From Cordylochernes scorpioides (taxonomy: Eukaryota; Arthropoda; Arachnida; Pseudoscorpiones; Chernetidae): DNA of 64,000 nt. The stretch lies in contig CP092874.1 of the NCBI GenBank assembly GCA_030710605.1, forward strand, positions 74,031,044 through 74,095,043. The letters run 5' to 3'. The position numbers and the translations under genes were made by a program. The notes under the pieces were generated by a model that was given only the letters and a program-made list of their open reading frames with translations, did no database searches and was not told the origin of the DNA. Positions 1-64,000 of this stretch are shown piece by piece (the first letter of the stretch is position 1; each line of letters starts with the position of its first letter).

Positions 1-560
1 TAATTATAAAAACTTAACAAAATTCCCTCTCAATATTGGGCTAATATAAGGATGGTATTAGGAATGTTTTCTGGAGGATATGACGGCTGAAAGCCCATTT
101 TCAATCTCCAAATAACACAGAGAGATGTATAAAATAAAAGGATTTAAAAGCGCGAATGTTTCTTTTATACATAAAAACGAACTTCTACTGTCCTTACTGC
201 GATGAAAAAATATATTGGGAGGGCTTGGCTCATCAGTGGTGAACCCTCCCAGCGGTTTCGCCAATTTAATCCACCAGACCGCTTCTCAGAGCTCTAATAC
301 TGTATTGGATCATTCTGCTTTTATATGCTACACTGAAGGATGGAATCTTAGAAATGGTTTTCAAGTGAACTATGGACATAAGCTTATAGGACAGTAGAAT
401 TACATTCAAATATTTGCTTCGAGCAATGCTCTTCAGCAAACTATAAAGACAAGGCCAGTTAGGCATAAATTAACACAAAGCAACAACGCGCCATCTATAT
501 ATATAAAATAAAAGGATTTAAAAGCGCGAATGTTTCTTTTATACATAAAAAGAGATGTAC
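1..560. repeat. Family-1 dispersed repeat (permuted CGAAAC / CTGATGAG words)
   Basis: About 200 bp around 180-400 recurs near 20855-21030 and 48290-48500 in the opposite orientation. The shared part holds a run of 'ccctccca', the word ctgatgag (here as its complement) and cgaaac, then a stretch reading into 'cttcagtgtagcatataaaagcagaat'-like sequence. Flanks near 485-545 carry the words gcgccatct and 'gcgcgaatgtttct' that border other copies. No coding sequence is seen. The short open frames here are chance frames in the repeat. Confidence 0.7.
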
Positions 561-578
561 CCACATTTCCCGAAGATC

Positions 579-660
579 ACTTCTTGTTCAAAAGAAGCAC
601 CTGCGCAAGGATGACACGCAAAATCGTGAAGCGTTCCACTTCTTGTTCAAAAGGAGCACC
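579..660 (+). pseudogene. U6 snRNA 3' fragment between 22-nt direct repeats
   Basis: Positions 600-637 match the well-known 3' part of U6 snRNA (cctgcgcaaggatgacacgc, then aaaatcgtgaagcgttcc). The fragment is flanked by nearly identical direct repeats at 579-600 and 638-660 (acttcttgttcaaaa, then g/a, gagcac). The 5' half of U6 is absent and no A tail follows. The flanking repeats look like a target-site duplication, which would make this a short retrotransposed U6 piece. A 58-bp tandem duplication of a longer sequence is the alternative. Confidence 0.7.
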
Positions 661-984
661 TTGCTAGTGTAAAAGCGCAACTCTTCATCCATATATAGAC
701 ATATGAAACACACACAGTATAATGAGGTGCACTCCTCTACTCACAATGACTATAATGCTCCATGTAAACTTTATATTAAAAGAACAACAATAATAACTCA
801 AGAAAACCAGGACCGTTTCAATGAAATTACGGAAGTTGTCAAAATGTTGGGATTAACAAACATTTTTTATATTTAAGTATAAAAGAACTTCCAAATCTCT
901 ACCTACCAAGAATTATCAAGACATCTACACAAGTGTTGTTACTTATTCAAAGTACACATTAGTAGATGCCGTGAGAAAAAGTGC
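640..984. other. AT-rich stretch, no gene seen
   Basis: No open frame with recognisable protein content and no RNA gene. The word acttcttg/caagaagt recurs here and near 1100, suggesting debris of the same repeats. Confidence 0.5.
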
Positions 985-1115
985 GTCAAAATTCTATAAT
1001 ATTAAAAAACCAACGATTAGTTGATATCTATTCCGATATAGGGTTCAAGTCATTAGCAACTTTCATTTGCATGATAAGCAGATGCTTTTCTCTTACTTCA
1101 AACAAGAAGTGTTGT
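985..1115 (+). repeat. Family-A repeat, copy without its hammerhead
   Basis: Matches the part of family A that lies downstream of the hammerhead in other copies (24554-24690): a gttgatat...ttccgata block, then a cat-cagcaactttcagttgca hairpin-like block, then 'ataagcagatgc'. The hammerhead-bearing end is missing. Confidence 0.6.
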
Positions 1116-1800
1116 TACTTATCCTCAAAGTAAGATAACTTTCCTCTATCGAACATAAAGATGGAGCTTATCTACGTCGAGGTGTGCAGATAAAGCCTTT
1201 CGAATTAAAAAAAAAGGCGACTTAATCCCCAACGAGTCAGCCGTATTGTCTCGCGGCCTCGCAAGGCTTCACGAAGGAGGCCAAGGGCGGGTGTTGACTC
1301 TAGCCTGGTGGACGGCCTTCCACCCATCATCTCCTGGACCCAAGCTTTATATAACTCCCAACGATGGATTCATGCCGAGTCCAGATACCATCTCGATTAC
1401 TGGAAAGTCCACAGCTTTCTTCAAGGCCACGGTAATGGCCTCACGATAAACTTTCCACAGGATCCGTCATGGCAACTTTCTCCCCCAGGTTATCTGATTT
1501 GTTGAACAGGTTCTTTATAGACATCCTGTTCTTTCCTTTGTGCTTGGGGTGTTTTTTAAACAGTTCGTTAGCTTTTTCTCGTGTTGGGAGTTTTTTTTTT
1601 TTTTTTTTTTTTTTTTACGCAACTCGTGGTTAACCTTTCATCATTCTTCTCTGAAATGCTGAAGAATAGGCCCTAGCTCTCGATAGATGACCAACCCGGG
1701 TAGTTGGTGTTCTGCGCTCCACAGGACCGGGTTATCTCTTTCCCTCTAGATAACGGACAAAGATACCAATGCTAGTATATTAGAGAGAGAATGCTGTAAA
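1116..1800. other. Moderately GC-rich unclassified stretch with poly-T
   Basis: GC is higher than in the surroundings from about 1200 to 1500, and a run of about 28 T begins near 1589. Two short overlapping open frames (1246-1449, 1308-1505) show no motif I recognise. It could be an old non-coding retroelement piece. Confidence 0.3.
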
Positions 1801-2090
1801 AAAATTTTACAAGCAATGTCAAAATATTATATTCAAATTTTCATTACTAGTTTATTGAAATATTAAGGTTTATCGAATAATATCTCTAGACACCTATTTG
1901 TTACTGTTTTTATCTCCAATATAAAGTTCGGTTTACTGAAGTTCTAACTGTAATGCCATTAAATGGACTTCCATTTAAACAATTGATATCTCTTTGATTC
2001 AAAGACTGGATATTATCCCTTCATATCTGGTGAACATATCTATCCCTTTCAAATATGTATATTTCAGAAATCATAAAATTATATCTCTTT
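1801..2090. other. AT-rich, nothing recognised
   Basis: No gene, RNA or repeat family identified. Confidence 0.4.
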
Positions 2091-2426
2091 TTATTTATTA
2101 ACCCAGGATCCCTGAGAGATTTTTTCACCAACTATCCGATATTGCAGAAATAATAATATTGTGTCCCAATGGTTGTACCTTGCCACACGTTCATACCCTT
2201 TTAACCATTTTTGGATATCTTCACCATCCTCCCCGGAGAAAATGGAAGGGTTCCTTGGCAGATGTTGAACAACGTAGTTGCTTACCTGGGTACCTTTCTT
2301 CTTTACATTCATTGAAGTTTCTTCTGGTTCAACAGAATCATTTTTTAAATTTCTTAATGGGTATCGGTCCAGTCTCTCCACCAGTTGTAAATCATCTTTA
2401 AAATATTTCTTTGCTTGCTTGTTCAA
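2091..2426 (-). pseudogene. Ty3/gypsy gag fragment
   Basis: The minus-strand frame encodes a gag-like segment: an R-N-P-S-x-F-S-G-E-D block followed by W-L-K-G-Y-E-R-V-A-R-Y-N-H-W-D. The complete gypsy element at 5316-10622 has the same block (FSGDGN...WLKEYERVSKYNRWD). After the NHWD motif the similarity is lost, and the frame ends 17 codons later. No zinc knuckle, protease or LTR accompanies it. It is a short, broken relic of a related element. Confidence 0.8.
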
Positions 2427-2780
2427 GATTCCCTAGCAGTAGATAGTTTGGTTAATTTGTTAATATTTGTCGACTGGTGGTGGTGACGTTATCAATAAAT
2501 ACTTTCACGTCTCCAGATATACAAAGACTTGATTTCTACGCTAAAATATTATATTAGTCTAGGAACGTAATATCATAATATAAATCTTCATTATTGACCT
2601 TTTTTCAATTGTTTTGAATTTAAGCCACTTATCACACACACACTTCTTTGGTTCGTATCTATTTATTCAAAATACACATGCATATTATTTTCTATGCAAA
2701 AATATGCACCTTTTTCTTTAAAATGCATAAAAACAATATATATTTCCTCGATCTGCTATGCGCATATCGCACAGAATAAG
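2427..2780. other. AT-rich, nothing recognised
   Basis: No gene seen. Simple AT-rich sequence with a short CA run near 2634. Confidence 0.4.
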
Positions 2781-2884
2781 ATCAATAAATATGCCACAGA
2801 ATTTGAAATGTTCAGCAAATAGCCAACCTATAAACTATGGTTTTGGTCTATATGACTTCAGTAGTACAAGCATGTCTTCATTTT
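2781..2884 (-). ncRNA. Decayed family-B hammerhead repeat
   Basis: The minus strand reads a degenerate hammerhead layout: CTGAAGT where CTGATGA is expected, a weak stem II (GTC...GAC), then AAAA for GAAA and CCATAG. The neighbouring 'tcaataaata' and 'agccaacct' words align with the better copies at 17165-17270 and 20636-20722. Core substitutions make activity unlikely. Confidence 0.45.
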
Positions 2885-2915
2885 CGTAAGATACACGAGT
2901 AATCAAATCCACCTA

Positions 2916-3115
2916 CAAGGTTGTCCCAAAAGTTCATAAACACTTGCAAAAAATTGAAATACCAATATTATTCGCCGTTATGTAGTATAATTCCTTTGTA
3001 TTATGTACAAAGTAATTGTATTATGTATTATTATGTACTCGCTGTAAAATTATTATTCGCCAAGTAATAAGAAAAACAACGTTAAAAAAACACGAACTTT
3101 TGGGACAACCTTATA
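2916..3115. mobile_element. MITE with mariner-type terminal inverted repeats
   Basis: Inverted termini read aaggttgtcccaaaagttc at the left (about 2919) and its complement gaacttttgggacaacctt at the right. The total length is about 200 bp. Termini of the 'gtcccaaaag' type are typical of mariner-like elements. There is no coding capacity. Confidence 0.8.
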
Positions 3116-3454
3116 AATTGCCAAAAATATTTTTACGATTATGATGACGAGGAGTCGTTTGATTAAGATGATCAAAATATTTATTTATGATTAAAAATAA
3201 TACAAGTTTTATATATATAGATCAGATAAAAAATCATTTTAAATAATAATAAACAAGGTATGAAACAGCAGTGGGGCCAATTCAATTCACAGGCAGATTA
3301 ATTTCTTTAATCAGTGATAATTTATTATTAGAATTAATTATTTACTGACGAGATATCATTCAACCAGTACGTATCATCCACCACGCATGTATATTTTCAA
3401 AATTTTGTTTTACAAACAGAAATAATGCAATATATTTTTCTCTCAATATACAAC
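3116..3454. other. AT-rich, nothing recognised
   Basis: No gene or repeat family identified between the MITE and the mariner relic. Confidence 0.4.
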
Positions 3455-4381
3455 GTGTGATCAATAATTTCCAGGAATGAGACTGTATCACGTAAAATAT
3501 TAAAAATAATGAAATAATTTTATAAGGACCTTATAGATAAAACATTTATTAACACGTAGAAAAATATTTGATCACACAGAGGCACGCGCTCACGTTTTAT
3601 CGAATTTATAAGCTCGAGTATATCGGAGCATTTTCTAACTTCAGTATGTACTGTATTGAAAAACAGCGAGTCTGCATAGAGTTTTGCTTTAAATTAAGGA
3701 AAACAGCTTCCGAATCATTTCAAATGTTGAAACAGGATTTTAAAGAAGATGTCCTATCACAATCGAGGACATTTGAATGGTTTGCACGATTTAAAGATGG
3801 TCGAACAAGCGAGAGAAAGCAAGGATGATCAAATCGAAGATTAAGTGTCTTCTTATCACTTTCTTTGATGTAAAGGGATTGGTAAACTATGAATTCGTTC
3901 CCGAGGGTCACACCTTTAATCAAAATTACCATCTTGATGTATTGTGACGTTTAAGGGAGGCTGTGCGTCAGAAACGACCCGAAAATGGCATCGGAAAAAT
4001 TGGCTCTTGCATCATGACAATGCACGGCCACATACGGTCGTCACTGTACAACTCTATTTGGCTAAAAACGGAATTGCATTATTACCCCAGCCACCCTATT
4101 CTCCTGATCTTGCTCCCAACGACTTTTCCCTTAACCCTTAAATTAAAAAAGTCTTAAAAAGACGTTGATTTGACTCAATACCTGAAATAAAGGAGAATAC
4201 GAAGAATATTTTGAAAAGCCTGAAAGATGAGGATTTTCAGAGGTGTTTTGATATCTGGAAAAAAATATGGAACAAGTGTATAGATAGTGACGGTGATCAT
4301 TTTGAGAAATTTTAAATAAAACTTTATTATACTTTTGTATTTCTTTAAATATTTAGCATTCCTGGAAATTATTGATCACAC
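3455..4381 (+). mobile_element. Mariner transposon, decayed, with 25-bp TIRs
   Basis: Termini are perfect 25-bp inverted repeats (3455-3479 and 4357-4381, starting gtgtgatcaataatttccag). Inside, on the plus strand, lie two pieces of a mariner transposase. The element is 927 bp, shorter than the usual ~1.3 kb, so an internal deletion has removed the middle of the gene. No clear TA duplication is visible at both ends. Confidence 0.9.
3640..4312 (+). pseudogene. Mariner transposase pseudogene
   Basis: The N-terminal part (about 3655-3828) has the DNA-binding region with the Q-R-x-C-I-E-F-C pattern and a T-F-E-W-x-x-R-F-K-D-G block. It runs into a stop after RTSERKQG. The central part with the first catalytic Asp is deleted or scrambled. 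The C-terminal part (3944-4141) has HHDNARPH, which holds the second catalytic Asp, and PYSPDLAPNDF with the third. Later codons up to about 4312 keep a decayed transposase tail. The transposase cannot be functional because it lacks the central catalytic segment and carries stops and frameshifts. Confidence 0.85.
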
Positions 4382-4417
4382 TATGTATAATAAGTATTTA
4401 AAATACGTATATAATAA

Positions 4418-5131
4418 TCCCTATATATATAAAAGTCAGTGTATGTATGTATGTGGGTACCTATGTCGGCTCTACACGTCCACAATACGTAACTAATCTG
4501 ACTGAAATTTTAACAGTATATAGAGTAGAATCTGGAAAAACTTATAGTGAAAATTTCAGGCCTCTATCCCGAATATTCTTCGAGTTATTTGCAAATTGCG
4601 TTGCAAATTTGCCTTTTCGCTCGCAAGCAGCGCCTCTAGCGTGGAAGATGGGAGGTAATATCAGCTGACCTAATGTACATGTAAAATGTGTTTTGACAGG
4701 ACATAGAGAAAAATCTGGAAAAGATATTTATCGGATTTTTAGCCAATTAAAAATAAAATTGACAGGTTCTGGGCAAAAATAGTTGTTTTTTTTTTAGTCA
4801 GAAAATGATGATGACAATATTGCTGTATTATGTTTGATTATCAGTTACAAAATTATATCGGGAAAAATTCCAAAAAGCTGAGACCACGGGTGAAGCCAGT
4901 TCTTTTTTAGTGTGCAGGAACAAAATTCTAACAGAAAAACATTCATTCGAGCAGAAGACACAAAGCCAGATCATCTCTTTATAAAAATATCGCTTCTCTG
5001 ACACAAAGTTTGGAGCGGGACGTTTCACAAGAGTGACATCCACGGCGCCAATTTATAATTGTAACGAATAGTATTTGAATAAAAACATTTAATCGGGTAA
5101 AACCTGGGCGTTGCCCGGGTCATTCGGCTAG
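4418..5131 (+). mobile_element. Non-autonomous Helitron H1
   Basis: The 5' end reads tccctatatatataaaagtc, the usual Helitron TC start with an AT-rich lead. The 3' end is a GC-rich hairpin (cctgggcgttgcccggg) about 8-11 nt before the terminal CTAG at 5128-5131. It is followed by T. No Rep or helicase coding is present, so this copy depended on a partner. The same 3' hairpin occurs at six other places in the window. Confidence 0.85.
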
Positions 5132-5315
5132 TGTGTATATAAAATTAATATTTATATATAATTATTATATTATTATATATATATTATATATATAATATTT
5201 ATTATTAAGTTTTTAACGTGATAATCCTGTTGAAGGACAGACAAGTCCGAAAGCTTGAAGATAAAAAGTTGAACAAGAAACTTAGGCCTGGAAGCTTCAT
5301 TTATTTTATAACATA
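5132..5315. other. AT-rich spacer with hammerhead-like hairpin C (5226-5258)
   Basis: Contains cctgttgaagga...gtccgaaagcttg at 5226-5258, one of five copies of a hairpin with a hammerhead-like layout (CTGTTGA, stem, GAAA). The rest is AT-rich. Confidence 0.5.
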
Positions 5316-5572
5316 TGTCGCGGAGATAAATAAAGCAAGGGCAAGTTTGGTGATAATTTATTTATTATAAGGGGTATTTATAGGGAGAGAGAGAGAAAGT
5401 ACAACTTACCCTCAGTTAAAACTAATCCTGAATGAACGGCGTTAGCCACCGTCCCGTTTTCCTTATTTACAGATCAGCTTCCCAGAAGCCCCCACACCTG
5501 TAGTCCCCCCCCCCCCCCCCCGGGGTCCAGGGATGATTGACAGTTGTCCCATCTGGATGGAGCTACTTGACA
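5316..5572 (-). repeat. Left LTR (3' LTR of the element)
   Basis: 257 bp, begins TGTCGCGGAG and ends CTTGACA on the plus strand, so it has TG...CA termini. Contains a run of about 19 C near 5505, a short GA repeat and an AATAAA word. It differs from the right LTR mainly in homopolymer length and a few substitutions, suggesting a fairly recent insertion. Confidence 0.95.
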
Positions 5573-5586
5573 TTACTCCCTCTTTA
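5573..5586 (-). promoter_or_regulatory. Polypurine tract
   Basis: On the minus strand the sequence aaagagggagtaa abuts the LTR start TGTC. This is the expected position of the plus-strand primer of an LTR element. Confidence 0.75.
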
Positions 5587-5607
5587 GAAAAAACAGCGAC
5601 CCGCTGA

Positions 5608-6345
5608 TCAGCTTGTCTCAGCCCTTGTTCTGGAAGGAAATCTATCACGGCCTGTGTTCCCTAGCAGAATGGAATGTTGTTCTTCAGGGTCCAGGTAGGG
5701 CTTCATCCGGATGACATGAACGATATCCTTGGATTTCCGTGATCGGGGAGACGGGTCCACGGGCTCTACTTCATACGTAACTTCTGAAAGCTTCTTGGTC
5801 ACCTTGTAGGGACCGAAGTATCTCTTCAGTAGCTTTTCTGAGAGCCCTACTTTTCGGATGGGAGTAAAAAGCCCACACAAGATCATCCTTCTGGTAATAG
5901 ACTGGAGTATGTTTCTGGTCGTAAAGTCTACGGTCTTTCGCCTGTGATTGTAGAAGGCGTGATCGGGAGAGTTGACGCGCTTCCTCAGCTCTGGTCACAA
6001 GTTCCCCAACGTAGTCTCAGAGATCTCATCTGGTAGGTAGGGTAGTACGGCATCGATGTAGGTCTCGGCCTCGCGGGCGTGGACAAGAAAGAACGGAGTG
6101 TAGCCGGTCGCCTCCTGTTTAGCAGTGTTGTAAGCAAAAGTCACGTAGGGTAAAACTTGGTCCCAGTCCTTCTGCTCGACACCTGTGTACATGGACAACA
6201 TGTCTCCCAGAGTTTTGTTGAACCTTTCAGTCAGGCCGTTGGTCTGGGGATGGTAGGCCGTTGTAAATCTGTGCACAATTCCGCACAGAGCATTGATCTC
6301 TTTTATTACTTGAGAAATGAAATTTCTTCCGCGATCTGTTATCAT
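5608..6345 (-). pseudogene. Integrase C-terminal part, broken
   Basis: Minus-strand continuation of pol. The segment 5995-6345 carries the second and third catalytic residues of the integrase core: Asp in ITDRGRNF and Glu in NGLTERFNKT. The first Asp lies upstream in the neighbouring frame. Near 5998 the frame shifts, and it shifts again near 5885. The last part (5608-5886) has the integrase C-terminal pattern RYFGPYKV and ends after an IRMKPYLDPEEQ-like tail. A TAA at 6346-6348 separates it from the upstream pol frame. The products would be truncated and inactive. Confidence 0.9.
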
Positions 6346-8601
6346 TTATCTAGGAGCTCCATGCTTCAAGATAACATCTTCAACCAGGAACTTAGCTGTT
6401 TCGATTGCTCCTCCGTCTGGGATCGCTTTCGTTATGGCATACCTTGTCATATAATCGGTGCACACAATGATCCAACGGTTTCCATCTTTAGAAACTGGAA
6501 ATCTTCCAAGGAGATCGACCCCGACCTTATAGAATGGCTTTTCTACGGGCGGTATGGATACAAGTTGTCCAGCCGGACGTCGAGGTAATTTCTTCCTTCG
6601 TTGACACTCCCGACAATGGCTTACATATTGGCGAACAGTTCTATAAAGGCCAGGCCAATATAATCGTTTCTTGACTTTGTCATACGTTCGGGCGAAACCC
6701 AAATGCCCAGCTGTAGGAGCGTCATTTAAATCTGCCATAACTTCCGATCTTAAGTGCTTAGGGATCATCATAAGCCAGGGTCTTCCAGTTGTGCTATAGT
6801 TTTTCTTGTATAAGATGCCGTCGATAATGCTGAATTCCTTTCTGGTGTAGCCCGAGTTTAAATTATCGATTATTTTAGCTAAATCCGGGTCTTTAGTCTG
6901 CTCTATATCGACGTTGGTTAGTGACATCACAGCACTTGGTGGATCGTTCTCAAGCGGGCTCCTTGACAGACAATCGGCATCCTTATGTTTGCGTCCGCTC
7001 TTGTAGATAACGGTCACGTCAAATTCTTGCAACTTCAGCGCCCATCTTGCCAAACGGCCAGAAGGATCTTTCTGCCCTACCAACCAACATAGAGAATGAT
7101 GGTCAGTGACAACCGTGAATGGTCGACCAAACAAATATGGGCGGAATTTGCTAATAGACCAGACTACAGCAAGGGATTCTTTTTCCGTTGTAGAATAGTT
7201 ATTTTCAGCCTTTGTCAAGCTTCTAGATGCATAAGCTATAGGCCGCTCCTTTCCACCTTGTATTTGTAGAAGAACAGCTCCAATACCATGTCCGCTTGCA
7301 TCCGTGTGTAGATGGGTATCAGCGGATTCATCAAAGTGTCCTAAGACAGGCTCTGAAATTAGAGCTGTTTTAAGGGCTTCAAACGCTTTCTCTTGAGCTG
7401 CATCCCAATAAAATTGTTTTTCAGTCTTCAGTAGGTCATGCAAAGATCTAGCTTTGTCGGCAAAGTTCTCAATAAATCTTCGGTAATAGGAACATAATCC
7501 AAGAAAGCTCCTCAGTTCAGAGATATTCCTTGGCCTCGGAAATTTAGAGACGGCTTCAACTTTATCTGGATCTGGATGAATTCCATTGGCGTCAACAAGG
7601 TGTCCCAAAATCTTTATCCTCCTTGATCCAAAAAGACACTTTTTGTGGTTCAAGCTTAGTCCAGCTTTCTGGATGCAGCTTAATACAAGTTGTAGACGAC
7701 GTAGATGTTCCTCAAAGGTAGGTGCGTAAACTACGATGTCGTCCAGGTAGCAAAGGCACATGTTCCATTTAAGACTGCCCAGAACACTATCTATCATCCT
7801 TTCAAACGTTGCTGGAGCGTTACAAAGACCGAAAGGCATTACTTGGAATTCATACAACCCATCTGGAGTGATGAAAGCAGTTTTCTCCCTGTCTTTTTCG
7901 TCCACTTCAATCTGCCAATACCCGGACCGAAGATCCATCGTGGAGAAGTAACTAGAGCCGGCTAAACTATCCAAGGCATCGTCAATGCGTGGCAGCGGGT
8001 AAACATCTTTTTTTGTTATCTTATTTAATCGACGGTAATCTACGCAGAATCTCCAGGTCCCGTCTTTCTTTCGAACTAGAATAACTGGAGATGACCAAGG
8101 ACTTTCAGAGGGCTTCACGATGTGATTTTCAATCATCTTGTTCACTTCATCTTGAATTAGTCGTCGTTCACTTGGTGCTACTCTATAGGGCCTCTGTTTG
8201 ATAGGAGAGTGGTCGCCTGTGTTTATCTTGTGCTTCACAGTACTGGTGGGCTTAATAGGAGTACTCCCAAAGTCAAATATGTCGATAAACTCGTCAAGGC
8301 ATGAAACAAGCTGTAACCTTTGAATTTCAGACAGCCCTGAATCTAGAGTAAGGTTTATCTTCTGTGACCATTCACGTGACTTTAGCTGCGTTTCTTGTAA
8401 CTTATCGCTGGATTCAATAAGACTGCAGATATTCCCATTCTCATAACTTTCCATGGTGCACATATTCATTCCTGATGGAATCAGTTGCGGCCAAGAGGCT
8501 CCATTCGCCACCCAAATGCTACCTCGGCCGTGTCGAAATGTAACCAATGAGTTTGGTATAAGAACTTCCTTTCTTAATAATAAGTCCTTAGAAGTTGAGA
8601 C
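6346..8601 (-). pseudogene. Pol: reverse transcriptase, RNase H, integrase N-terminus
   Basis: A long open frame of about 733 codons (6346-8547), in the same frame as the protease upstream but split from it by a TAA at 8602-8604. The reverse transcriptase core shows DLRSGYWQ, FGLCNAPATF and the YLDD active site (roughly residue 270). RNase H has its four acidic positions (HTDASGHG, TEKESLAV, VVTDHHSL, KDADCLSR). The integrase zinc region has GHLG...W and HCRECQ, but the first zinc His of the usual H-D/N motif is Asn (LND). The core begins at VGVDLLGRFP. The frame ends at GAPR followed by TAA. As a single frame this RT is remarkably intact. Confidence 0.95.
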
Positions 8602-9051
8602 TTAAACATCTCTAACACCACATATTTCTTCGTTTATCACACTGATCTTCTTTATTGATTTAGGCGGGATGACAAAGTCTTCGGAAGCAAACAATCTCTG
8701 GTTTTCCTCCTCTCGAGATTCCAGGACGGAGGTTTCCCCGAGATGGAGTTCATTTCTGCCACAATCAATGACGGCCTCGGTGGCCTTGAAGAAGTCCCAT
8801 CCAAATATGATATCATGGCTGCATTCCACTATAACAACGAATTCAAATGAGATATTCAGACCATTAACTTCTATGTTCAGGACACATTTTCCTAGGGTCT
8901 CTATTAAATCTTTGTTTGCGGCTTTAAGAATGGGACCTGGTTCTTTGAAGAGAGGTGTCTTTAGTTCGCGTCGAAATTTGTCTGAAATAACAGAAAAATC
9001 GGCTCCTGAATCCACCAATGCTTTAATTTTGCGTCCATTTATTTCGACCAT
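8602..9051 (-). pseudogene. Retroviral-type aspartic protease region of pol
   Basis: The protease domain shows the active site VDSGADFSVIS at about residues 13-23 and the IIFGWDF flap/hydrophobic motif. The codons upstream of its first ATG remain open toward gag in this frame but include a TAA a few codons before the ATG. The frame ends at TAA 8602-8604 although the pol frame continues beyond it. The domain normally matures the Gag-Pol polyprotein. Here the stop would prevent an RT fusion. Confidence 0.9.
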
Positions 9052-9137
9052 AACAAAATTTTATTTTAATTTAGCGGCGATATACCCTGGAGGATTTTCC
9101 TCAATGGCGACCTCACCCCCGTTAGAAGCCGCTCCAC

Positions 9138-10397
9138 TTAGTTTTTCACATTCTGAGGCTTGGGAGAACGGCTGAAACGACGGGTTGGCGACTGGGATTG
9201 TCTTCGGGCTGGCGACCTTGCGCGGCTTGGATGTGGGGAAGAGCTCCGGTAGAAGTACGTCGAGGTTTGGGGCGTTACATAGTCGTCGTCGGCGTCATAT
9301 CTCGGGGGTCGACTCGAAAATCCAACATTTCTTCCTTCTCCGCCATTCCTTGTCCTGGCTTCAGCGTAGACCTGCCGTCGTTCCCTACAATAACGGACGA
9401 CATGTCCGGGTCGTCCGCAGTGGAAGCAGATAGGTTTGTCGTCGTAGGTTCTCCAATGTTCCGTCTTCCTGGGTTGGGTTGGTCGGTCGATATTATAATA
9501 GGGCGTTCGTGGTTGTTGTTGTACCACGTTGACTTGTGGTCTGGTAGGTTGTAGAGCACGGCTGACCTCTTCCCTCACAGTCTGTTCCAGGGCGTTCACC
9601 TCTCGGAGAGGAATGATCACTTCAGGTGCTGAGAAAACCTTTTGTATCTCTTCTCTAACGATGCGGCGAATTAAGCCGGCCAAGTCGTCTGAGTCGTCAA
9701 CACACGAAATGGGCATTACGTTTGACAACCTGGCGAATTTCGTACGGCCGATCCGGCGCTGCTTGACGGTTGTCAGATGACGGCAGAACTTCAGGATCTC
9801 ATCTACCGTCTGTATGTCTTTCGCCACCAATACCTGGTATGTGTCCTCCGAAATTCCCTTTATAATGTGAGCAACTATCTCACCTTCTTCCATGCGAGGG
9901 TTCACCTGGTGGCAGAGACTAATAATCTCCTGGATGTATGACTCGCTGGATTCTTCGGCCTTCTGTGCTCTTGACTTCAGAACTTCCTCGGCGCGTAGAG
10001 CAGAATCATCCTGTAGTCCGAACACACTGCGGAATGCGTCTTCAAAGCTTCTCCACGAGTTGAGTGATTCTTCGTTATTATCAAACCACCTTCCAGCAGT
10101 TCCGTTCAAGTAAAATACGACGTTGGCAAGCTTCATGGTCTCGTCCCATCTGTTGTACTTCGAAACTCTCTCGTACTCTTTCAACCACTGTCCAGGGTTT
10201 ATATTTCCATCTCCAGAAAAGGTAGAAGGATCTCGTTGGCGTTGACAAGGGAGGTAGGATCCGTTAACAGTAGGTCTGTGGTCGTCTTCAATTTCTATTC
10301 GTTGTGGCAAAGGTTGAAGAATTGGTTCACCTCCCTGTGTCACGCTACCCAGCGTCTCCACCAAAATATGTCGCGGAGATAAATAAAGCAAGGGCAA
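9138..10397 (-). CDS. Gag of the gypsy element
   Basis: About 419 codons open. The first codon is TTG inside the right LTR and no ATG precedes the conserved gag core, so the true start is not identified. The middle holds the capsid-like segment starting at FSGDGN and WLKEYERVSKYNRWD. A CCHC zinc knuckle (CFHCGRPGHVVRYC) lies near residue 325, followed by an Arg/Ser-rich tail (RSSSPHPSRARSPARR), as in RNA-binding nucleocapsids. Gag and pol are in different frames, so pol expression would need a frameshift or separate initiation. This is the one ORF of the element with no visible internal break. Confidence 0.85.
   Translation of the reverse strand: MPLLYLSPRHILVETLGSVTQGGEPILQPLPQRIEIEDDHRPTVNGSYLPCQRQRDPSTFSGDGNINPGQWLKEYERVSKYNRWDETMKLANVVFYLNGTAGRWFDNNEESLNSWRSFEDAFRSVFGLQDDSALRAEEVLKSRAQKAEESSESYIQEIISLCHQVNPRMEEGEIVAHIIKGISEDTYQVLVAKDIQTVDEILKFCRHLTTVKQRRIGRTKFARLSNVMPISCVDDSDDLAGLIRRIVREEIQKVFSAPEVIIPLREVNALEQTVREEVSRALQPTRPQVNVVQQQPRTPYYNIDRPTQPRKTEHWRTYDDKPICFHCGRPGHVVRYCRERRQVYAEARTRNGGEGRNVGFSSRPPRYDADDDYVTPQTSTYFYRSSSPHPSRARSPARRQSQSPTRRFSRSPKPQNVKN
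10346..10363 (-). promoter_or_regulatory. Candidate primer binding site
   Basis: On the minus strand TGGTGGAGACGCTGGG begins a few bases inside the upstream LTR. A TGG start is expected from pairing with a tRNA CCA end. I do not assign the tRNA. Confidence 0.5.
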
Positions 10398-10622
10398 GTT
10401 TGGTGATAATTAATTTATTATAAGGGGTATTTATAGGGAGAGAGAGAGAAAGTACAACTTACCCTCAGTTAAAACTAATCCTGAATGAACGGCGTTAGCC
10501 ACCGTCCCGTTTTTCCTTATTTACAGATCAGCTTCCCAGAAGCCCCCACACCTGTGGTCCCCCCCCCCCCCGGGGTCCAGGGATGATTGACAGTTGTCCC
10601 ATCTGGATGGAGCTACTTGACA
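10369..10622 (-). repeat. Right LTR (5' LTR of the element)
   Basis: 254 bp, same termini as the left LTR. Differs by a shorter C run (about 14) and few substitutions. Confidence 0.95.
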
Positions 10623-11180
10623 ATATGTTTTAGCAGGTGAAGTAGCAGGGCCAATAAAACATCGTATGTTTGAGGAAAGGTAGTGTTCGTGTGAGATAAA
10701 GGCGTCTCTTCTTTTAAAAATTCACAGTTTTAATCTATTTGCCAACACTTTCTCGTGAAATTTCTGCATCAATATGTGTGATAAATACGAAAAGATCTAG
10801 GTAAAATTTTAAAATTTATTGCAGAACGTTTATTTTTTATTTATAAAATGTAATTTTTCGAATATTATAAACTCCACATCAGACAATTGCGATAATATTT
10901 GTAAACATTTGATAAAATCTCAAAATATATTAATCTCATGTGTGATGTGAGATGATCATTTGTAATGTAGAGAATTTATAAGTTGAAAGATAACTTATTT
11001 TAAATAAAATATCTCAGTGGAAAGTGATTTTCCTATTTACTTTGAATTAATGCCTGGAATTCCATAGATAGAAATACAAAAGAATTAGACAATATATATG
11101 CCAATTAAAATTGAAAAAATGTAAAAGAAAAAATATAAATATGTAAAATATATTTCAAATAAAAAACATAAATTCCTTGC
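10623..11180. other. AT-rich, nothing recognised
   Basis: No gene or repeat family identified. Confidence 0.4.
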
Positions 11181-11612
11181 CATCAGCTTTTGTTTGGGTC
11201 CAGTATTTGAAGCCTAATCCTGGAAAGTATCAAGCTATAAGAATCTTCTTCTTTCTTATCTCCACTCAATCATATTAGGGTATCAAGCTTTGACAACCAT
11301 CATGACTGGGTGAAGTAGAATGCGTCTGCCTTTGTCATTAAGACTGGGAGCACTACTCAGTGACAGGCCGACTTAGCTCCAAAAGAAATGGCCGCCTCTG
11401 ACATGAGGAAGAGATGCCATGTGCAGCTGCTCCTAACATGGAGTACAAACACTGCTCATCCTGTATCCCTGGATTATGAGTCCTTACAGGGAACTATCAT
11501 CCGGGCCAGCTAAACCCAGGTTTTTTAGCGAGCTTGTTACTGCTCCCCCTCCACCTTTTTTATCCGGGCTTGGGACCGGCAAAGGCGGAGTTAGCTATAA
11601 GAATAAAACATA
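11181..11612 (+). mobile_element. Possible non-LTR element 3' fragment
   Basis: A higher-GC stretch with no open frame. It ends in 'gggcttgggaccggcaaagg', an AGCTATAAGAATAA tail-like end and AT-rich sequence. Part of it (11215-11290) is shared with 25690-25745 (tcaagct...agataagaaagaagaagaa in one orientation or the other). It looks like an untranslated 3' end of a LINE or a similar dispersed element. The class is not certain. Confidence 0.4.
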
Positions 11613-12150
11613 TTAATGAACTATAACTATCGTGGACTTTTCATCATTTTATCTTCGTAAAACTTGGAATTCCATCCTCTCGAAGACTTATTTGCAACCT
11701 GTGCTTGAAAAATCTGAAAAAAAAAGCATATGTTTATTTATATAAATACTCAAACATCACTTCTATTTCCAAACTTCACTAATTGTGCACTCATCCACAG
11801 ATTGGTAATTTCTTTATGAACAATATCATGTTTAAATTCTGATTATCACAATGTTTGTTGAATAGGGATTAGGTAAAATCATCATGAGTGAATTTTTAAC
11901 AAAGAGAGTTGAAATTTTTAAATCAAATTTAAAAAAATTCATTAAAGCAGAACAACATCGGTATAAAACATTCCATAATAATAATTTGACACAGCTTTCC
12001 TTTAAATAATTATATTTTTATTCCTAAAACATAATTTCATCGAGAACCTCTTTAGATATCCAGCTACATAGCGGAATAGCTATCTCTGGGCTGATAGATT
12101 GAACTGTCGAAACAGCTAGAGGGTTCGCTACTGATGAGTCAGGCCGTTCT
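11613..12150. other. AT-rich; permuted hammerhead-word copy near 12100-12150
   Basis: At 12107-12150 the plus strand reads tcgaaacagctagagggttc, then gctactgatgagtcag. This is the same order and spacing of cgaaac and ctgatgag as in the family-1 repeats. The rest of the stretch is featureless and AT-rich. Confidence 0.45.
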
Positions 12151-12162
12151 AATACAGTTAAA

Positions 12163-12447
12163 ACTAAAGAGACAAAGTTCGCCTCTCCCGTCAAAACCAG
12201 ACGCCATCCATTGACCGTCGCCGCAAACTAGCGGCCTCAGGTCGGCAACAAAGCCACAACACCACCCTAGGCTGAAGAGGGCCATTAGCCCGAAACCATG
12301 GCCTCTAGGTGGACGCTTTTCAGTTTGCCAAAGCTGGTGTTGTGGCTTTGTTACCAACCCGAGGCCGCTAGTTTGCGGCGACGGTCAATGGATGACCTTT
12401 GGATTTGACGTCTATTTTGACGGGAGATGGGACCTTTGTCTCTTTAG
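12163..12447 (+). repeat. Foldback element with apical hammerhead (PLE-type repeat)
   Basis: Two arms of about 100-115 bp (12163-12263 and about 12337-12447) are near-perfect inverted copies. Both carry ccgcaaactagcgg, gacggtcaatgga, and 'gacaaag' plus the 'ctctccc' block. The hammerhead at 12262-12312 sits in the loop. Partial relatives are at 24170-24410 and 63225-63660. A hAT element has inserted at the outer tip of the right arm. Confidence 0.8.
12262..12312 (+). ncRNA. Hammerhead-type ribozyme motif, slightly decayed
   Basis: Stem I strands ccaccctagg and ctaggtgg are complementary. The core is CTGAAGA (fits CUGANGA), then stem II GGGC-CATTA-GCCC, then GAAA. Stem III/cleavage sequence reads ACCATGGCC where the 63554 copy has ACCATGGTT, so the expected U before the cleavage base is lost. 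Probably inactive, but clearly of the same family. Confidence 0.75.
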
Positions 12448-12449
12448 AT

Positions 12450-13500
12450 CAGTGTCGGGCAACCTTTTTCGAGTTGCGGCGCACTAAGCTTAATTTCTTT
12501 TTTTCGCGGCGCACCTGTGGTTCTCACTATAAATTTCCTCGTAGGTAATTAAAATACAACAATAAATACTAGTAAAAATTTAAACATATATATCACATTT
12601 TATTAATTTTCAATATTAAATTAACATAATCAATGCGAGCATTGCGATTGTTTTTGAGAGCATATCAAATCAATACGGGGATCTACTTGTGAAAGACAAA
12701 CGCGCATCTCCTCATCTATCATTTGAAGTCTTTCGCGCTTCTTAGACTTCATTTCTGTGAGTGTTGAAAAACCTTGCTCACACAGGTAGGAACTTCCAAA
12801 TGGCAACAATGATTCGATGGCCGCATTACTAAGTTTAGGAAATTTGGTGTTTAAGCACAACCAAAACTCAGATAGCTCCTTTTCAGTGAATAGTCTTTTG
12901 AAATAAATTTATAAATTTATATATATATATATTATTTATATATTAAATTATAATTTTTTTTGTTTTCTTTTTTTTTTAAGCTTTGTAGCTTTGAGTCTCT
13001 ATTAATAAACAGCTGTGACAAAGATTGTAAATGACGGTTAAGTTTGGACATATTATTTTAAAAATTAGGTATTTTCCCGCAGTATGTATTCAACTTTATT
13101 AAATAAAGTTGTTTTCGCGGATTGTTTTTTTTTAACTTATGATTTTAAATAGGTACGTACCTATTTGCATTTTTATTTTTTAATAATGGCACGTGCCAGT
13201 TATGTACGTCAAGATTATGTACATACGTTATATGAAATATAAAATTATGCAAACTGTTGTAATTATAATACCAAAATAAGTTTTATATAAAATGAAATTT
13301 GCTTTTTTTAAATTTCATTTTTTATATGAAAATTTTTGAAAAAAATCATTAAAATTGAATAAAAATTATAAAAAATATTTTTTTGAACATTATTTTTAAA
13401 TTTAACCAAAAGTTCTAAATACCTACAAAAATGTTCGCGGCGCACCTAGAATTCTTCGCGGCACACCAGTGTGCCACGGCACACCGGTTGCCCGACACTG
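12450..13500 (-). mobile_element. hAT transposon relic with 8-bp target duplication
   Basis: Termini are imperfect inverted repeats starting CAGTGTCGGGCAACC (left) and ending GGTTGCCCGACACTG (right). The element is flanked by a perfect 8-bp duplication CTTTAGAT (12442-12449 and 13501-13508), diagnostic of hAT. It is 1051 bp with only the transposase C-terminus left, so it is internally deleted. It inserted into the foldback element at 12163-12447, which is therefore older. Confidence 0.93.
12630..12860 (-). pseudogene. hAT transposase C-terminal (dimerisation) fragment
   Basis: The 76-codon minus-strand frame has the hAT C-terminal pattern: F-P-K-L-S...LLPFGSSYLCEQGFSTLTEMKSKKR, ending VDPRIDLICSQKQ. 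This region mediates dimer formation in ZBED/Buster-like transposases. The BED finger and catalytic parts are missing. The frame starts downstream of any normal start, so it is a remnant. Confidence 0.85.
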
Positions 13501-13537
13501 CTTTAGATCAATATTAACCTGGGAAAATATCCATTTA

Positions 13538-13714
13538 CAGTTAAATCTGTCTATAGTGCCCCCTCTTCGGACTCACCAAAATAGGGTGCTATAGATAAGG
13601 GGTACTATACACAGGTCACTTTTAATGTAAAATGTTTACATTTTAATGTTTAAAATCGGGCGCTATAGAGAGGAAGGTGCTATTTAGAGGGGGCGCTATA
13701 GACAGGTTTAACTG
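13538..13714. mobile_element. 177-bp MITE, copy 1 (pogo/Tc1-like termini)
   Basis: Terminal inverted repeats of about 28 bp (CAGTTAAATCTGTCTATAG... / ...CTATAGACAGGTTTAACTG) with TA on both sides. Exactly 177 bp, as are copies 2 and 3. Confidence 0.9.
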
Positions 13715-13734
13715 TATTAAGAAAATGCATCTCC

Positions 13735-13995
13735 TTATCGTTGCTGATGGCTTGCCCTATCTATTTGAATAAATATCCGTTGATTTTTTATTATTCCAGA
13801 ATCAATAGTTTTACAACGAATAGTTGATATTGTTTCTGATAAAATGCTTCACGATTTTGCGTATCATCCTTTGCGCAGGGGCCATTCTAATCTTCTCTGC
13901 ATCGTTCCAATTTTGGTGTATGTACCGCCGAACAAGATGGCGCAAGACATCAGCAACTTTCAGTTGCACGAAAAGGAGTTTCCCTTTTCTTAATT
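13735..13995. repeat. Family-A repeat arms flanking a U6 pseudogene
   Basis: 13735-13810 is a minus-oriented family-A segment and 13936-13995 a plus-oriented one. Together they form an inverted pair with U6 sequence between them. The arms share gttgctgatggcttg and its complement. Confidence 0.7.
13841..13935 (-). pseudogene. U6 snRNA pseudogene, nearly full length
   Basis: The minus strand reads the U6 order: TTCGGCGGTACATACAC, then AAAATTGGAACGATGCAGAG, AAGATTAGAATGGCCCCTGC, GCAAAGGATGATACGC and AAAATCGTGAAGC. Against canonical U6 it has several substitutions (for example GATGCAG for GATACAG, TTAGAATGG for TTAGCATGG) and one inserted A in GCGCAAAGG. It lacks the first few and last bases. 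It is embedded directly between inverted family-A repeat arms with no U6 promoter, so it is a chimeric retro-copy rather than a gene. Confidence 0.9.
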
Positions 13996-14053
13996 TATTC
14001 ACCATATCCCAGTAAAATTTCACTTTTGTACTATTTTTCTCACTTTCTAAATA

Positions 14054-14230
14054 CAGTTAAACCTGTCTATAGCGCCCCCTCTGGGGACTCACAAAAATAG
14101 GGTGCTATAGAGAGGGGGTGCTTAGACAGGTCACTTTTAATGTGAATCGCATCGTGCTACATATTTAAAATCGGGCGCTATAGAGAGGGAGGCGCTATTT
14201 AGAGGGGGGCGCTATAGACTGGTTTAACTG
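14054..14230. mobile_element. 177-bp MITE, copy 2
   Basis: Same termini and length as 13538-13714, TA flanks. Best preserved internal hairpin (gggcgctatagagagggagg). Confidence 0.92.
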
Positions 14231-14479
14231 TATTGTTTGTTGGACTCACAGTAAGAGAGAGATTTTTCTCAAATCTTCGATGAACGAAATTCAACATTAA
14301 AACTGAACATGTTGATTCATATTCATAATTTTCGTCCACTAGGTCAAAAAATGTTGATAAAAGCTTGACGCGTCGACTTATTTATGTATTTAAAACTACA
14401 TCTCGATCATAGATGTGCTTTTTATTTTTAAACAAACATTGTTAACTTTTTAATTTTTCTGTTGATATTCTTCCAACTA
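14231..14479. other. AT-rich spacer between MITE copies
   Basis: No gene or repeat recognised. Confidence 0.4.
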
Positions 14480-14656
14480 CAGTTGAACCTGTCTATACCG
14501 CCCCCTCTTGGGACTCACCAAAATAGGGTGCTATAGAGAAGGGGTGCTATAGACAGGTCACTTTTAATGTAAATCGCATCGTACTACGTATTTAAAATAG
14601 GACGCTATAGAGAGGGAGGCGCTATTTAGAGGGGGCACTATAGACAGGTTTAACTG
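14480..14656. mobile_element. 177-bp MITE, copy 3
   Basis: Same termini and length as the other two copies, TA flanks. Confidence 0.92.
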
Positions 14657-14834
14657 TATTTACTCTCAAAATAGTGGGATGCTTTAAAATGATTTGTAGT
14701 TGAATAATATTTTAATTATTTTTAAACTTTTGGGATGAGACAGAGTCAATTTATAACCGCGTGTGTGTCTTCAGATGGTGTTGAATGTTGCAAGATGAAC
14801 TAGAGAGAGGTGCCTTCAAGAGATTGAGAAAAAG

Positions 14835-15065
14835 GGCATTTCCTGATCGTGCAACAAAAAGTTGCTGATGGCTTGCACCATCTATCGGAATAAATATCAA
14901 CTAAATCGTTGATTTTAAATTATTCCAGAATTGGCCAAATACCCATTCTTGATTAATCAAGAAAAGCTAACCATGTAAGCGGGTCGGGCTGTTGGCCCTC
15001 GTCAGCGTGGTGCAAGCTGTACCTCAACGACCAAAAAAGGTGGCCTTTGGGCCTCTTCAAGAGAT
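14835..15065 (-). repeat. Family-A repeat with decayed hammerhead (14966-15017)
   Basis: Nearly full family-A copy. On the minus strand the hammerhead has an intact CTGACGA and stem II (GGGCCAACAGCCC), but GAAA is GACC and the stem III sequence is altered. Probably inactive. Confidence 0.75.
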
Positions 15066-15259
15066 TGTTAGGATGATTTAAAGGAAAGAATTCGAAACAT
15101 TTTCTGAAGATGAATCGACGGAGCTTCCATTGACGTACATGGGGGAGGTGCTGGGGGTATGAGTAACCCTTGCCACGATGAGTCAGGCCCCAACCCTTTT
15201 ATCCATGTATGGACCTTTCTCGATTTAAGACTGCTAGAATTTAAGGCCAAACCGCATTT

Positions 15260-15335
15260 GAAACCAATATTGGGAGGGCTTCGCTTATCATTGGTGAACC
15301 TTATAAGTGATTTCACCAGTTTAATTCGTCATACA
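15260..15335 (-). repeat. Family-1 repeat variant
   Basis: Contains the 'ggagggct...ggtgaacct' signature of family 1. In this variant the CGAAAC half is replaced by gtgatttcaccag. A related variant is at 16925-16990. Confidence 0.6.
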
Positions 15336-15404
15336 GCTTCAATATTGTATTGGTCTATTCTGATTATATTTACGGTGTCCTAGAGAAATTCTTTATTAAT
15401 ATAT

Positions 15405-16495
15405 TTAAGGAAAATATGCACCCAAGAGATTTGAGGACAATATATATCAGAATAAATTACACTTCATATACTTTGGTCATAAATACGATCAATTTGAATA
15501 ATATAAAGTTGGATTGATGACTTCAAAATGGTAGCCTTAAATGTCATATGTCTAAGTTCCTATCAGTTTTCAGACAATATTTGTTTTTGGGAAGGAAAAT
15601 TGTCACATATTTGTTTATAGTTTTGAGAGGTTATGTAAATATGGTAGAAAATATTGCGACGTGGAAAATTAGAGAAGACCAACTTCGGGATGAGACAACA
15701 ATTTATTTCAGACAAGAACAAACTATGAACGATAAACAAAAGATAAGCAAAAGAGGGAAGTGTAGAGAATATAGCAAAAGAGGGAAGTGTAGAGAATATA
15801 GCAAAATATAAACATGAAAAATAATACTCTGCTAATAAAATAATGAATACTTTGTTACAATATACGTATAAAAGTAGGTTTTTTTTTTGGCCAAGAGAGT
15901 CGTGCAATAAATGAGATTTTTCAATTGTTTCCTAGCTTGATGTTACAGAATCCCCGCCGCACAGGTTCGAATCCTGTCGGCTGCGCCAATTCTGTAACAT
16001 CACTCTAGGAAACAATTGAAAAATCTCATTTATTGAACGAATCTCTTGGCCAAAAAAAAAAAAAACTTCCTTCTATATTATTTTATTAGCAGAGTATTAT
16101 TTTTCATGTTTATATTTTGCTATTCTCTGTACACTTCCCTCTTTTGCTTATCTTTTGTTTATCACTCATAGCTTGTTCTTGCCTGAAATAAATTGTTGTC
16201 TCATCCCGAAGTTGGTCTTCCCTAATTTTCCACGTGGCAATATTTTCTACCATATTTACATAATATCTCAAAACTTTAAACAAATATGTTACAATTTTCC
16301 TTCCCAAAAACAAATATTGTCTGAAAACTGATAGGAAATTAGACATGTCATTTAAGGCTACCATTTTAAAGTCATCAATCCAACTTTATATTATTCAAAT
16401 TGATCGTATTTATGACCAAAGTATATGAAGTGTATAAACTTCAACTTGATATACATATTGTCCTCAAATCTCTTGGGTACATATTTTCCTTTAAT
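15405..16495. repeat. ~1.1-kb inverted repeat: two head-to-head LTR-like arms
   Basis: The left arm (about 15405-15947) and right arm (15993 to about 16495) are inverted copies, differing by small indels and point changes. If the outer TG (15417) and inner CA (15947) are taken as ends, each arm looks like an LTR of about 490-530 bp: TG...CA termini, a TATAAA-like word and caataaatgag near the inner end. The similarity also continues about 12 bp outside the TG. Between the arms lies a 45-nt spacer with a tRNA-Ser 3' half (15951-15988). No gag or pol sequence is attached. Short frames inside the arms are not conserved between the two arms. Confidence 0.85.
15951..15988 (+). pseudogene. tRNA-Ser 3' half ending in CCA
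   Basis: tccccgccgc, acaggttcgaatcctgt and cggctgcg match the variable arm, T arm and 3' acceptor strand of a eukaryotic tRNA-Ser. They are followed directly by CCA, which nuclear tRNA genes do not encode. The source was therefore probably a mature tRNA. Read on the other strand it begins TGGCGCAGCCGACAGGATTC, the form of a tRNA-Ser primer binding site placed 4 nt (GAAT) from the LTR-like arm end. Confidence 0.8.
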
Positions 16496-16499
16496 ACCT

Positions 16500-16830
16500 A
16501 AACCGGGGGTCGGTTAAAGGATGGTCTAAACCGTTGGTTTTCGACCTCTACAACCCAGGTTCGATTCCCGCATTGGGCACTTTTTTTTCTGATTAACAAC
16601 AACAAAAAAAAAAAAAAATGCTTCAATGATCCCCGATTCTTGCAAAAGTCCAACCCCATCAGCGAGTGCAAGTAACCAAACGGGGCTCTGGCACATTTGT
16701 AAGTGCAATGTCGAAATGCTTTTCATGTGTGTAGACATGTGGTGCACTTACAGTATAAGCAGTCGCTTACTTCTACCCACCATGATCATCATGCCCTGTA
16801 ACACGTATACTAGGGATAAGCAAAAAAAGT
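16500..16830 (+). mobile_element. tRNA-derived SINE, copy 1
   Basis: The head has a pol III A-box-like tggtctaaaccg and a B box ggttcgattcc. A T run, a ~200-bp body (agcgagtgcaagtaacc ... gtagacatgtggtgcactta) and an A-rich end (ataagcaaaaaaa) follow. It starts directly at the right edge of the LTR-like inverted repeat. Confidence 0.85.
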
Positions 16831-17164
16831 ACCTTAACCAAGAATTTCTCTATGGAACCGGATATATAATAGGAGACGACAATAGACCAATACAACATTA
16901 GAACTATATGGCGAATTAAACTGATGAAACCACTTATAAGGTTCACCAATGATGAGCCAAGCCCTCCCAATATTTTTTTAATCACGAAAGGAATAATAAA
17001 AAGTTCTATCTGTTTTTTTTTTTTTTTTAATCGCGAGAGATGAATAGTTTTACTTCTAAAATATATAATGTTGCGGCTGGATGATATTCATCTACCAAAA
17101 GAGACATTTCTCAATTTGAAATGCATTAACTCAATGCATATCGGTTTATCACTACGGTTTAAAA
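16831..17164. other. Family-1 variant (16925-16990) and AT-rich sequence
   Basis: 16925-16990 carries actgatgaaaccac...ggttcaccaatgatgagcc, a variant of the family-1 word order. The rest is AT-rich with a T run near 17014. Confidence 0.5.
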
Positions 17165-17346
17165 CGTAAAAGTGGCAATAAATAAAGTGTCACAACACCC
17201 GTTTTGGAAAATTCAACAAAGCCAACCTATATGACATGGTTTTGGGCTATGGCCCTCATCTGTACAGGCTTCTTTCATAGGATGTCATAAAACTGAAGCT
17301 ACCCCTGTACTGATGAAGGCAACAACCCGAAATTATGGTATATTCA
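17165..17346. repeat. Family-B repeat pair with two inverted hammerhead motifs
   Basis: 17221-17269 (minus) has CAGATGA, stem II GGGCCATAGCCC and AAAA in place of GAAA. 17300-17347 (plus) has CTGTA-CTGATGA, a weak stem II and an intact GAAA followed by TTATGGTATATTC. The two face each other as an inverted pair. The right member directly truncates the mariner copy that follows. Confidence 0.65.
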
Positions 17347-17966
17347 TGATGCACTACGCCCCTGCAATCGAAGAAAACTGTCAGCAAAACTTTCACATTC
17401 GACCGAACTTGGAGCGCTTTTTTCGGTCTTGGTTCGTGCGGCAGCTTCCATTGAGATGATTGAGCTTTGGTTTCCACGTCATAACCATAAACCCACGCTT
17501 CATCACCAGTTATGACCCTCTGGAGCAAATTTGGGTCGTCGCGGACAGAGTCCAACATCATCTCATTGGCAATGTTCATGCGATGCTGTTTTTGGTCGCA
17601 ATTGAGCAATTTTGGTACGAATTTCGCGGCGACCCGTCTCATGCCCAAATCATTGATAAAAATCGAATGGCACGAGCCAATCGATATGTTTAGGTCCTCA
17701 GCAACTTCTCTAACGGGGATTCGACGATTGGCCAATATCATTTTCTAGACTTCATTAATATTTTCGTCTGTTGTTGAAGTGCTCGGGCGTCCGGCACGCT
17801 CTTCGTCGTTCACATCTTCTCGGCCTTCTGAGAACATTTTGTACCACCGATAAACGTTACTTCGGTCCAAGGTAGCTTCTCCGTATGCCACAGTCAACAT
17901 TCGGAATGCATCCGCGCACTTAATTTCGTTTTTCACACAAAATTTGATACAGGTTCTTTGATCCAT
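17347..17966 (-). pseudogene. Mos1-type mariner transposase pseudogene
   Basis: Starts with ATG at 17966 (MDQRTCIKFCVKNEIKC). Contains the helix-turn-helix DNA-binding region with YRWYKMFSEGRE and the linker AGRPSTSTTDENINEV, then a TAG at 17742-17744. The same frame continues with MILANRRI...DLNISIGS and the first catalytic Asp in VITGDEAWVYGYD, up to DCRGVVHHEY. After this the codons belong to the neighbouring hammerhead repeat. The second and third catalytic Asp are missing. Apart from the stop and truncation the reading frame is well preserved, suggesting a fairly recent arrival. Confidence 0.9.
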
Positions 17967-18173
17967 TTTTTTTTAATAGGTAAAAATCGAAGACGATCCA
18001 AAACACCTGCAAGCAAAGCAGCTGTCAACAATTAAGTGAACATTCAAAATGGCCGAGCTTGTCGGCATAAGTGAGAGATATGAGTACCAACATAAAGCCC
18101 TAAAAAGATCGAAATTCGAATGTACGTAACCCGCGAAAATTCAAAAGTCGCGATACTTTTTGAACACACCTCG
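17347..18173 (-). mobile_element. Mos1-type mariner, 3'-truncated
   Basis: On the minus strand the element begins with a terminus CGAGGTGTGTTCAAAAAGTA (ending at 18173) beside TA. It contains the transposase start and runs to about 17347, where it is cut off by the family-B hammerhead repeat. The other terminus is missing. Confidence 0.88.
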
Positions 18174-18488
18174 TACAAGTTGGCTAACTACCCGAATTTA
18201 CCAAAAGCTGAGGCTGTGGCAAATCCATAGATCCGATTATATGTGGTTTATGCAGAAAAGATGAAGCAAACAGATTGCTTTGGCGAATATTTTAAACAGG
18301 AAAATTACTATCTTCACAAATGGTAAAGATGTTTTCTTGAACTTGGTTATGAATAATGTGAAACTACTCAATTCCCGACAACCATGAACCGGATAGAATC
18401 CCAAATTGTACACTTTTTTCTGTGAAGAACCTGTTCATATCTCTCATTGAATATAACATAAGCTAGATTGCTCTTTTTGAGCGATACC
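18174..18488. other. Unclassified AT-rich sequence up to assembly gap
   Basis: No gene seen. Confidence 0.4.
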
Positions 18489-18588
18489 NNNNNNNNNNNN
18501 NNNNNNNNNNNNNNNNNNNNNNNNNNNNNNNNNNNNNNNNNNNNNNNNNNNNNNNNNNNNNNNNNNNNNNNNNNNNNNNNNNNNNNNN
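18489..18588. other. Assembly gap (100 N)
   Basis: One hundred N. The sequence right of the gap (tttataaaagaaacattcgt) is the outer end of a family-1 repeat, so the gap probably hides repeat sequence. Confidence 0.98.
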
Positions 18589-18955
18589 TATGTTTATAAA
18601 AGAAACATTCGTGCTTTTAAATCATTTCATTTTATATGTATAGATGGCGCGTTATTGCTTTGTGACAATTTCTATTGTTGAGAGTCATAGGTAGAAACAT
18701 GAGAAGTCTGTGAGAAAACACACTGTCGCAAATAAATTTATGAAGTTCCTGGAGGATTTTGTGAAATCTAAAACACCGTTTCTGAGGATGAGTCATAGGA
18801 CTTACCCATAATAAATATTTCCTTGATATTTCCTAAATCCAGGATTGACGCAAATTTGAAAGCTTTCAAGGATTCTTTCACAGAATGTTGTGGAAATCTA
18901 TGGAGTACTATTTATTAATATGAAAAGGTTATTGTGTGTGTGTGTGTGTTATTAT
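18589..18955. other. Family-1 edge, then unclassified; short TG repeat
   Basis: The first ~70 bp match family-1 edges including agatggcgcg. The remainder is not recognised, with a TG microsatellite near 18932-18949. Confidence 0.45.
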
Positions 18956-19142
18956 TATTAACCCTAGTACACATGGTACAGGCCATGATAATCATGGTGG
19001 GTAAAAGTTGGCGACTACTTTTACTGTAAGTACACCACATGTCTACACATGTGTAAAGCAGTTCGACTTTGCACTTACAAATGTACCAGAGCCCCCGTAT
19101 GGTTACTTGCACTCGCTGGTGGGGTTGGATAAGGTTGAACAT
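18956..19142 (-). mobile_element. tRNA-derived SINE, 5'-truncated copy
   Basis: The body matches the other SINEs (tgtagacatgtggtg, agtgcaagtaacc) in the minus direction. The tRNA-like head is missing. Confidence 0.8.
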
Positions 19143-19209
19143 ATAATAAAGGGCAGTATAAAATGATTTTATTTGTTTTATTTTTAAAAAATACTGCCAC
19201 CCCTATAAA

Positions 19210-19743
19210 TCTATATATATATATAAATGAATGTATGTGTGTTTGTGTGTCTGTCCTTTATGCCTGACCAAACCACTCATTGGAAACGCCATGAAACTTT
19301 GGAAAGTTATTTAGTATAGTACTGGGAAGGTTTCTGAAAACCGTCATTGCGACGATGATAACAAGTTTTTTTATCTATAAGTTTTATTATCACTAAGTTT
19401 ATTATCTTAAAGATTATTTATCAAAAGTAAGATTATCTCAGGATGACACGGCAATTTATTTGAGACAAGAATAATGATACAATTCCAAGGCAAAGATACT
19501 ATTCCTTTAACTTCCAATTACCGAGGGAACCAATTAATATTGATTTTATTCAACTTATCGAGTATTTTTCAAGGGACCGGGAAAAATGTTCACTTTATCG
19601 AGAGATTCAAATTTACGAGTTTCAAATTATCAAAATATATCTATTATTTTTTTTATAAGTTTATAGAGAATTGTTTTAACAAATGTTCGTTAGACAAACC
19701 TATACTCGGGTAAAACCCGGGCGAAGCCGGGTACATCCGCTAG
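19210..19743 (+). mobile_element. Non-autonomous Helitron H2
   Basis: Starts TCTATATATATATATAAATG and ends with the hairpin acccgggcgaagccgggt plus ACATCCG-CTAG at 19740-19743. No Rep/helicase. Confidence 0.85.
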
Positions 19744-19893
19744 TAGATGATATATTCATAACACTAAAGCTATTGATTAAAATTGAAAATTTTATAGAAT
19801 TTTCTTTAATGAAATGTTTCTGGTATCCATCTTGTGATAAAAAAATAAAGAGAGATTGTAGCTTATAATACAATATAATGCGGTTTATGATTG

Positions 19894-19977
19894 TAGAACG
19901 ACATTTGAAAATTATCCCGCATGTGTTTCTCAAAATCAAAAGAAACACATGCGGGATAAATTTCAAATGTCGTTCTA
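19894..19977. repeat. 84-bp foldback (tagaacgacattt arms)
   Basis: Near-perfect hairpin: tagaacgacatttgaaa ... cgcatgtgtttct / agaaacacatgcg ... tttcaaatgtcgttcta. The flank 'ataatacaatataatgcgg' is also shared with the element at 27773-28052, in inverted orientation. Confidence 0.9.
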
Positions 19978-20000
19978 AGATCTTAGCTTATTATTAATAA

Positions 20001-20502
20001 CTAGCCAAATGACCCGGGCAACGCCCGGGTTTTACCCGATTAAATGTTTTTATTCAAATACTGTTCGTTACAATTATAAATTGGCGCCGTGGATGTCACT
20101 CTTGTGAAACGTCCCGCTCCAAACTTTGTGTCTGAGAAGCGATATTTTTATAGAAAGATGATCTGTTTTCTGCTCGAATGAATGTTTTTTCTGTTAGAAT
20201 TTTGTTCCTGCGTACAAAAATAATGAACTGGTTTCACCCGTGGTCTCTGCCTTTTGGAATTTTTCCCGATATAATTTTGTATCTGATAATCAAACATGAT
20301 ACAGCAATATCGTCATCATCATTTTCTGACTAAAAATATATAGTTTTAATAATTGATTTATATATATTTTGATTAACCTATCGTCTTGCCCCGTATTTTT
20401 TTACCTATGTATGGAAATTTTGGTTTGAATTAGTGAACTACTGCGAATTTGTATATCGGACATATAAACAAACATACAAACATTCATTTTTATATATATA
20501 GA
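20001..20502 (-). mobile_element. Non-autonomous Helitron H3
   Basis: On the minus strand it starts TCTATATATATAAAAATG (ending at 20502) and finishes with the GC-rich hairpin and CTAG at 20001-20004. The interior shares blocks with H1 (tggagcgggacgtttcac on one strand). Confidence 0.87.
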
Positions 20503-20635
20503 AGATATCTGAAAAGATTTCACAACTAATTCATTCACAAATGGCTGTTTTATATGGCGAGTTCTTTTATTTAAAAATGTTTCAAAACTTTTATCTATCC
20601 ATTCTGCGCAAATCACATAGACACGAATCAATAAA

Positions 20636-20780
20636 TATACTACAACACCAGTTTAGGAAAATTCAGACAAAGCTAACTGGTATATCATGACTTCAGGCTA
20701 TGACCCTCATCAGTACTGGGACAACTTACATTTTCTGACGTTTTAAAGAGAGGAATTATAAAATCGACCAGAAGTGCTAA
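20636..20780 (-). repeat. Family-B repeat with hammerhead motif (20671-20722)
   Basis: The minus strand has CAGTA-CTGATGA-GGGTCATAGCCT followed by GAAG (one base off GAAA) and TCATGATATACCAG. The flank 'caacaccagtttaggaaaa' matches the flank of the 60156 copy. Probably inactive because of the GAAG change. Confidence 0.65.
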
Positions 20781-20849
20781 AATACAAGAGAAGGAATCAC
20801 CAGACATCATCTTGAAGAAGGAACAAAAGTTAACGGTGACTCTTGGATT

Positions 20850-21030
20850 TCCACCCTTCAGTGTAGCATATAAAAGCAGAATCGTTCAATACAGTATTAG
20901 AGCTCTAAAGAAGCGGTCTGATAGATTAAATTGGCGAAACCGCTGGGAGGGTTCACCACTGATGAGCCAACTCCTCCCAATATTTTTTCATCGCAGTAAA
21001 GACAGTAGAAGTTTGTTTTTTTTTTAGGTT
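20850..21030 (+). repeat. Family-1 repeat, long copy
   Basis: Carries the full signature: cttcagtgtagcatataaaa, ggcgaaaccgctggg, ggttcaccactgatgagcc, then ctcccaat and catcgcagtaaagacag. Confidence 0.75.
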
Positions 21031-21039
21031 TAAAAATAA

Positions 21040-21810
21040 CTTTCGTGATTTAATTCTTCTATTTCTCATATATACCTATATATTATTACAGACTAGTGAT
21101 CAAATTCCTCTTCTAAATTCATCATAAAATGTCATCCATGTACGCATTTCGGGCTGTGTGCCCTTGTCAGCGTGGTGCAGGCTTTAAGACTCCCTAAGGC
21201 GTGTTTATACTCCTCCATATGAAACAAGAGAAAGGAATGCTAAAGCCTTAAATTCGGCAAGCTTTCGGACTTTTACGTCCTTCGACAGGCAACTTACCAA
21301 GAAACTATTGTTATACATGCAACATACATATATATGTAAATATTTACGTGTATATATATTATATAATCTAAAATTCAATTATATATTTTTAAACATATAT
21401 TTTATTATTTAATATTTACTTTTCTCAAAAATCGGTCTTCTATTAATATTAACATATATAAATAATTTAAAACTTTTTTTTTTATATATATATATATTCC
21501 TTCCTACCATTTGTACCATAGTTCTTATAAGTCGCGCTTCATTGCTCGCCTGTTGAAGGGTTTTTACCCGAAAGCTTGCACCTATGCATCAATAAAAGAA
21601 ACTCGTCTTCCTTCACCATGTTTTTTCGTTTAATATATTTTATTTTCATTCATTGACTGTTCCACATTTTTTTACCATAGATTTAGAATATAACACTTTG
21701 AATATTTGTTGTAAATATGTATAGTTGACCTACCTATTTTTTTAAAATCATGAATATAGAATTCATTTTATAAATTCTATATTACTGTGTGATAAAATAA
21801 TTTTATGTTC
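21040..21810. other. AT-rich with one decayed hammerhead and two C hairpins
   Basis: 21132-21183 (minus) has CTGACAA, stem II GGGCACACAGCCC and GAAA with TGCGTAC: a family-A hammerhead with a core G changed to A. 21257-21290 (minus) and 21549-21579 (plus) are C hairpins (CTGTCGA or CTGTTGA, stem, GAAAGCTTGC), the second followed by aataaaag. No protein gene seen. Confidence 0.5.
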
Positions 21811-22046
21811 AATTAAAAAGGCATATATTGGATCAAAATATCATTTATTTTACCAATATTTCAGTTGGTTGAACGCCAACCTTTATCAAGGTATTATAAC
21901 ATTTTAAAGTGTGTCAACAACAAACTCAGCGCCACATTGTTGGCACACTTTAAAATGTTATAATACCTTGATAAAGGTTGGCGTTCAGCCAACTGAAATA
22001 TTGGTGAAATAAATGATATTATGATCCAACATATGCCTTTTTAATT
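21811..22046. repeat. 236-bp foldback, 'ggttggcgttcagccaac' family, copy 1
   Basis: Arms of about 100 bp are near-perfect complements (aattaaaaaggcatat ... / ... atatgcctttttaatt). Each arm contains the hairpin ggttggcgttcagccaac followed by tgaaatattgg. A second copy is at 52556-52768 and half of one at 39668-39736. Confidence 0.9.
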
Positions 22047-22208
22047 AAAGAGTTATCTATGGATTGCTCTATTTTTAAAATAATTGTATGTGTAATTTTC
22101 TTCAAGTAATTCTCAAAATAAAAACTACTTGATAAGTAAATAATTTATTTCCTATTTTCACGACTGCACCTTCAATTCCTTATATTTTTCAAAAACAAAA
22201 CAAAATAT

Positions 22209-22238
<30 letters not shown>

Positions 22239-22246
<8 letters not shown>

Positions 22247-22382
22247 TAAAGAAGGCATCTCCTGACAACAAGCACATGTGCTTTTTAGATGGCAGAGCGC
22301 CATCTAGTGGAGCAAAAATAAACTACACGTCTAAAAAGCACATGTGCTTGTGGTCAGGAGATGCCTTCTTTATTTTTAATAT
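22239..22382. repeat. 144-bp foldback with gcacatgtgc arms
   Basis: Arms 'ttaaaaataaagaaggcatc', then 'cctgac', then agcacatgtgctttttaga, inverted at the right. The centre has agcgccatctagtggagca. A half copy lies at 50083-50165. Confidence 0.88.
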
Positions 22383-22489
22383 CAACACCTGACCCACTTA
22401 TCTTTTATTTTTTTCTATTGTTTTTTCATATATATATATATATGAAAATATAGTACAAATGTGATATTGTACTGGGATAAGGTGCATAA

Positions 22490-22705
22490 TTATGAAAAAA
22501 GGCATCTTCTTATCGTGCAACTGAAAGTTGCTGATGGCTTGCGCCATCTATCGGAATAAATATCAACTATTCTCGTTGATTTTTAATTATTCCAGAATTG
22601 GCCAAATACCCATTCTTGATTAATCAAGAAAAGCTAACCATGGACGCGTTTCGGGCTGTTGGCCCTCATCAGCGTGGTGCAAGCTGTACCTAAACGACCA
22701 AAAAA
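22490..22705 (-). repeat. Family-A repeat, best-preserved copy
   Basis: On the minus strand it runs from the hammerhead (22633-22684) through gattaatcaagaatgggt, the ccaattctggaataatt block and the gcgccatcagc-type hairpin to aggcatc-like sequence. Other copies: 985-1115, 13735-13995, 14835-15065, 24518-24690. Confidence 0.8.
22633..22684 (-). ncRNA. Hammerhead ribozyme motif, family A, intact core
   Basis: The minus strand reads CACCACG-CTGATGA-GGGC-CAACA-GCCC-GAAA-CGCGTC-CATGG. All core positions (CUGAUGA, GAAA) fit the type I hammerhead. Stem II is 4 GC pairs. Stem I pairs ccacg with catgg (one mismatch), with a further agc/gct pairing beyond an internal loop. Stem III is only ACGCGT, which is self-complementary and too short to close on itself. 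Known Penelope-like hammerheads have this form and work as dimers. The expected cleavage is after the C of GTC. Confidence 0.85.
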
Positions 22706-22772
22706 CTGGTCATTCAAGGCATCCTGACAAATCATGAAACGTGTAGTTATATTCTAGTATCTTAGAAAGTTG

Positions 22773-22806
22773 CCCTGTAGGAGGACGTCCGAGTCCGAAA
22801 GCTTGC
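22773..22806 (+). other. C hairpin (decayed copy)
   Basis: ccctgtaggaggacgtccga and gtccgaaagcttgcc, followed by caataaaag. One of five related hairpins (see 58364-58395). Confidence 0.5.
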
Positions 22807-22940
22807 CGAATTTACAGCATCAATAAAAGAAAAACGTCGCTGTAAACTTTTATTCCTTCTTCAGTAATAAAATATTTTATTGATAATGTAGTAGAGCCGA
22901 CATTGTAATTTTGCATGGAAGAAATATAAAACGGGAGAAT

Positions 22941-23344
22941 ATTATTATTATTGTTTATTTAAGTAACCCAGGTTCCTGGAGCGTACAGAAGTCGCCAACT
23001 ACCCGGGATGTCCTTCTGACCTAAGTCTTCTTGGATTTATATACAATGCCAGTGGAAGTCCAATTAATGAGGTGTCGCCAGGCAGATTTCTTTCTTGGGA
23101 GATTTTCTAGGGATGCTGGACATATGTTGGTGATACCTAGGAGAGTGGCTGTCTGGAATCTTTGGTATTGGAAGGTTGGGCAAGTGAAGAGGAGGTGGTC
23201 TACGGTTTGGTCTTCATCTTGGCAGTGGGGGCAAGTTGGGAGAATATGAAAAACAAGAAAACAGCAAATGTGATCTTCACACACATGAGTTACCTTCCTC
23301 CTACCAATTAACAAAGGTCTTATTCTATAAGACAATTTTAACAA
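22941..23344 (-). pseudogene. LINE 3' end with zinc-knuckle-like C-terminus
   Basis: The minus-strand frame 23021-23344 has the cysteine/histidine pattern typical of the end of I/Jockey-type LINE ORF2: CPHCQDEDQTVDHLLFTCP, then an RHLINWTSTGIV tail. Its 3' side (22941-22952) carries an AATAATAATAAT tail on the minus strand. It is 5'-truncated, with no reverse transcriptase present. Confidence 0.8.
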
Positions 23345-23540
23345 TTAAAATAATTTTATTGACATCTTGTCAATACATTCAAAAGTACACAGTCTGTACT
23401 ATTTTATAAAGATAATTATATGTATGTATAACACTATGTACAATAAACATGACGCCTCTGCCAGCGCTGCAGAGTTTGGTGGAAAATCACCAGCGGGTCT
23501 CCAGCGACACCACGTATTTCGTGATCTACGAAGAATACGC
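23340..23540 (-). repeat. Dispersed repeat shared with 34590-34790
   Basis: The two copies share 'ctctgccagcgctgcagag', cgggtctccagcgacaccac and gatctacgaagaat, plus AT-rich flanks (caattaaaataattttatt). They have no long open frame in common. Nature unknown; it may be a LINE part. Confidence 0.7.
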
Positions 23541-23611
23541 ATCTATAAAATGAACAAAACAAATCGTAATAAAATACTGATCAACCAACATTTTTACAGT
23601 AAAATTTCATT

Positions 23612-24085
23612 GTTTATTTATTTATTTATTTATTTATTTCAACACACAAACGCGATATCCCGGCTAGGGATAATTGCGTCGATTTACATTTTTTAAACAG
23701 AAACAGTTATAAAATTTTTACAAAAAAAAAGTAATCGAAATAAAAAGAGAAAATATATATATATATATTAGGAACCTGAACCTTTCAGGTTTGAAAGAAA
23801 ATCATGAATATATTTACAAAAATAGTTAAACTTATGATAATTCTCTCTGCTATTTACAAATTGATATAGATCTACAACATTATTTATTGTCTGTTGTCTA
23901 GCGGTGAAGAAGAGTGGACATTCCAGCAGTAGGTGTCTCGAGTCCTGGAATTCGTTGCCACAATGACAGCTAGAGTCTTCAATCGCGCCAATTTTTGATA
24001 AAAATTCCTTAAAATTTCCATGGTTCGTTATAAATTTCATTGTATTTTTAGTACAATTAGTAAAAAGATAATTCATTAAAATAAT
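23612..24085 (-). pseudogene. LINE 3' end with (AAAT)n tail
   Basis: The minus-strand frame 23768-24076 matches the C-terminus of I/Jockey-type LINEs: NHGNFKEFLSKIG, then CHCGNEFQDSRHLLLECPLF. The 3' untranslated part contains cgcaattatcc...ggatatcgcg, shared with 25796-25860, 40840-40935 and 56940-57000. It ends in a TTTA repeat (23613-23640), which is an AAAT tail on the element strand. It is 5'-truncated. Confidence 0.88.
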
Positions 24086-24164
24086 GCAAAAGTAAAAAAT
24101 TCATATTCTTTAAAATCTACCTAAAAATAGCTTCCTATGTAAATCCCGTCAAAATAAACCTCTA

Positions 24165-24415
24165 TATAGATATCGTCTAGTTTTGACGTATATTTTGACG
24201 AGAGAGGCTCTCTATGCTTTTATAGCTTCCTATAGATGGAAATTTTGCCGGGAAGCAATCGATCTATAAAAACATAGGGCGCCTCTCCTATCAAATTAAA
24301 CGTCTAGACAGATGGCGTCTAGTTTTGACGTCTATTTTGACGGAAGAGGCGCCCAGTTCTTTTATAACTTCCTATATAACGACCTATAAATCCACTTTTC
24401 TCTAGTCGACGTCAA
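24165..24415. repeat. Arms of the 12163-type foldback, degenerate
   Basis: Two inverted blocks with tctagttttgacgt and attttgacg, plus tagatggaaattttgccggg. The same words border 12163-12447 and 63225-63430. No hammerhead core is left in this copy. Confidence 0.6.
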
Positions 24416-24517
24416 TGAAAGATATATTGAACATTATTTGCTAAAAGGTGTAAAAAGACATGAAGACAATATTCAATATGCAATAATATCTAGAAAATAT
24501 GTCAATATAACATATAC

Positions 24518-24690
24518 AGAGGGCCAACAACCCGAAACGCGTCCGTGGTTAGCTTTTTTGATTAATCAAGAATGGGTATTTGGCCAATTCTGGAATAATT
24601 AAAAATCAACGAGAATAGTTGATATTTATTCCGATAGATGGCGCAAGCCATCAGCAACTTTTAGTTGCACGATAAGGAGATGCCTTTTTC
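24518..24690 (+). repeat. Family-A repeat with 5'-truncated hammerhead (24518-24553)
   Basis: Begins inside stem II (gagggccaacaaccc), continues GAAACGCGTCCGTGG and the usual family-A body. The CTGATGA half of the core is lost, so no self-cleavage is possible. Confidence 0.75.
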
Positions 24691-25012
24691 AAAATATACT
24701 ATAACGCCTAAGCAACATGAAAAAAAAATGAGCACTCTTTTTTACGTTAACTCTTTACTTTTAGAATTTTGTGTGATTATTATAATAATTTTAACATATG
24801 TAGTAGTTCTTTAATAACTAGAAAAGTTGGAGTTTAAAAATACACAGAGATCCGTGAAATATTTGTAATAATTTTAATGGTCTGGTTGAGAAACGCTGCT
24901 ATTGTAAACTGTGTACCAAACAATCGACAAGATGTAAAATATCACGTTTATTAGAATTACTTAAATCCATACCATATGCTGAATGTTGACGAATAATGCT
25001 TGATATTATCAT
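24691..25012. other. AT-rich, nothing recognised
   Basis: No gene or repeat identified. Confidence 0.4.
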
Positions 25013-25023
25013 CCTAAAACTGG

Positions 25024-25335
25024 GGATCGGTGGAAGGATGATCTAAACTGTTAAATTTCAACCGCTACGACCCAGGTTAGATTCCCGCAATGGGCACTTT
25101 TTTGCTGATTAAAAAAAAAAATGCTCCAATGGCCCCCGATTCTTGAAAAAGTCCAACCCCACCAGAGAGTGCATGTAACCATTTGGGGCTCTGGCATTTG
25201 TAAGTGCAAAGTCGAACTGCTTTTCACAGGTGTAGACATGTGGTGCACTTACAGTAAAAGCAGTCGCCTAATTCTACCCACCATGTTTATCATGACCTGT
25301 ACCACGTGTACTAGAGGTAAGCAAAAAAAAAAAAT
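25024..25335 (+). mobile_element. tRNA-derived SINE, copy with target duplication
   Basis: Head with tgatctaaactg (A box) and a mutated B box (ggttagattcc), T run, body and A-rich end. The direct repeats cctaaaactgg (25013-25023) and cttaaaactgg (25336-25346) look like the target duplication. Confidence 0.88.
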
Positions 25336-25538
25336 CTTAAAACTGGCCTCGAAACTTTAGCTACCATATTTGGAAGTTAATTATAAGGCGATAACGTACC
25401 ATCTATATAAGACATGGAAGCATTGAAGAACGAATGTTTATTTTAAATAAAAAACAAATTCCATCGCAGTAAGGACAGTAGAAGTTTGTTTTATATTTGA
25501 AAAGAAACATCCGTGCTTCAATGCTTCCATTTATTATA

Positions 25539-25984
25539 CAGTAGAACCTTCCTTTAGTGGACACCTCTCTATAAAGAACAGTTCTTTTTGATAATTCCGT
25601 TACCATTCTCAACCTGCAACCCCAAAACACAATTATTGACTGTATTGACTCATCCATTAATGAGCTCTACTCTTCCCCGGCAGACACCATCAAAAGTGTC
25701 AAGCTTGATACCTTAATATGTTTGAGTGGAGATAAGAAAGAAGAAGAAGATTCTGTTACCTATTCTACTACAATACGAATTATTGTAAATAGTTTCACAC
25801 GCAATTATCCAGATCGGACATAGCGTATCTTATTTGCAACTGGTAATAAATAAATAAAGGACAGTTTTCATTTGCAAAATTACCATTTTTACCATTTAAC
25901 AACTTCCGGTAAGAGGACATTTCTCGCTAAATAATACTTTGGCTTTGCAATTAGGTGTCCTTTACAGGGAGGTAGTTCTACTGT
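25539..25984. mobile_element. CAGTAGAACC MITE with internal insertion
   Basis: Terminal inverted repeats CAGTAGAACCTTCCTTTAG / ...AGGTAGTTCTACTG with TA flanks. At 446 bp it is far longer than the ~160-bp copies at 36589 and 36793. The extra interior includes a LINE 3' end (25796-25860, with aataaataaataaa tail) and a piece shared with 11215-11290. Confidence 0.8.
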
Positions 25985-26420
25985 ATTGGAAAAGTTGTTA
26001 ATAGTAAATTCCATAAACCTAACTTCTTAAAAGCCTTCATTAAAAAAGGGCAGAATGTATCCATGTCCAGATTATTTCAATATCTTAAACTCAAAAAAAT
26101 ATTTTTCTTCTTAAAATAATTCCGCTAATTATCCTACAACTAAAAAATCTCAGAATAATCTTAATTTCACTTGAGCAATCAATTCATAAATATAATATAA
26201 AGAGCTTTAAACTATTCAAACTATAACCCTCTCTTCTTTTTTACGGAAAGCAAAAAATATAATTCAATTGAGGAATATTAAATTCCAATCTTCCATTTCC
26301 ACAATCAAACGATGTTTAATACGTAACAAAGAAAATATATTCCAGATGTTCTTACCTCCAATCAAAACTTTGGAAATGCTCTATTTATCTGATCTATAAT
26401 TTATAATCAACCAATAATTT
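25985..26420. other. AT-rich, intron-like
   Basis: No coding content recognised. It would be intron sequence if the exon at 26801 is real. Confidence 0.35.
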
Positions 26421-26435
26421 TATATACAGATTATC

Positions 26436-26791
26436 CTTATGCAACGGTGAATTTAGTCTCGATTTTCCACACTACATGTTCTACTGTACGGCAATGGAAG
26501 AAGAAAGAGAAATTCTTCGTCAAGGGACCGGCTATAATAGCAATTCGCCTTATGTTTTAATGGCAAAAGTCGTAAAATCCAGACCCTTTGCATTCGCTTT
26601 TTATAAATACTGGAAATCAGCTCAATCAAAATATTTAGCACAGACACCGGATCCAACTCGTTAATTGGTCGAGGCCAATACCCAATATTTGTATATAACT
26701 ACGATGCTAATTTGTTATTTATTTATTTTGTCCTACAGAGAGAATCCTGTATGGCACGTGTGCCCAATAAAGGCTATTGTTGTTGTTGTTG
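26436..26791 (+). mobile_element. LINE 3' end insertion with 15-bp target duplication
   Basis: Flanked by perfect direct repeats tatatacagattatc (26421-26435 and 26792-26806). The plus-strand frame up to TAA at 26662-26664 has a LINE-type C-terminus: H-Y-M-F-Y-C...EEEREIL, then FAFAFYKYWK. It is followed by a 3' untranslated part with cccaataaaggc and a (TTG)n tail. It is strongly 5'-truncated. The frame resembles a host exon at first sight, but the duplication shows it is inserted. Confidence 0.85.
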
Positions 26792-26800
26792 TATATACAG

Positions 26801-27245
26801 ATTATCTTAAGAGATACACCAAGGCCCAGCTTCGAGCCTCAAGATTGTGCAGAGATATCTGCAGAAAATTTTTGCAGAATCAATTCTTTTCTGAAATGAA
26901 AGAAACTGAAGAGTTTTATCCATAGTACACGTGGTACAGGTCATGATATCCATGGTGGGTTGAAGTAGGCGACTTCTTTTACTGTAAGTGAACCACATGT
27001 CTACACATGTGAAAAGCAGTTCGACTTTGCACTTACAAATGTGTCAGAGCCCCATTTGGTTACTTGCACTCGCTAGTGGGGTTGGACTTTTGCAAGAATG
27101 GGGGGCCATTAGAGCATTTATTTTTTATTTTTTTAATCATAAAAAAATTCCCAATGCAGGAATCGAACCCGGGTCATAGCGGTCGAAAACCAAGGGTTTA
27201 GACCATCTTTCCACCAACGCCCCAACTGAAGAGTACACCAAATGA
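26801..27245 (+). pseudogene. Candidate host-gene last exon, interrupted by a SINE
   Basis: A splice-acceptor-like atatacag ends at 26800. After it the plus-strand frame is open for about 40 codons (YLKRYTKAQLRASRLCRDIC...) and reaches a stop only inside the SINE insertion. The SINE at 26914-27223 is flanked by aactgaagag. Right of it the frame continues three more codons (tac acc aaa) to TGA at 27243-27245. The uninterrupted ancestor thus looks like a plausible terminal exon. I do not recognise the protein. The SINE changes the last residues rather than destroying the exon, so a functional gene with an altered C-terminus is possible. A chance frame is the alternative. Confidence 0.35.
26914..27223 (-). 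mobile_element. tRNA-derived SINE with 10-bp target duplication
   Basis: On the minus strand: head with gatggtctaaaccc and ggttcgattcc, T run, body, and an A-rich end (ggataaaa). Direct repeats aactgaagag at 26904-26913 and 27224-27233. Confidence 0.92.
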
Positions 27246-27772
27246 GTATAAAAAGAGAGAGAAAGAAGTTAGAATATACAAATCTATATGGAAAATATGT
27301 ACATATTTACTATTTTGATACATTATTATATGGTGCCCCGTGGAACTTATTTAACAGACAACCCTCGTACATTGATCATAGGTATTCTCCTACACTCTCT
27401 CCTTTTTATATAATTTGAGAAAAAAGTGCTACATCTCTTTCTAATCTATTACACTATCATCTAATAACAAAAAAAGGAACATTTTTTTCAACTAATTTGA
27501 TATATTCTTCAACATACCAACTTACAGATGAATATACTGCATTTTTGTCGAAGATAAACAGGTCTTTAAAACCAAATAAAAAATGAAAATAAAGAAGAAA
27601 ATGATTAACTAAGACCTTCCCCCTGTGAACTAGATTCGATATCCTAATCCAAATATCATGTCAATTTCAACTCTTCAGATTTTCCAGAAGAATGATTTGT
27701 TAAAATAATGGGAGGCAAATCATGGAATAAGTATCAACATCATTTTTCAATATGAAGAGCTATATGTAAAGT
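27246..27772. other. No gene seen
   Basis: AT-rich sequence, not recognised. It would be 3' untranslated or intergenic sequence of the candidate gene above. Confidence 0.35.
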
Positions 27773-28052
27773 TAGAACGACATTTGAATATATACCGCAT
27801 GTGTTTCTTTTGAATGAAAAATCGAAATTCATTTTAAGGAGAAATAACGATTATTTCTAATCTTAGGGATGAAGTATGAAACGATAAATTGCGAAGAGTA
27901 ATGATAAACGGAAAAATAAAAGTGTCCAGGGAAGGGAATCGAACCCACAGTGTCCCGCTTACCGGGCAGATGCCATGTCCACTAGGCTACCCTGCACATT
28001 TCATTTTTCATTCAAAAGAAACCCATGAGGGATAATTTTAAATGTCGTTCTA
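27773..28052. repeat. 280-bp foldback carrying a tRNA-like sequence
   Basis: Arms tagaacgacatttgaa...cgcatgtgtttcttttgaat (left) and their complement (right) match the 84-bp foldback at 19894-19977. The interior holds the tRNA-like sequence 27923-27996. Confidence 0.85.
27923..27996 (-). pseudogene. tRNA-like pseudogene
   Basis: On the minus strand: tgcaggg acceptor start, a D arm gcctagtggacatggc (gcc/ggc stem), an anticodon-arm-like tctgc...gcggg, a B box ggttcgattcc and an acceptor end ccctgga (one mismatch). The anticodon loop lacks the conserved U33. A few A-rich bases follow rather than a T run. This looks like a SINE head or tRNA pseudogene, not a working gene. Confidence 0.6.
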
Positions 28053-28530
28053 CAATCATAAGCCGCATTATATTGTATTATAGAATATGTAAAGTTACTT
28101 GATCACATGTCAAGACTCTGATATCAACCTACGCGAAAAATCCGAAAGGTAAATAAAACATAGTACAGCATATTCATCCCTGCCCCTCCCTGAGCCCTCC
28201 TACCGTATTGTTAGACCGTCAATGTAAGTAATTGACAGAAGACCATTTGTCTTCAATCTAGGCATTGTACGCACACACACTATTTACAATCATCATCATT
28301 ACCATCCGAAAATCTTCTAATATAGATATACCCATTTGTTTAATATACCCTTCATATTTAAAAAATTCTAATTTTACTAATAACTATAATAAATTTTTAT
28401 ATATAAATTTTGTTAATTTGTTTATAACGATATTTTAAAAAATTAAATAAATTTCTGATAATAATTAAATATATATATTCTTAAGTTTTAGTTTTGGAAA
28501 TGTGCAAAAAAGAAAGTTTGAGTTTTAACT
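28053..28530. other. AT-rich upstream sequence, no gene seen
   Basis: No coding or RNA gene. Leads into the CpG-rich stretch. Confidence 0.4.
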
Positions 28531-28534
28531 TTCG

Positions 28535-28612
28535 TCCCCCAGGGGTCGGTGGTCGCTTTGACGCATGCGCGGAATGACGATCGTCTGCGCGGCAGTTCGT
28601 GGCCAACAGACG
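28535..28612 (+). promoter_or_regulatory. CpG-rich promoter-like stretch with NRF-1-like word
   Basis: A sudden GC- and CpG-rich island of about 120 bp in an AT-rich region. It contains acgcatgcgcgg, close to the NRF-1/Ewg consensus, and further cgcg words. It directly precedes an ATG with a signal-peptide-like frame and a splice donor. A transcription start is inferred, not seen. Confidence 0.5.
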
Positions 28613-28664
28613 ATGCGGTGGTGTCTATGGATACTGTGGGTCCCGAGCCTAGGGGCAGCCCTGG
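28613..28664 (+). CDS. Candidate first coding exon with signal-peptide start
   Basis: ATG at 28613 opens 17 codons (MRWCLWILWVPSLGAAL) and then the first base of a split codon at a good donor (ctgg|gtaagt, GT at 28665-28666). A Met-Arg-Trp start followed by a hydrophobic run and small residues is what a secreted or membrane protein's signal peptide looks like. The high GC of the exon and upstream stretch supports a real gene 5' end. No second exon can be recognised downstream in this window, so the first intron would be long. The protein family cannot be named from 17 residues. Confidence 0.5.
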
Positions 28665-30540
28665 GTAAGTACACTTCCAGTACTAGAGTATTTTACACAG
28701 TGTGTACCATCTCCGTTTAATATTGTCTTAGCGGACACATTTCCTTATTTTCAATTTAAATGTTCGTATACGAATAATAAATCTATGCCAAAAAACATTC
28801 GTATATGCAAATTCAATATATATTAATCGTAATTTAAATAGTTTCCTTTATGTTAGTTTTAATTTGTTTATTTTTATTACAATGATGATTTATATTTGAA
28901 ATTACCGAGACTTTTATTCTTAAAACCCGTAGTAAAAGATTGAGGTATTAGACAAACTATATTGTCTTTTGTAAAGAAGTTGCAGAAATATTGTTGGAAA
29001 ATAACTATCAAAAGGTAATTTTAGGTAGATATTTATAAATCTAAGACTTTGACATGTGTCACACATGTTCTACGTTGAAAGGATGTGCTTCATCCTTGGC
29101 GTTTAACTCCTGGGTTATTGCGGGATTAATATTATAATTATAAATTCGCGCTGATGTGAAAAATGATAAGATAATGTGAAATCGATGTCAGAGTTTTAAA
29201 AGACATTTAGATGGTTAGTAATCAAATTCGAATTATGCCTTGGTGTACGACATGTGAATCGATTTTTTTTTCTAAATGTATACAATGCTGAAACTTGTAT
29301 TCATGTGAAATATGTAAAGTGCATGTATGAATTCTATCATATCCATGTTTACGGTTCAGACTGCGACTAGATAACTCTGAGTTGTTTTTCGTTGTGGCAC
29401 ACATTTAAATTTATAGAAATAGAGCATACAGGAGCGATGTTCACAACAAAAGTAGATACCGCTGAGTTGTGCGCACATGTGTAGTGTGAATTGAGGTGAT
29501 GCTGGTGGTAAGAACGCTATGTAGACAGCATGTATACAGCACTTGGGTTGTGTCACTCAAGTGAATTGATGAGACCGTTTCATGTCGGTACATGACACCT
29601 TAGACAGTCCCGGTGTTTGTTTATCTTTCCTGGTGGAAGAACGGCTGAAAGCGGGTTAGTGATCCATTGACCTCGAGGTCAGCCAAGGACGTGACCTTCT
29701 CCCCACTTTCTTCCAACTCTCTCCTCTCTCCTCACTCTCTTCTTCCTGATACCGGCCGCAGCAAGTCTTGTGCTGTGGAGGGCGGGCGCAGAGCTTGTAG
29801 CTCGCGATGCTGTTTAGGGCTGTTGTAGCTTTGAAAGATCCACAAGTCGGGTAGATTTAGAAGATCCTGATGATTCTACAAAATTCATGTTTCTTTGGAA
29901 TGGCCAGAGTTATGGTAGCACGAGAGAGAGGGAGATAGGAAGGCAGGTGGTGATTCCAGTAAATCGAGACTGTTCGGTGCCCTTGTAGCTTATAAAACCA
30001 ATTCAAAGATATTGAATCGTGGGGAGAAGGTTGCTTGTGTTCTTTTGGTCAATGACTTTTTGTATCCTGAGACATTAGAGCTCTTGTAATTTAGGCGTGG
30101 TTCTGGGAGTATAACCAATGGCTATGACTCATGGACTCTTTAACAAAACTATTTTAGTTTTAGAATAGGCAATGTGCTGGTAGCATAATGAATAGCTCGA
30201 CTCTTGTAGAAAAACGAGCTCGGAGCAGTAAATGAGCACACATCGTGAAAAGAAATCTTTGTAGTGTTTAAAAGCGATTAAAATGTCTGTAGAGCTTGGA
30301 GAGCCACAAGTTTGGTATCACACCTTCTGATTGGGGCTTGTAACGTTCTATCTGCACAGAGTTCTTGAAGTTTTAAAAAACAGAGGTCTACTGGTAGTAT
30401 GATAAGCCAGCTAGGGACGTGTGGCGAAAGTATCTAACTTAAAAGAGCTCTTGTGTAGCGCAAAAACACAGTTTCTAGATATCTGAAAGCGATGCCTTGT
30501 AACACGGTTAGTTTCACAAATTTCCCAGTAATTCAAATAT
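28665..30540 (+). other. Intron-like, moderately GC, with recurring cttgtag words
   Basis: Starts at the donor site. It contains no transposon of the families seen elsewhere, and its base composition (about 29570-30500) is higher in GC than the rest of the window. The phrase agctcttgtag or variants recurs about every 60-130 bp from 29785 to 30450 and again near 35255. Two minus-strand frames of about 60 codons (29222-29404, 29356-29556) show no recognised motif. Confidence 0.4.
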
Positions 30541-31112
30541 CTTCCGCAACCAATTTATTCTGATGGTATATAAAATAGCATACCTTTTACTTAATTTTAA
30601 TGACTCTTACCTACCTTGTTTTAAAAAAACCAATCCTTATAATCTATTTTTTAAACATCTTTCGATCTTTAATCAGACGTCATTATCTTTGAGTTTCTTT
30701 CTAAAGAGAAAATAAGCATCACATAGATTAAATGACATTAAAACAAAAAAAAAAAATACAAACATTTTAATTGTATTATAAATTATAACTCTATAATAAA
30801 CATTAAAGAATATTTCAGTTGTATAACTTTCTGTTTATTGTTTTGTCAACATATATGTAAATAATGTATATTTACACAAATGTATATAATCCTACCGTAA
30901 GCAAACATGTAAAAACTGTCTCTACACTGATTTCTGTAAGCATACGAGAGTATAAATGTTGTTTTCATATGTTAATTTGTTTACTTTTTCTAATGAACCG
31001 CTGTGGTTTTGAATACTTATATATTTTACTGCGTGTTACGGAATGTATGTAAATATTTTATTATGTATTTTATAAATTCAATTGCCGTTCATCGATAAAA
31101 TTTGTAATAATT
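30541..31112. other. AT-rich intron-like sequence
   Basis: No gene, RNA or element recognised. Confidence 0.4.
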
Positions 31113-31211
31113 AATTTACTGGCAATGTGTTTCTTTTCAAAAATATCATCGAATGGTCTGTAGAGATAATATTCGACAATTTTTTGAAAAGAAACACATT
31201 GCCAGTAAATT
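31113..31211. repeat. 99-bp foldback
   Basis: Arms aatttactggcaatgtgttt... and the complement ...aaacacattgccagtaaatt are nearly perfect, about 35 bp each. Confidence 0.9.
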
Positions 31212-33679
31212 CATTTAAAAATGTATTTTTTTTTATTCTTCAAATATAAATATCTTGATATTATTCGAATGTCTATTAAAATACTTTGGATGGTTTATCA
31301 AAATTCACGTCATGAATTCATTCTTTTGTTAGACAATGTAGAAAACATTTTACTTTCCCTAAATTTCTAAATGTTTATACATTTTATATAACGCATTTAA
31401 TTTTGTATAAAAATATTCTTCAAATTTTTCCGCAAACATTCACCGAGCCATTCGACTCCTTTTTCATTATTATTATTATTACAGTATTTATTCTATGAAT
31501 TACAAGTGACTAAGTTTAATTAAATTTGACCGAATTACCATATTTAAAATGCAAACAAACAATTACGTTGTTTCTTTATAATCATAAATGCATTAGTATT
31601 CCACGCACAATACTAAGCTATAGAATGTAAAAGACGAACATAATATTGTATAGCATTAGACACCGAAATTCTCGAAATTGGTTTTAAAATGAGAATACAA
31701 ACGTTAGAATGGCATTTTATTATATCAATAACCCCACTTACATAAATATCAGGAAGACAACTAATACACGGATGATGATGATAGACCAGTAGGATAAATT
31801 AATTCTTTAATGATAATATCTTAGAAGAAATCAATCCGAGGAGCCAGCGTCATCTTGGTAAAATAAAAATTACCTAACTTAATCCAACCTTCATTAAAAG
31901 TCCACCTTCATTGAAATACTAGGAGTATCCAAGTTTTTAGAGAATCCCTCAGAATAGATTGTATCTGGTTATTACTTGAAAAATACATAGAATGTACTTA
32001 AAGATGTTAAATCGAAATAATGCATTGACAAAAATTTGACCAACTTCATTAATTGATGATCTCTCAATATATATTGATGTGTGTGTTGATTTTTCCCTGG
32101 AATATCTTTATAAATCCTGTTTACTTTCTTCAATTAAAGAGATATTAGGGACTTGAATTATTAACTCTATGTATTTCGAGGATGTCTTAGTGCTTGCCTG
32201 TTTACCTTTTGCCTTTGTCATAAAAATAATTTGGCAGATTGTCTATTCTCCGTGTTCACCAAGAAGTCACACCACTACTAAGATGTACTTCCAGATTGTA
32301 ATCAACAGCGATTGTGACAATTTACCCATTCCATGATGTTTGATCGACTAAATGTCTACATTGCCTTCTTCTAGTCTTATCTGGCGACAAAAAATGACTT
32401 AAATTAAGATTAGTGTAGATCTCTATAAAAGTGGAATCCGTTTATAGCTTCTGGGGAAGGGCAATCATGGCTAAGTTAAGATTGTATCAGCACCTCCCTT
32501 CCCTTCTATTGTAGTTGCAGGGTGGGCAGCCTCTTTATTAGGTAATTGTTAGACTATTGTTAGGCGTGGCGGAACGGACCTCCCGAAAAGCAGAGCCACG
32601 CCAAATTGCCCAGCTATTACCAATATCCCCGCTTTCCAATAATAGATACTACTACTGAAATTGTTGAATTAGATAATGCTGTTGAAATGTCTGTTATAGA
32701 AGCTCTTTTGTTCTTCCTAGAATTCTTGTTTCGTCTTCGAGTAATCGATTAGAATTGGAAGTTGCTCAAATTAGGTACTGTGTCGAATTCCTTATTGCGA
32801 CTACATCTGATGTTAACGACAACTTTTGTGGGGAAAAAATAGAGTCAAATTCTAACATTTAAAATGGCAGCAAGCTCGCTTAAAGCTGGTAAACAGCGAT
32901 CAAAATTGGTACTCAAATATTTAAATTTATTTGATAAATAGCCAAAAATAGCAAACGGCCCTAATTACTATTTTAACTTTAACAACTTGTGAAATTATAT
33001 TAAATTTAAATATACCATTTTTTTGCTGACTCTTATGTGAAAACTTATTTTCAAAAAGGCAATATATAATAAATATATTTTTTAAAATTCACATTTTAGT
33101 ATTCTTTTATTTTTTAAATTTCTTATATAATTATTTAAAATTCATTTTTACACAGTTATCAGTTTATTTTTCTCAAAAAAGGAATTTCCTAGGAATTTAA
33201 GTAAACAATTTAAAATGAATTTAGAATCGTCCGATTTTGTCTAATGGAAATTGGAATTACAATATACTAACTAATTAATAGTATCTCAAAACTTGGCAAT
33301 AGTAAATAATTCAAGTTCTATAATTCTAGATTTATTGTTGAGGAAAATATATGGTGGTTTTTTTAGAATTTCTCTTTGATGAGTACGAAAAGAAAACTGC
33401 TTTTACAGATCCTTTACGATTTATTTTGATAAGGATAAATTGTTCTATGTTTTTCAAACCTGTAACGGTTTGTGTAATATATAAAATGTATATATAGTTT
33501 TGACCAAGGACTTGGTTGTTGTGTGATGTAATCAATATATAGCGTGAGATATTCATGTTTTTAGTTCTTATGATAATTCTGACACAATAAAATATTATAC
33601 AAATATATAACAGTATCATACAATCTCTTTTAATGAAAAATACACTACCTAAGATTATTGAATATTAGGTAGAATAGTA
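31212..33679. other. Intron-like or intergenic, no gene seen
   Basis: AT-rich sequence. One GC-rich hairpin (ggcgtggc 32563-32570 / gccacgcc 32595-32602) stands out. A minus-strand 95-codon frame at 33332-33619 has low-complexity content and no motif. It probably includes LTR sequence toward 33686. Confidence 0.4.
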
Positions 33680-33685
33680 CATAAC

Positions 33686-33903
33686 AGTGGCGACGAGGAT
33701 TAAAAGAAAATGGATTGTAAGTTATCAAGTATATTGAAGAATTTAACCCTAATAATGGCAACTCTTTTGCAAGCTATTTGGAAAGAATAGAATGTTATTT
33801 TGTTGCAAATGAGGTGACCAAAGAAGAGAAAAAGAGAACAATATTTCTTACCTTGTGTGGTAAAGAAACTTATAGATACTTTTGGTATTTAGATCGATTA
33901 TAG
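33686..33903 (+). pseudogene. Gypsy gag 5' fragment with primer-site-like start
   Basis: tggcgacgaggatt at 33688 resembles the TGG-starting primer site of Mag/K02A2.6-like gypsy elements, preceded by an 'aaca' LTR-like end. Downstream, 33731-33903 encodes a gag start: SFASYLERIECYFVANEVTKEEKKRTIFLTLCGKETYRYFWYL, reaching TAG at 33901-33903. The first ATG (33711) is in another frame. A broken 5' end of an old retrotransposon. Confidence 0.75.
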
Positions 33904-34005
33904 AAAAATGTCAATCTTGAAGGATTATAATTGAATAAATAAATAAGAAATCTAATCTTCAAAAAAGAGGTTGCCTGGCCAGCATTCATATTTCTGTAAA
34001 AAATA

Positions 34006-34219
34006 CACTTCGGCCAGTTAGTTTTCTTAACGTTTCATCAAAAATCTTTTGTCTTCATCAAGAGAAATTAAAATAAAGCATTTGGCAAGGCGTTAAAAAA
34101 TTTAAATTAGAACGATTTTTAACGCTTTGCCAAATTCTTTATTTTTATTTATTTCTCCTTACGAAGACAAAAGATTTTGTTGAAACGTTGATAAAATTAA
34201 ACTCTAACTGGCCGAAGTG
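34006..34219. repeat. 214-bp foldback with hammerhead-like words
   Basis: Arms cacttcggccagtta ... and ...taactggccgaagtg enclose inverted blocks containing cttgatgaagacaaaagat and gatgaaacgtt (on one strand or the other). The layout recalls TGATGA-stem-GAAAC, but no consistent stem I or III is visible. Confidence 0.75.
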
Positions 34220-34589
34220 TCTATGTTAAAGAAATTTAACGTAATTAAGAATAAAGGTTTGAGTTAAAAATGATTTACTTTTGCATTGTTAAAAACTTTT
34301 TTTCCGACATTTCGAGGATTGCTGTCGTCTTTTTCAAGGAAAACTATTTTGATAATGCTTACTCTCTGTAGCCAAGAATAATCTGATATTCAAAAAGCGT
34401 AGAATGCGTCGATATTTTGAATACAATGAATTTGAACTAAATAAATAAAATGAAAAGTATGTAACAAAGAGGTATAGGATAAAAGTTTATCAAGTGGGCG
34501 AAATTCAAAATATCAACGATTCAATGCTACTTGGAACTTAAGTTTTAAGTCAGGTGTTCTTCAACAGACCGTATAATAACTAACAATTA
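34220..34589. other. Unclassified, with a decayed 'gaaaaagacgacagcaatcc' block
   Basis: 34300-34335 on the minus strand reads ccttgaaaaagacgacagca, then atcctcgaaatgtcgg, another hairpin ending in cgaaa as in Penelope-like 3' regions. The rest is AT-rich. Confidence 0.35.
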
Positions 34590-34790
34590 GACAATTAAAA
34601 TAATTTTATTGATATATTGTCAATACATGCAAAATTGCACAGTCTGCACTATTTTATAAAGATTATATATATGCATAACACTATGTACAAAAAACATGGC
34701 GCCTCTGCCAGCGCTGCAGAGTTTGTTGGAGAATCGCCAGCGGGTCTCCAGCGACACCACGAATTTCGCGATCTACGAAGAATAGAAACA
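34590..34790 (-). repeat. Dispersed repeat shared with 23340-23540
   Basis: Second copy of the 'ctctgccagcgctgcagag' repeat. Confidence 0.7.
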
Positions 34791-35747
34791 GAAAAATTCA
34801 AAAACATCAGAAGATATTTGGATAAACTGATGCCAATATCTGTATTAGGATTTTTGTGTTCTAAAGTAGGCAAAAGAATATTGATTATGATAATAATCAT
34901 CATGATTCTAGTGTTAAAGCCAACGGTAGTCAATTGACACAGCTTTCACAAAAAAACCTAAAAAAAAATATATATATATTAAATATTTGAAAAGACATCC
35001 GAATTTTACAGGTTACCCTAGGTTTTATCTCTTAGGGATATTAGCCGTTAGTTGTATGATTAAAATGAGCTGTTTTAACGACATAAGGTGATTGCGCGAC
35101 TTGTAAAGAATTTCCGTATTCCTCAATGGCTTGATTTTGATTATGTGATGATGATTCTATTTTTAACGCAAAAGAAAGTCTAAAACTGGCGTTCCACTGT
35201 TGGATACTTGTGGGAACGTACACATTTCACAAATTGGCCTCAGATTGACAACTGGGAGCTTGTAGTTCCCGGTTTTAAACGTTAAAATCAGCTGTGTTTC
35301 CTGACGTACGGGTGTGAAAGACTTGACAGAATGTCCGCGTTCCTGAGAATGACCTTATTTTGACAAACTTGGGGCTTGTTGCCTTCTCACTAGGTTGTAA
35401 TATCAGCTGTTTATTTGGCATACGATTATGGAAAACCTTTTAGAAACTCAGAGATTCTCGGAAGTCTCAAGGGTGACAATCCTGAGGGAGATGCACCCTC
35501 TCCGCTTCTGCAAGAGTTCCTGGCGATTGCTTCATCTCTAAGTTCCTGTCTTAGCAACATCCACTAGTGCCCCTCCGTATCGCCTCGGGAGGAAGCAAGG
35601 GCTCAACGCAATATCTTCCGAACAACCTACTTGCAACCGGCTTTAGATTTATCACTGAACAATAGCTTACAATAGCCTTTATATTCTTCATACCATCATT
35701 TATTTTGAAACGAGAGGAAAAATTCTAAACTTTATTAATATCAATAC
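34791..35747. other. No gene recognised; higher-GC patch 35440-35660
   Basis: AT-rich then a ~200-bp patch of higher GC without an open frame of note. The phrase gagcttgtagttcccgg near 35258 echoes the intron-like phrases at 29785-30450. Confidence 0.35.
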
Positions 35748-35898
35748 ATCTGCTAAAGACACACCTAATTTCAGAGCCAAAGTGTCCTTTAAAGAGAGGT
35801 ATCCTCTTACCTGAGAGTTGCTAAATAGTAAAAATGATAATTTTGTAAATGAAAACTGTCCTTTGTGGAGGAGTGTCCACTAAAGGGAGGTTCTACTG
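35748..35898. mobile_element. CAGTAGAACC MITE, left end eroded
   Basis: The interior and right end match the ~160-bp copies (tgtcctttgtgga ... gggaggttctactg). The left terminus is degraded. The sequence right of it (aatggaagcattgaagcacg) is also found, inverted, beside the MITE at 25539. Confidence 0.85.
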
Positions 35899-36588
35899 TA
35901 TAAGAAATGGAAGCATTGAAGCACGGATGTTTCTATTACCAGTTTCTCTACCACGATTATCATTTCTGATAAAAGGTTTATTATCATTTTTATACCTAAC
36001 GAATCCGTGTCAATCTTAAAATTTATAATTGATGGTTGGACGGCACATTCTATCCTATTTTGAATTTCATATAAAATTTGATCTGCCCCTCCACGATATG
36101 AATTTTTCTGTGAAGTCGCGAATTTATAATGGCAAAAATCTTGTCTGAATTCTCTAAAGACGTCTATTTTGAATTTAATATCAGGATGTGATGTCGGTAT
36201 TTTTATCCTTTTCTGATTGCATCGAATGTACATCAATTTACAAATAGAAAATTTAAGACAAGCTTTCTAAGACAAACTTATTTCTGAAAATGTTCCCAAC
36301 AGATTTCTACATTGTATATATGATGCAATTACATTATTATCAGTCGCAATCCTCTTTAAGCAAAAGATTATCGTGACTTGGTGAGAGGAATCATTTATGA
36401 AAAAGAATAAAAAATGGTCTAACTTCATTGAAATTTCAGAATTATTTTCCATTTACAAATATAAGATTACCATTTTCCATAAAGAATGGAGTATATTTGA
36501 TTGGGCAATCTATTGTTTAACAAGAATGGGAAAGTTACTGGTCAAATACTTCTATGGGAATAATCATCTCTTCACATATTTACCTATA
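35899..36588. other. No recognised gene; long minus-strand open frame
   Basis: A 118-codon minus-strand frame (35880-36236), partly inside the MITE end, has no motif I recognise. Frames at 36267-36452 (minus) and 36397-36594 (plus) overlap it loosely. Probably chance frames in AT-rich DNA. Confidence 0.3.
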
Positions 36589-36748
36589 CAGTAGAACCTC
36601 CCTATAAAGGACATCTAATTGCAATGCCAAAGTGTCCTTTAGGGAGAGGTGTCCTCTTACCGGAGAGTTTCTAAATTGTAAAAATAGTAATTTTGCAAAT
36701 GAAAACTGTCCTTTGTGGAGAGGTGTCCGCTAAAGGAAGTTTCTACTG
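36589..36748. mobile_element. CAGTAGAACC MITE, tandem copy 1
   Basis: 160 bp, termini CAGTAGAACCTCCCT / AGTTTCTACTG, TA on both sides. Confidence 0.92.
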
Positions 36749-36792
36749 TATTAGGCTCTGGGAATAATGATCTATATACATATTTACCTATA

Positions 36793-36953
36793 CAGTAGAA
36801 CCTCCCTGTAAAGGACATCTAATTGAAATGACAAAGTGTCCTTTAGGTAGAAGTCTCCTCTTACCAGAGAGTTGCTAAATAGTAAAAATGGTAATTTTGC
36901 AAATATAAACTGTCCTTTGTTGGAGAGGTGTTCGCTAAAGGGAGGTTCTACTG
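36793..36953. mobile_element. CAGTAGAACC MITE, tandem copy 2
   Basis: 161 bp, same termini. The ~43-bp spacer (ttaggctctggg...tttacctata) is repeated after this copy as well. Confidence 0.92.
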
Positions 36954-37225
36954 TATTAGGCTCTGGAAATAATGAAATATTTTCACATATTTACCTATAT
37001 AGGTAGCCACTACATATATATATATAGTGGCTGACCAACGGGGCAATGGCAACCCCCCTTTCCATGGAGCTTGGACAAGACACCACCACCACTTATATTG
37101 GCATGAAATTCATAATAATTCGGAAGACATAGGTGATCTTTGGGAGCTATATACTTCTTAGACATTATCCACGGTTACACATTTCGGATTTCGAGGATAG
37201 TTTTGTTTTCTCTATCGTATTTTGG
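36954..37225. other. No gene seen; small palindrome
   Basis: A short hairpin tagccacta...tagtggct at 37003-37032. Confidence 0.4.
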
Positions 37226-37350
37226 TGGCTGCGATGTTGTGGGCCAGGTCGCCGGGGGAAGAAAGGAGGAAGGCCAAGAATATCCTGGGGACAGACAGAA
37301 CAAGCCTGGGGCCTTCCTTGTACCCACAGCTTCCTCCATCTCGAATAGTA
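37226..37350 (+). pseudogene. Possible LINE ORF2 C-terminal scrap
   Basis: The plus-strand frame has R-G-K-K-G-G-R-P-R-I-S-W, resembling the R-G-R-P-R-x-x-W motif near the end of RTE/CR1-like LINE proteins, followed by AWGL. Very short. A chance match is possible. Confidence 0.3.
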
Positions 37351-38032
37351 TTCCTACTTCTCAACAGTACTAGCTAGCAGCAAGGTAGTTTGATTCTTCT
37401 AGTAGAAATCCTTCTAATACAAATACTTTGTTTGTCCATCCAACCCTTTTTTTCTTCGTTGGACTGACTAAAAGTAATTAAAAATTTCTGCAATTATGTT
37501 GGTAATATATTTCTTATGATATGTTACCGAATATTGGAAAATTTATCAATAGATTTCAATTTGGAAGTTATCTAGGATTTGGTGTTTGAATCTAAATATG
37601 GAAATCTATATATATAAAAATGAATGTTTGTATGTTTGTTGGTCTGTTGGTATGTCCGGTATACAAATTCGCAGTAGTTCACTAATTCAAACCAAAATTT
37701 CCATACATAGGTAAAAAATAACGGGGGTGACGATAGGCTATTTTAAAAAATATATAAATCAATGATTAAAACTATATATTCAAATTATTCAACTTAGCTC
37801 ACGAGCAGCGCCCTCTATCAATACTAAAAGGTTATAAATACGTTTAAACCAATCGTGATGAAACTTTGGGAAGATGTTTAGTATACTACCGGGATGGTTT
37901 CTGGCTAATTACTCTTTAGAAATAACCTTTCGTTGCATTTTTATTTACAATAAAACGTAAATTCACTCGCAATCAGCGCCCCCTCGCGGCAGACGTATGG
38001 CCTTAAATAGCCTCGCATGAGCTTATTTGTAA

Positions 38033-38106
38033 CGTCAAGCTTAGCATATAGGTTAGGTACACAGCTTCGTACCCCCGCAACCTAGGTTCGAGGCTCAGCG
38101 TGGGTG
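38033..38106 (+). pseudogene. tRNA-like sequence inside Helitron, copy 1
   Basis: A tRNA-like order with an A-box-like region (taggttaggtac), a B-box-like ggttcgaggctc and a T run of about 13 right after. The acceptor stem does not pair well. Confidence 0.5.
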
Positions 38107-38505
38107 TTTTTTTTTTTTTCATTTCTTTTATATTATTGTAGCAAATTATTAAAAATATTATTTTATTTAAAATGTACGTTTTATATATATAAAAATATAT
38201 ATATAAAATATTTAAAAATATATATATATAAAAATATATATATAAAAATGAATGTTTGTATGTTTGTTTGTTGGTATGTCCGGTATACAAATTCGCAGTA
38301 GTTCACTAATTCAAACCAAAATTACCGTACATAGGTAAAAAATAACGGGGGTGACGATAGGCTATTTTAAAAAATATATAAATCAATTATTAAAACTATA
38401 TATTCAAATTATTCAACTTAGCTCACGAGCAGCGCCCTCTATCAATACTAAAAGGTTATAAATACGTTTAAAATCTAAATCTTCTCAATATTTTATTAAT
38501 AATAG

Positions 38506-38895
38506 TTCGCTTAATAACAAATATAATATAAATATTTATATAATAACTGCTCTAATTTGAAATATTTGGTAGGTTTTATTTATTTATATATTTTCAATTT
38601 AGATATAACTGATCTAATTCGCCGTTTAAATTACTAATATAGTTCGCTTAATAACACATATAATATAAATATTTATATAATAACTGCTCTAATTTGAAAT
38701 ATTTGGTAGGTTTTATTTATTTATATATTTTAATTTTTAGATATAACTGATCTAATTCGACGTTTGAAATAACTGCTCTTGAAATATTTGGTATGTTTTA
38801 TTTATTTATATATTTTCATTTTTAGATATAACTGATCTAATTCGCCGTTTAAAATAACTGCTCTAATTCGAAATATTTGGTATGTTTTATTTGTG
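38506..38895 (+). repeat. Tandem array inside Helitron H4
   Basis: Three to four copies of a unit of roughly 90-135 bp containing ataactgctctaatttg, aaatatttggtaggttttat and gatataactgatctaattcg. Confidence 0.85.
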
Positions 38896-39013
38896 TTCAC
38901 TATATTTCTATTTATTTGAGGTATTATAATTTCCATGTTTCAAAAACCTATTTCAAAAAGGTCGTTAGAAATATGTAAGGCCTGAAATAGCTTTACATGC
39001 GAATATTTATGAT

Positions 39014-39090
39014 GCCAAGCGTGGCTTAATGGTTAGGTGTATGGCTTCGTATTTCCACAACCTTGGTTCGAAACTTAGCCTGGGTGCTTT
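39014..39090 (+). pseudogene. tRNA-like sequence inside Helitron, copy 2
   Basis: ggcttaatggttaggtg (A-box region), ccttggttcgaaac (B-box region), then a T run. Parallel to the 38033 copy. Confidence 0.5.
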
Positions 39091-39667
39091 TTTTAAAAAT
39101 ATTATTGAAGCCAAGTTTTTTTTTACAGTACCAAAATTTCCATATATAGGTAAACAAATACGAGGAAAACGATAGGCTATTTTAAATTATATATAAATTA
39201 AATATTAAAACTATATATATTCAAATTATTCTACTTAGCTCACGAACAGCGCCCTCTATCAAGGTTATAAATACGTTTAAAATCGATATCTTCTCAAAAT
39301 TTTATTAATAATAGTGTTCGCTTAATAATTAGAATACTTGATCTAAATCGAGATATTTATAGACGCTCGCTCGATTTGAAGATTTACACATGTATATATC
39401 GTAACTAATCTAACTGTAAAGTTTGGAGCGGGACGTTTCACAAAAGTGACGTCCACGGTGCCAATTTATAATTGTAACGAATAGTATTTGAATAAAAACA
39501 TTTAATCGGGTAAAACCCGGGCGTTGCCCGGGTCATTCGTCTAGTATTTTATATAATGAGCAAAGAGAGGGTAGTTAATGTTATAAATCCAAACGTAGTA
39601 TTTTGTAAATATTAAAATTTTCTACTTTGTAATTGTAAACCTGCATATTACTTTCTAGGATTCTATG

Positions 39668-39736
39668 TAAAAGACATATATTGGATCAAAATATATTTAT
39701 TTACCAATATATCAGTTGTCTGAACGCCAACCTTTT
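39668..39736. repeat. Half copy of the ggttggcgttcag foldback
   Basis: catatattggatcaaaata and ctgaacgccaacctt match one arm of 21811-22046. Confidence 0.7.
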
Positions 39737-40099
39737 CCATATATATATTCAAATAAATAGAATAATAATTGTTATGACGCGTTGTTCCATTGATCAATTG
39801 TTGCATACGCTTAATCGCAGCATAATGTAAGCAATAAAATAAGTCATTATAAGGGAAAAATTAACTTTAAATATCCTATATCGGTTATTGGGATCAAATC
39901 TGAATTTTGATGCATTTGGAAAAGAAAATAATGATATTGTTATGGAATTGGGCGAGTATAACGTAAGTTAAATCAGGAAATCAGGATTGTTCAATCAAAT
40001 GTATCACATAGTAATCACAAATTCGCTCAAGTACATTAAGACCCTTCGTTCAAAAAAAAAAGGTTTATTACCATAATAAATGAAAGAATTGGTAGTGAA

Positions 40100-40375
40100 C
40101 TCATGTTATTGTTGTCGTGCCCAATGAAGAGCCTCAGATGTCTCCATACATCTCTATCACAGCAGCAGCAATGTCCACTATCTTGGGTGTGTAAAGCTGC
40201 TGTTCTGGGTCTATGTCAATTTTCTGCAAGGCTGCGGCCATTGCTGGACATGAGAATATGTGGGTAGGTGTTAGTTCCACACCAGGACAGTCGTTGCATA
40301 TCCTATAGGTTCTTGTGTCATCTGGATGTTTTGGTATTCCTTTGAAGTGTTTTGTTCTGAGTCTTGTTATAGTTT
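40100..40375 (-). pseudogene. LINE 3' end (I/Jockey/Loa-type C-terminus)
   Basis: The minus-strand frame ending at TGA (40134-40136) reads RLRTKHFKGIPKHPD, then CNDCPGVELTPTHIFSCPAM. This is the C-terminal Cys/His motif following the RNase H region in I/Jockey-like LINEs. After the stop comes gggcacgacaacaataaca, a typical 3' end. It is 5'-truncated. Confidence 0.85.
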
Positions 40376-42480
40376 TTAATTATTCTCTCAGAGTTTATTT
40401 CGCATATTTGATCTTTTCTTATTTTTTTAGTTATCTCTTGTATTTTGCCAAAGCATCAGCGTCAAATACTGACATTTGTGTTTTCCTTTGGCTCAACTTT
40501 CTGGCTTCCTTAGTGAACTCATCATTGTTTAATATCAAGCGTAACAAAACGAAGGCAATCAAATGGAGATTCTTTGCAGTGCAAATCTTGAATGCTTTAT
40601 AGAAAGGATCAACCAAGATTTTCTTGATTGAAATGTTGCATGTGAAGAAACTGGTTTGAGGATGTGTGTTGGGAAGATTCCTGTTGATAATTACATGAGT
40701 GGGCGACGGAATTTTGGATGACACACTATAGTAATGGCCTTATTTTGTTCCCTAAACGTCACATTCACCCGGACACATATTTATTATGACAATTTTTGTA
40801 TTTTCTCCCACATTTTCCTTAATAGTTATTTATTACCAGTTTCAAATAAGACACGCTATATCCAATCTGGATAATTGCGTGTGAAACTATTTACAATAAT
40901 TCATATTGTAGTAGAGTATGTAACAGAATTACCAAAAGAAAATAAATAATTAAGAAAAAGAGCATTAAATAAACATATGCATTAAACAAAAAATCAACAA
41001 AATAAACAAATAGAAGAAACCACAAGGTAGTTATTTACAATATGTTAAGCAATGATGGAAAATTTGATTTAATGAATTATTCTGTAATAATTAGTATCGT
41101 GGAGAGAGAAAGTTGATCAAGTTGAGCTATTTACAATAAGTTATATTCTAAAGTAACTTATTAATTATATATTTCCTTAATATTGTTTTTTTTTATATTA
41201 AACAGTTTAACATGATCCGCGCAGGAGGTCGTTGTATTTGAAAAAAATGAGGCAAAATTTAGGTAAATAAATATCTCTCAAATCACATTTGAAAAGTTAC
41301 TCAAATTGTTTATTAAATAGGATAGAAATTGTATTTATTCACTTGCGTTAACATTTTTACACAAATAATGTTATTTAAATTTATATATAAAATATTTTAT
41401 ACAAATTTAACTAATGGATCGCCTTTTGACTCAAATGATATTTAAAGTTTTATATATTGAAGAAGAAATCAAAGTTTACGGCGACAAGTTTGATTCCTTC
41501 TTCAAGATGATGTCGGCGATTCCTTCTCTAGTTTTACATATGTTCTTCAGAATATTTTTTATATATATTTAAATATATATAATATTATATATTAAAATAT
41601 AATATATAAATATAAAATATAATATAAAATATAATATATTATATAATTGTATTTATGTATTTTTTTGGAAGTCCCATTAAAAAGAATTACATAAAATTAT
41701 ATTTAGGAATAAAATGGAAAAGTAATTGTAAGTTTGATATAAAGGTTGTGGTATCATATCCACCTTTTGATATCTCTTTTTCTGTCGCAAGGGTTGAAGG
41801 AAAGGTACTAACTCATTCCGTAATAGGCTTCGTGACTGACAAGCAACTTAATTAGCTATAGCTATGTACTTTTAAGCTTTCTTTAGACCGCAAATTAAGC
41901 CTACGTTTATATCTTTTTACAACGCAACTTGCACTACTTTTTATAAGGTTGAAGAGTTCCAATTATCATCTTTTCCTGTAGAATAATTGATGCTACTGAA
42001 TAATTAGGCAATTTATCTAGCCGTAAGAGATTTATAATGGTCGCACCTCTGTAGTCAAAAGATTTATTTTCAACTATTTGTTTGCAATCATTCTTCCATT
42101 CTTTTCATTAGAAAATTCTCGATTGGAATAACATACCCGATTTATCAAGATCTTTGCTCATTAAATCTAAATATATATTTTCCCCTTTTTCAGCAATTTT
42201 TTGAGTCGTTTAAGAAAAATAGGGTGTCTAAATTCGTTTTTTTTTTTTTGCACTATATATAAATTAAAAAATGAGATTTCTGTTGATTTTTGAATATTAG
42301 AGTTATATAGAATTATTACTTGATGCTAATTATTTTGAGAATAGAGAATATTGTTGAGCATTTGCTTGTTCCCGGAATTCATGAGCATGTGACATTGCTC
42401 TGCGGTCGTGGGAAAGATAATAATAACAGTTTATATCATTAATGCTTTAATTTTCTTATTAAAATAATTAAAACCTAACT
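40376..42480. other. Mostly unclassified AT-rich sequence with repeat pieces
   Basis: 40835-40935 carries the LINE 3' end 'ccaatctggataattgcgtg' also seen at 25796, 23640 and 56940. A 97-codon minus-strand frame (40431-40724) has no recognised motif. 41560-41650 is AT microsatellite. A 66-codon frame at 41655-41855 is not recognised. Confidence 0.4.
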
Positions 42481-42489
42481 TGAGAAAAA

Positions 42490-42690
42490 TAATGCCTGAT
42501 TTAAGGCGTAAGAATAAAAAAAATGTAAAACTTATTTACATAATTTACAAAAGGCTTGAGCCGGCCATCGGGAAACAACAACAATGAGTTTTTATAGGGG
42601 AAGCATGACCTAGAATTAGCAGAGTACTTTAATCTATGAAATATAATTTTAAATAAAATAAAATATATTTCAATATAACATATATTTTTA
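42490..42690. repeat. Direct repeat unit 1 of a pair (gagccggccatcggg)
   Basis: Shares atgcctg-ttaaggcg, gagccggccatcggga, acaacaa-gagtttttat and the AT-rich tail with 43180-43380. Confidence 0.75.
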
Positions 42691-43179
42691 ATATTTTCAA
42701 ATATTTTGAACTTCCGTGTGTGAGAGAGATCATTTTAGTTTTCACACCTCCTAAATTGGGACTTATATAATTGAGACTTTAATATATTTTATTCTTCCAC
42801 ACTTAGTCTATGATTGTATATTGGACTTAGAATAGTTTCAAAATTTTGTTTTTATGTTCCAAATTTCTTAATTTAGATAACGCAAATGAAAAATCGTTCT
42901 TTTGATAAAAACATTTTGTTTAGGTGTTTTAAATTTGTTTTTTAGGATAAAAACATGCCTCATCCAACTTTTTTTCAAGAATTGGGCTGCTTAAGATTAT
43001 GTATGTTATATAAAAAAGATGAATGATATTTTCTGCTTGAATTTAGATCATGTTGAAGATTATGGTATGGAAATGCAGTCGTGGTTGAAATCTTGAAAGT
43101 ACGATATTAAAAATAATTTTGATCAGTAATTTAATTGAACTAAAGGAATATATAAAAGAACATAATTTGATAAAAGTAA
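42691..43179. other. AT-rich, nothing recognised
   Basis: Spacer between the two direct repeat units. Confidence 0.4.
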
Positions 43180-43380
43180 TGCCTGGCTTAAGGCGAGTAG
43201 AATAAGGAAAACAAAGGATTATTTACATAATGTACAAAAGTTTTGAGCCGGCCATCGGGATAAAACAACAACGAGTTTTTATATGCAAAGCGTGACCTCT
43301 GGCGGTCTATTTAACAATATTTGAATCTATGATATATATTTTAAATAAAATAATATTTTTATATAACATGTATATGTTTA
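43180..43380. repeat. Direct repeat unit 2 of a pair
   Basis: Second copy, about 690 bp from the first, same orientation. Confidence 0.75.
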
Positions 43381-43464
43381 TATCTAACATTTGCATTCAC
43401 TTAATTGTAATCTCTAAGAAAGGAATCAAATAAACGTAATGTGATCTAGAAATGTTTCATAAAA

Positions 43465-43915
43465 GAGAGAAGTGCCCTGAAATCTAGGCAAGTCTGAAAT
43501 GTACCCTGCGGTCTAGAAAAGTCTGAGATGTATTTCGCAGTCTAGAACAGTCTGGGAAGTCTCCTGCAGTCTGGGAAATGCCCTGCAGTCTAGAACAGTC
43601 TGGGAAGTGTCCTGCAGTCTAGAACAGTCTGGGAACTGTCCTGCAGTCTAGAACAGTCTGGGAAGTGTCCTGCAGTCTAAAACAGTCTGGGAAGTGTCCT
43701 GCAGTCTGGGAAGTGTCCTGCAGTCTAGAACAGTCTGGGAAGTGTTCTGCAGTCTGGGAAGTGTCCTGCAGTCTAGAACAATCTGGGAAGTGTCCTGGAG
43801 TCTAGAGCAATCTGGGAAGTGTCATACAGTCTGGGAAGTGTCCTGCAGTCTGGGAACTGTCCTGCAGTCTGGGAAGTGTCCTGCAGTCTAGAACAGTCTG
43901 GGAAGTGTCCGGGGG
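43465..43915. repeat. Minisatellite (cagtctgggaagtgtcctg)
   Basis: About 16-18 units in two lengths. A ~29-bp unit (cagtctagaa cagtctggga agtgtcctg) alternates with a ~19-bp unit lacking the tagaacagt part. Units at both edges are more diverged, those in the middle nearly identical. Apparent open frames across it are artefacts of the repeat. Confidence 0.95.
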
Positions 43916-44690
43916 AAGTCTGACCGCTGGGGAAGGAAGTGGCGCCAACAGGAAATGACAAGAGGAGGAAGCAAGTGTGTTGGGGAGATAACATTTTTGG
44001 GAGAAAATTGAATCATGTCAACTTAAAAGCTGGCGCGCTAGTTTTGTTGGCAATTACAACAAAGGAAAGTGTTAGAAGCCAAACCGATGGCTCCTCAAAT
44101 TGCCGAAGAGGTATTTTGTCCATGTTTGGTAAGAAGCCAATCCCTGCTGTCATCGTGGAATGCTGCTGCGGCTTCTTATCTGCGTTACGAAAGTCATTTC
44201 TGCACCCGGATATATTTTAACAGCGATATTTTTTATCCCCCCCCCCTCCCCGTCTATCAGATTTTATTCCCCCCCGTTCTATTTATTGACAAGCTATTTG
44301 GCTTACTTTTTTTCTTCTGTTTATTCTCGAGAACTTGAACGCCCTGGCCATCCTGGCGTTTGCCAAGACACGCATCTTATAGGTACTTCCTCGGCGTGGA
44401 ACTGAGAAGGGTCCAAGAAGATCCCCTCCTTGTCTGGAGGAGAACCCTCTCAAGATGGGGAAGCCTTCCTTTCTGAAGAAATTTGTACACATACACAACT
44501 ATATATATTTACCTACACTTTATATACCCTTTATTTACTATTTTATTATATATTTTTTTCCACCTTTGTAAAAATTGGTTAGAAGAATCGATAAAAATGT
44601 TTAAATTGTCAATTGTCGAGAACTTGAAACTTTTGGTATTACAAAATTATTTTCATAAACTTATTATTGAACCATTGAATTATATAAATA
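43916..44690. other. Higher-GC unclassified stretch
   Basis: About 43920-44470 is GC-richer than average, with several overlapping short frames but none with a motif I know. Two C-rich runs lie near 44238 and 44270. It may be old unique sequence. Confidence 0.35.
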
Positions 44691-45050
44691 CTAGACGGGT
44701 GACCCGGGCTTCGCCCCGGGATTGACCCGTGTGCATATCTACCCGAGTGATATATATTTAGATAAGATTTTTTTTATAATTGTTTATTATTAGCATTATC
44801 TATTTGTTTGCATCAGCATAATTTAATCTAATCTTGATAGAGGGCGCTGTTCGTGAGCTAAGTAGAATCATTTGAATATATAGTTTTAATAATTGATTTA
44901 TATATTTTTTAAAATAGCCTATCGTCTTCCCCGTATTTTTTTTACCTATGTATGGAAATTTTGGTTTGAATTAGTGAACTACTGCGAATTTGTATACCGG
45001 ACATACAAACAAACAAACATACAAACATTGATTTTTTATATATATATAGA
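44691..45050 (-). mobile_element. Non-autonomous Helitron H5
   Basis: On the minus strand it starts TCTATATATATATAAAAAATC at 45050 and ends with the hairpin cccggggcgaagcccggg and CTAG (44691-44694). The interior matches H3 and H4. Confidence 0.87.
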
Positions 45051-45504
45051 TATACGTGCTATATATATATTTTTTTAAATTCGACTAAAATATTTGACTT
45101 GGTAGCCTTTTCATTAGAACAAATATCGAAAAATAGAAAATAATTTTATAATAAAAGAAAACCTAGATAGGGAACCAAAAGTCCTACGTTTTAAATACGT
45201 TTGGTGTTAAATCTTCTTTTCTTTAATATTCTTTTTTTAAATCGTTGAAAGTTTTAAAATCAAGTTCAGCGATTGCTTTTGGTACTCCTTATAAAGAACT
45301 TCATTTTAAACCACAATTTGTTACCATTACATTATTATTAATCACTTCATTATTACCACATTTTGGTAATTTCGTTCCTAAATACAATTTTTATTGTAGA
45401 ATTGAATATGGGAGAATCTTCAAATTTGTTTTCATTTCAGAATTGTATTTATTTGACTCTCGAGACTAGAAAATCTTTCAATAAAATAATCCCTTGCATC
45501 AATT
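45051..45504. other. AT-rich, nothing recognised
   Basis: No gene identified. Confidence 0.4.
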
Positions 45505-45601
45505 TTGAGTAAAATTAAGCAGGCCTCCAGGAAAAAGCTAGAGAATAATAAAAATGTTTTGAAAAGACACTTTCTCTGGAGGCCTGATTAATTTTACTCA
45601 A
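45505..45601. repeat. 97-bp foldback (gcaggcctccag arms)
   Basis: Arms ttgagtaaaattaagcagg... with cctccag and the complement; the loop is about 45 nt. Confidence 0.9.
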
Positions 45602-45609
45602 TAGAAATT

Positions 45610-45914
45610 CTTCTATATGCGAATCGAACATAACAAGATCAATGATTTTTCAAATAAAACCATCTTTATGCAAATGAGACAGTCGTCTTTTTAAACAAAT
45701 ATTTTTAAAAAAGGAATATTTATAGTCGTTTCTTAATTTAAGACCAAACGAGATTTTAAATTGCTTTAAAATCTCGTTTGGTCTTAAATTAAGAAACGAC
45801 TATAATTATTCCTTTTTTTAAATATTTGTTTGAAAAAACGACTGTTCCATTTGCATAAAGATGGTTTTATTTGAAAAATCATTGATCTTGTTATGTTCGA
45901 TTTGCATATAGAAG
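45610..45914. repeat. 305-bp near-perfect palindrome
   Basis: Arms of about 145 bp each, differing at only a few positions, meet at an attgctttaaaat-type centre near 45762. No coding, no TIR family seen elsewhere in the window. Confidence 0.93.
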
Positions 45915-46123
45915 ATAGTTTATAATTTGTGCTTTTTTTTAAATGAAAGATATGCTTGATAAATATATTTTCCAAATGTATAAAATGTTGCACTAAATAA
46001 GATCACATATTTTTTGAAGTTATAATTTAAAAGCTATTCAAAATATCTAGTTAAATTGTTTAATTTGTTTTCAAATCTTATTTAAAAATGTTTTTTTTTT
46101 TTTTTTAAACCTTGAATAAATTC
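45915..46123. other. AT-rich, nothing recognised
   Basis: No gene. T run near 46091. Confidence 0.4.
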
Positions 46124-46139
46124 ATAGAATAAATGGGGG

Positions 46140-46452
46140 GGTCGGTGGAAGGCTGGTTAAACCGTTTGGTTTACGACCACTACGACCCGGGTTCGATCCC
46201 CGCATTGGACACTTTTTTCTGTTTAAAAAAAAAAAATGCTCCAATGGCCCCCCGATTCTTGCAAAAGTCCAACCCCACCAGCGAGTGCAAGTAAGCAAAC
46301 GGGGCTCTGGCACATTTGTAAGTGCAAAGTCGACCTGCTTTCACATGTGTAGACATGTGGTGCGCTTACAGTAAAAAGCAGTCGCTAACTACCCACCATG
46401 ATTATCATGGCCTGTACCACGTGTACTAGGGATAAGCAAAAAAAAAAAAAAA
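46140..46452 (+). mobile_element. tRNA-derived SINE, best-preserved copy
   Basis: Head ggtcggtggaaggctggtta and B box ggttcgatccc, T run, full body, A tail. Perfect 16-bp direct repeats atagaataaatggggg at 46124-46139 and 46453-46468. About 313 bp. Confidence 0.95.
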
Positions 46453-46468
46453 ATAGAATAAATGGGGG

Positions 46469-47640
46469 TTGATAATTTGGCGTTCATTCACAAAATATTT
46501 ATTCTTTAGGATTTGTAAATAGTCGAATAAAAATTTTCATAAATGTTGTATATTTTCTTAATAAGGAATGAATACAGATCATTAATAATTTAGTTACTTT
46601 TAATATCACGTATAAATTTCTGGGAATATAAATGTAATAAATACAAATAATATTTATCATAATTATTCACTAGATATCTTTAATTATAATTTAACTATTA
46701 TATATTTATATAATATATCTGCCATATATACTTAGTCATGGGTTAATAAATTACTAACATATATTTTGAAAATGCGTCTATTTATAATAAAATGAAGTAT
46801 TAATTTTATATTTCATTTTATGCATATAAGTTACAGGAAAATCCATAAAGAATACAAATGTATTTTATATTTCTGATGAACATTAAGCCCACGTATTTGC
46901 CGTAAAACTTTCCCCCAAAAGTCTAATGAGTCTAAAAATAAATATTCGTCTGTTTGGAAATATTTGTATCAACGTTTTTTTTTTTTTTTTTCTGGCGACT
47001 TAATGATGTTGACCTCTTATTGTGGAGGGAAAACTTCCAAAAATACTCGGCTACCCTGCAGAGATTAAGTTATCATACATCCGGGGATATGGGCAGTCTA
47101 TTATCCGTCCTTAAGTATGATTATTGCCGATTTTCTTAAATAGAGCACCCAATTTATAAAAATATTAGTATAGAAGTAATTTATCTTCCATAAAATTTAT
47201 TATAAATCGCCATCAATTTTGTTTCAGATATTATTGAAAGACGTTTAAAAAGAAATATTAAATTATAAATATTGGTTATAAATCGAAATGTTTTAAAGAA
47301 AAATTATATTGATATATCTAAATTCTCTCTTTCTTTTAAATTTATTTATTATTTTATCATAGTATCCCCTCTTTTTAGGTTGATAAATTTGTAATAAGAT
47401 TTTAAAACCGGGTTTTGAATATTTATGAAAAAAAAGCGAGGTTTTTAAAATTCATTTAATAACAACTTCCCGCTTTTTGACATACGATAATTGATTGAGA
47501 ATTTCTTTAAATTTCGTCACTTTGTAAAAACTAAGTTGGCAGGAGTTTCCAATTGGACAAAAAGTAAAAATTACTTTCATCTCGGGTTAGAGAAAGGTTA
47601 AGATTTCCATATTGATAAGGTGGTAAATTTCTCGGTTTAT
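46469..47640. other. AT-rich, nothing recognised
   Basis: No gene. T run near 46976. Confidence 0.4.
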
Positions 47641-47689
47641 AATGGAAGATTCGAATTTGACCCCGCATGGAATCAACATTTTGATTCAA

Positions 47690-48210
47690 TATGACATAAA
47701 AGCTTATGATACATTAACGCGCCATCTGTTATAAATTTCGAAACTATTATAGACGGGTATGATTCTTTTTGAAAATAAAAAAATAAAAAAATAAAAATAA
47801 AATAAAATTAAAATTAAATTAAAATAAAATTAAAATAAAATAAAAATTAAATAAAAATTAAATTAAAATTAAAATTAAATTAAAATTAAAATTAAAATAA
47901 ATTAAAATAAAATAAAATAAAATAAAATAAAATAAAAATATAATAAAATAAAAATAAATAAATAATAAAAATAAAAATTCTACTGTCCTTGCTGCAATGG
48001 AAAAATTAATGGGAGGGCCTGGCTCATCAGCGGTGAACCCTCCCAGCGCTTTCGCCAGTTTAATCTACCATACCGCTGTTACATTGCATTTTTCGATCTT
48101 CCTTTTATAGTGATACTGTTACTAGACTCTTGGAATGGGTATTTTATACCCATGGTTCACCACTGATGAGCCAGGCCCTCCCATTAATTTTTTCATTGTT
48201 GTAAGGACAG
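47690..48210. repeat. Family-1 foldback, copy 1, with A-rich microsatellite
   Basis: The edge gcgccatctgttataaatttcg is followed by an AAAATA/AAATTA microsatellite (47785-47975). Two inverted family-1 units follow (47976-48060 and 48150-48210), with ctgatgagccaggccctccc and its complement. Confidence 0.8.
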
Positions 48211-48289
48211 TATAAATTGTTTATTTTCAAAAAGAATCAATCGTGTCTAAAATAGTTTCGAATTTAGATAAAAGCTTATATCCATAGTT

Positions 48290-48532
48290 GCTTGAATACT
48301 ATTTCTAAGATTCTATCCTTCAGTGCAGCGTATAAAAGCAGAATCGTCCAATACAGTATTAGAGCTTTAAGAAGCGGTCGGTAGAATAAATTGGCAAAAT
48401 CGCTGGGAGGGTTCACCACTGATGAGCCAATCCCTCCCAATATATATATATTTTTTTGCATCGCAGTAAGGACAGTAGAATTTTATGTTTAAAAGAAACA
48501 TTCATATGATACACTAGCGCGCCATCTGTTAT
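48290..48532 (+). repeat. Family-1 repeat, long copy
   Basis: Same order as 20850-21030, with ggcaaaatcgctggg in place of ggcgaaaccgctggg. Confidence 0.8.
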
Positions 48533-48848
48533 CAAAATTCAAAACTATTTTAAAGGCGTAAGATTATTTTTAAAATTAAACAATTTCTACTGCCCTTACT
48601 GCAATGGAAAAAATTAATGGGAGGGCCTGGCTCATCAGTGGTGAACCCTCCCAGCGGTTTCGCCAGTTTAAAAGGAAGTTCCAAAAATGCAATATAACAG
48701 CGGTATGGTAGATTAAACTGGCGAAACCGCTGGGAGGGTTCACCACTCATGAGCCAGGCCCTGCCATTAATTTTTCCATTGCAGTAAGGGCAGTAGAAAT
48801 TGTTTAATTTTAAAAAGAATCTTACGCCTTTGAAATAGTTTTGAATTT
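48533..48848. repeat. Family-1 foldback, copy 2 (316 bp)
   Basis: Arms of about 125 bp are near-perfect complements. Each arm has the edge block, cagtaagggcagtagaaatt, gggagggcctggctcat and gcggtttcgcc. On the plus strand only the right arm keeps cgaaac, but its core word is CTCATGAG rather than CTGATGAG. Confidence 0.88.
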
Positions 48849-49908
48849 GGAAACATTGATGCTTAAATACTTCCATATCTTATATATAGATATGGCACGC
48901 TATCATCTTATGATTAATGCACATAATGTTCAACGATAGTTTTTGTATAAATTAGTCTATTTCTATATAAAGGTGGCGTGATCGTAGCCGACCAATAGGA
49001 GGGCGCCATTCCAAAAAAAAGCAAACCGTGACAGAGGCGACGAAGAATGACGCTCGTAACTGTATATAGAATACGTTAAATTTTCATTATATGATGGAGA
49101 TTATCTCTGTAAGACTGATCTTTTTTGCAAGCATACACCCAGTGTATGAAAAAGTAAAAGTTGTATAAGCTTATGATTTTGCTTTGTTTTAAAAATGAAT
49201 CGATGTTGGTTCCATATGTTTGAATTGAATATTACACCTTAGTTCTATATATTTTATTGCTTAAAAAGGAACACAACAAAACAAAAAAAAAATAAACTTA
49301 CAATTGAAAATGATTTGATAACTAAGAAAAAAACAATTTTAAAAATTATTATGATAAAAAAAATGAATATGTCTGCCAGAAAAATGCTTCTATGAATTAA
49401 AAAATAAGAATAATTACAAAATTTAACATATAAACTTCAAACACCCAGCTTTCACATGTTACTAAATCCACATGTTTCTGTTTAAAAATCAAAGATCTAG
49501 AGCAGATTACAATCTTCACATTTGAAAGCTCGCTAGTTTCACATTTCAAGCACATCCAGGTGGGCAGTATGTAAAAGCTCTTTGACATTTATTGCCCCGA
49601 CCTACAGAGAACAAGAAGTTATAAAATACCTATGGTTATGTATTCCATAAGTTTATAGTCAGGACTCTGCCATATTAATGAGGCTATGGAAAACCCAGGT
49701 TTATGGTTCCATTGTCCCATAGTATATGACTGACCCATATGAAATCTAATTGGATTTTGAAATAAAGATTCTTATGTATTGAAAAAAAGACATTCTAAAC
49801 CTAGATCAAATACTTTAAAGATCTTTGGAAACAAATATTTCTTTCAAATATATTACGTTTGTTAAAAATAAATCATATATATTGTGATACATTAATGCGC
49901 CATCTGTT
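48849..49908. other. Mostly AT-rich, no gene; inverted block 48958-49075
   Basis: 48958-49075 (ggtggcgtgatcgtagcc, gaccaataggagggcgccat, gacgctcgtaactgtatata) recurs inverted at 50205-50300. No gene recognised in the rest. The 63-codon minus-strand frame at 49397-49588 has no motif. Confidence 0.45.
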
Positions 49909-50072
49909 ATGAAAATTCGAAACTATTATAGACGCGTATGATTCTTTTAAAATTAAACAATTTCTACTGCCCTCACTGCAATCCCATTAATTTTTCCATT
50001 GCAGTGAGGGCAGTAGAAATTGTTTAATGTTTAAAAGAATCATACGCGTCTATAATAGTTTCGAATTTTCAT
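49909..50072. repeat. Family-1 minimal foldback, copy 3 (164 bp)
   Basis: Nearly perfect arms of about 75 bp (gaaactattatagacgcg ... cagtgagggcag). The inner part with the ctgatgag word is missing, leaving only the outer arms. Confidence 0.92.
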
Positions 50073-50082
50073 ATATATATTA

Positions 50083-50300
50083 AAAATAAAAGAGACATAT
50101 CCTGACCATGAGCACATGTGCTTTTTAGATGACAGAGCGCCATCTAGTGGAGCAGAAATCAACTAAACATTGATTTAACCTGTTCCCTGATATTTGGCCT
50201 ACCCATTCTATATACAGTTACGAGCGTCATCATCTCTGTCACCGTTTGCTTTTTTTTTTTAATGGCGCCCTCCTATTGGTTGGCTACGATGGCGCCGCCA
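50083..50300 (+). repeat. Half of the gcacatgtgc foldback plus inverted 48958 block
   Basis: 50083-50165 matches 22239-22320. The following gatatttggcctacccattc aligns with the family-A body (ttggccaaatacccattc), linking the two families. Confidence 0.6.
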
Positions 50301-50381
50301 CTACGCGAGACACTTTGTTTTTGACTTTGCCCCCCCACTCGCTTTTTGGTTTTTGTAACTATTGTGTTGGAGCGGGTCGCT

Positions 50382-50527
50382 CCTTAAATAAATGCATATA
50401 TTAGTTAATAACTAAATGGAATCCTCTTTCTTTTTCCCAGTAAGAGACGCCTACGGAAGCCAACAGTACATAGACAGATAAAGCACATAGGCTATAGTTA
50501 TTAACTAATATATGCATTTATTTAAGG
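50382..50527. repeat. 146-bp foldback (aaataaatgcatatattag arms)
   Basis: Arms ccttaaataaatgcatatat... and ...atatatgcatttatttaagg are perfect for about 33 bp. Confidence 0.9.
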
Positions 50528-50613
50528 CGCCAATTTATAATTGTAACAAATAGTATTTGAATCAAAACATTCAATCGGGTAAAACACGGGCGTTGCCCGG
50601 GTCATTCGGCTAG
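50528..50613 (+). mobile_element. Helitron 3' end only (H6)
   Basis: Hairpin cgggcgttgcccggg and CTAG at 50610-50613, preceded by the aatcgggtaaaac block seen in H1 and H4. No 5' end. Confidence 0.8.
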
Positions 50614-52555
50614 TATATATATATATATATGTCTCATGAATTGATATACTTATTCTAGATTAATTACTTTGAATATCGTCTGAGTTTCCATCAATGAATA
50701 GTTTTGTTTAAAAAAAAAATAATTTACATTGACAATTCTTCTTCAGAAGTTACTCTATTTTCATCAATATTTTTACGATGCTCAAGCATTTCACAAATTC
50801 TTTCATTATTCTTGCAAAATGTAAAGTTATACAATTAATCAACAAAGCTATATGGGTAAATATTTTCGTCTTAAAAGGATAATGGAAGAATAAAGAATAT
50901 ATTGAATACAAAGTTTTATTTTAATTTTTGAAGTGATTCAATTAAAAAAAAAAGTTCAATGAGTCTATAACAAAGTTTACGGCAAAAGGTTCGTTTTTCG
51001 AATTGAAGTTTTTCAATTATTTGAGTAGCCTCTCTCAACTTTAATATTAGTTTAACCAAAGTAACAAAACGAGGCCTATGATACTTTGCAAGAACAAAAG
51101 TCTTAACTATACTTTCTTCATGGGTAGACTTATGTGTGCTTCAGTAAAAACAGCCGAAAACTTCTACTTATTTTTAAAACAAAAAATGTACCATGTATGT
51201 ATTTGATAAAATAAAAAAGTGCTAATAATAGAGAAGAAATTCAGATATATTTTAAGAAAGTATCTATACATGCATACATGTTTATTTTAAGTATATTTAA
51301 AGAGTTTTTACTTAGCGATTTGTATTTTTTTAAATGCTATGAGCTCTATATTTGAAGAACTTTTAAAGATTTAAAATCAAATGTAAATAAGCAAGTAACG
51401 ATAACTTATTAGAGAAGCATGTAAAAAAAGTGAATAAATATTTAAATTGAATAAACATATGAAAGAATGCTGATGCCTCTTCGATATCTTCAATACCAAA
51501 GGAATATAGACTATGAGTTTATCTATCAAATCGTGGACTACAAAGCTCGTAGATTTAAACAGAAGAATAAATTCCATTAATAGAAATACGTTTCGTCTGC
51601 AGATTAGGTAATTATCTTGCCGTTAAACAAAATCTTCTTATAAATTATTCAAGATGTTTAGCGTCCCTGGAAAGTCTTGAAAGACTAGCTGTAATAATTA
51701 GATTTTATTTTGAGAACTCTTATTTCGCTTTTATTTTATATATTAAAAACTAATAGATTAAATCTTAATAAAGAAAAAAAAAGGCATCCCCTTATCGTGC
51801 ATGTGGATAAGGTGCATAAATTAAGAAAGAAAAAAAAAAGGCATCTCCTTATCGTTGCATGCATTATTATAGGCTAAAATGTTGTAAAATTAACTATGCA
51901 TATATATTAAATCCTAGCTCATTTGCGAAGTTAGACAAACTGTTTTGAATTCAAGACTGAATATTTTCCTAAACCGGTGAATGGCCTCTGTTTTTTGCCG
52001 CATCCAAATTTGCCCGTGTACATCCAGATTGCCCAATATCTCCCCTCCTTCTGCAGGAATGCGAATAGCTCCTAAAGAAGATTTTATTGTTAGAAAATAG
52101 TGTTTCTTGTATTCTCTATATCCTTGTTGATTGTCTTGATTTGCACTCTATGATTACTTGATCTTAATAAGCTGATACTCTTAGCGATTATGTTATAAAG
52201 AAGGCTGCCACATAACTTGTGTCACTTCCGGCCCATGGCAGAATATTTATGGAGAGACGCCCGTGGTCTACCGCGCCAGAATTCTAATCAGACTGACCTC
52301 CGGCCTCAAGAGAAATAAGTAGGACACGCCAGGTTTCCGCCAGAGTTCAGGAATACATCCCTCCCTTCTTTCAACTTTCCTGAAGAGCAGGGGCATTCTG
52401 AGGGTCCCTGAAGAGCAGGGTGCAAACCAAGAGCTCTTCAAGCAGCATGACGACTTTTGCCGAAAGAAATGGATAGTGCATCCTTCAACATCCCACCCAA
52501 TTCTTAAGATATAACTCTTGATAGAATTATGTAATTCTATTAAATATAGTTCTTT
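50614..52555. other. No gene recognised; family-A edge at 51780-51860, GC patch 52190-52450
   Basis: 51780-51860 has two 'aaaaggcatc(t/c)cc' family-A edges in tandem. 52190-52450 is a unique GC-richer patch with the duplicated words cctgaagagcaggg. No convincing ORF. Confidence 0.4.
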
Positions 52556-52768
52556 AATTAAAACGGCATATATCGGATCAAAATATTATTATTTTACCAA
52601 TATTTCTGTTGGCTGAACGCCAACCTTTGTCAAGGTATTATAACATATTAATATGTTATAATACACATTACATTAATATGTTATAATACCTTGATAAAGG
52701 TTGGCGTTCAGCCAACTGAAATATTGGTAAAATAAAATATTTTGATCCAATATATTCCTTTTTAATTA
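52556..52768. repeat. 213-bp foldback, ggttggcgttcagccaac family, copy 2
   Basis: Arms as in 21811-22046. The centre is an ataacatattaatatgttat-type palindrome. Confidence 0.9.
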
Positions 52769-55250
52769 AAGATTTATTTATGGATTGCTCTATTTTCAAA
52801 ACGATATAGTTCTTTGTCGAATTCTTCATTCAACACGTAATGATAAGATTTTAAATTAACGTTTTCAAACTCTAAAACAAATTTCTCGAATTTCTGATAC
52901 ATTATATAGGAAATATATAAATTATTTTCAATTTTAAAATGGAATAAGATGAAAATTGTACTATAAAAAAATATTTTAATCCATTGTGTGTGATTGCTAG
53001 CCGATATACTTATTAATAAATAAATTAAGCAAGTTTAAGTTTTAAATATTGGAATTAAAATCGCATTTTAAAATGTGTTATTCTCAGCCTTTCATTGCGT
53101 ACAAAAATAAATCTGTGCTGAAAATTTTAATATAAAGTTTTATTTTACTACTTTTCAAATTCTAAATAATTTGACAAAAAAATATTGTGCAATTTGTAGA
53201 TATGATGAAAGACCGAGAATAAAAATGTATTTTTTTTACAAGGTCTTTTGAATTTGTTCCGATTGAATTTGGCAAGGCAGGGATTTTTTTTTTAAATCAA
53301 AGAACACAGCCCCCTTGGGACCTATCACTTTATACAAATCTAGAAATTAGTTAAGAAAATTGGTTACGCAAGTATAATCAATTAAATAAATAAAATAAAA
53401 CCATAGCTCTACAACATAATTTTAAAAAAATTGTTGTAGAGCTATGGTAATAAATTTATATAAGAAATATAAAATATAATAAAGAAATATTTAAATTATG
53501 CAAAATTTTAAATACTAATAAAAGGCAAGAAACGGTTTAAGATTAAGATTCAATTTTTCTATAGAGAAGATGAAATAAACTTAGCAGAGAGAAAGCAGAA
53601 AATGTAAATAAACAACTATGATTCTATAATAGTTATCAACCAATGTATATAATCCTCTTTTTTAAAATATGTTTGCATATAAAAAAGTATCTTGTATGCA
53701 TTAATTCCTTTAATTGAATGTGGATGCATTTTAAAAGTCTGATAAAATATATTCAATATGATATTTTAAAAATACAGAATCTAATCTCAATAAGCCATTA
53801 CTACCATGAATAATTTACATGAAGCTCAAGTTACATGGCAATTTATTATTCTATTAGTATCTTTTAATTTATTATTTTTTTACAACCTCCTTTTTTTTCA
53901 TGCGGTCATAATATTTAATAATAATTTTAAAGTTGTATACCTCTATGAAGTTATTTTTATATATTCGTTTTAGAAATAATTGATTTGAAAAAGTGTTTGA
54001 TATTTTAAAAACATAATTCTTATTTATAAGTGGCATGATCATGCCTTTTTAAGTTGAGATAAATCTAATAAAACTATAGTGCATAAAAAAAACACCATAT
54101 ACATTCATATCTATTTTAATAAATGCAAGCATTTTTCCGGGTTCTGCGCTCCTATCGTCTTCGCATGAATTTGTATGTTTATTTTTAAAAATATATTCTG
54201 CTATATTTTTATAAACAATATATAGTACAAAACTTAATAAATGTTATTTTATATATGTATTTTAAATTTTTAAAAAATGTTTGTTTTATATAAAACATTT
54301 TTAAAAATATTTGAATAAAAAATATGTCCAATATTGAGTTTATTTTAATATGTTTTAATTTTAAGTAGGGTTATATATTTTGGAATATTTTAAAAGCCAT
54401 AAAATTCGATTTAAATATGTTATATATAGGATACTTTTAAAATTAAGATTTCCTTATGATTTATTTATAGCCATTAAATTGATTTTCAAAAAGAAATATC
54501 TAGGTCACACGGTATGTAATTTTGACACTCAAAAATCCCGTTAATAACTATAAAGCCACCATTTTTCAATAAAAATTAGGCGCCAATTTTCCTTGATCGC
54601 TTATAGCCAAAAATTGGGAAATTGATTTTTTTCAGAAGATGAAGCAGAAGGTGAGTAGTTTCTCGCAACCATCCATCCCCTAGGATGAACAAGGTAATGA
54701 TGCTCCTTTAACATGATCGATGCGGCACTGCTGGAAACAATGGCGGCAATATTACTCTAGAAGTTCGTCTGCTTCATTTCTCTGTGATGACGTTGCAATA
54801 ATTTGAATGTAATCAATTTGCGAAATATAAATGTGAAAAGAATATGATATTTATTGTAAATTATAGATTACTATAATCTATCTATCAATCATTCTGAAAA
54901 TAATTTTTATAGGGAAGTTAAATATTATGGGTTAAGCATTATGAGGAAGTTTATGAGAATTATGGCTGAAATTATTATACGTAATTTATATAAAAAATTT
55001 GCCTAAAATGATTTTATAAACGTTGTTTACCCCATAAAGTTATTTAAACGCTAGTCAATAAATTTACTTAATGCGATAAAATATTAATTTTGAATATTTA
55101 TTTTTCCATGTAATAAAATATTAAAGCAAAAATAAATATTGGAAACAATTTTCATGACGTATATAATTTAAACTGTAACTCTTGTTTAGCATTAATAGTA
55201 AGTATCAATTGTGGACATGCATCTATTAGATGGATATATTTTAATATACA
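52769..55250. other. Long AT-rich stretch, no gene seen
   Basis: Only simple sequence and a short perfect hairpin (accatagctctacaac 53400 / gttgtagagctatggt 53448). No coding recognised. Confidence 0.45.
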
Positions 55251-55606
55251 GGGTGATCCAAAAGTCCCGCACAACTTTAAAAATTAATAACTCCCCGAAT
55301 ATTTGCGCTAGAGCAATGCGGTAAACACCATTGTATTCAGGATGCAATGGGATTTTTTATGGCAAATAATGAAAATTCGAAATTGAGTTTAGTTACAATT
55401 TTATTCGCCAGATGGCGCTCTACCAGAATCAGAGATTCAGCGGCCAATTGTTTGATAAATTGAAAAATATAAACTGATCGACACGTATTTTTCCTTTTGA
55501 ATACCAGGAAAGAACTCTAATAATATCAAATCACAAATTAATAAAACACCACTTCGCCAAAAGTATGAAGAATGGTTAACGATTTTCAGAAATAAAATAG
55601 AGATAT
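55251..55606 (+). mobile_element. DNA transposon end (cagggtgatccaaaag)
   Basis: cagggtgatccaaaagtccc at about 55250 is the kind of terminus seen in Tc1/mariner-like elements. The matching right end is not visible, and an assembly gap follows. Confidence 0.4.
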
Positions 55607-55706
55607 NNNNNNNNNNNNNNNNNNNNNNNNNNNNNNNNNNNNNNNNNNNNNNNNNNNNNNNNNNNNNNNNNNNNNNNNNNNNNNNNNNNNNNNNNNNNNN
55701 NNNNNN
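55607..55706. other. Assembly gap (100 N)
   Basis: One hundred N, interrupting a retrotransposon gag. Confidence 0.98.
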
Positions 55707-56122
55707 ATTCCGTAATTACTATTTATTGCTAAATGTGTCAATTCCCTAAGATATTCCGAAATTGATTCTTCTTCCTGTTGAATTCTCTCCCAAAATCTGT
55801 ATAGCTGTGGTATCACTTTCCTCTTTGGATCCAAATGCAGCTTGATTCTTTGAATGATAGTATCATAGGGTTGTTCTTTCATTAGGCCCGGGAAGAAAAG
55901 GTCGTTTCCCAGCTTCAAAGTTTCAGAATCTAGTAGCGAGGTAAAAACCGGCACTTTCCTCTCCTCCTTCAGATCATTTGCCATAAAGGAAGCCACAAAT
56001 TTTTGTACAAAAAGATCGAAGGTATCCTCCACTGGGCTATAGCATCTAAAAGGTACTATTAACGTTGAACTTGTCATGCTGAACTTTTCTACTCCTTTTT
56101 TTCTTGATCCAGATAGTTTCAA
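55707..56122 (-). pseudogene. Gypsy-type gag, truncated by the gap
   Basis: On the minus strand the frame encodes a gag capsid segment: DTFDLFVQKFVASFMANDLKEERK, then SLLDSETLKLGNDLFFPG, DPKRKVIPQLYRFWERIQQEEESISEYLRELTHLAINSNYG. Length, order and the L-L...F-x-x-R-x-Q-x-x-E-S-I-x-E-Y pattern are those of K02A2.6/Mag-like gypsy gag. It differs from the 5316-10622 gag. The zinc knuckle and pol would lie beyond the gap. The first codon is not ATG, so the true start is unresolved. Confidence 0.85.
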
Positions 56123-56185
56123 AGATGTAGTAGCTATACTTGCGTAGACGCCGTTTTCCTCAGCTTTTTACTGGCTCTGTAGATC

Positions 56186-56202
56186 CCGCATCCTCTTCGC
56201 CA
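56186..56202 (-). promoter_or_regulatory. Primer-site-like sequence of the gag element
   Basis: The minus strand reads TGGCGAAGAGGATGCGG shortly before the gag. It resembles the tggcgacgaggatt at 33688. The LTR would lie to the right (from about 56207), but its far end is not clear. Confidence 0.5.
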
Positions 56203-56499
56203 CTTTTGTTGTGTCGTAATTAGAAGTACAACAACTCAAACTTGACCATGACTCTTTATTTAGCTCTTATTCTTCCCCTGGCCAACAACCAATGTTCAAT
56301 TTAAATACACATATATTTTTACACAATGAGGCTTCGAAGAATGCAAATAATCTTCATCTATTTACATACACAACAGATAAGAAGAGATAACTTTAGTATA
56401 TTTTTCAATTCCGAAGAAATGTATTTGACCTTTATTTGTTCAATTCTGAGACAATCATTATTAAACTATTTATAGTTATCCGCGCGCGTTCATGCAAAC

Positions 56500-56725
56500 A
56501 TATTCCAGAAATAAATATATAATAGAAAAAATATATTCCAGAAATAAATCAAGTTACAAAAAGAAAAATATTCTAGAAATAAATCAAGTTAACAAGCAAA
56601 GTATTCCAGAAATAAATCGAAGTGCAACGCAAAATATTTCAAAATGAATCAATGTATAACACAGGAAAAAAATGTTTTATAAATAAATCAAGGTATCAGG
56701 CTAAATTGTTACCTATAAAAAAGTA
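56500..56725. repeat. Minisatellite-like ccagaaataaatcaaggta array, part 1
   Basis: About six degenerate copies of a ~33-38-bp unit (attccagaaataaatcaagg, taacaggcaaaat). Confidence 0.8.
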
Positions 56726-56929
56726 AATTGTTCCCGAAATTCTCTAAAGCAATGTCACATGTCGTATATGTGATTAGATTTACTCCTTGATCTTTCCCTA
56801 TACTTTCTCTTTCCCTCACATTTTGACATTGTATTTACTGACAAGGACTGTTACTTCATTTTTTACCTAATCAATAAATAGTTTTTGATCACCTTGATGA
56901 CTTGCAGAATTGCATTATGAAACGAGCCG

Positions 56930-57575
56930 ATTTTATTATTTTATTTAACAGTTGCAAAGACACGCCATATCCACAATTAGGATAATTGCGTGTAAATCTG
57001 AAATTATATACAAATCAATTCATCGTAAATTTAACATAGTTATACATTGAGAAGCACGCAAATTACACATTCGATGTCAAATTTTGCATATATTAATTAG
57101 AAATAGTAGCTTGAAATATGTACACCGTATAATCATGAAATGTGTACACAAAATTGCCATTTACAACAGTTGGAACAATGTGTAGACCAATTAAATTAAT
57201 CGCCAACAGTCAATACTTTCGCCTCAAAATGTACAGCCCTGCAGAATCTATTAAACTTGATGCATTGATCTTTATTATAAATAGCTTGTTTGGTATTTGG
57301 TAGGTAAAGTTGGTTTTCTTCCCTTAGATCAGAAGTTGGACAGTTTATTAGAAGGTGTTCAGGGTTTTGTTCTACATTTCCACAAGTGCACGCAGGTGAA
57401 CCAATTTTACCAATTCTAAACAAATATGTGTTGAAGTTAGCATGTCCAGTAAAAAATTGGACATTATAGAAGTTAGGTTGAACATATATATAGGAATTCT
57501 TGAAGTCCTGAAGAATCCCTTGAAATTATCATTAGCACTTCAATAGTATTCCTCAAATTTCTGTAAAATTCTGAG
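56930..57575 (-). pseudogene. LINE 3' end with target duplication
   Basis: The minus-strand frame 57196-57423 (FRIGKIGSPACTCGNVEQNPEHLLINCP) is the I/Jockey-like C-terminus. The 3' part has the acaattaggataattgcgtg block and an AATAAAATAATAAAA tail. It is flanked by gagccgat on both sides. It lies inside a segment whose uninterrupted counterpart is at about 62290-62330. Confidence 0.88.
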
Positions 57576-57864
57576 CCGATGAGATCCAATAATAGGGTAT
57601 GTATATTTCCTTTAGAGGTATTTAAAATCTGAACATTAATTTATTAATTTATAATAGAGTTTATTTTGTTAGTTTCGTTCAGATATTTCACCCAATATAT
57701 GTTATACCCCTTAGAGTTTCCCTGTGTATGTTAGGTATGATCTAAACCATTGATTTAGACAGTTGGGGAAATGTTAGACGCCGCGTCTAAGACCACGCCT
57801 GCAAACCCCACGTGACCACACTACGCTCTCCCTTAAGTTGCCCTTAAAGTATCCTATGTCACCT

Positions 57865-57936
57865 GCCGTGATCGTCTAGTGGTTAGGACATTGCGTTGTG
57901 GCCGCAATAACCCAGGTTCGAATCCTGGTCACGGCA
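57865..57936 (+). tRNA. tRNA-His (GTG)
   Basis: A 72-nt sequence folds as a full cloverleaf: acceptor GCCGTGA/TCACGGC, D arm with tctagtggttagga, anticodon arm ttgcg-ttGTGgc-cgcaa, T arm ccagg-ttcgaat-cctgg, and a discriminator A. The internal A and B boxes are intact and a run of nine or more T follows (from 57938) as pol III terminator. No intron. The sequence agrees with metazoan tRNA-His. It is most likely a working gene; a recent pseudogene copy cannot be excluded by sequence alone. Confidence 0.93.
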
Positions 57937-57937
57937 C

Positions 57938-57948
57938 TTTTTTTTTTA
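57938..57948 (+). terminator. Pol III terminator of tRNA-His
   Basis: T run directly after the tRNA 3' end. Confidence 0.85.
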
Positions 57949-58069
57949 CTTAAGAAAATTGTGCCGATTTACAAATATTATTTTATTATTTTTTTTTATG
58001 TGAATACAGTATTTTTGAGACAAATGTTTAACTGCACACCTGACTTTGGCGAATATTGCAATATATGGA

Positions 58070-58295
58070 TAGACTTTGATGCCTCACCTTGAGTACAGAC
58101 TGGACCTGACACCCTCAGACTTCTACTTGTTTGGAAGATTAAAGAGTTTTTTTACGCGGTTAAAACTTTTGAAAACGATGCCATTTTACTCCAAGCTGTT
58201 AGAGGGTGGTTCAGAGAGTTGGATAAGGCGTTTTACCAAAGTGAATTTTCAAGTTGGCAAGATCGCTGGATCAAATATGTAAAGAAGGAAGATGA
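58070..58295 (+). pseudogene. Mariner transposase C-terminal fragment
   Basis: The start has D-L-T-P-S-D-F-Y-L-F-G-R-L-K, the block around the third catalytic Asp. A frame change follows, then a tail reading RGWFRELDKAFYQSEF and the usual W...KYVKKEDEY end. Only the last ~70 codons of a mariner-type gene are left. Confidence 0.75.
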
Positions 58296-58363
58296 ATATA
58301 TTGAATGATATGAACGATAAGGAAGAGTAAGGAGAAAAGATTTTTATTCAATTAAACTTGTGA

Positions 58364-58395
58364 CAAGCTTTCGGGCAGTCACGCCCTTCAACAGG
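58364..58395 (-). ncRNA. C hairpin: hammerhead-like with A6 changed to T
   Basis: The minus strand reads CCTGTTGA-AGGGCGTGACTGCCC-GAAAGCTTG. Compared with CUGANGA the fourth core base is T instead of A. All five copies share this change. Stem II is strong and GAAA intact, but no stem I is evident. Activity is doubtful. Confidence 0.5.
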
Positions 58396-58625
58396 TAATA
58401 AAAAGAACAATTGACTATTAAAATAGGAAACAAACTGAGCTTTAAACAAAATGATACATCTGCAGCCTGGCCGCGAGGAAAACGTGAGGTGTGGGGGGGG
58501 GGAGGGGGTTTATCCGGTTTTTAAGTTAATACATATATCATGATATTGGTTAGGTAAAATCTATATGTCGATTAATACTGTCATTAGAAATGGATAAAAT
58601 GGCCTCTATGATTAATCTCTGGTGT

Positions 58626-59006
58626 TTACTGGAATGTTATTGTACAAGGTGGTGGAGAATCTAAATTGAAAGAATGGCCAGTATTATGGGTGTGGTTGTA
58701 TATGAAGGATCTGCCGTCTTTATTATTGATGCATCTACCATGTTCGATCATCCTGATGGCCACGGACCTACCTGTCTCACCTATGTAGGTTGCACTACAA
58801 TCGTTACATGAGACTGAATAGACCGAGCCACCTGAAGATCGAACAGTGGTAGGTCTCTGTATGCGGGTAATGGGATGTCTAAGAATGGTGGCCAGACTTC
58901 TATTATTTTTAAAATAAGTATTGATACCGTGGGATTTAAGCATGCGGGATATGGTAGCGGATTGTGATGAAAAAGGCCAAAATACAGGTATTTCTATGGG
59001 CTGCAA
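58626..59006 (-). pseudogene. GIY-YIG endonuclease of a Penelope-like element
   Basis: Nicks DNA for element insertion in this family. The frame has G-G-S-V-Y-S-V-S-C-N-D-C, then Y-I-G-E-T-G-R-S-V-A-I-R-M-I-E-H. These are the GIY-YIG core with its CxxC insert and catalytic Arg, as in the C-terminal domain of Penelope-like polyproteins. The upstream linker (FKNNRSLATILRHPITRIQRP) also fits the family. A TGA lies directly upstream of the frame, so the reverse transcriptase part is not connected. The 3' end stops soon after NTGHSFNLDS, near where a catalytic Glu would be expected. Confidence 0.85.
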
Positions 59007-59189
59007 GGGGTTTCAACTTAGCAGAGTTGTATTGGTATTTGTGTATGAAATGGAGAGGGTATTGTGAGAGGGCAAGCTGTTTTTTGATGTTGGAGAATTC
59101 TATTGACCTAATTTATATTGAATGATCCTTAGGGGTTCTTATATATAGAGTTTCAATATTATAGCTAGTCAATAAAAATATATTAGACT

Positions 59190-59290
59190 TACGAAACCGC
59201 TGAGCGTTCACCCCTCATGAGCTAGGTCCTCCAATTATTTAATAGAAAATTATTTATTTAAAAGAATTATAGGCGTCATAAATAATTAAA
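59190..59290 (+). repeat. Family-1 repeat fragment
   Basis: acgaaaccgctgagcgttca, then ctcatgagctaggtcc: a degenerate family-1 core with the usual edge (attataggcgtcataa). Confidence 0.65.
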
Positions 59291-59937
59291 ATTTACAAAA
59301 ATAAGTTATTACCTATTGTTCAATATTTATTGACCTTATCTTGTACAATTCAGAAATGACAATTTATTTTTAAAAAGTACCAATATAAGAATAACAATAG
59401 AATGAAATATGCTAATGAATATTTAAAAAGAAAGAAACTTCATAGAATCAAACCTACTATCTTATATTTAATATAGAACATCATTGTTCAATGCAATCGC
59501 TGAACTAAAAATACTGCACGCTGATTGGCTAATTAATCGACACTGATTGACTGATTGAAGTCAGGTGATAATAGATAACCAATTATTTATCAAATAAGGT
59601 GTTATACCAAATGTACCTAAATAAAACACACAAAGTCTTATATATTCTATAGTAGATGATATTTGAAATCATTTAACTTATAGTTTTGAAAATAATTTTG
59701 AAGCCATTCTCTGAGGTATATCAAGCTAATAATCATCAAATGAAAATACTGAACGTAGAAAATGTTGGATGCTAGCGGTCTGAACCCGAGCCACAGTCGA
59801 CATGTTAGAGGGGGGCCTCAGTGAACTCTCTCTCCGAGCAGTTTATCCAGCTTAATATACTAACTCTTTATATACTATTGTATTATTGGCCATTAGTAAT
59901 GTATTATTTAGTGTCTTTTATTTCCCTCTCACGCACA
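59291..59937. other. No gene recognised
   Basis: AT-rich. No motif identified. Confidence 0.4.
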
Positions 59938-60045
59938 AAATGTTCCATAAATATATCAAGGTATAACGCAAACAGTATTCTAGGTATCAGGTAAAATATT
60001 TCAAAATAAATCAAGGTATCTGGTAAAACATTCCAGAACTTTATG
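59938..60045. repeat. Minisatellite-like array, part 2a
   Basis: Three to four copies of the unit seen at 56500 and 61685; a full-length mariner lies between this part and the 61685 part. Confidence 0.75.
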
Positions 60046-60109
60046 TAATATACTAGCCTGAAAATCTGCCTTGAGACTTTACCAGCTTAAACACATTTTT
60101 GGCAATTCA

Positions 60110-60250
60110 ACGATATTATAAATCTCCTCGTAGATGTTATGAAATCTAAGCTGCACTGTACTGATGAGGGTTAAAGTGCGACACTGTGGTATACAGGTGT
60201 AGTCTTTTTGTTTGAATTTTCCAGAACAGGTGTTGTAGCTTTTTATATAT
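60110..60250 (+). repeat. Family-B repeat with hammerhead motif (60156-60196)
   Basis: CTGTA-CTGATGA with a perfect TACAG partner for stem I (60192-60196). Stem II GGGTTAAAGTGC is weak, and GAAA is GACA. The downstream flank tgaattttccagaacaggtg matches the 20636 copy. Decayed but informative for the family consensus. Confidence 0.7.
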
Positions 60251-60364
60251 CATCACCATTAAGTTTTGTTCTGGGATGATGAACAAAATGCGCTGTATTA
60301 ATTTCTGTAATCAAAATGAATTGTTTAATGAATTTTGAAGAGAGAGGTTCCACTTTGGTACATA

Positions 60365-61682
60365 CAAGGTATATCCCATAAGTTCCCGGACTGGGTCCAT
60401 AAAAAAAAGGTAAGATTTAAAAAAAAAAATTTATTAAAACTTTTCAAAGTAATCCCCCCTTGCCTCAACGCACCAGCGCCATCGTTTCTCCCAATTGTCG
60501 AAACAGTTTTTATAAGCCTCTTTTGGAATGCTCTTCAATGCTAACGGCGATTTTTTCTATTATGTCATCCCTGGTGTCAAAATGTCTTCCTTTTAGAACT
60601 GCTTTAAGTTTGGGGAACAGGAAAAAGTCATTTGGTGCGATGTCTGGGAAATAGGGTGGTTGAAGTAGGATTTGTGTCCCGTTTTTTCGCCAAAAAGCTA
60701 GTCATCAAGTGCGCTGTGTGAGGGCGAGCATTGTCATGGTGTAGGATCCAGCCACCATTAGTCCATTTTTCTGGCCTTTTTTTTTTTTTCGAATCGCTTC
60801 CCTTAGACGGCGAAGAATGCCCAAATACATTTCCTTAATAACTGTTTGGCCCTGCAGGAAGATACTCGTGATGAACAATGCCCTTTTTATCCGAAAAAGC
60901 GACCAGCAACACCTGTTTCTGGATTTTTTGGGTCTAGGCTCACCCTAGCCTCTCCACTCGGCAGATTGAGGTTTGGTTTCAGGGTCATAGCCATAGACCC
61001 ATGTCTCGTCGCCTGTGATTATCTTGTCTTTCCATTCTGGATCCGTTCTTGTCATTTCCATCATGTCCTCACAGGTTGCAAGCCGACACAGTTTTTTGCT
61101 CATTGGTGAGGAATCTTGGGATGAATTTTGCAGGAGTCTTTTTGAGCTTCAAATCTTCGGTTACGATCCTTCCAATCGTTGTTTTAGAGATGCCTGTGTG
61201 TCTTGCTCTAGCTCCAGCAAAGTGGTTCGAGGATTTTCTTTTATCAAATCGGTGATTTTTTGCACATTTTCATCAGTCCTTTGAAATTTTGGGCGTCCTT
61301 GACGAGGATCATCTTCAATGGAAATTCTGCCAGCTTTAAATCTAGAATGCCATTCAAAAACAGTTGTTCTCTTTGGGGCGTCATTGGGGAATGCTTTATT
61401 AAGCATTTCAAAAGTTTCGGTTGCTGATATTTGAAGTTTCACACAAAATTCTATGCAAATCCTCTGCTTCAATTTTTGTTCCATCGTAAAATCGCCGCAG
61501 CGCTAGGTGTGACCTTTAAATAAATTAGAATAACCTTGGCGCGCGCGCAAAGTACCGCCTCGATATTGGTACCACCGTGTAGCCAGATATTTTTTTCTAT
61601 AATAAACAGTCAAATTCATTTACATTTTTCATTTATTTATTTTTTTATGGACCCAGTCCGGGAACTTATGGGACATACCTTG
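60365..61682 (-). mobile_element. Full-length mariner element, inactive
   Basis: 1318 bp between TA dinucleotides. Termini are long inverted repeats (caaggtatatcccataagtt, then cccggactgggtccat, each about 40 bp). The transposase gene is on the minus strand. Confidence 0.95.
60440..61484 (-). pseudogene. Mariner transposase pseudogene, full length
   Basis: ATG at 61484. The N-terminus reads KQRICIEFCVKLQISATETFEMLNK, with T-T-V-F-E-W-H-S-R-F and a GRP linker. All three catalytic Asp regions are present as codons: GDETWVYGYD, HHDNARPH and PDIAPNDFF. Several frameshifts (for example near 61170) and stops (a TAG shortly after SAEWRG) break the frame. An A run within the gene (about 60780-60790) is one likely slip site. 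The terminal repeats are complete, so the DNA could still be a substrate for a related transposase. Confidence 0.9.
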
Positions 61683-61684
61683 TA

Positions 61685-62125
61685 TATTAAGGTATCAACC
61701 AAAATATATTCCAGAAATAAACCAAGTTATCAGGAAAAACGTATTCCAAAAAAATAAATCAAGGTACTATGCAAATATATTCAGGAAATAAATCAAGGTA
61801 TCACGAAAAATATATCGAAATAAATCAATATATAACACAAAAACATTCCAAAAATATATCAAGGTAACAGGCAAAAATTATTCCATAAATAAATCAAGGT
61901 ATTACAAAAAGAAAATTCCAGAAATATATCAAGGTGACACGCAAACATATTCCAGAAATACTGAAAAAATAGGCAAAACATATTCTAGAAATAATTCAAG
62001 TTAACAAGCAAAATATTCCTAGAATAAATAAAAGGACAATGCAAAAATAATAAAAAAAATAAATCAAGGTATAACACAGAAAAAATATATTCTAGAAATA
62101 AATCAAGGTATCAGGCTAAAATCAG
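61685..62125. repeat. Minisatellite-like array, part 2b
   Basis: About a dozen degenerate copies of the attccagaaataaatcaagg / tatcaggcaaaa unit. It is followed by sequence that duplicates 56725-57770. Confidence 0.8.
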
Positions 62126-62515
62126 GCTTACTTAGAAGAAGAAAAGTAAATTGCTTCCGAAATTCTCTAAAATGATGTCATGTGCTGTATATATGTGATT
62201 AGATTTACTCCTTGATCTTTCCCTATACTTTCTTTTTTTACACATTTTGAAATTATATTTACTGACAAAGACTGTTACTTTATTTTATAAATCGCAGGAT
62301 TGCATTCTAAATCGAGCTAATGAAATCCAATAATAGGGAACGTATTTACTTTAAGGGTATTTGAAATCTGAACCTTAATTTATTAATTTATAATAGAGTT
62401 TGATTTTGTTAGTTTCGTACAGATATTCATAGAATATTTCACCCAATATTTGTTTCTACCCCTTAGATTTTCTCTGTGTATGTTAGGTAGGGTCTAAACC
62501 ACTGATTTAGATAGT
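62126..62515. repeat. Segmental duplicate of 56725-57770 (without LINE)
   Basis: Shares cgaaattctctaaa, gtgattagatttactccttg, atctttccctatactttct, gaatttcacccaatat-like and gtgtatgttaggta...ctaaacca blocks in the same order as 56725-56870 plus 57575-57770. Confidence 0.85.
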
Positions 62516-62774
62516 TATTTAAAATATATTTATTTCACCTTTATACTATCACTATATATATAAAAGTCAATGTCTGTCTGTCTGTTTCGCGATAAACTCA
62601 AAAACTACTGAACCAATTGGTACCATTTTTTGCATGTCGCTTTTTATAAACCTGAGGAAAATTTTGATTAGTATTTTTGGCTATTTTTTTTTTTTTTCAT
62701 TTGAAGCACTTTTTTTTTTTACGCGGAGTAATCCGGAATTGAATGAATACCCAAATATGGCCATTTTTTCATAA

Positions 62775-62845
62775 GCATCGGTGGTTCAGTGGTAGAATGC
62801 TCGCCTGCCACGCGGGCGGCCCGGGTTCGATTCCCGGCCGTTGCA
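62775..62845 (+). tRNA. tRNA-Gly (GCC) inside a Helitron
   Basis: A 71-nt sequence gives a cloverleaf: acceptor GCATCGG/CCGTTGC with a single T-T mismatch at the fourth pair, D arm ggttcagtggtagaa, anticodon arm ctcgc-ctGCCac-gcggg, T arm ggcccgggttcgattcccgg-type, discriminator A. Internal promoter boxes are intact and a T run follows. The one acceptor mismatch and the Helitron context suggest a captured copy that may or may not be expressed. Confidence 0.88.
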
Positions 62846-62856
62846 TTTTTTTTTTT
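62846..62856 (+). terminator. Pol III terminator of tRNA-Gly
   Basis: T run directly after the tRNA. Confidence 0.8.
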
Positions 62857-63224
62857 ACAATTTTTTAAATACCTAAACACTAATATAATACAATTTTTGC
62901 CATCACACACACTTTTTTCCTGTAGTTTATGTGTTACTTCTGTATTGTTATTCTATGGCACTTCTAATATTTATTATTGATGTACTTTCAGTATGAAGGA
63001 AATTGCAATGGGGGAATTCTCGGGCGAAGCCGGGTCATACGTCTAGTAATGAATAAAATTTGAAGAGAGAATGAAGGCATGGCTCATCAATGGAGAACGA
63101 AGTAGCCCAGTGGTATTATTGAAAATAGGCAGATTCTGACCGCTCACATTAGCATTTTGGATGGCAGAGCTCCATCTCTCTAATAGAATACAAATCAAAT
63201 TAGGTTATAATATACAATAATATA

Positions 63225-63660
63225 CAATAGATGGAAATTTTGCCGGGAGGATAATGATCTAAAGAGACAAAGGTCGCCTCTCCCATCAAAAAGACGTCAA
63301 ATACTGACGCCATCTATTGACCGTCACCGCAAACTAGCGGCTTCGGGTCGGTGACAAAGCCAATAGATAGCGTCAGGTTTTGACGTTTATTTTGACAGGA
63401 GAAGCGTCCTATGCTTCTATGGATCAATTTCCTTCCGGAAATTTTTCCATCTATATTTTAGCCATAGAATTGGCCCAGCCACATTGCCAGCTAAACACCT
63501 CTTTGGCAGATTGTCAAGATTCCAAATAGTCCATGTGGATCTGATGGAATAAAGTCCGCCCTAGGCTGACGAGGGTCATTAGCCCGAAACCATGGTTTCT
63601 AGGTGGACGCTTTCCAGTTTACCAAAGCTGGTTTTGTGGCTTTGTCACCGACCTAGGCAT
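63225..63660 (+). repeat. PLE-type repeat with arms and intact hammerhead
   Basis: Contains the arm words of 12163-12447 (ccgcaaactagcgg, gggtcggtgacaaagcc) and, after the hammerhead, the complement ggctttgtcaccgacc, so the hammerhead again lies between inverted arms. Confidence 0.75.
63554..63608 (+). ncRNA. Hammerhead ribozyme motif, best full set of stems
   Basis: Stem I: gtccgccctagg pairs with tctaggtggac (6 bp, one bulged C, 5 bp). The core CTGACGA fits CUGANGA. Stem II: GGGT-CATTA-GCCC (3 GC plus one G-U). GAAA is intact. The stem III sequence ACCATGGT (63589-63596) is self-complementary, as in dimer-acting hammerheads. The cleavage base would be T after GGT. All required elements are present; activity is inferred, not shown. 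Confidence 0.85.
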
Positions 63661-63745
63661 TTTTATAACCCCAATAACACAAACAATAGTCAAACATATA
63701 AATCTATTTGCATCATACCGTACTCCCCTAATAGCGTAACAATAG

Positions 63746-64000
63746 CCCGAGAAAATTAGAAAATACGGCGCAATAGTCAGAAATCCCATAACAAAAAACA
63801 ATAGCCATAACTCACCAATATACAACAGTCAAGCAATATACTCAATAGAATGCAACCAATGCAATAGTATGTACATAGGCGAAACCAGCAGACAAGTAAT
63901 AGACAGGACAAACGAGCACACCAGATCCATAAATAAAAAGATAAAAAATCCCTTTTATACCAACACACAAAAATACAGGTCACACCTTCAACCTAAATAA
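63746..64000 (+). pseudogene. GIY-YIG endonuclease fragment downstream of the hammerhead
   Basis: Open for 84 codons after a TAG at 63743-63745, to TAA at 63998-64000. It contains I-Y-S-I-E-C-N-Q-C, then M-Y-I-G-E-T-S-R-Q-V-I-D-R-T-N-E-H: the GIY-YIG core, CxxC insert and catalytic Arg of Penelope-like endonucleases. It then leaves the family pattern after PFYTNTQKYRS, suggesting a frameshift just before the window edge. Two stops upstream (TAA, TAG) cut it from any reverse transcriptase. It differs in sequence from the copy at 58626-59006, so two Penelope-like families are present. Confidence 0.85.

Follow-up and report, generated by a model that had tools for sequence, protein, structure and literature searches.

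An LTR palindrome centred on primer-tRNA sequence in Cordylochernes scorpioides, a probable relic of aberrant reverse transcription

In the genome of the pseudoscorpion Cordylochernes scorpioides, two long terminal repeats (LTRs) face each other in opposite senses across the CCA-ended 3' part of a tRNA-Ser, and we consider it likely, with a probability of roughly 0.7, that the centre of this palindrome is the fossil of an aberrant reverse transcription by a tRNA-Ser-primed short-LTR retrotransposon, whose product was later integrated. The window, meaning the whole stretch of 64,000 nucleotides that we analysed, corresponds to positions 74031044-74095043 of contig C12 (CP092874.1), and the genome searched comprised 2.62 Gb in 24 contigs. 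The original prediction of an aberrant reverse-transcription product carrying a copied tRNA primer is well supported, as the LTR family is real, the tRNA copy is extended and inverted junctions of this kind recur. The palindrome probably belongs to the rare type of fossil that was then proposed, but it is not unique, given that four distinct palindromes were found.

Self-comparison of the window returned one inverted pair (15402-15951 versus 16496-15989) and a further, collinear one (15266-15399 versus 16974-16834). As the arms aligned collinearly across the site of a 322-bp SINE once this element was omitted, they are approximately 685 bp long, and the outer edge assigned earlier is the SINE site. 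Aligning the two arms for their boundaries therefore upheld a real palindrome, while moving its edges to 15266-15951 and 15989-16974 (Table 1). Chance can be set aside, since the self-match of 15402-16496 reached E = 0.0 in blastn and the same structure is present in a paralogous copy 73 kb away. Read on the minus strand, the order LTR, GAAT and tRNA piece was as claimed (..GATGTTACA-GAAT-TGGCGCAGCC). The description of two inverted LTR-like arms of about 490-530 bp was correct as to the inverted arms but not as to the extent of the LTR, which starts at 15601 in other genomic copies; arms of 490-530 bp were therefore rejected as LTRs.

Table 1. Features of the palindrome and of the duplicated segment around it (window coordinates unless a contig is named)
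Feature	Position	Strand	Remarks
Duplicated segment	10848-18488	.	Duplicated at C12:74116158-74121870; three aligned blocks, 93-97% identity, palindrome included
Left outer arm, host DNA	15266-15600	+	Inverted copy of 16294-16974 minus the SINE; outermost ~130 bp similar to an abundant repeat core
Left LTR, TGTCAC..GTTACA	15601-15947	+	~133 bp plus inserted MITE with 27-bp tandem duplication
MITE in left LTR, ATATTG..CAATAT termini, with 27-bp duplication	15651-15864	+	~190 bp
GAAT, 4 nt separating LTR end from primer site	15948-15951	+	Also in normal copy L049 and in the other palindromes
CCA-terminated 3' part of tRNA-Ser type, 37 nt	15952-15988	+	The 20 nt adjoining the right LTR are the family's primer site
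ATTC, mirror of GAAT	15989-15992	-	First nucleotides of minus-strand cDNA
Right LTR, opposite sense	15993-16293	-	Same MITE, deleted at its inner end
MITE in right LTR, truncated	16077-16243	-	
Right outer arm, host DNA	16294-16974	-	Broken up by the SINE
tRNA-derived SINE in right outer arm	16505-16826	+	322 bp; flanks TACCTAAACC / TACCTTAACC; also in the duplicate

The centre of the palindrome reads GAAT, 37 nt and ATTC, and the 37 nt display the marks of a tRNA 3' part, namely a T stem with five out of five pairs (ACAGG/CCTGT), the loop TTCGAAT, a seven-nucleotide acceptor strand (CGGCTGC), a discriminator G and CCA. We take it to be tRNA-Ser on the basis of these features and of the general sequence of animal tRNA-Ser, which also underlie our base numbering. 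Of the 38 nt of CCA-ended tRNA-Ser initially reported, the CCA-ended 3' part stands, whereas its length is 37 nt at the window locus and 34 nt in the duplicate; in both, the copy reaches the variable arm. The claim that the copy runs past the primer site and the m1A58 position was borne out as well, as normal copies of the family match only 19-20 nt. A tRNA-derived SINE was not recognised at the centre, which consists of the tRNA 3' part alone with LTR ends on both sides, and these LTR edges, revealed by the genome search, likewise ruled out a tRNA-headed SINE or a poly(A) retrocopy as candidates.

To place the arms in a family, we searched the genome with 15865-16060 and scored the best 40 of 280 candidates, the table being read as 40 loci. 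Among these, 23 started at query position 105 or 106 and comprised the LTR, GAAT and 19-20 nt of tRNA complement, and one had a shorter primer-site match. Another seven consisted of the LTR only, six of them stopping exactly at 15947 and one earlier, while three, in a cluster on contig C1, matched 30-32 nt of the tRNA. The remaining six matched both sides of the query and are palindromic, corresponding to four distinct palindromes once duplicates were merged; this 6/40 is no frequency, because the query itself is palindromic and just the best candidates were scored. A second search, with 15402-15640, had its best 40 of 88 candidates scored. Four of these matches were the C12 arms, and 32 of the other 36 started within 6 nt of 15601, which places the LTR start at TGTCACAT; of the last four, two started 9 and 14 nt upstream of 15601 and two were weak and lay elsewhere in the query.

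Without the MITE, the LTR is thus a multi-copy unit of about 133 bp with TGT..ACA termini (TGTCAC..GTTACA). GAAT and the primer site, 19-20 nt complementary to the tRNA 3' end, could be read directly in the normal copy L049. On contig C13, two LTR matches of about 133 bp lie on the same strand in direct order, about 1.9 kb apart (match coordinates 3940491-3940623 and about 3942267-3942400), and a copy spanning just ~1.9 kb suggests a non-autonomous member. The family has three hallmarks of an LTR retrotransposon: a multi-copy TG..CA LTR, a tRNA primer site and two direct-order LTRs around an internal region. The arms had been predicted to be LTRs with a tRNA-Ser-type primer site, a claim that would have fallen had no such element existed elsewhere; the genome search found a real family. 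Inspected by eye, neither the C9 palindrome nor the LTR edges at C12 showed a target-site duplication. The C1 cluster (C1:101212587-101213638) holds three LTR matches within ~1.1 kb, with a tRNA match of 30-32 nt versus the usual 19-20, and is possibly a set of further extended-tRNA junctions or a tandem array. The window also contains a Gypsy-type element on the minus strand (5310-10625) with gag, RT, RNase H and integrase pieces and LTRs of ~265 bp at 97% identity. The sequence following its LTR, TGGTGGAGACGC, differs from the tRNA-Ser primer site, and this different primer site ruled the element out as the source of the LTRs. A GIY-YIG domain fragment, presumably of the kind found in Penelope-like elements, lies at 63746-63997 (+).

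The four distinct palindromes lie on contigs C12, C19, C8 and C9, those on C12 and C9 each with a duplicate. At C19 (68011716-68011933), the order is LTR, GAAT, 52 nt of tRNA complement, ATTC and inverted LTR; the sense strand of the tRNA starts TGAAATCC, contains the TTCGAAT loop and ends in CCA. Its start is what we take to be the first anticodon base (34) of a UGA-type tRNA-Ser, going by general tRNA-Ser anatomy. C8 (58103137-58103369) carries a 53-nt tRNA copy running from TGAAAT to CCA, again with the TTCGAAT loop although its T stem has decayed to two of five pairs, and 16 extra nucleotides precede the inverted LTR. The C8 and C19 copies share their start at anticodon base 34, which could reflect one event that was copied. 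The C9 palindrome, present as two mutual duplicates 55 kb apart in opposite orientation, has a different centre: a 20-nt primer site and ~58 nt, followed by ATTC and the inverted LTR. The first ~37 of these ~58 nt resemble the internal sequence of L049, and the remainder extends past the L049 stretch that was compared. The C9 palindrome stops at the LTR starts, with differing, non-palindromic flanks. In all four palindromes ATTC marks the start of the inverted LTR, at C8 after the 16 extra nucleotides.

The C12 locus has a history of its own. The duplicate 73 kb away contains the same palindrome and the same SINE, with three bases missing from its 34-nt centre, and the SINE insertion predates the duplication because it is found in both loci; the remainder of the event order at C12 we infer. 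Two stretches of the window that are missing from the duplicate (12452-13500 and 17343-18173) overlap hAT-dimerisation and mariner-type transposase fragments and were therefore likely inserted after the duplication. Also inside the duplicated segment is a match to U6 snRNA that clearly exceeds the gathering score (13839-13943, minus strand), and several ~190-bp copies of one repeat with GCTATAGA motifs are clustered in the same orientation at 13530-14660. Counting over gap-free two-state columns of the four arms, with six mixed-pattern sites and all gapped columns left out, we found 25 sites that separate the left from the right arm in both duplicates: 22 in 15266-15460, two in 15461-15600 and one in 15601-15951. 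Split at 15560, shared sites numbered 24 and 1 on the outer and inner side, versus 10 and 24 for private sites (Fisher P = 1.3e-7), so that the 34 private changes are not skewed alike. Given this skew of the shared differences towards the outer arm, we conclude that, ahead of the duplication, the inner ~490 bp were either homogenised or formed after the outer arm.

In the loci examined there were 28 near-complete copies of the MITE, two of them belonging to the duplicate palindrome, and one MITE base was common to all four C12 arms and absent from the other 26 copies, which argues for one insertion present in both arms. Among the best 40 of 2848 candidates, the MITE was seen in no LTR copy besides those of C12; its presence in both LTRs yet in no other scored copy therefore indicates that it probably spread by arm-to-arm conversion. 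Further matches to the SINE of the right arm occur in the window at 46137, 27222 and 25017, with a partial one at 19129.

The host DNA outside the LTRs is what a pure reverse-transcription product leaves unexplained. At C12 the palindrome takes in 335 bp of host DNA per side, which counts against integrated cDNA alone. Sequence 15405-15600 and its mirror had been included in the LTR; they are host DNA and lie beside none of the other LTR copies scored. Indeed, among the best 40 of 88 candidates, 15402-15600 and its mirror adjoined no other LTR copy and matched in full just the four C12 arms, and the same matches gave no indication of a fold-back DNA element, i.e. a multi-copy unit with long terminal inverted repeats. 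For the same reason 15402-15600 was dismissed as an internal region with a polypurine tract, and the purine run just before 15601 is host DNA, judging from the matches to 15402-15640. Divergence does not step at the LTR edge either, as two fixed differences fall in 140 nt of host DNA (15461-15600) versus one in 351 nt of the LTR part, and this missing step counts against a reverse-transcription origin of the arms alone. The host palindrome could be older than the LTR product, which its broken tip would then have captured, or it could stem from fold-back copying of the flank at a later time. The first option agrees with the higher divergence seen in 15266-15460 yet not with that of 15461-15600, which is low; in the second, one flank would have been copied and the inner part then converted. 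The repeat core of the outer ~130 bp had 64 matches in 338 kb of the genome, and some copies are strongly hairpin-forming. In the window it lies at 15266-15392, 182-405, 20849-21011 and 47966-48850, with flanks that vary by copy, and beyond the palindrome edge the right arm agreed with the repeat majority string at 35/54 positions and the left arm at 29/56. A ribozyme in this outer repeat was considered and rejected: none was found at Rfam gathering scores in the window or in a relaxed search of 15150-17100, where a MIR6135 match reflects the hairpin.

How might such junctions have formed? Plus-strand copying normally halts near m1A58. Minus-strand DNA begins on the tRNA, and its 5' end therefore reads tRNA-ATTC-U5', copying of which would give U5-GAAT-tRNA copy. 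We propose that plus-strand synthesis read through the U5 end into a still-attached primer tRNA, past the m1A58 stop, to copy 34-53 nt; tRNA copies of this length at three palindromes require copying beyond A58, a position read as A in all three (C12, C19 and C8). Because the second LTR begins at the point of tRNA removal, the partner would be an LTR end already freed of tRNA. The plus-strand 3' end may have switched, or been ligated, to the U5 end of this tRNA-free LTR cDNA, such that a plus-strand 3' end bearing GAAT and a minus-strand 5' end bearing ATTC would yield LTR-tRNA-LTR', and a polymerase template switch and ligation would both fit. At C12 and C19 the base following the tRNA copy is presumably an A in the tRNA, identical to the A with which ATTC opens. 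This one-base overlap fits a switch, albeit weakly. At C9, the same switch may have followed the second strand transfer, starting ~58 nt into the element and leading to the same partner end. The palindromic product would then have entered the chromosome, presumably by integration. At C12, an older host palindrome may have taken it up at its tip, or the flank may have been copied by a fold-back that came later, and afterwards the MITE and SINE would have inserted, the inner arms been homogenised and the locus duplicated. The palindrome at the centre probably has no function.

The common stop at C19 and C8 bears on two other readings. Tentatively, the primer could have been an anticodon-cleaved tRNA-Ser 3' half instead of a whole tRNA, with the run-off end of the plus strand then switching onto the 3' terminus of another LTR cDNA; plus-strand run-off at base 34 of a cleaved tRNA would explain why both copies begin there. 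If this were true, cut tRNAs would supply a regular side branch of reverse transcription by which U5-tRNA-U5 palindromes enter the germline. Somewhat more doubtful is a single aberrant event, with C12, C19 and C8 descending from one palindromic founder and the C12 tRNA part shortened by deletion. The same starting base at C19 and C8 and the GAAT/ATTC boundaries common to all palindromes would agree with such descent, but over 105 columns the C12 and C19 LTR arms are 5-12% apart, a distance similar to that between the C19 arms and a normal copy (2% and 10%). Moreover, the centre of C9 is different, and by eye the sequence outside the LTR start differs among C12, C19 and C9 (C8 was in neither comparison).

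Both readings keep the tRNA as a primer. An unlikely alternative makes it a filler: the sister ends at a double-strand break beside a genomic LTR would have been fused around a cDNA of mature tRNA-Ser, and the inverted duplication would be chromosomal rather than a retrotransposon product. It accounts for the palindromic host flanks at C12; moreover, breaks are known to be followed by fold-back inversions (PMC10622511), and jumps onto tRNA CCA ends are described for the reverse transcriptase of R2 (PMC3414825). It leaves unexplained, however, why the tRNA is the family's own primer, placed exactly at the primer site and recurring at C19 and C8, and the C9 flanks show no palindromy. An interim version, with tRNA filler in non-LTR DNA, had been favoured because of the MITE inside the arms and because no copy of the inner arm without the MITE was found within 338 kb of genome besides the four C12 arms; it was overturned when the genome search found the LTR family. 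Later rearrangement of a normal integrated element, with one LTR inverted and a deletion leaving the LTRs facing, is more improbable still. It could explain C9, with its primer site and internal sequence, but the 19-20-nt match of normal copies cannot supply the extra tRNA at C12, C19 and C8 (three of the four loci), nor does it predict breakpoints at ATTC in 4/4. Finally, head-to-head palindromes are a known class of assembly artefact, yet such an error is unlikely at C12 and an origin in inverted chimeric reads hardly credible, as the arms are distinct at many sites, two loci 73 kb apart have 25 left-right differences in common and other palindromes lie on other contigs.

Reverse transcription through a still-attached primer tRNA thus remains our preferred reading, and intermediates of reverse transcription are short-lived, so loci that preserve them in the genome are informative. 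They record how far a primer tRNA was copied (past m1A58, to the variable arm or the anticodon) and the uptake of a second LTR at the point where primer and DNA meet. Since one family offers several examples, comparing their junctions can test how the ends were joined and whether the primer was a whole or a cut tRNA. They also show a route to LTR palindromes. Such palindromes are unstable, and the C12 host flanks suggest that they may give rise to further rearrangement.

A literature search by title and opening of the abstract, with most subscription papers outside its scope, found no germline LTR-tRNA-LTR palindromes among the papers listed; each ingredient is known, both tRNA or primer-site sequence at LTR joints (PMC5618025) and CCA-tailed tRNA pieces (PMC3414825). 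HIV-1 2-LTR circle junctions are described as carrying PBS or tRNA primer sequence, or inserted viral sequence, and as being linked to defective RNase H activity (PMC5618025). They resemble our palindromes in that LTR ends are joined with retained primer-site or tRNA sequence. Those circles, however, are unintegrated and join U5 to U3, whereas here U5 faces U5 in inverted orientation, the tRNA copy is 34-53 nt long and the product is fixed in the genome at several loci. For Drosophila R2, CCA-tailed genomic tRNA pieces are described, among them an 80-bp extension matching tRNA-Lys and 18 nt of tRNA-Gly, which were read as copying of mature tRNA (PMC3414825). R2 and the family studied here both place CCA-tailed tRNA pieces in genomic DNA, but R2 encodes a non-LTR enzyme for which the tRNA is a chance second template, while here the element's own primer links two LTRs. 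Fold-back inverted duplications after breaks offer a possible origin for the palindromic C12 host flanks; they are primed from short inverted repeats without tRNA, unlike the C12 centre (PMC10622511). Lastly, the non-autonomous Helenus LTR elements of bivalves are primed by tRNA 3' ends, tRNA-Ser included, and so share the type of primer with the family found here, while carrying tRNA-like sequences of their own as a Helenus feature (PMC10886601).
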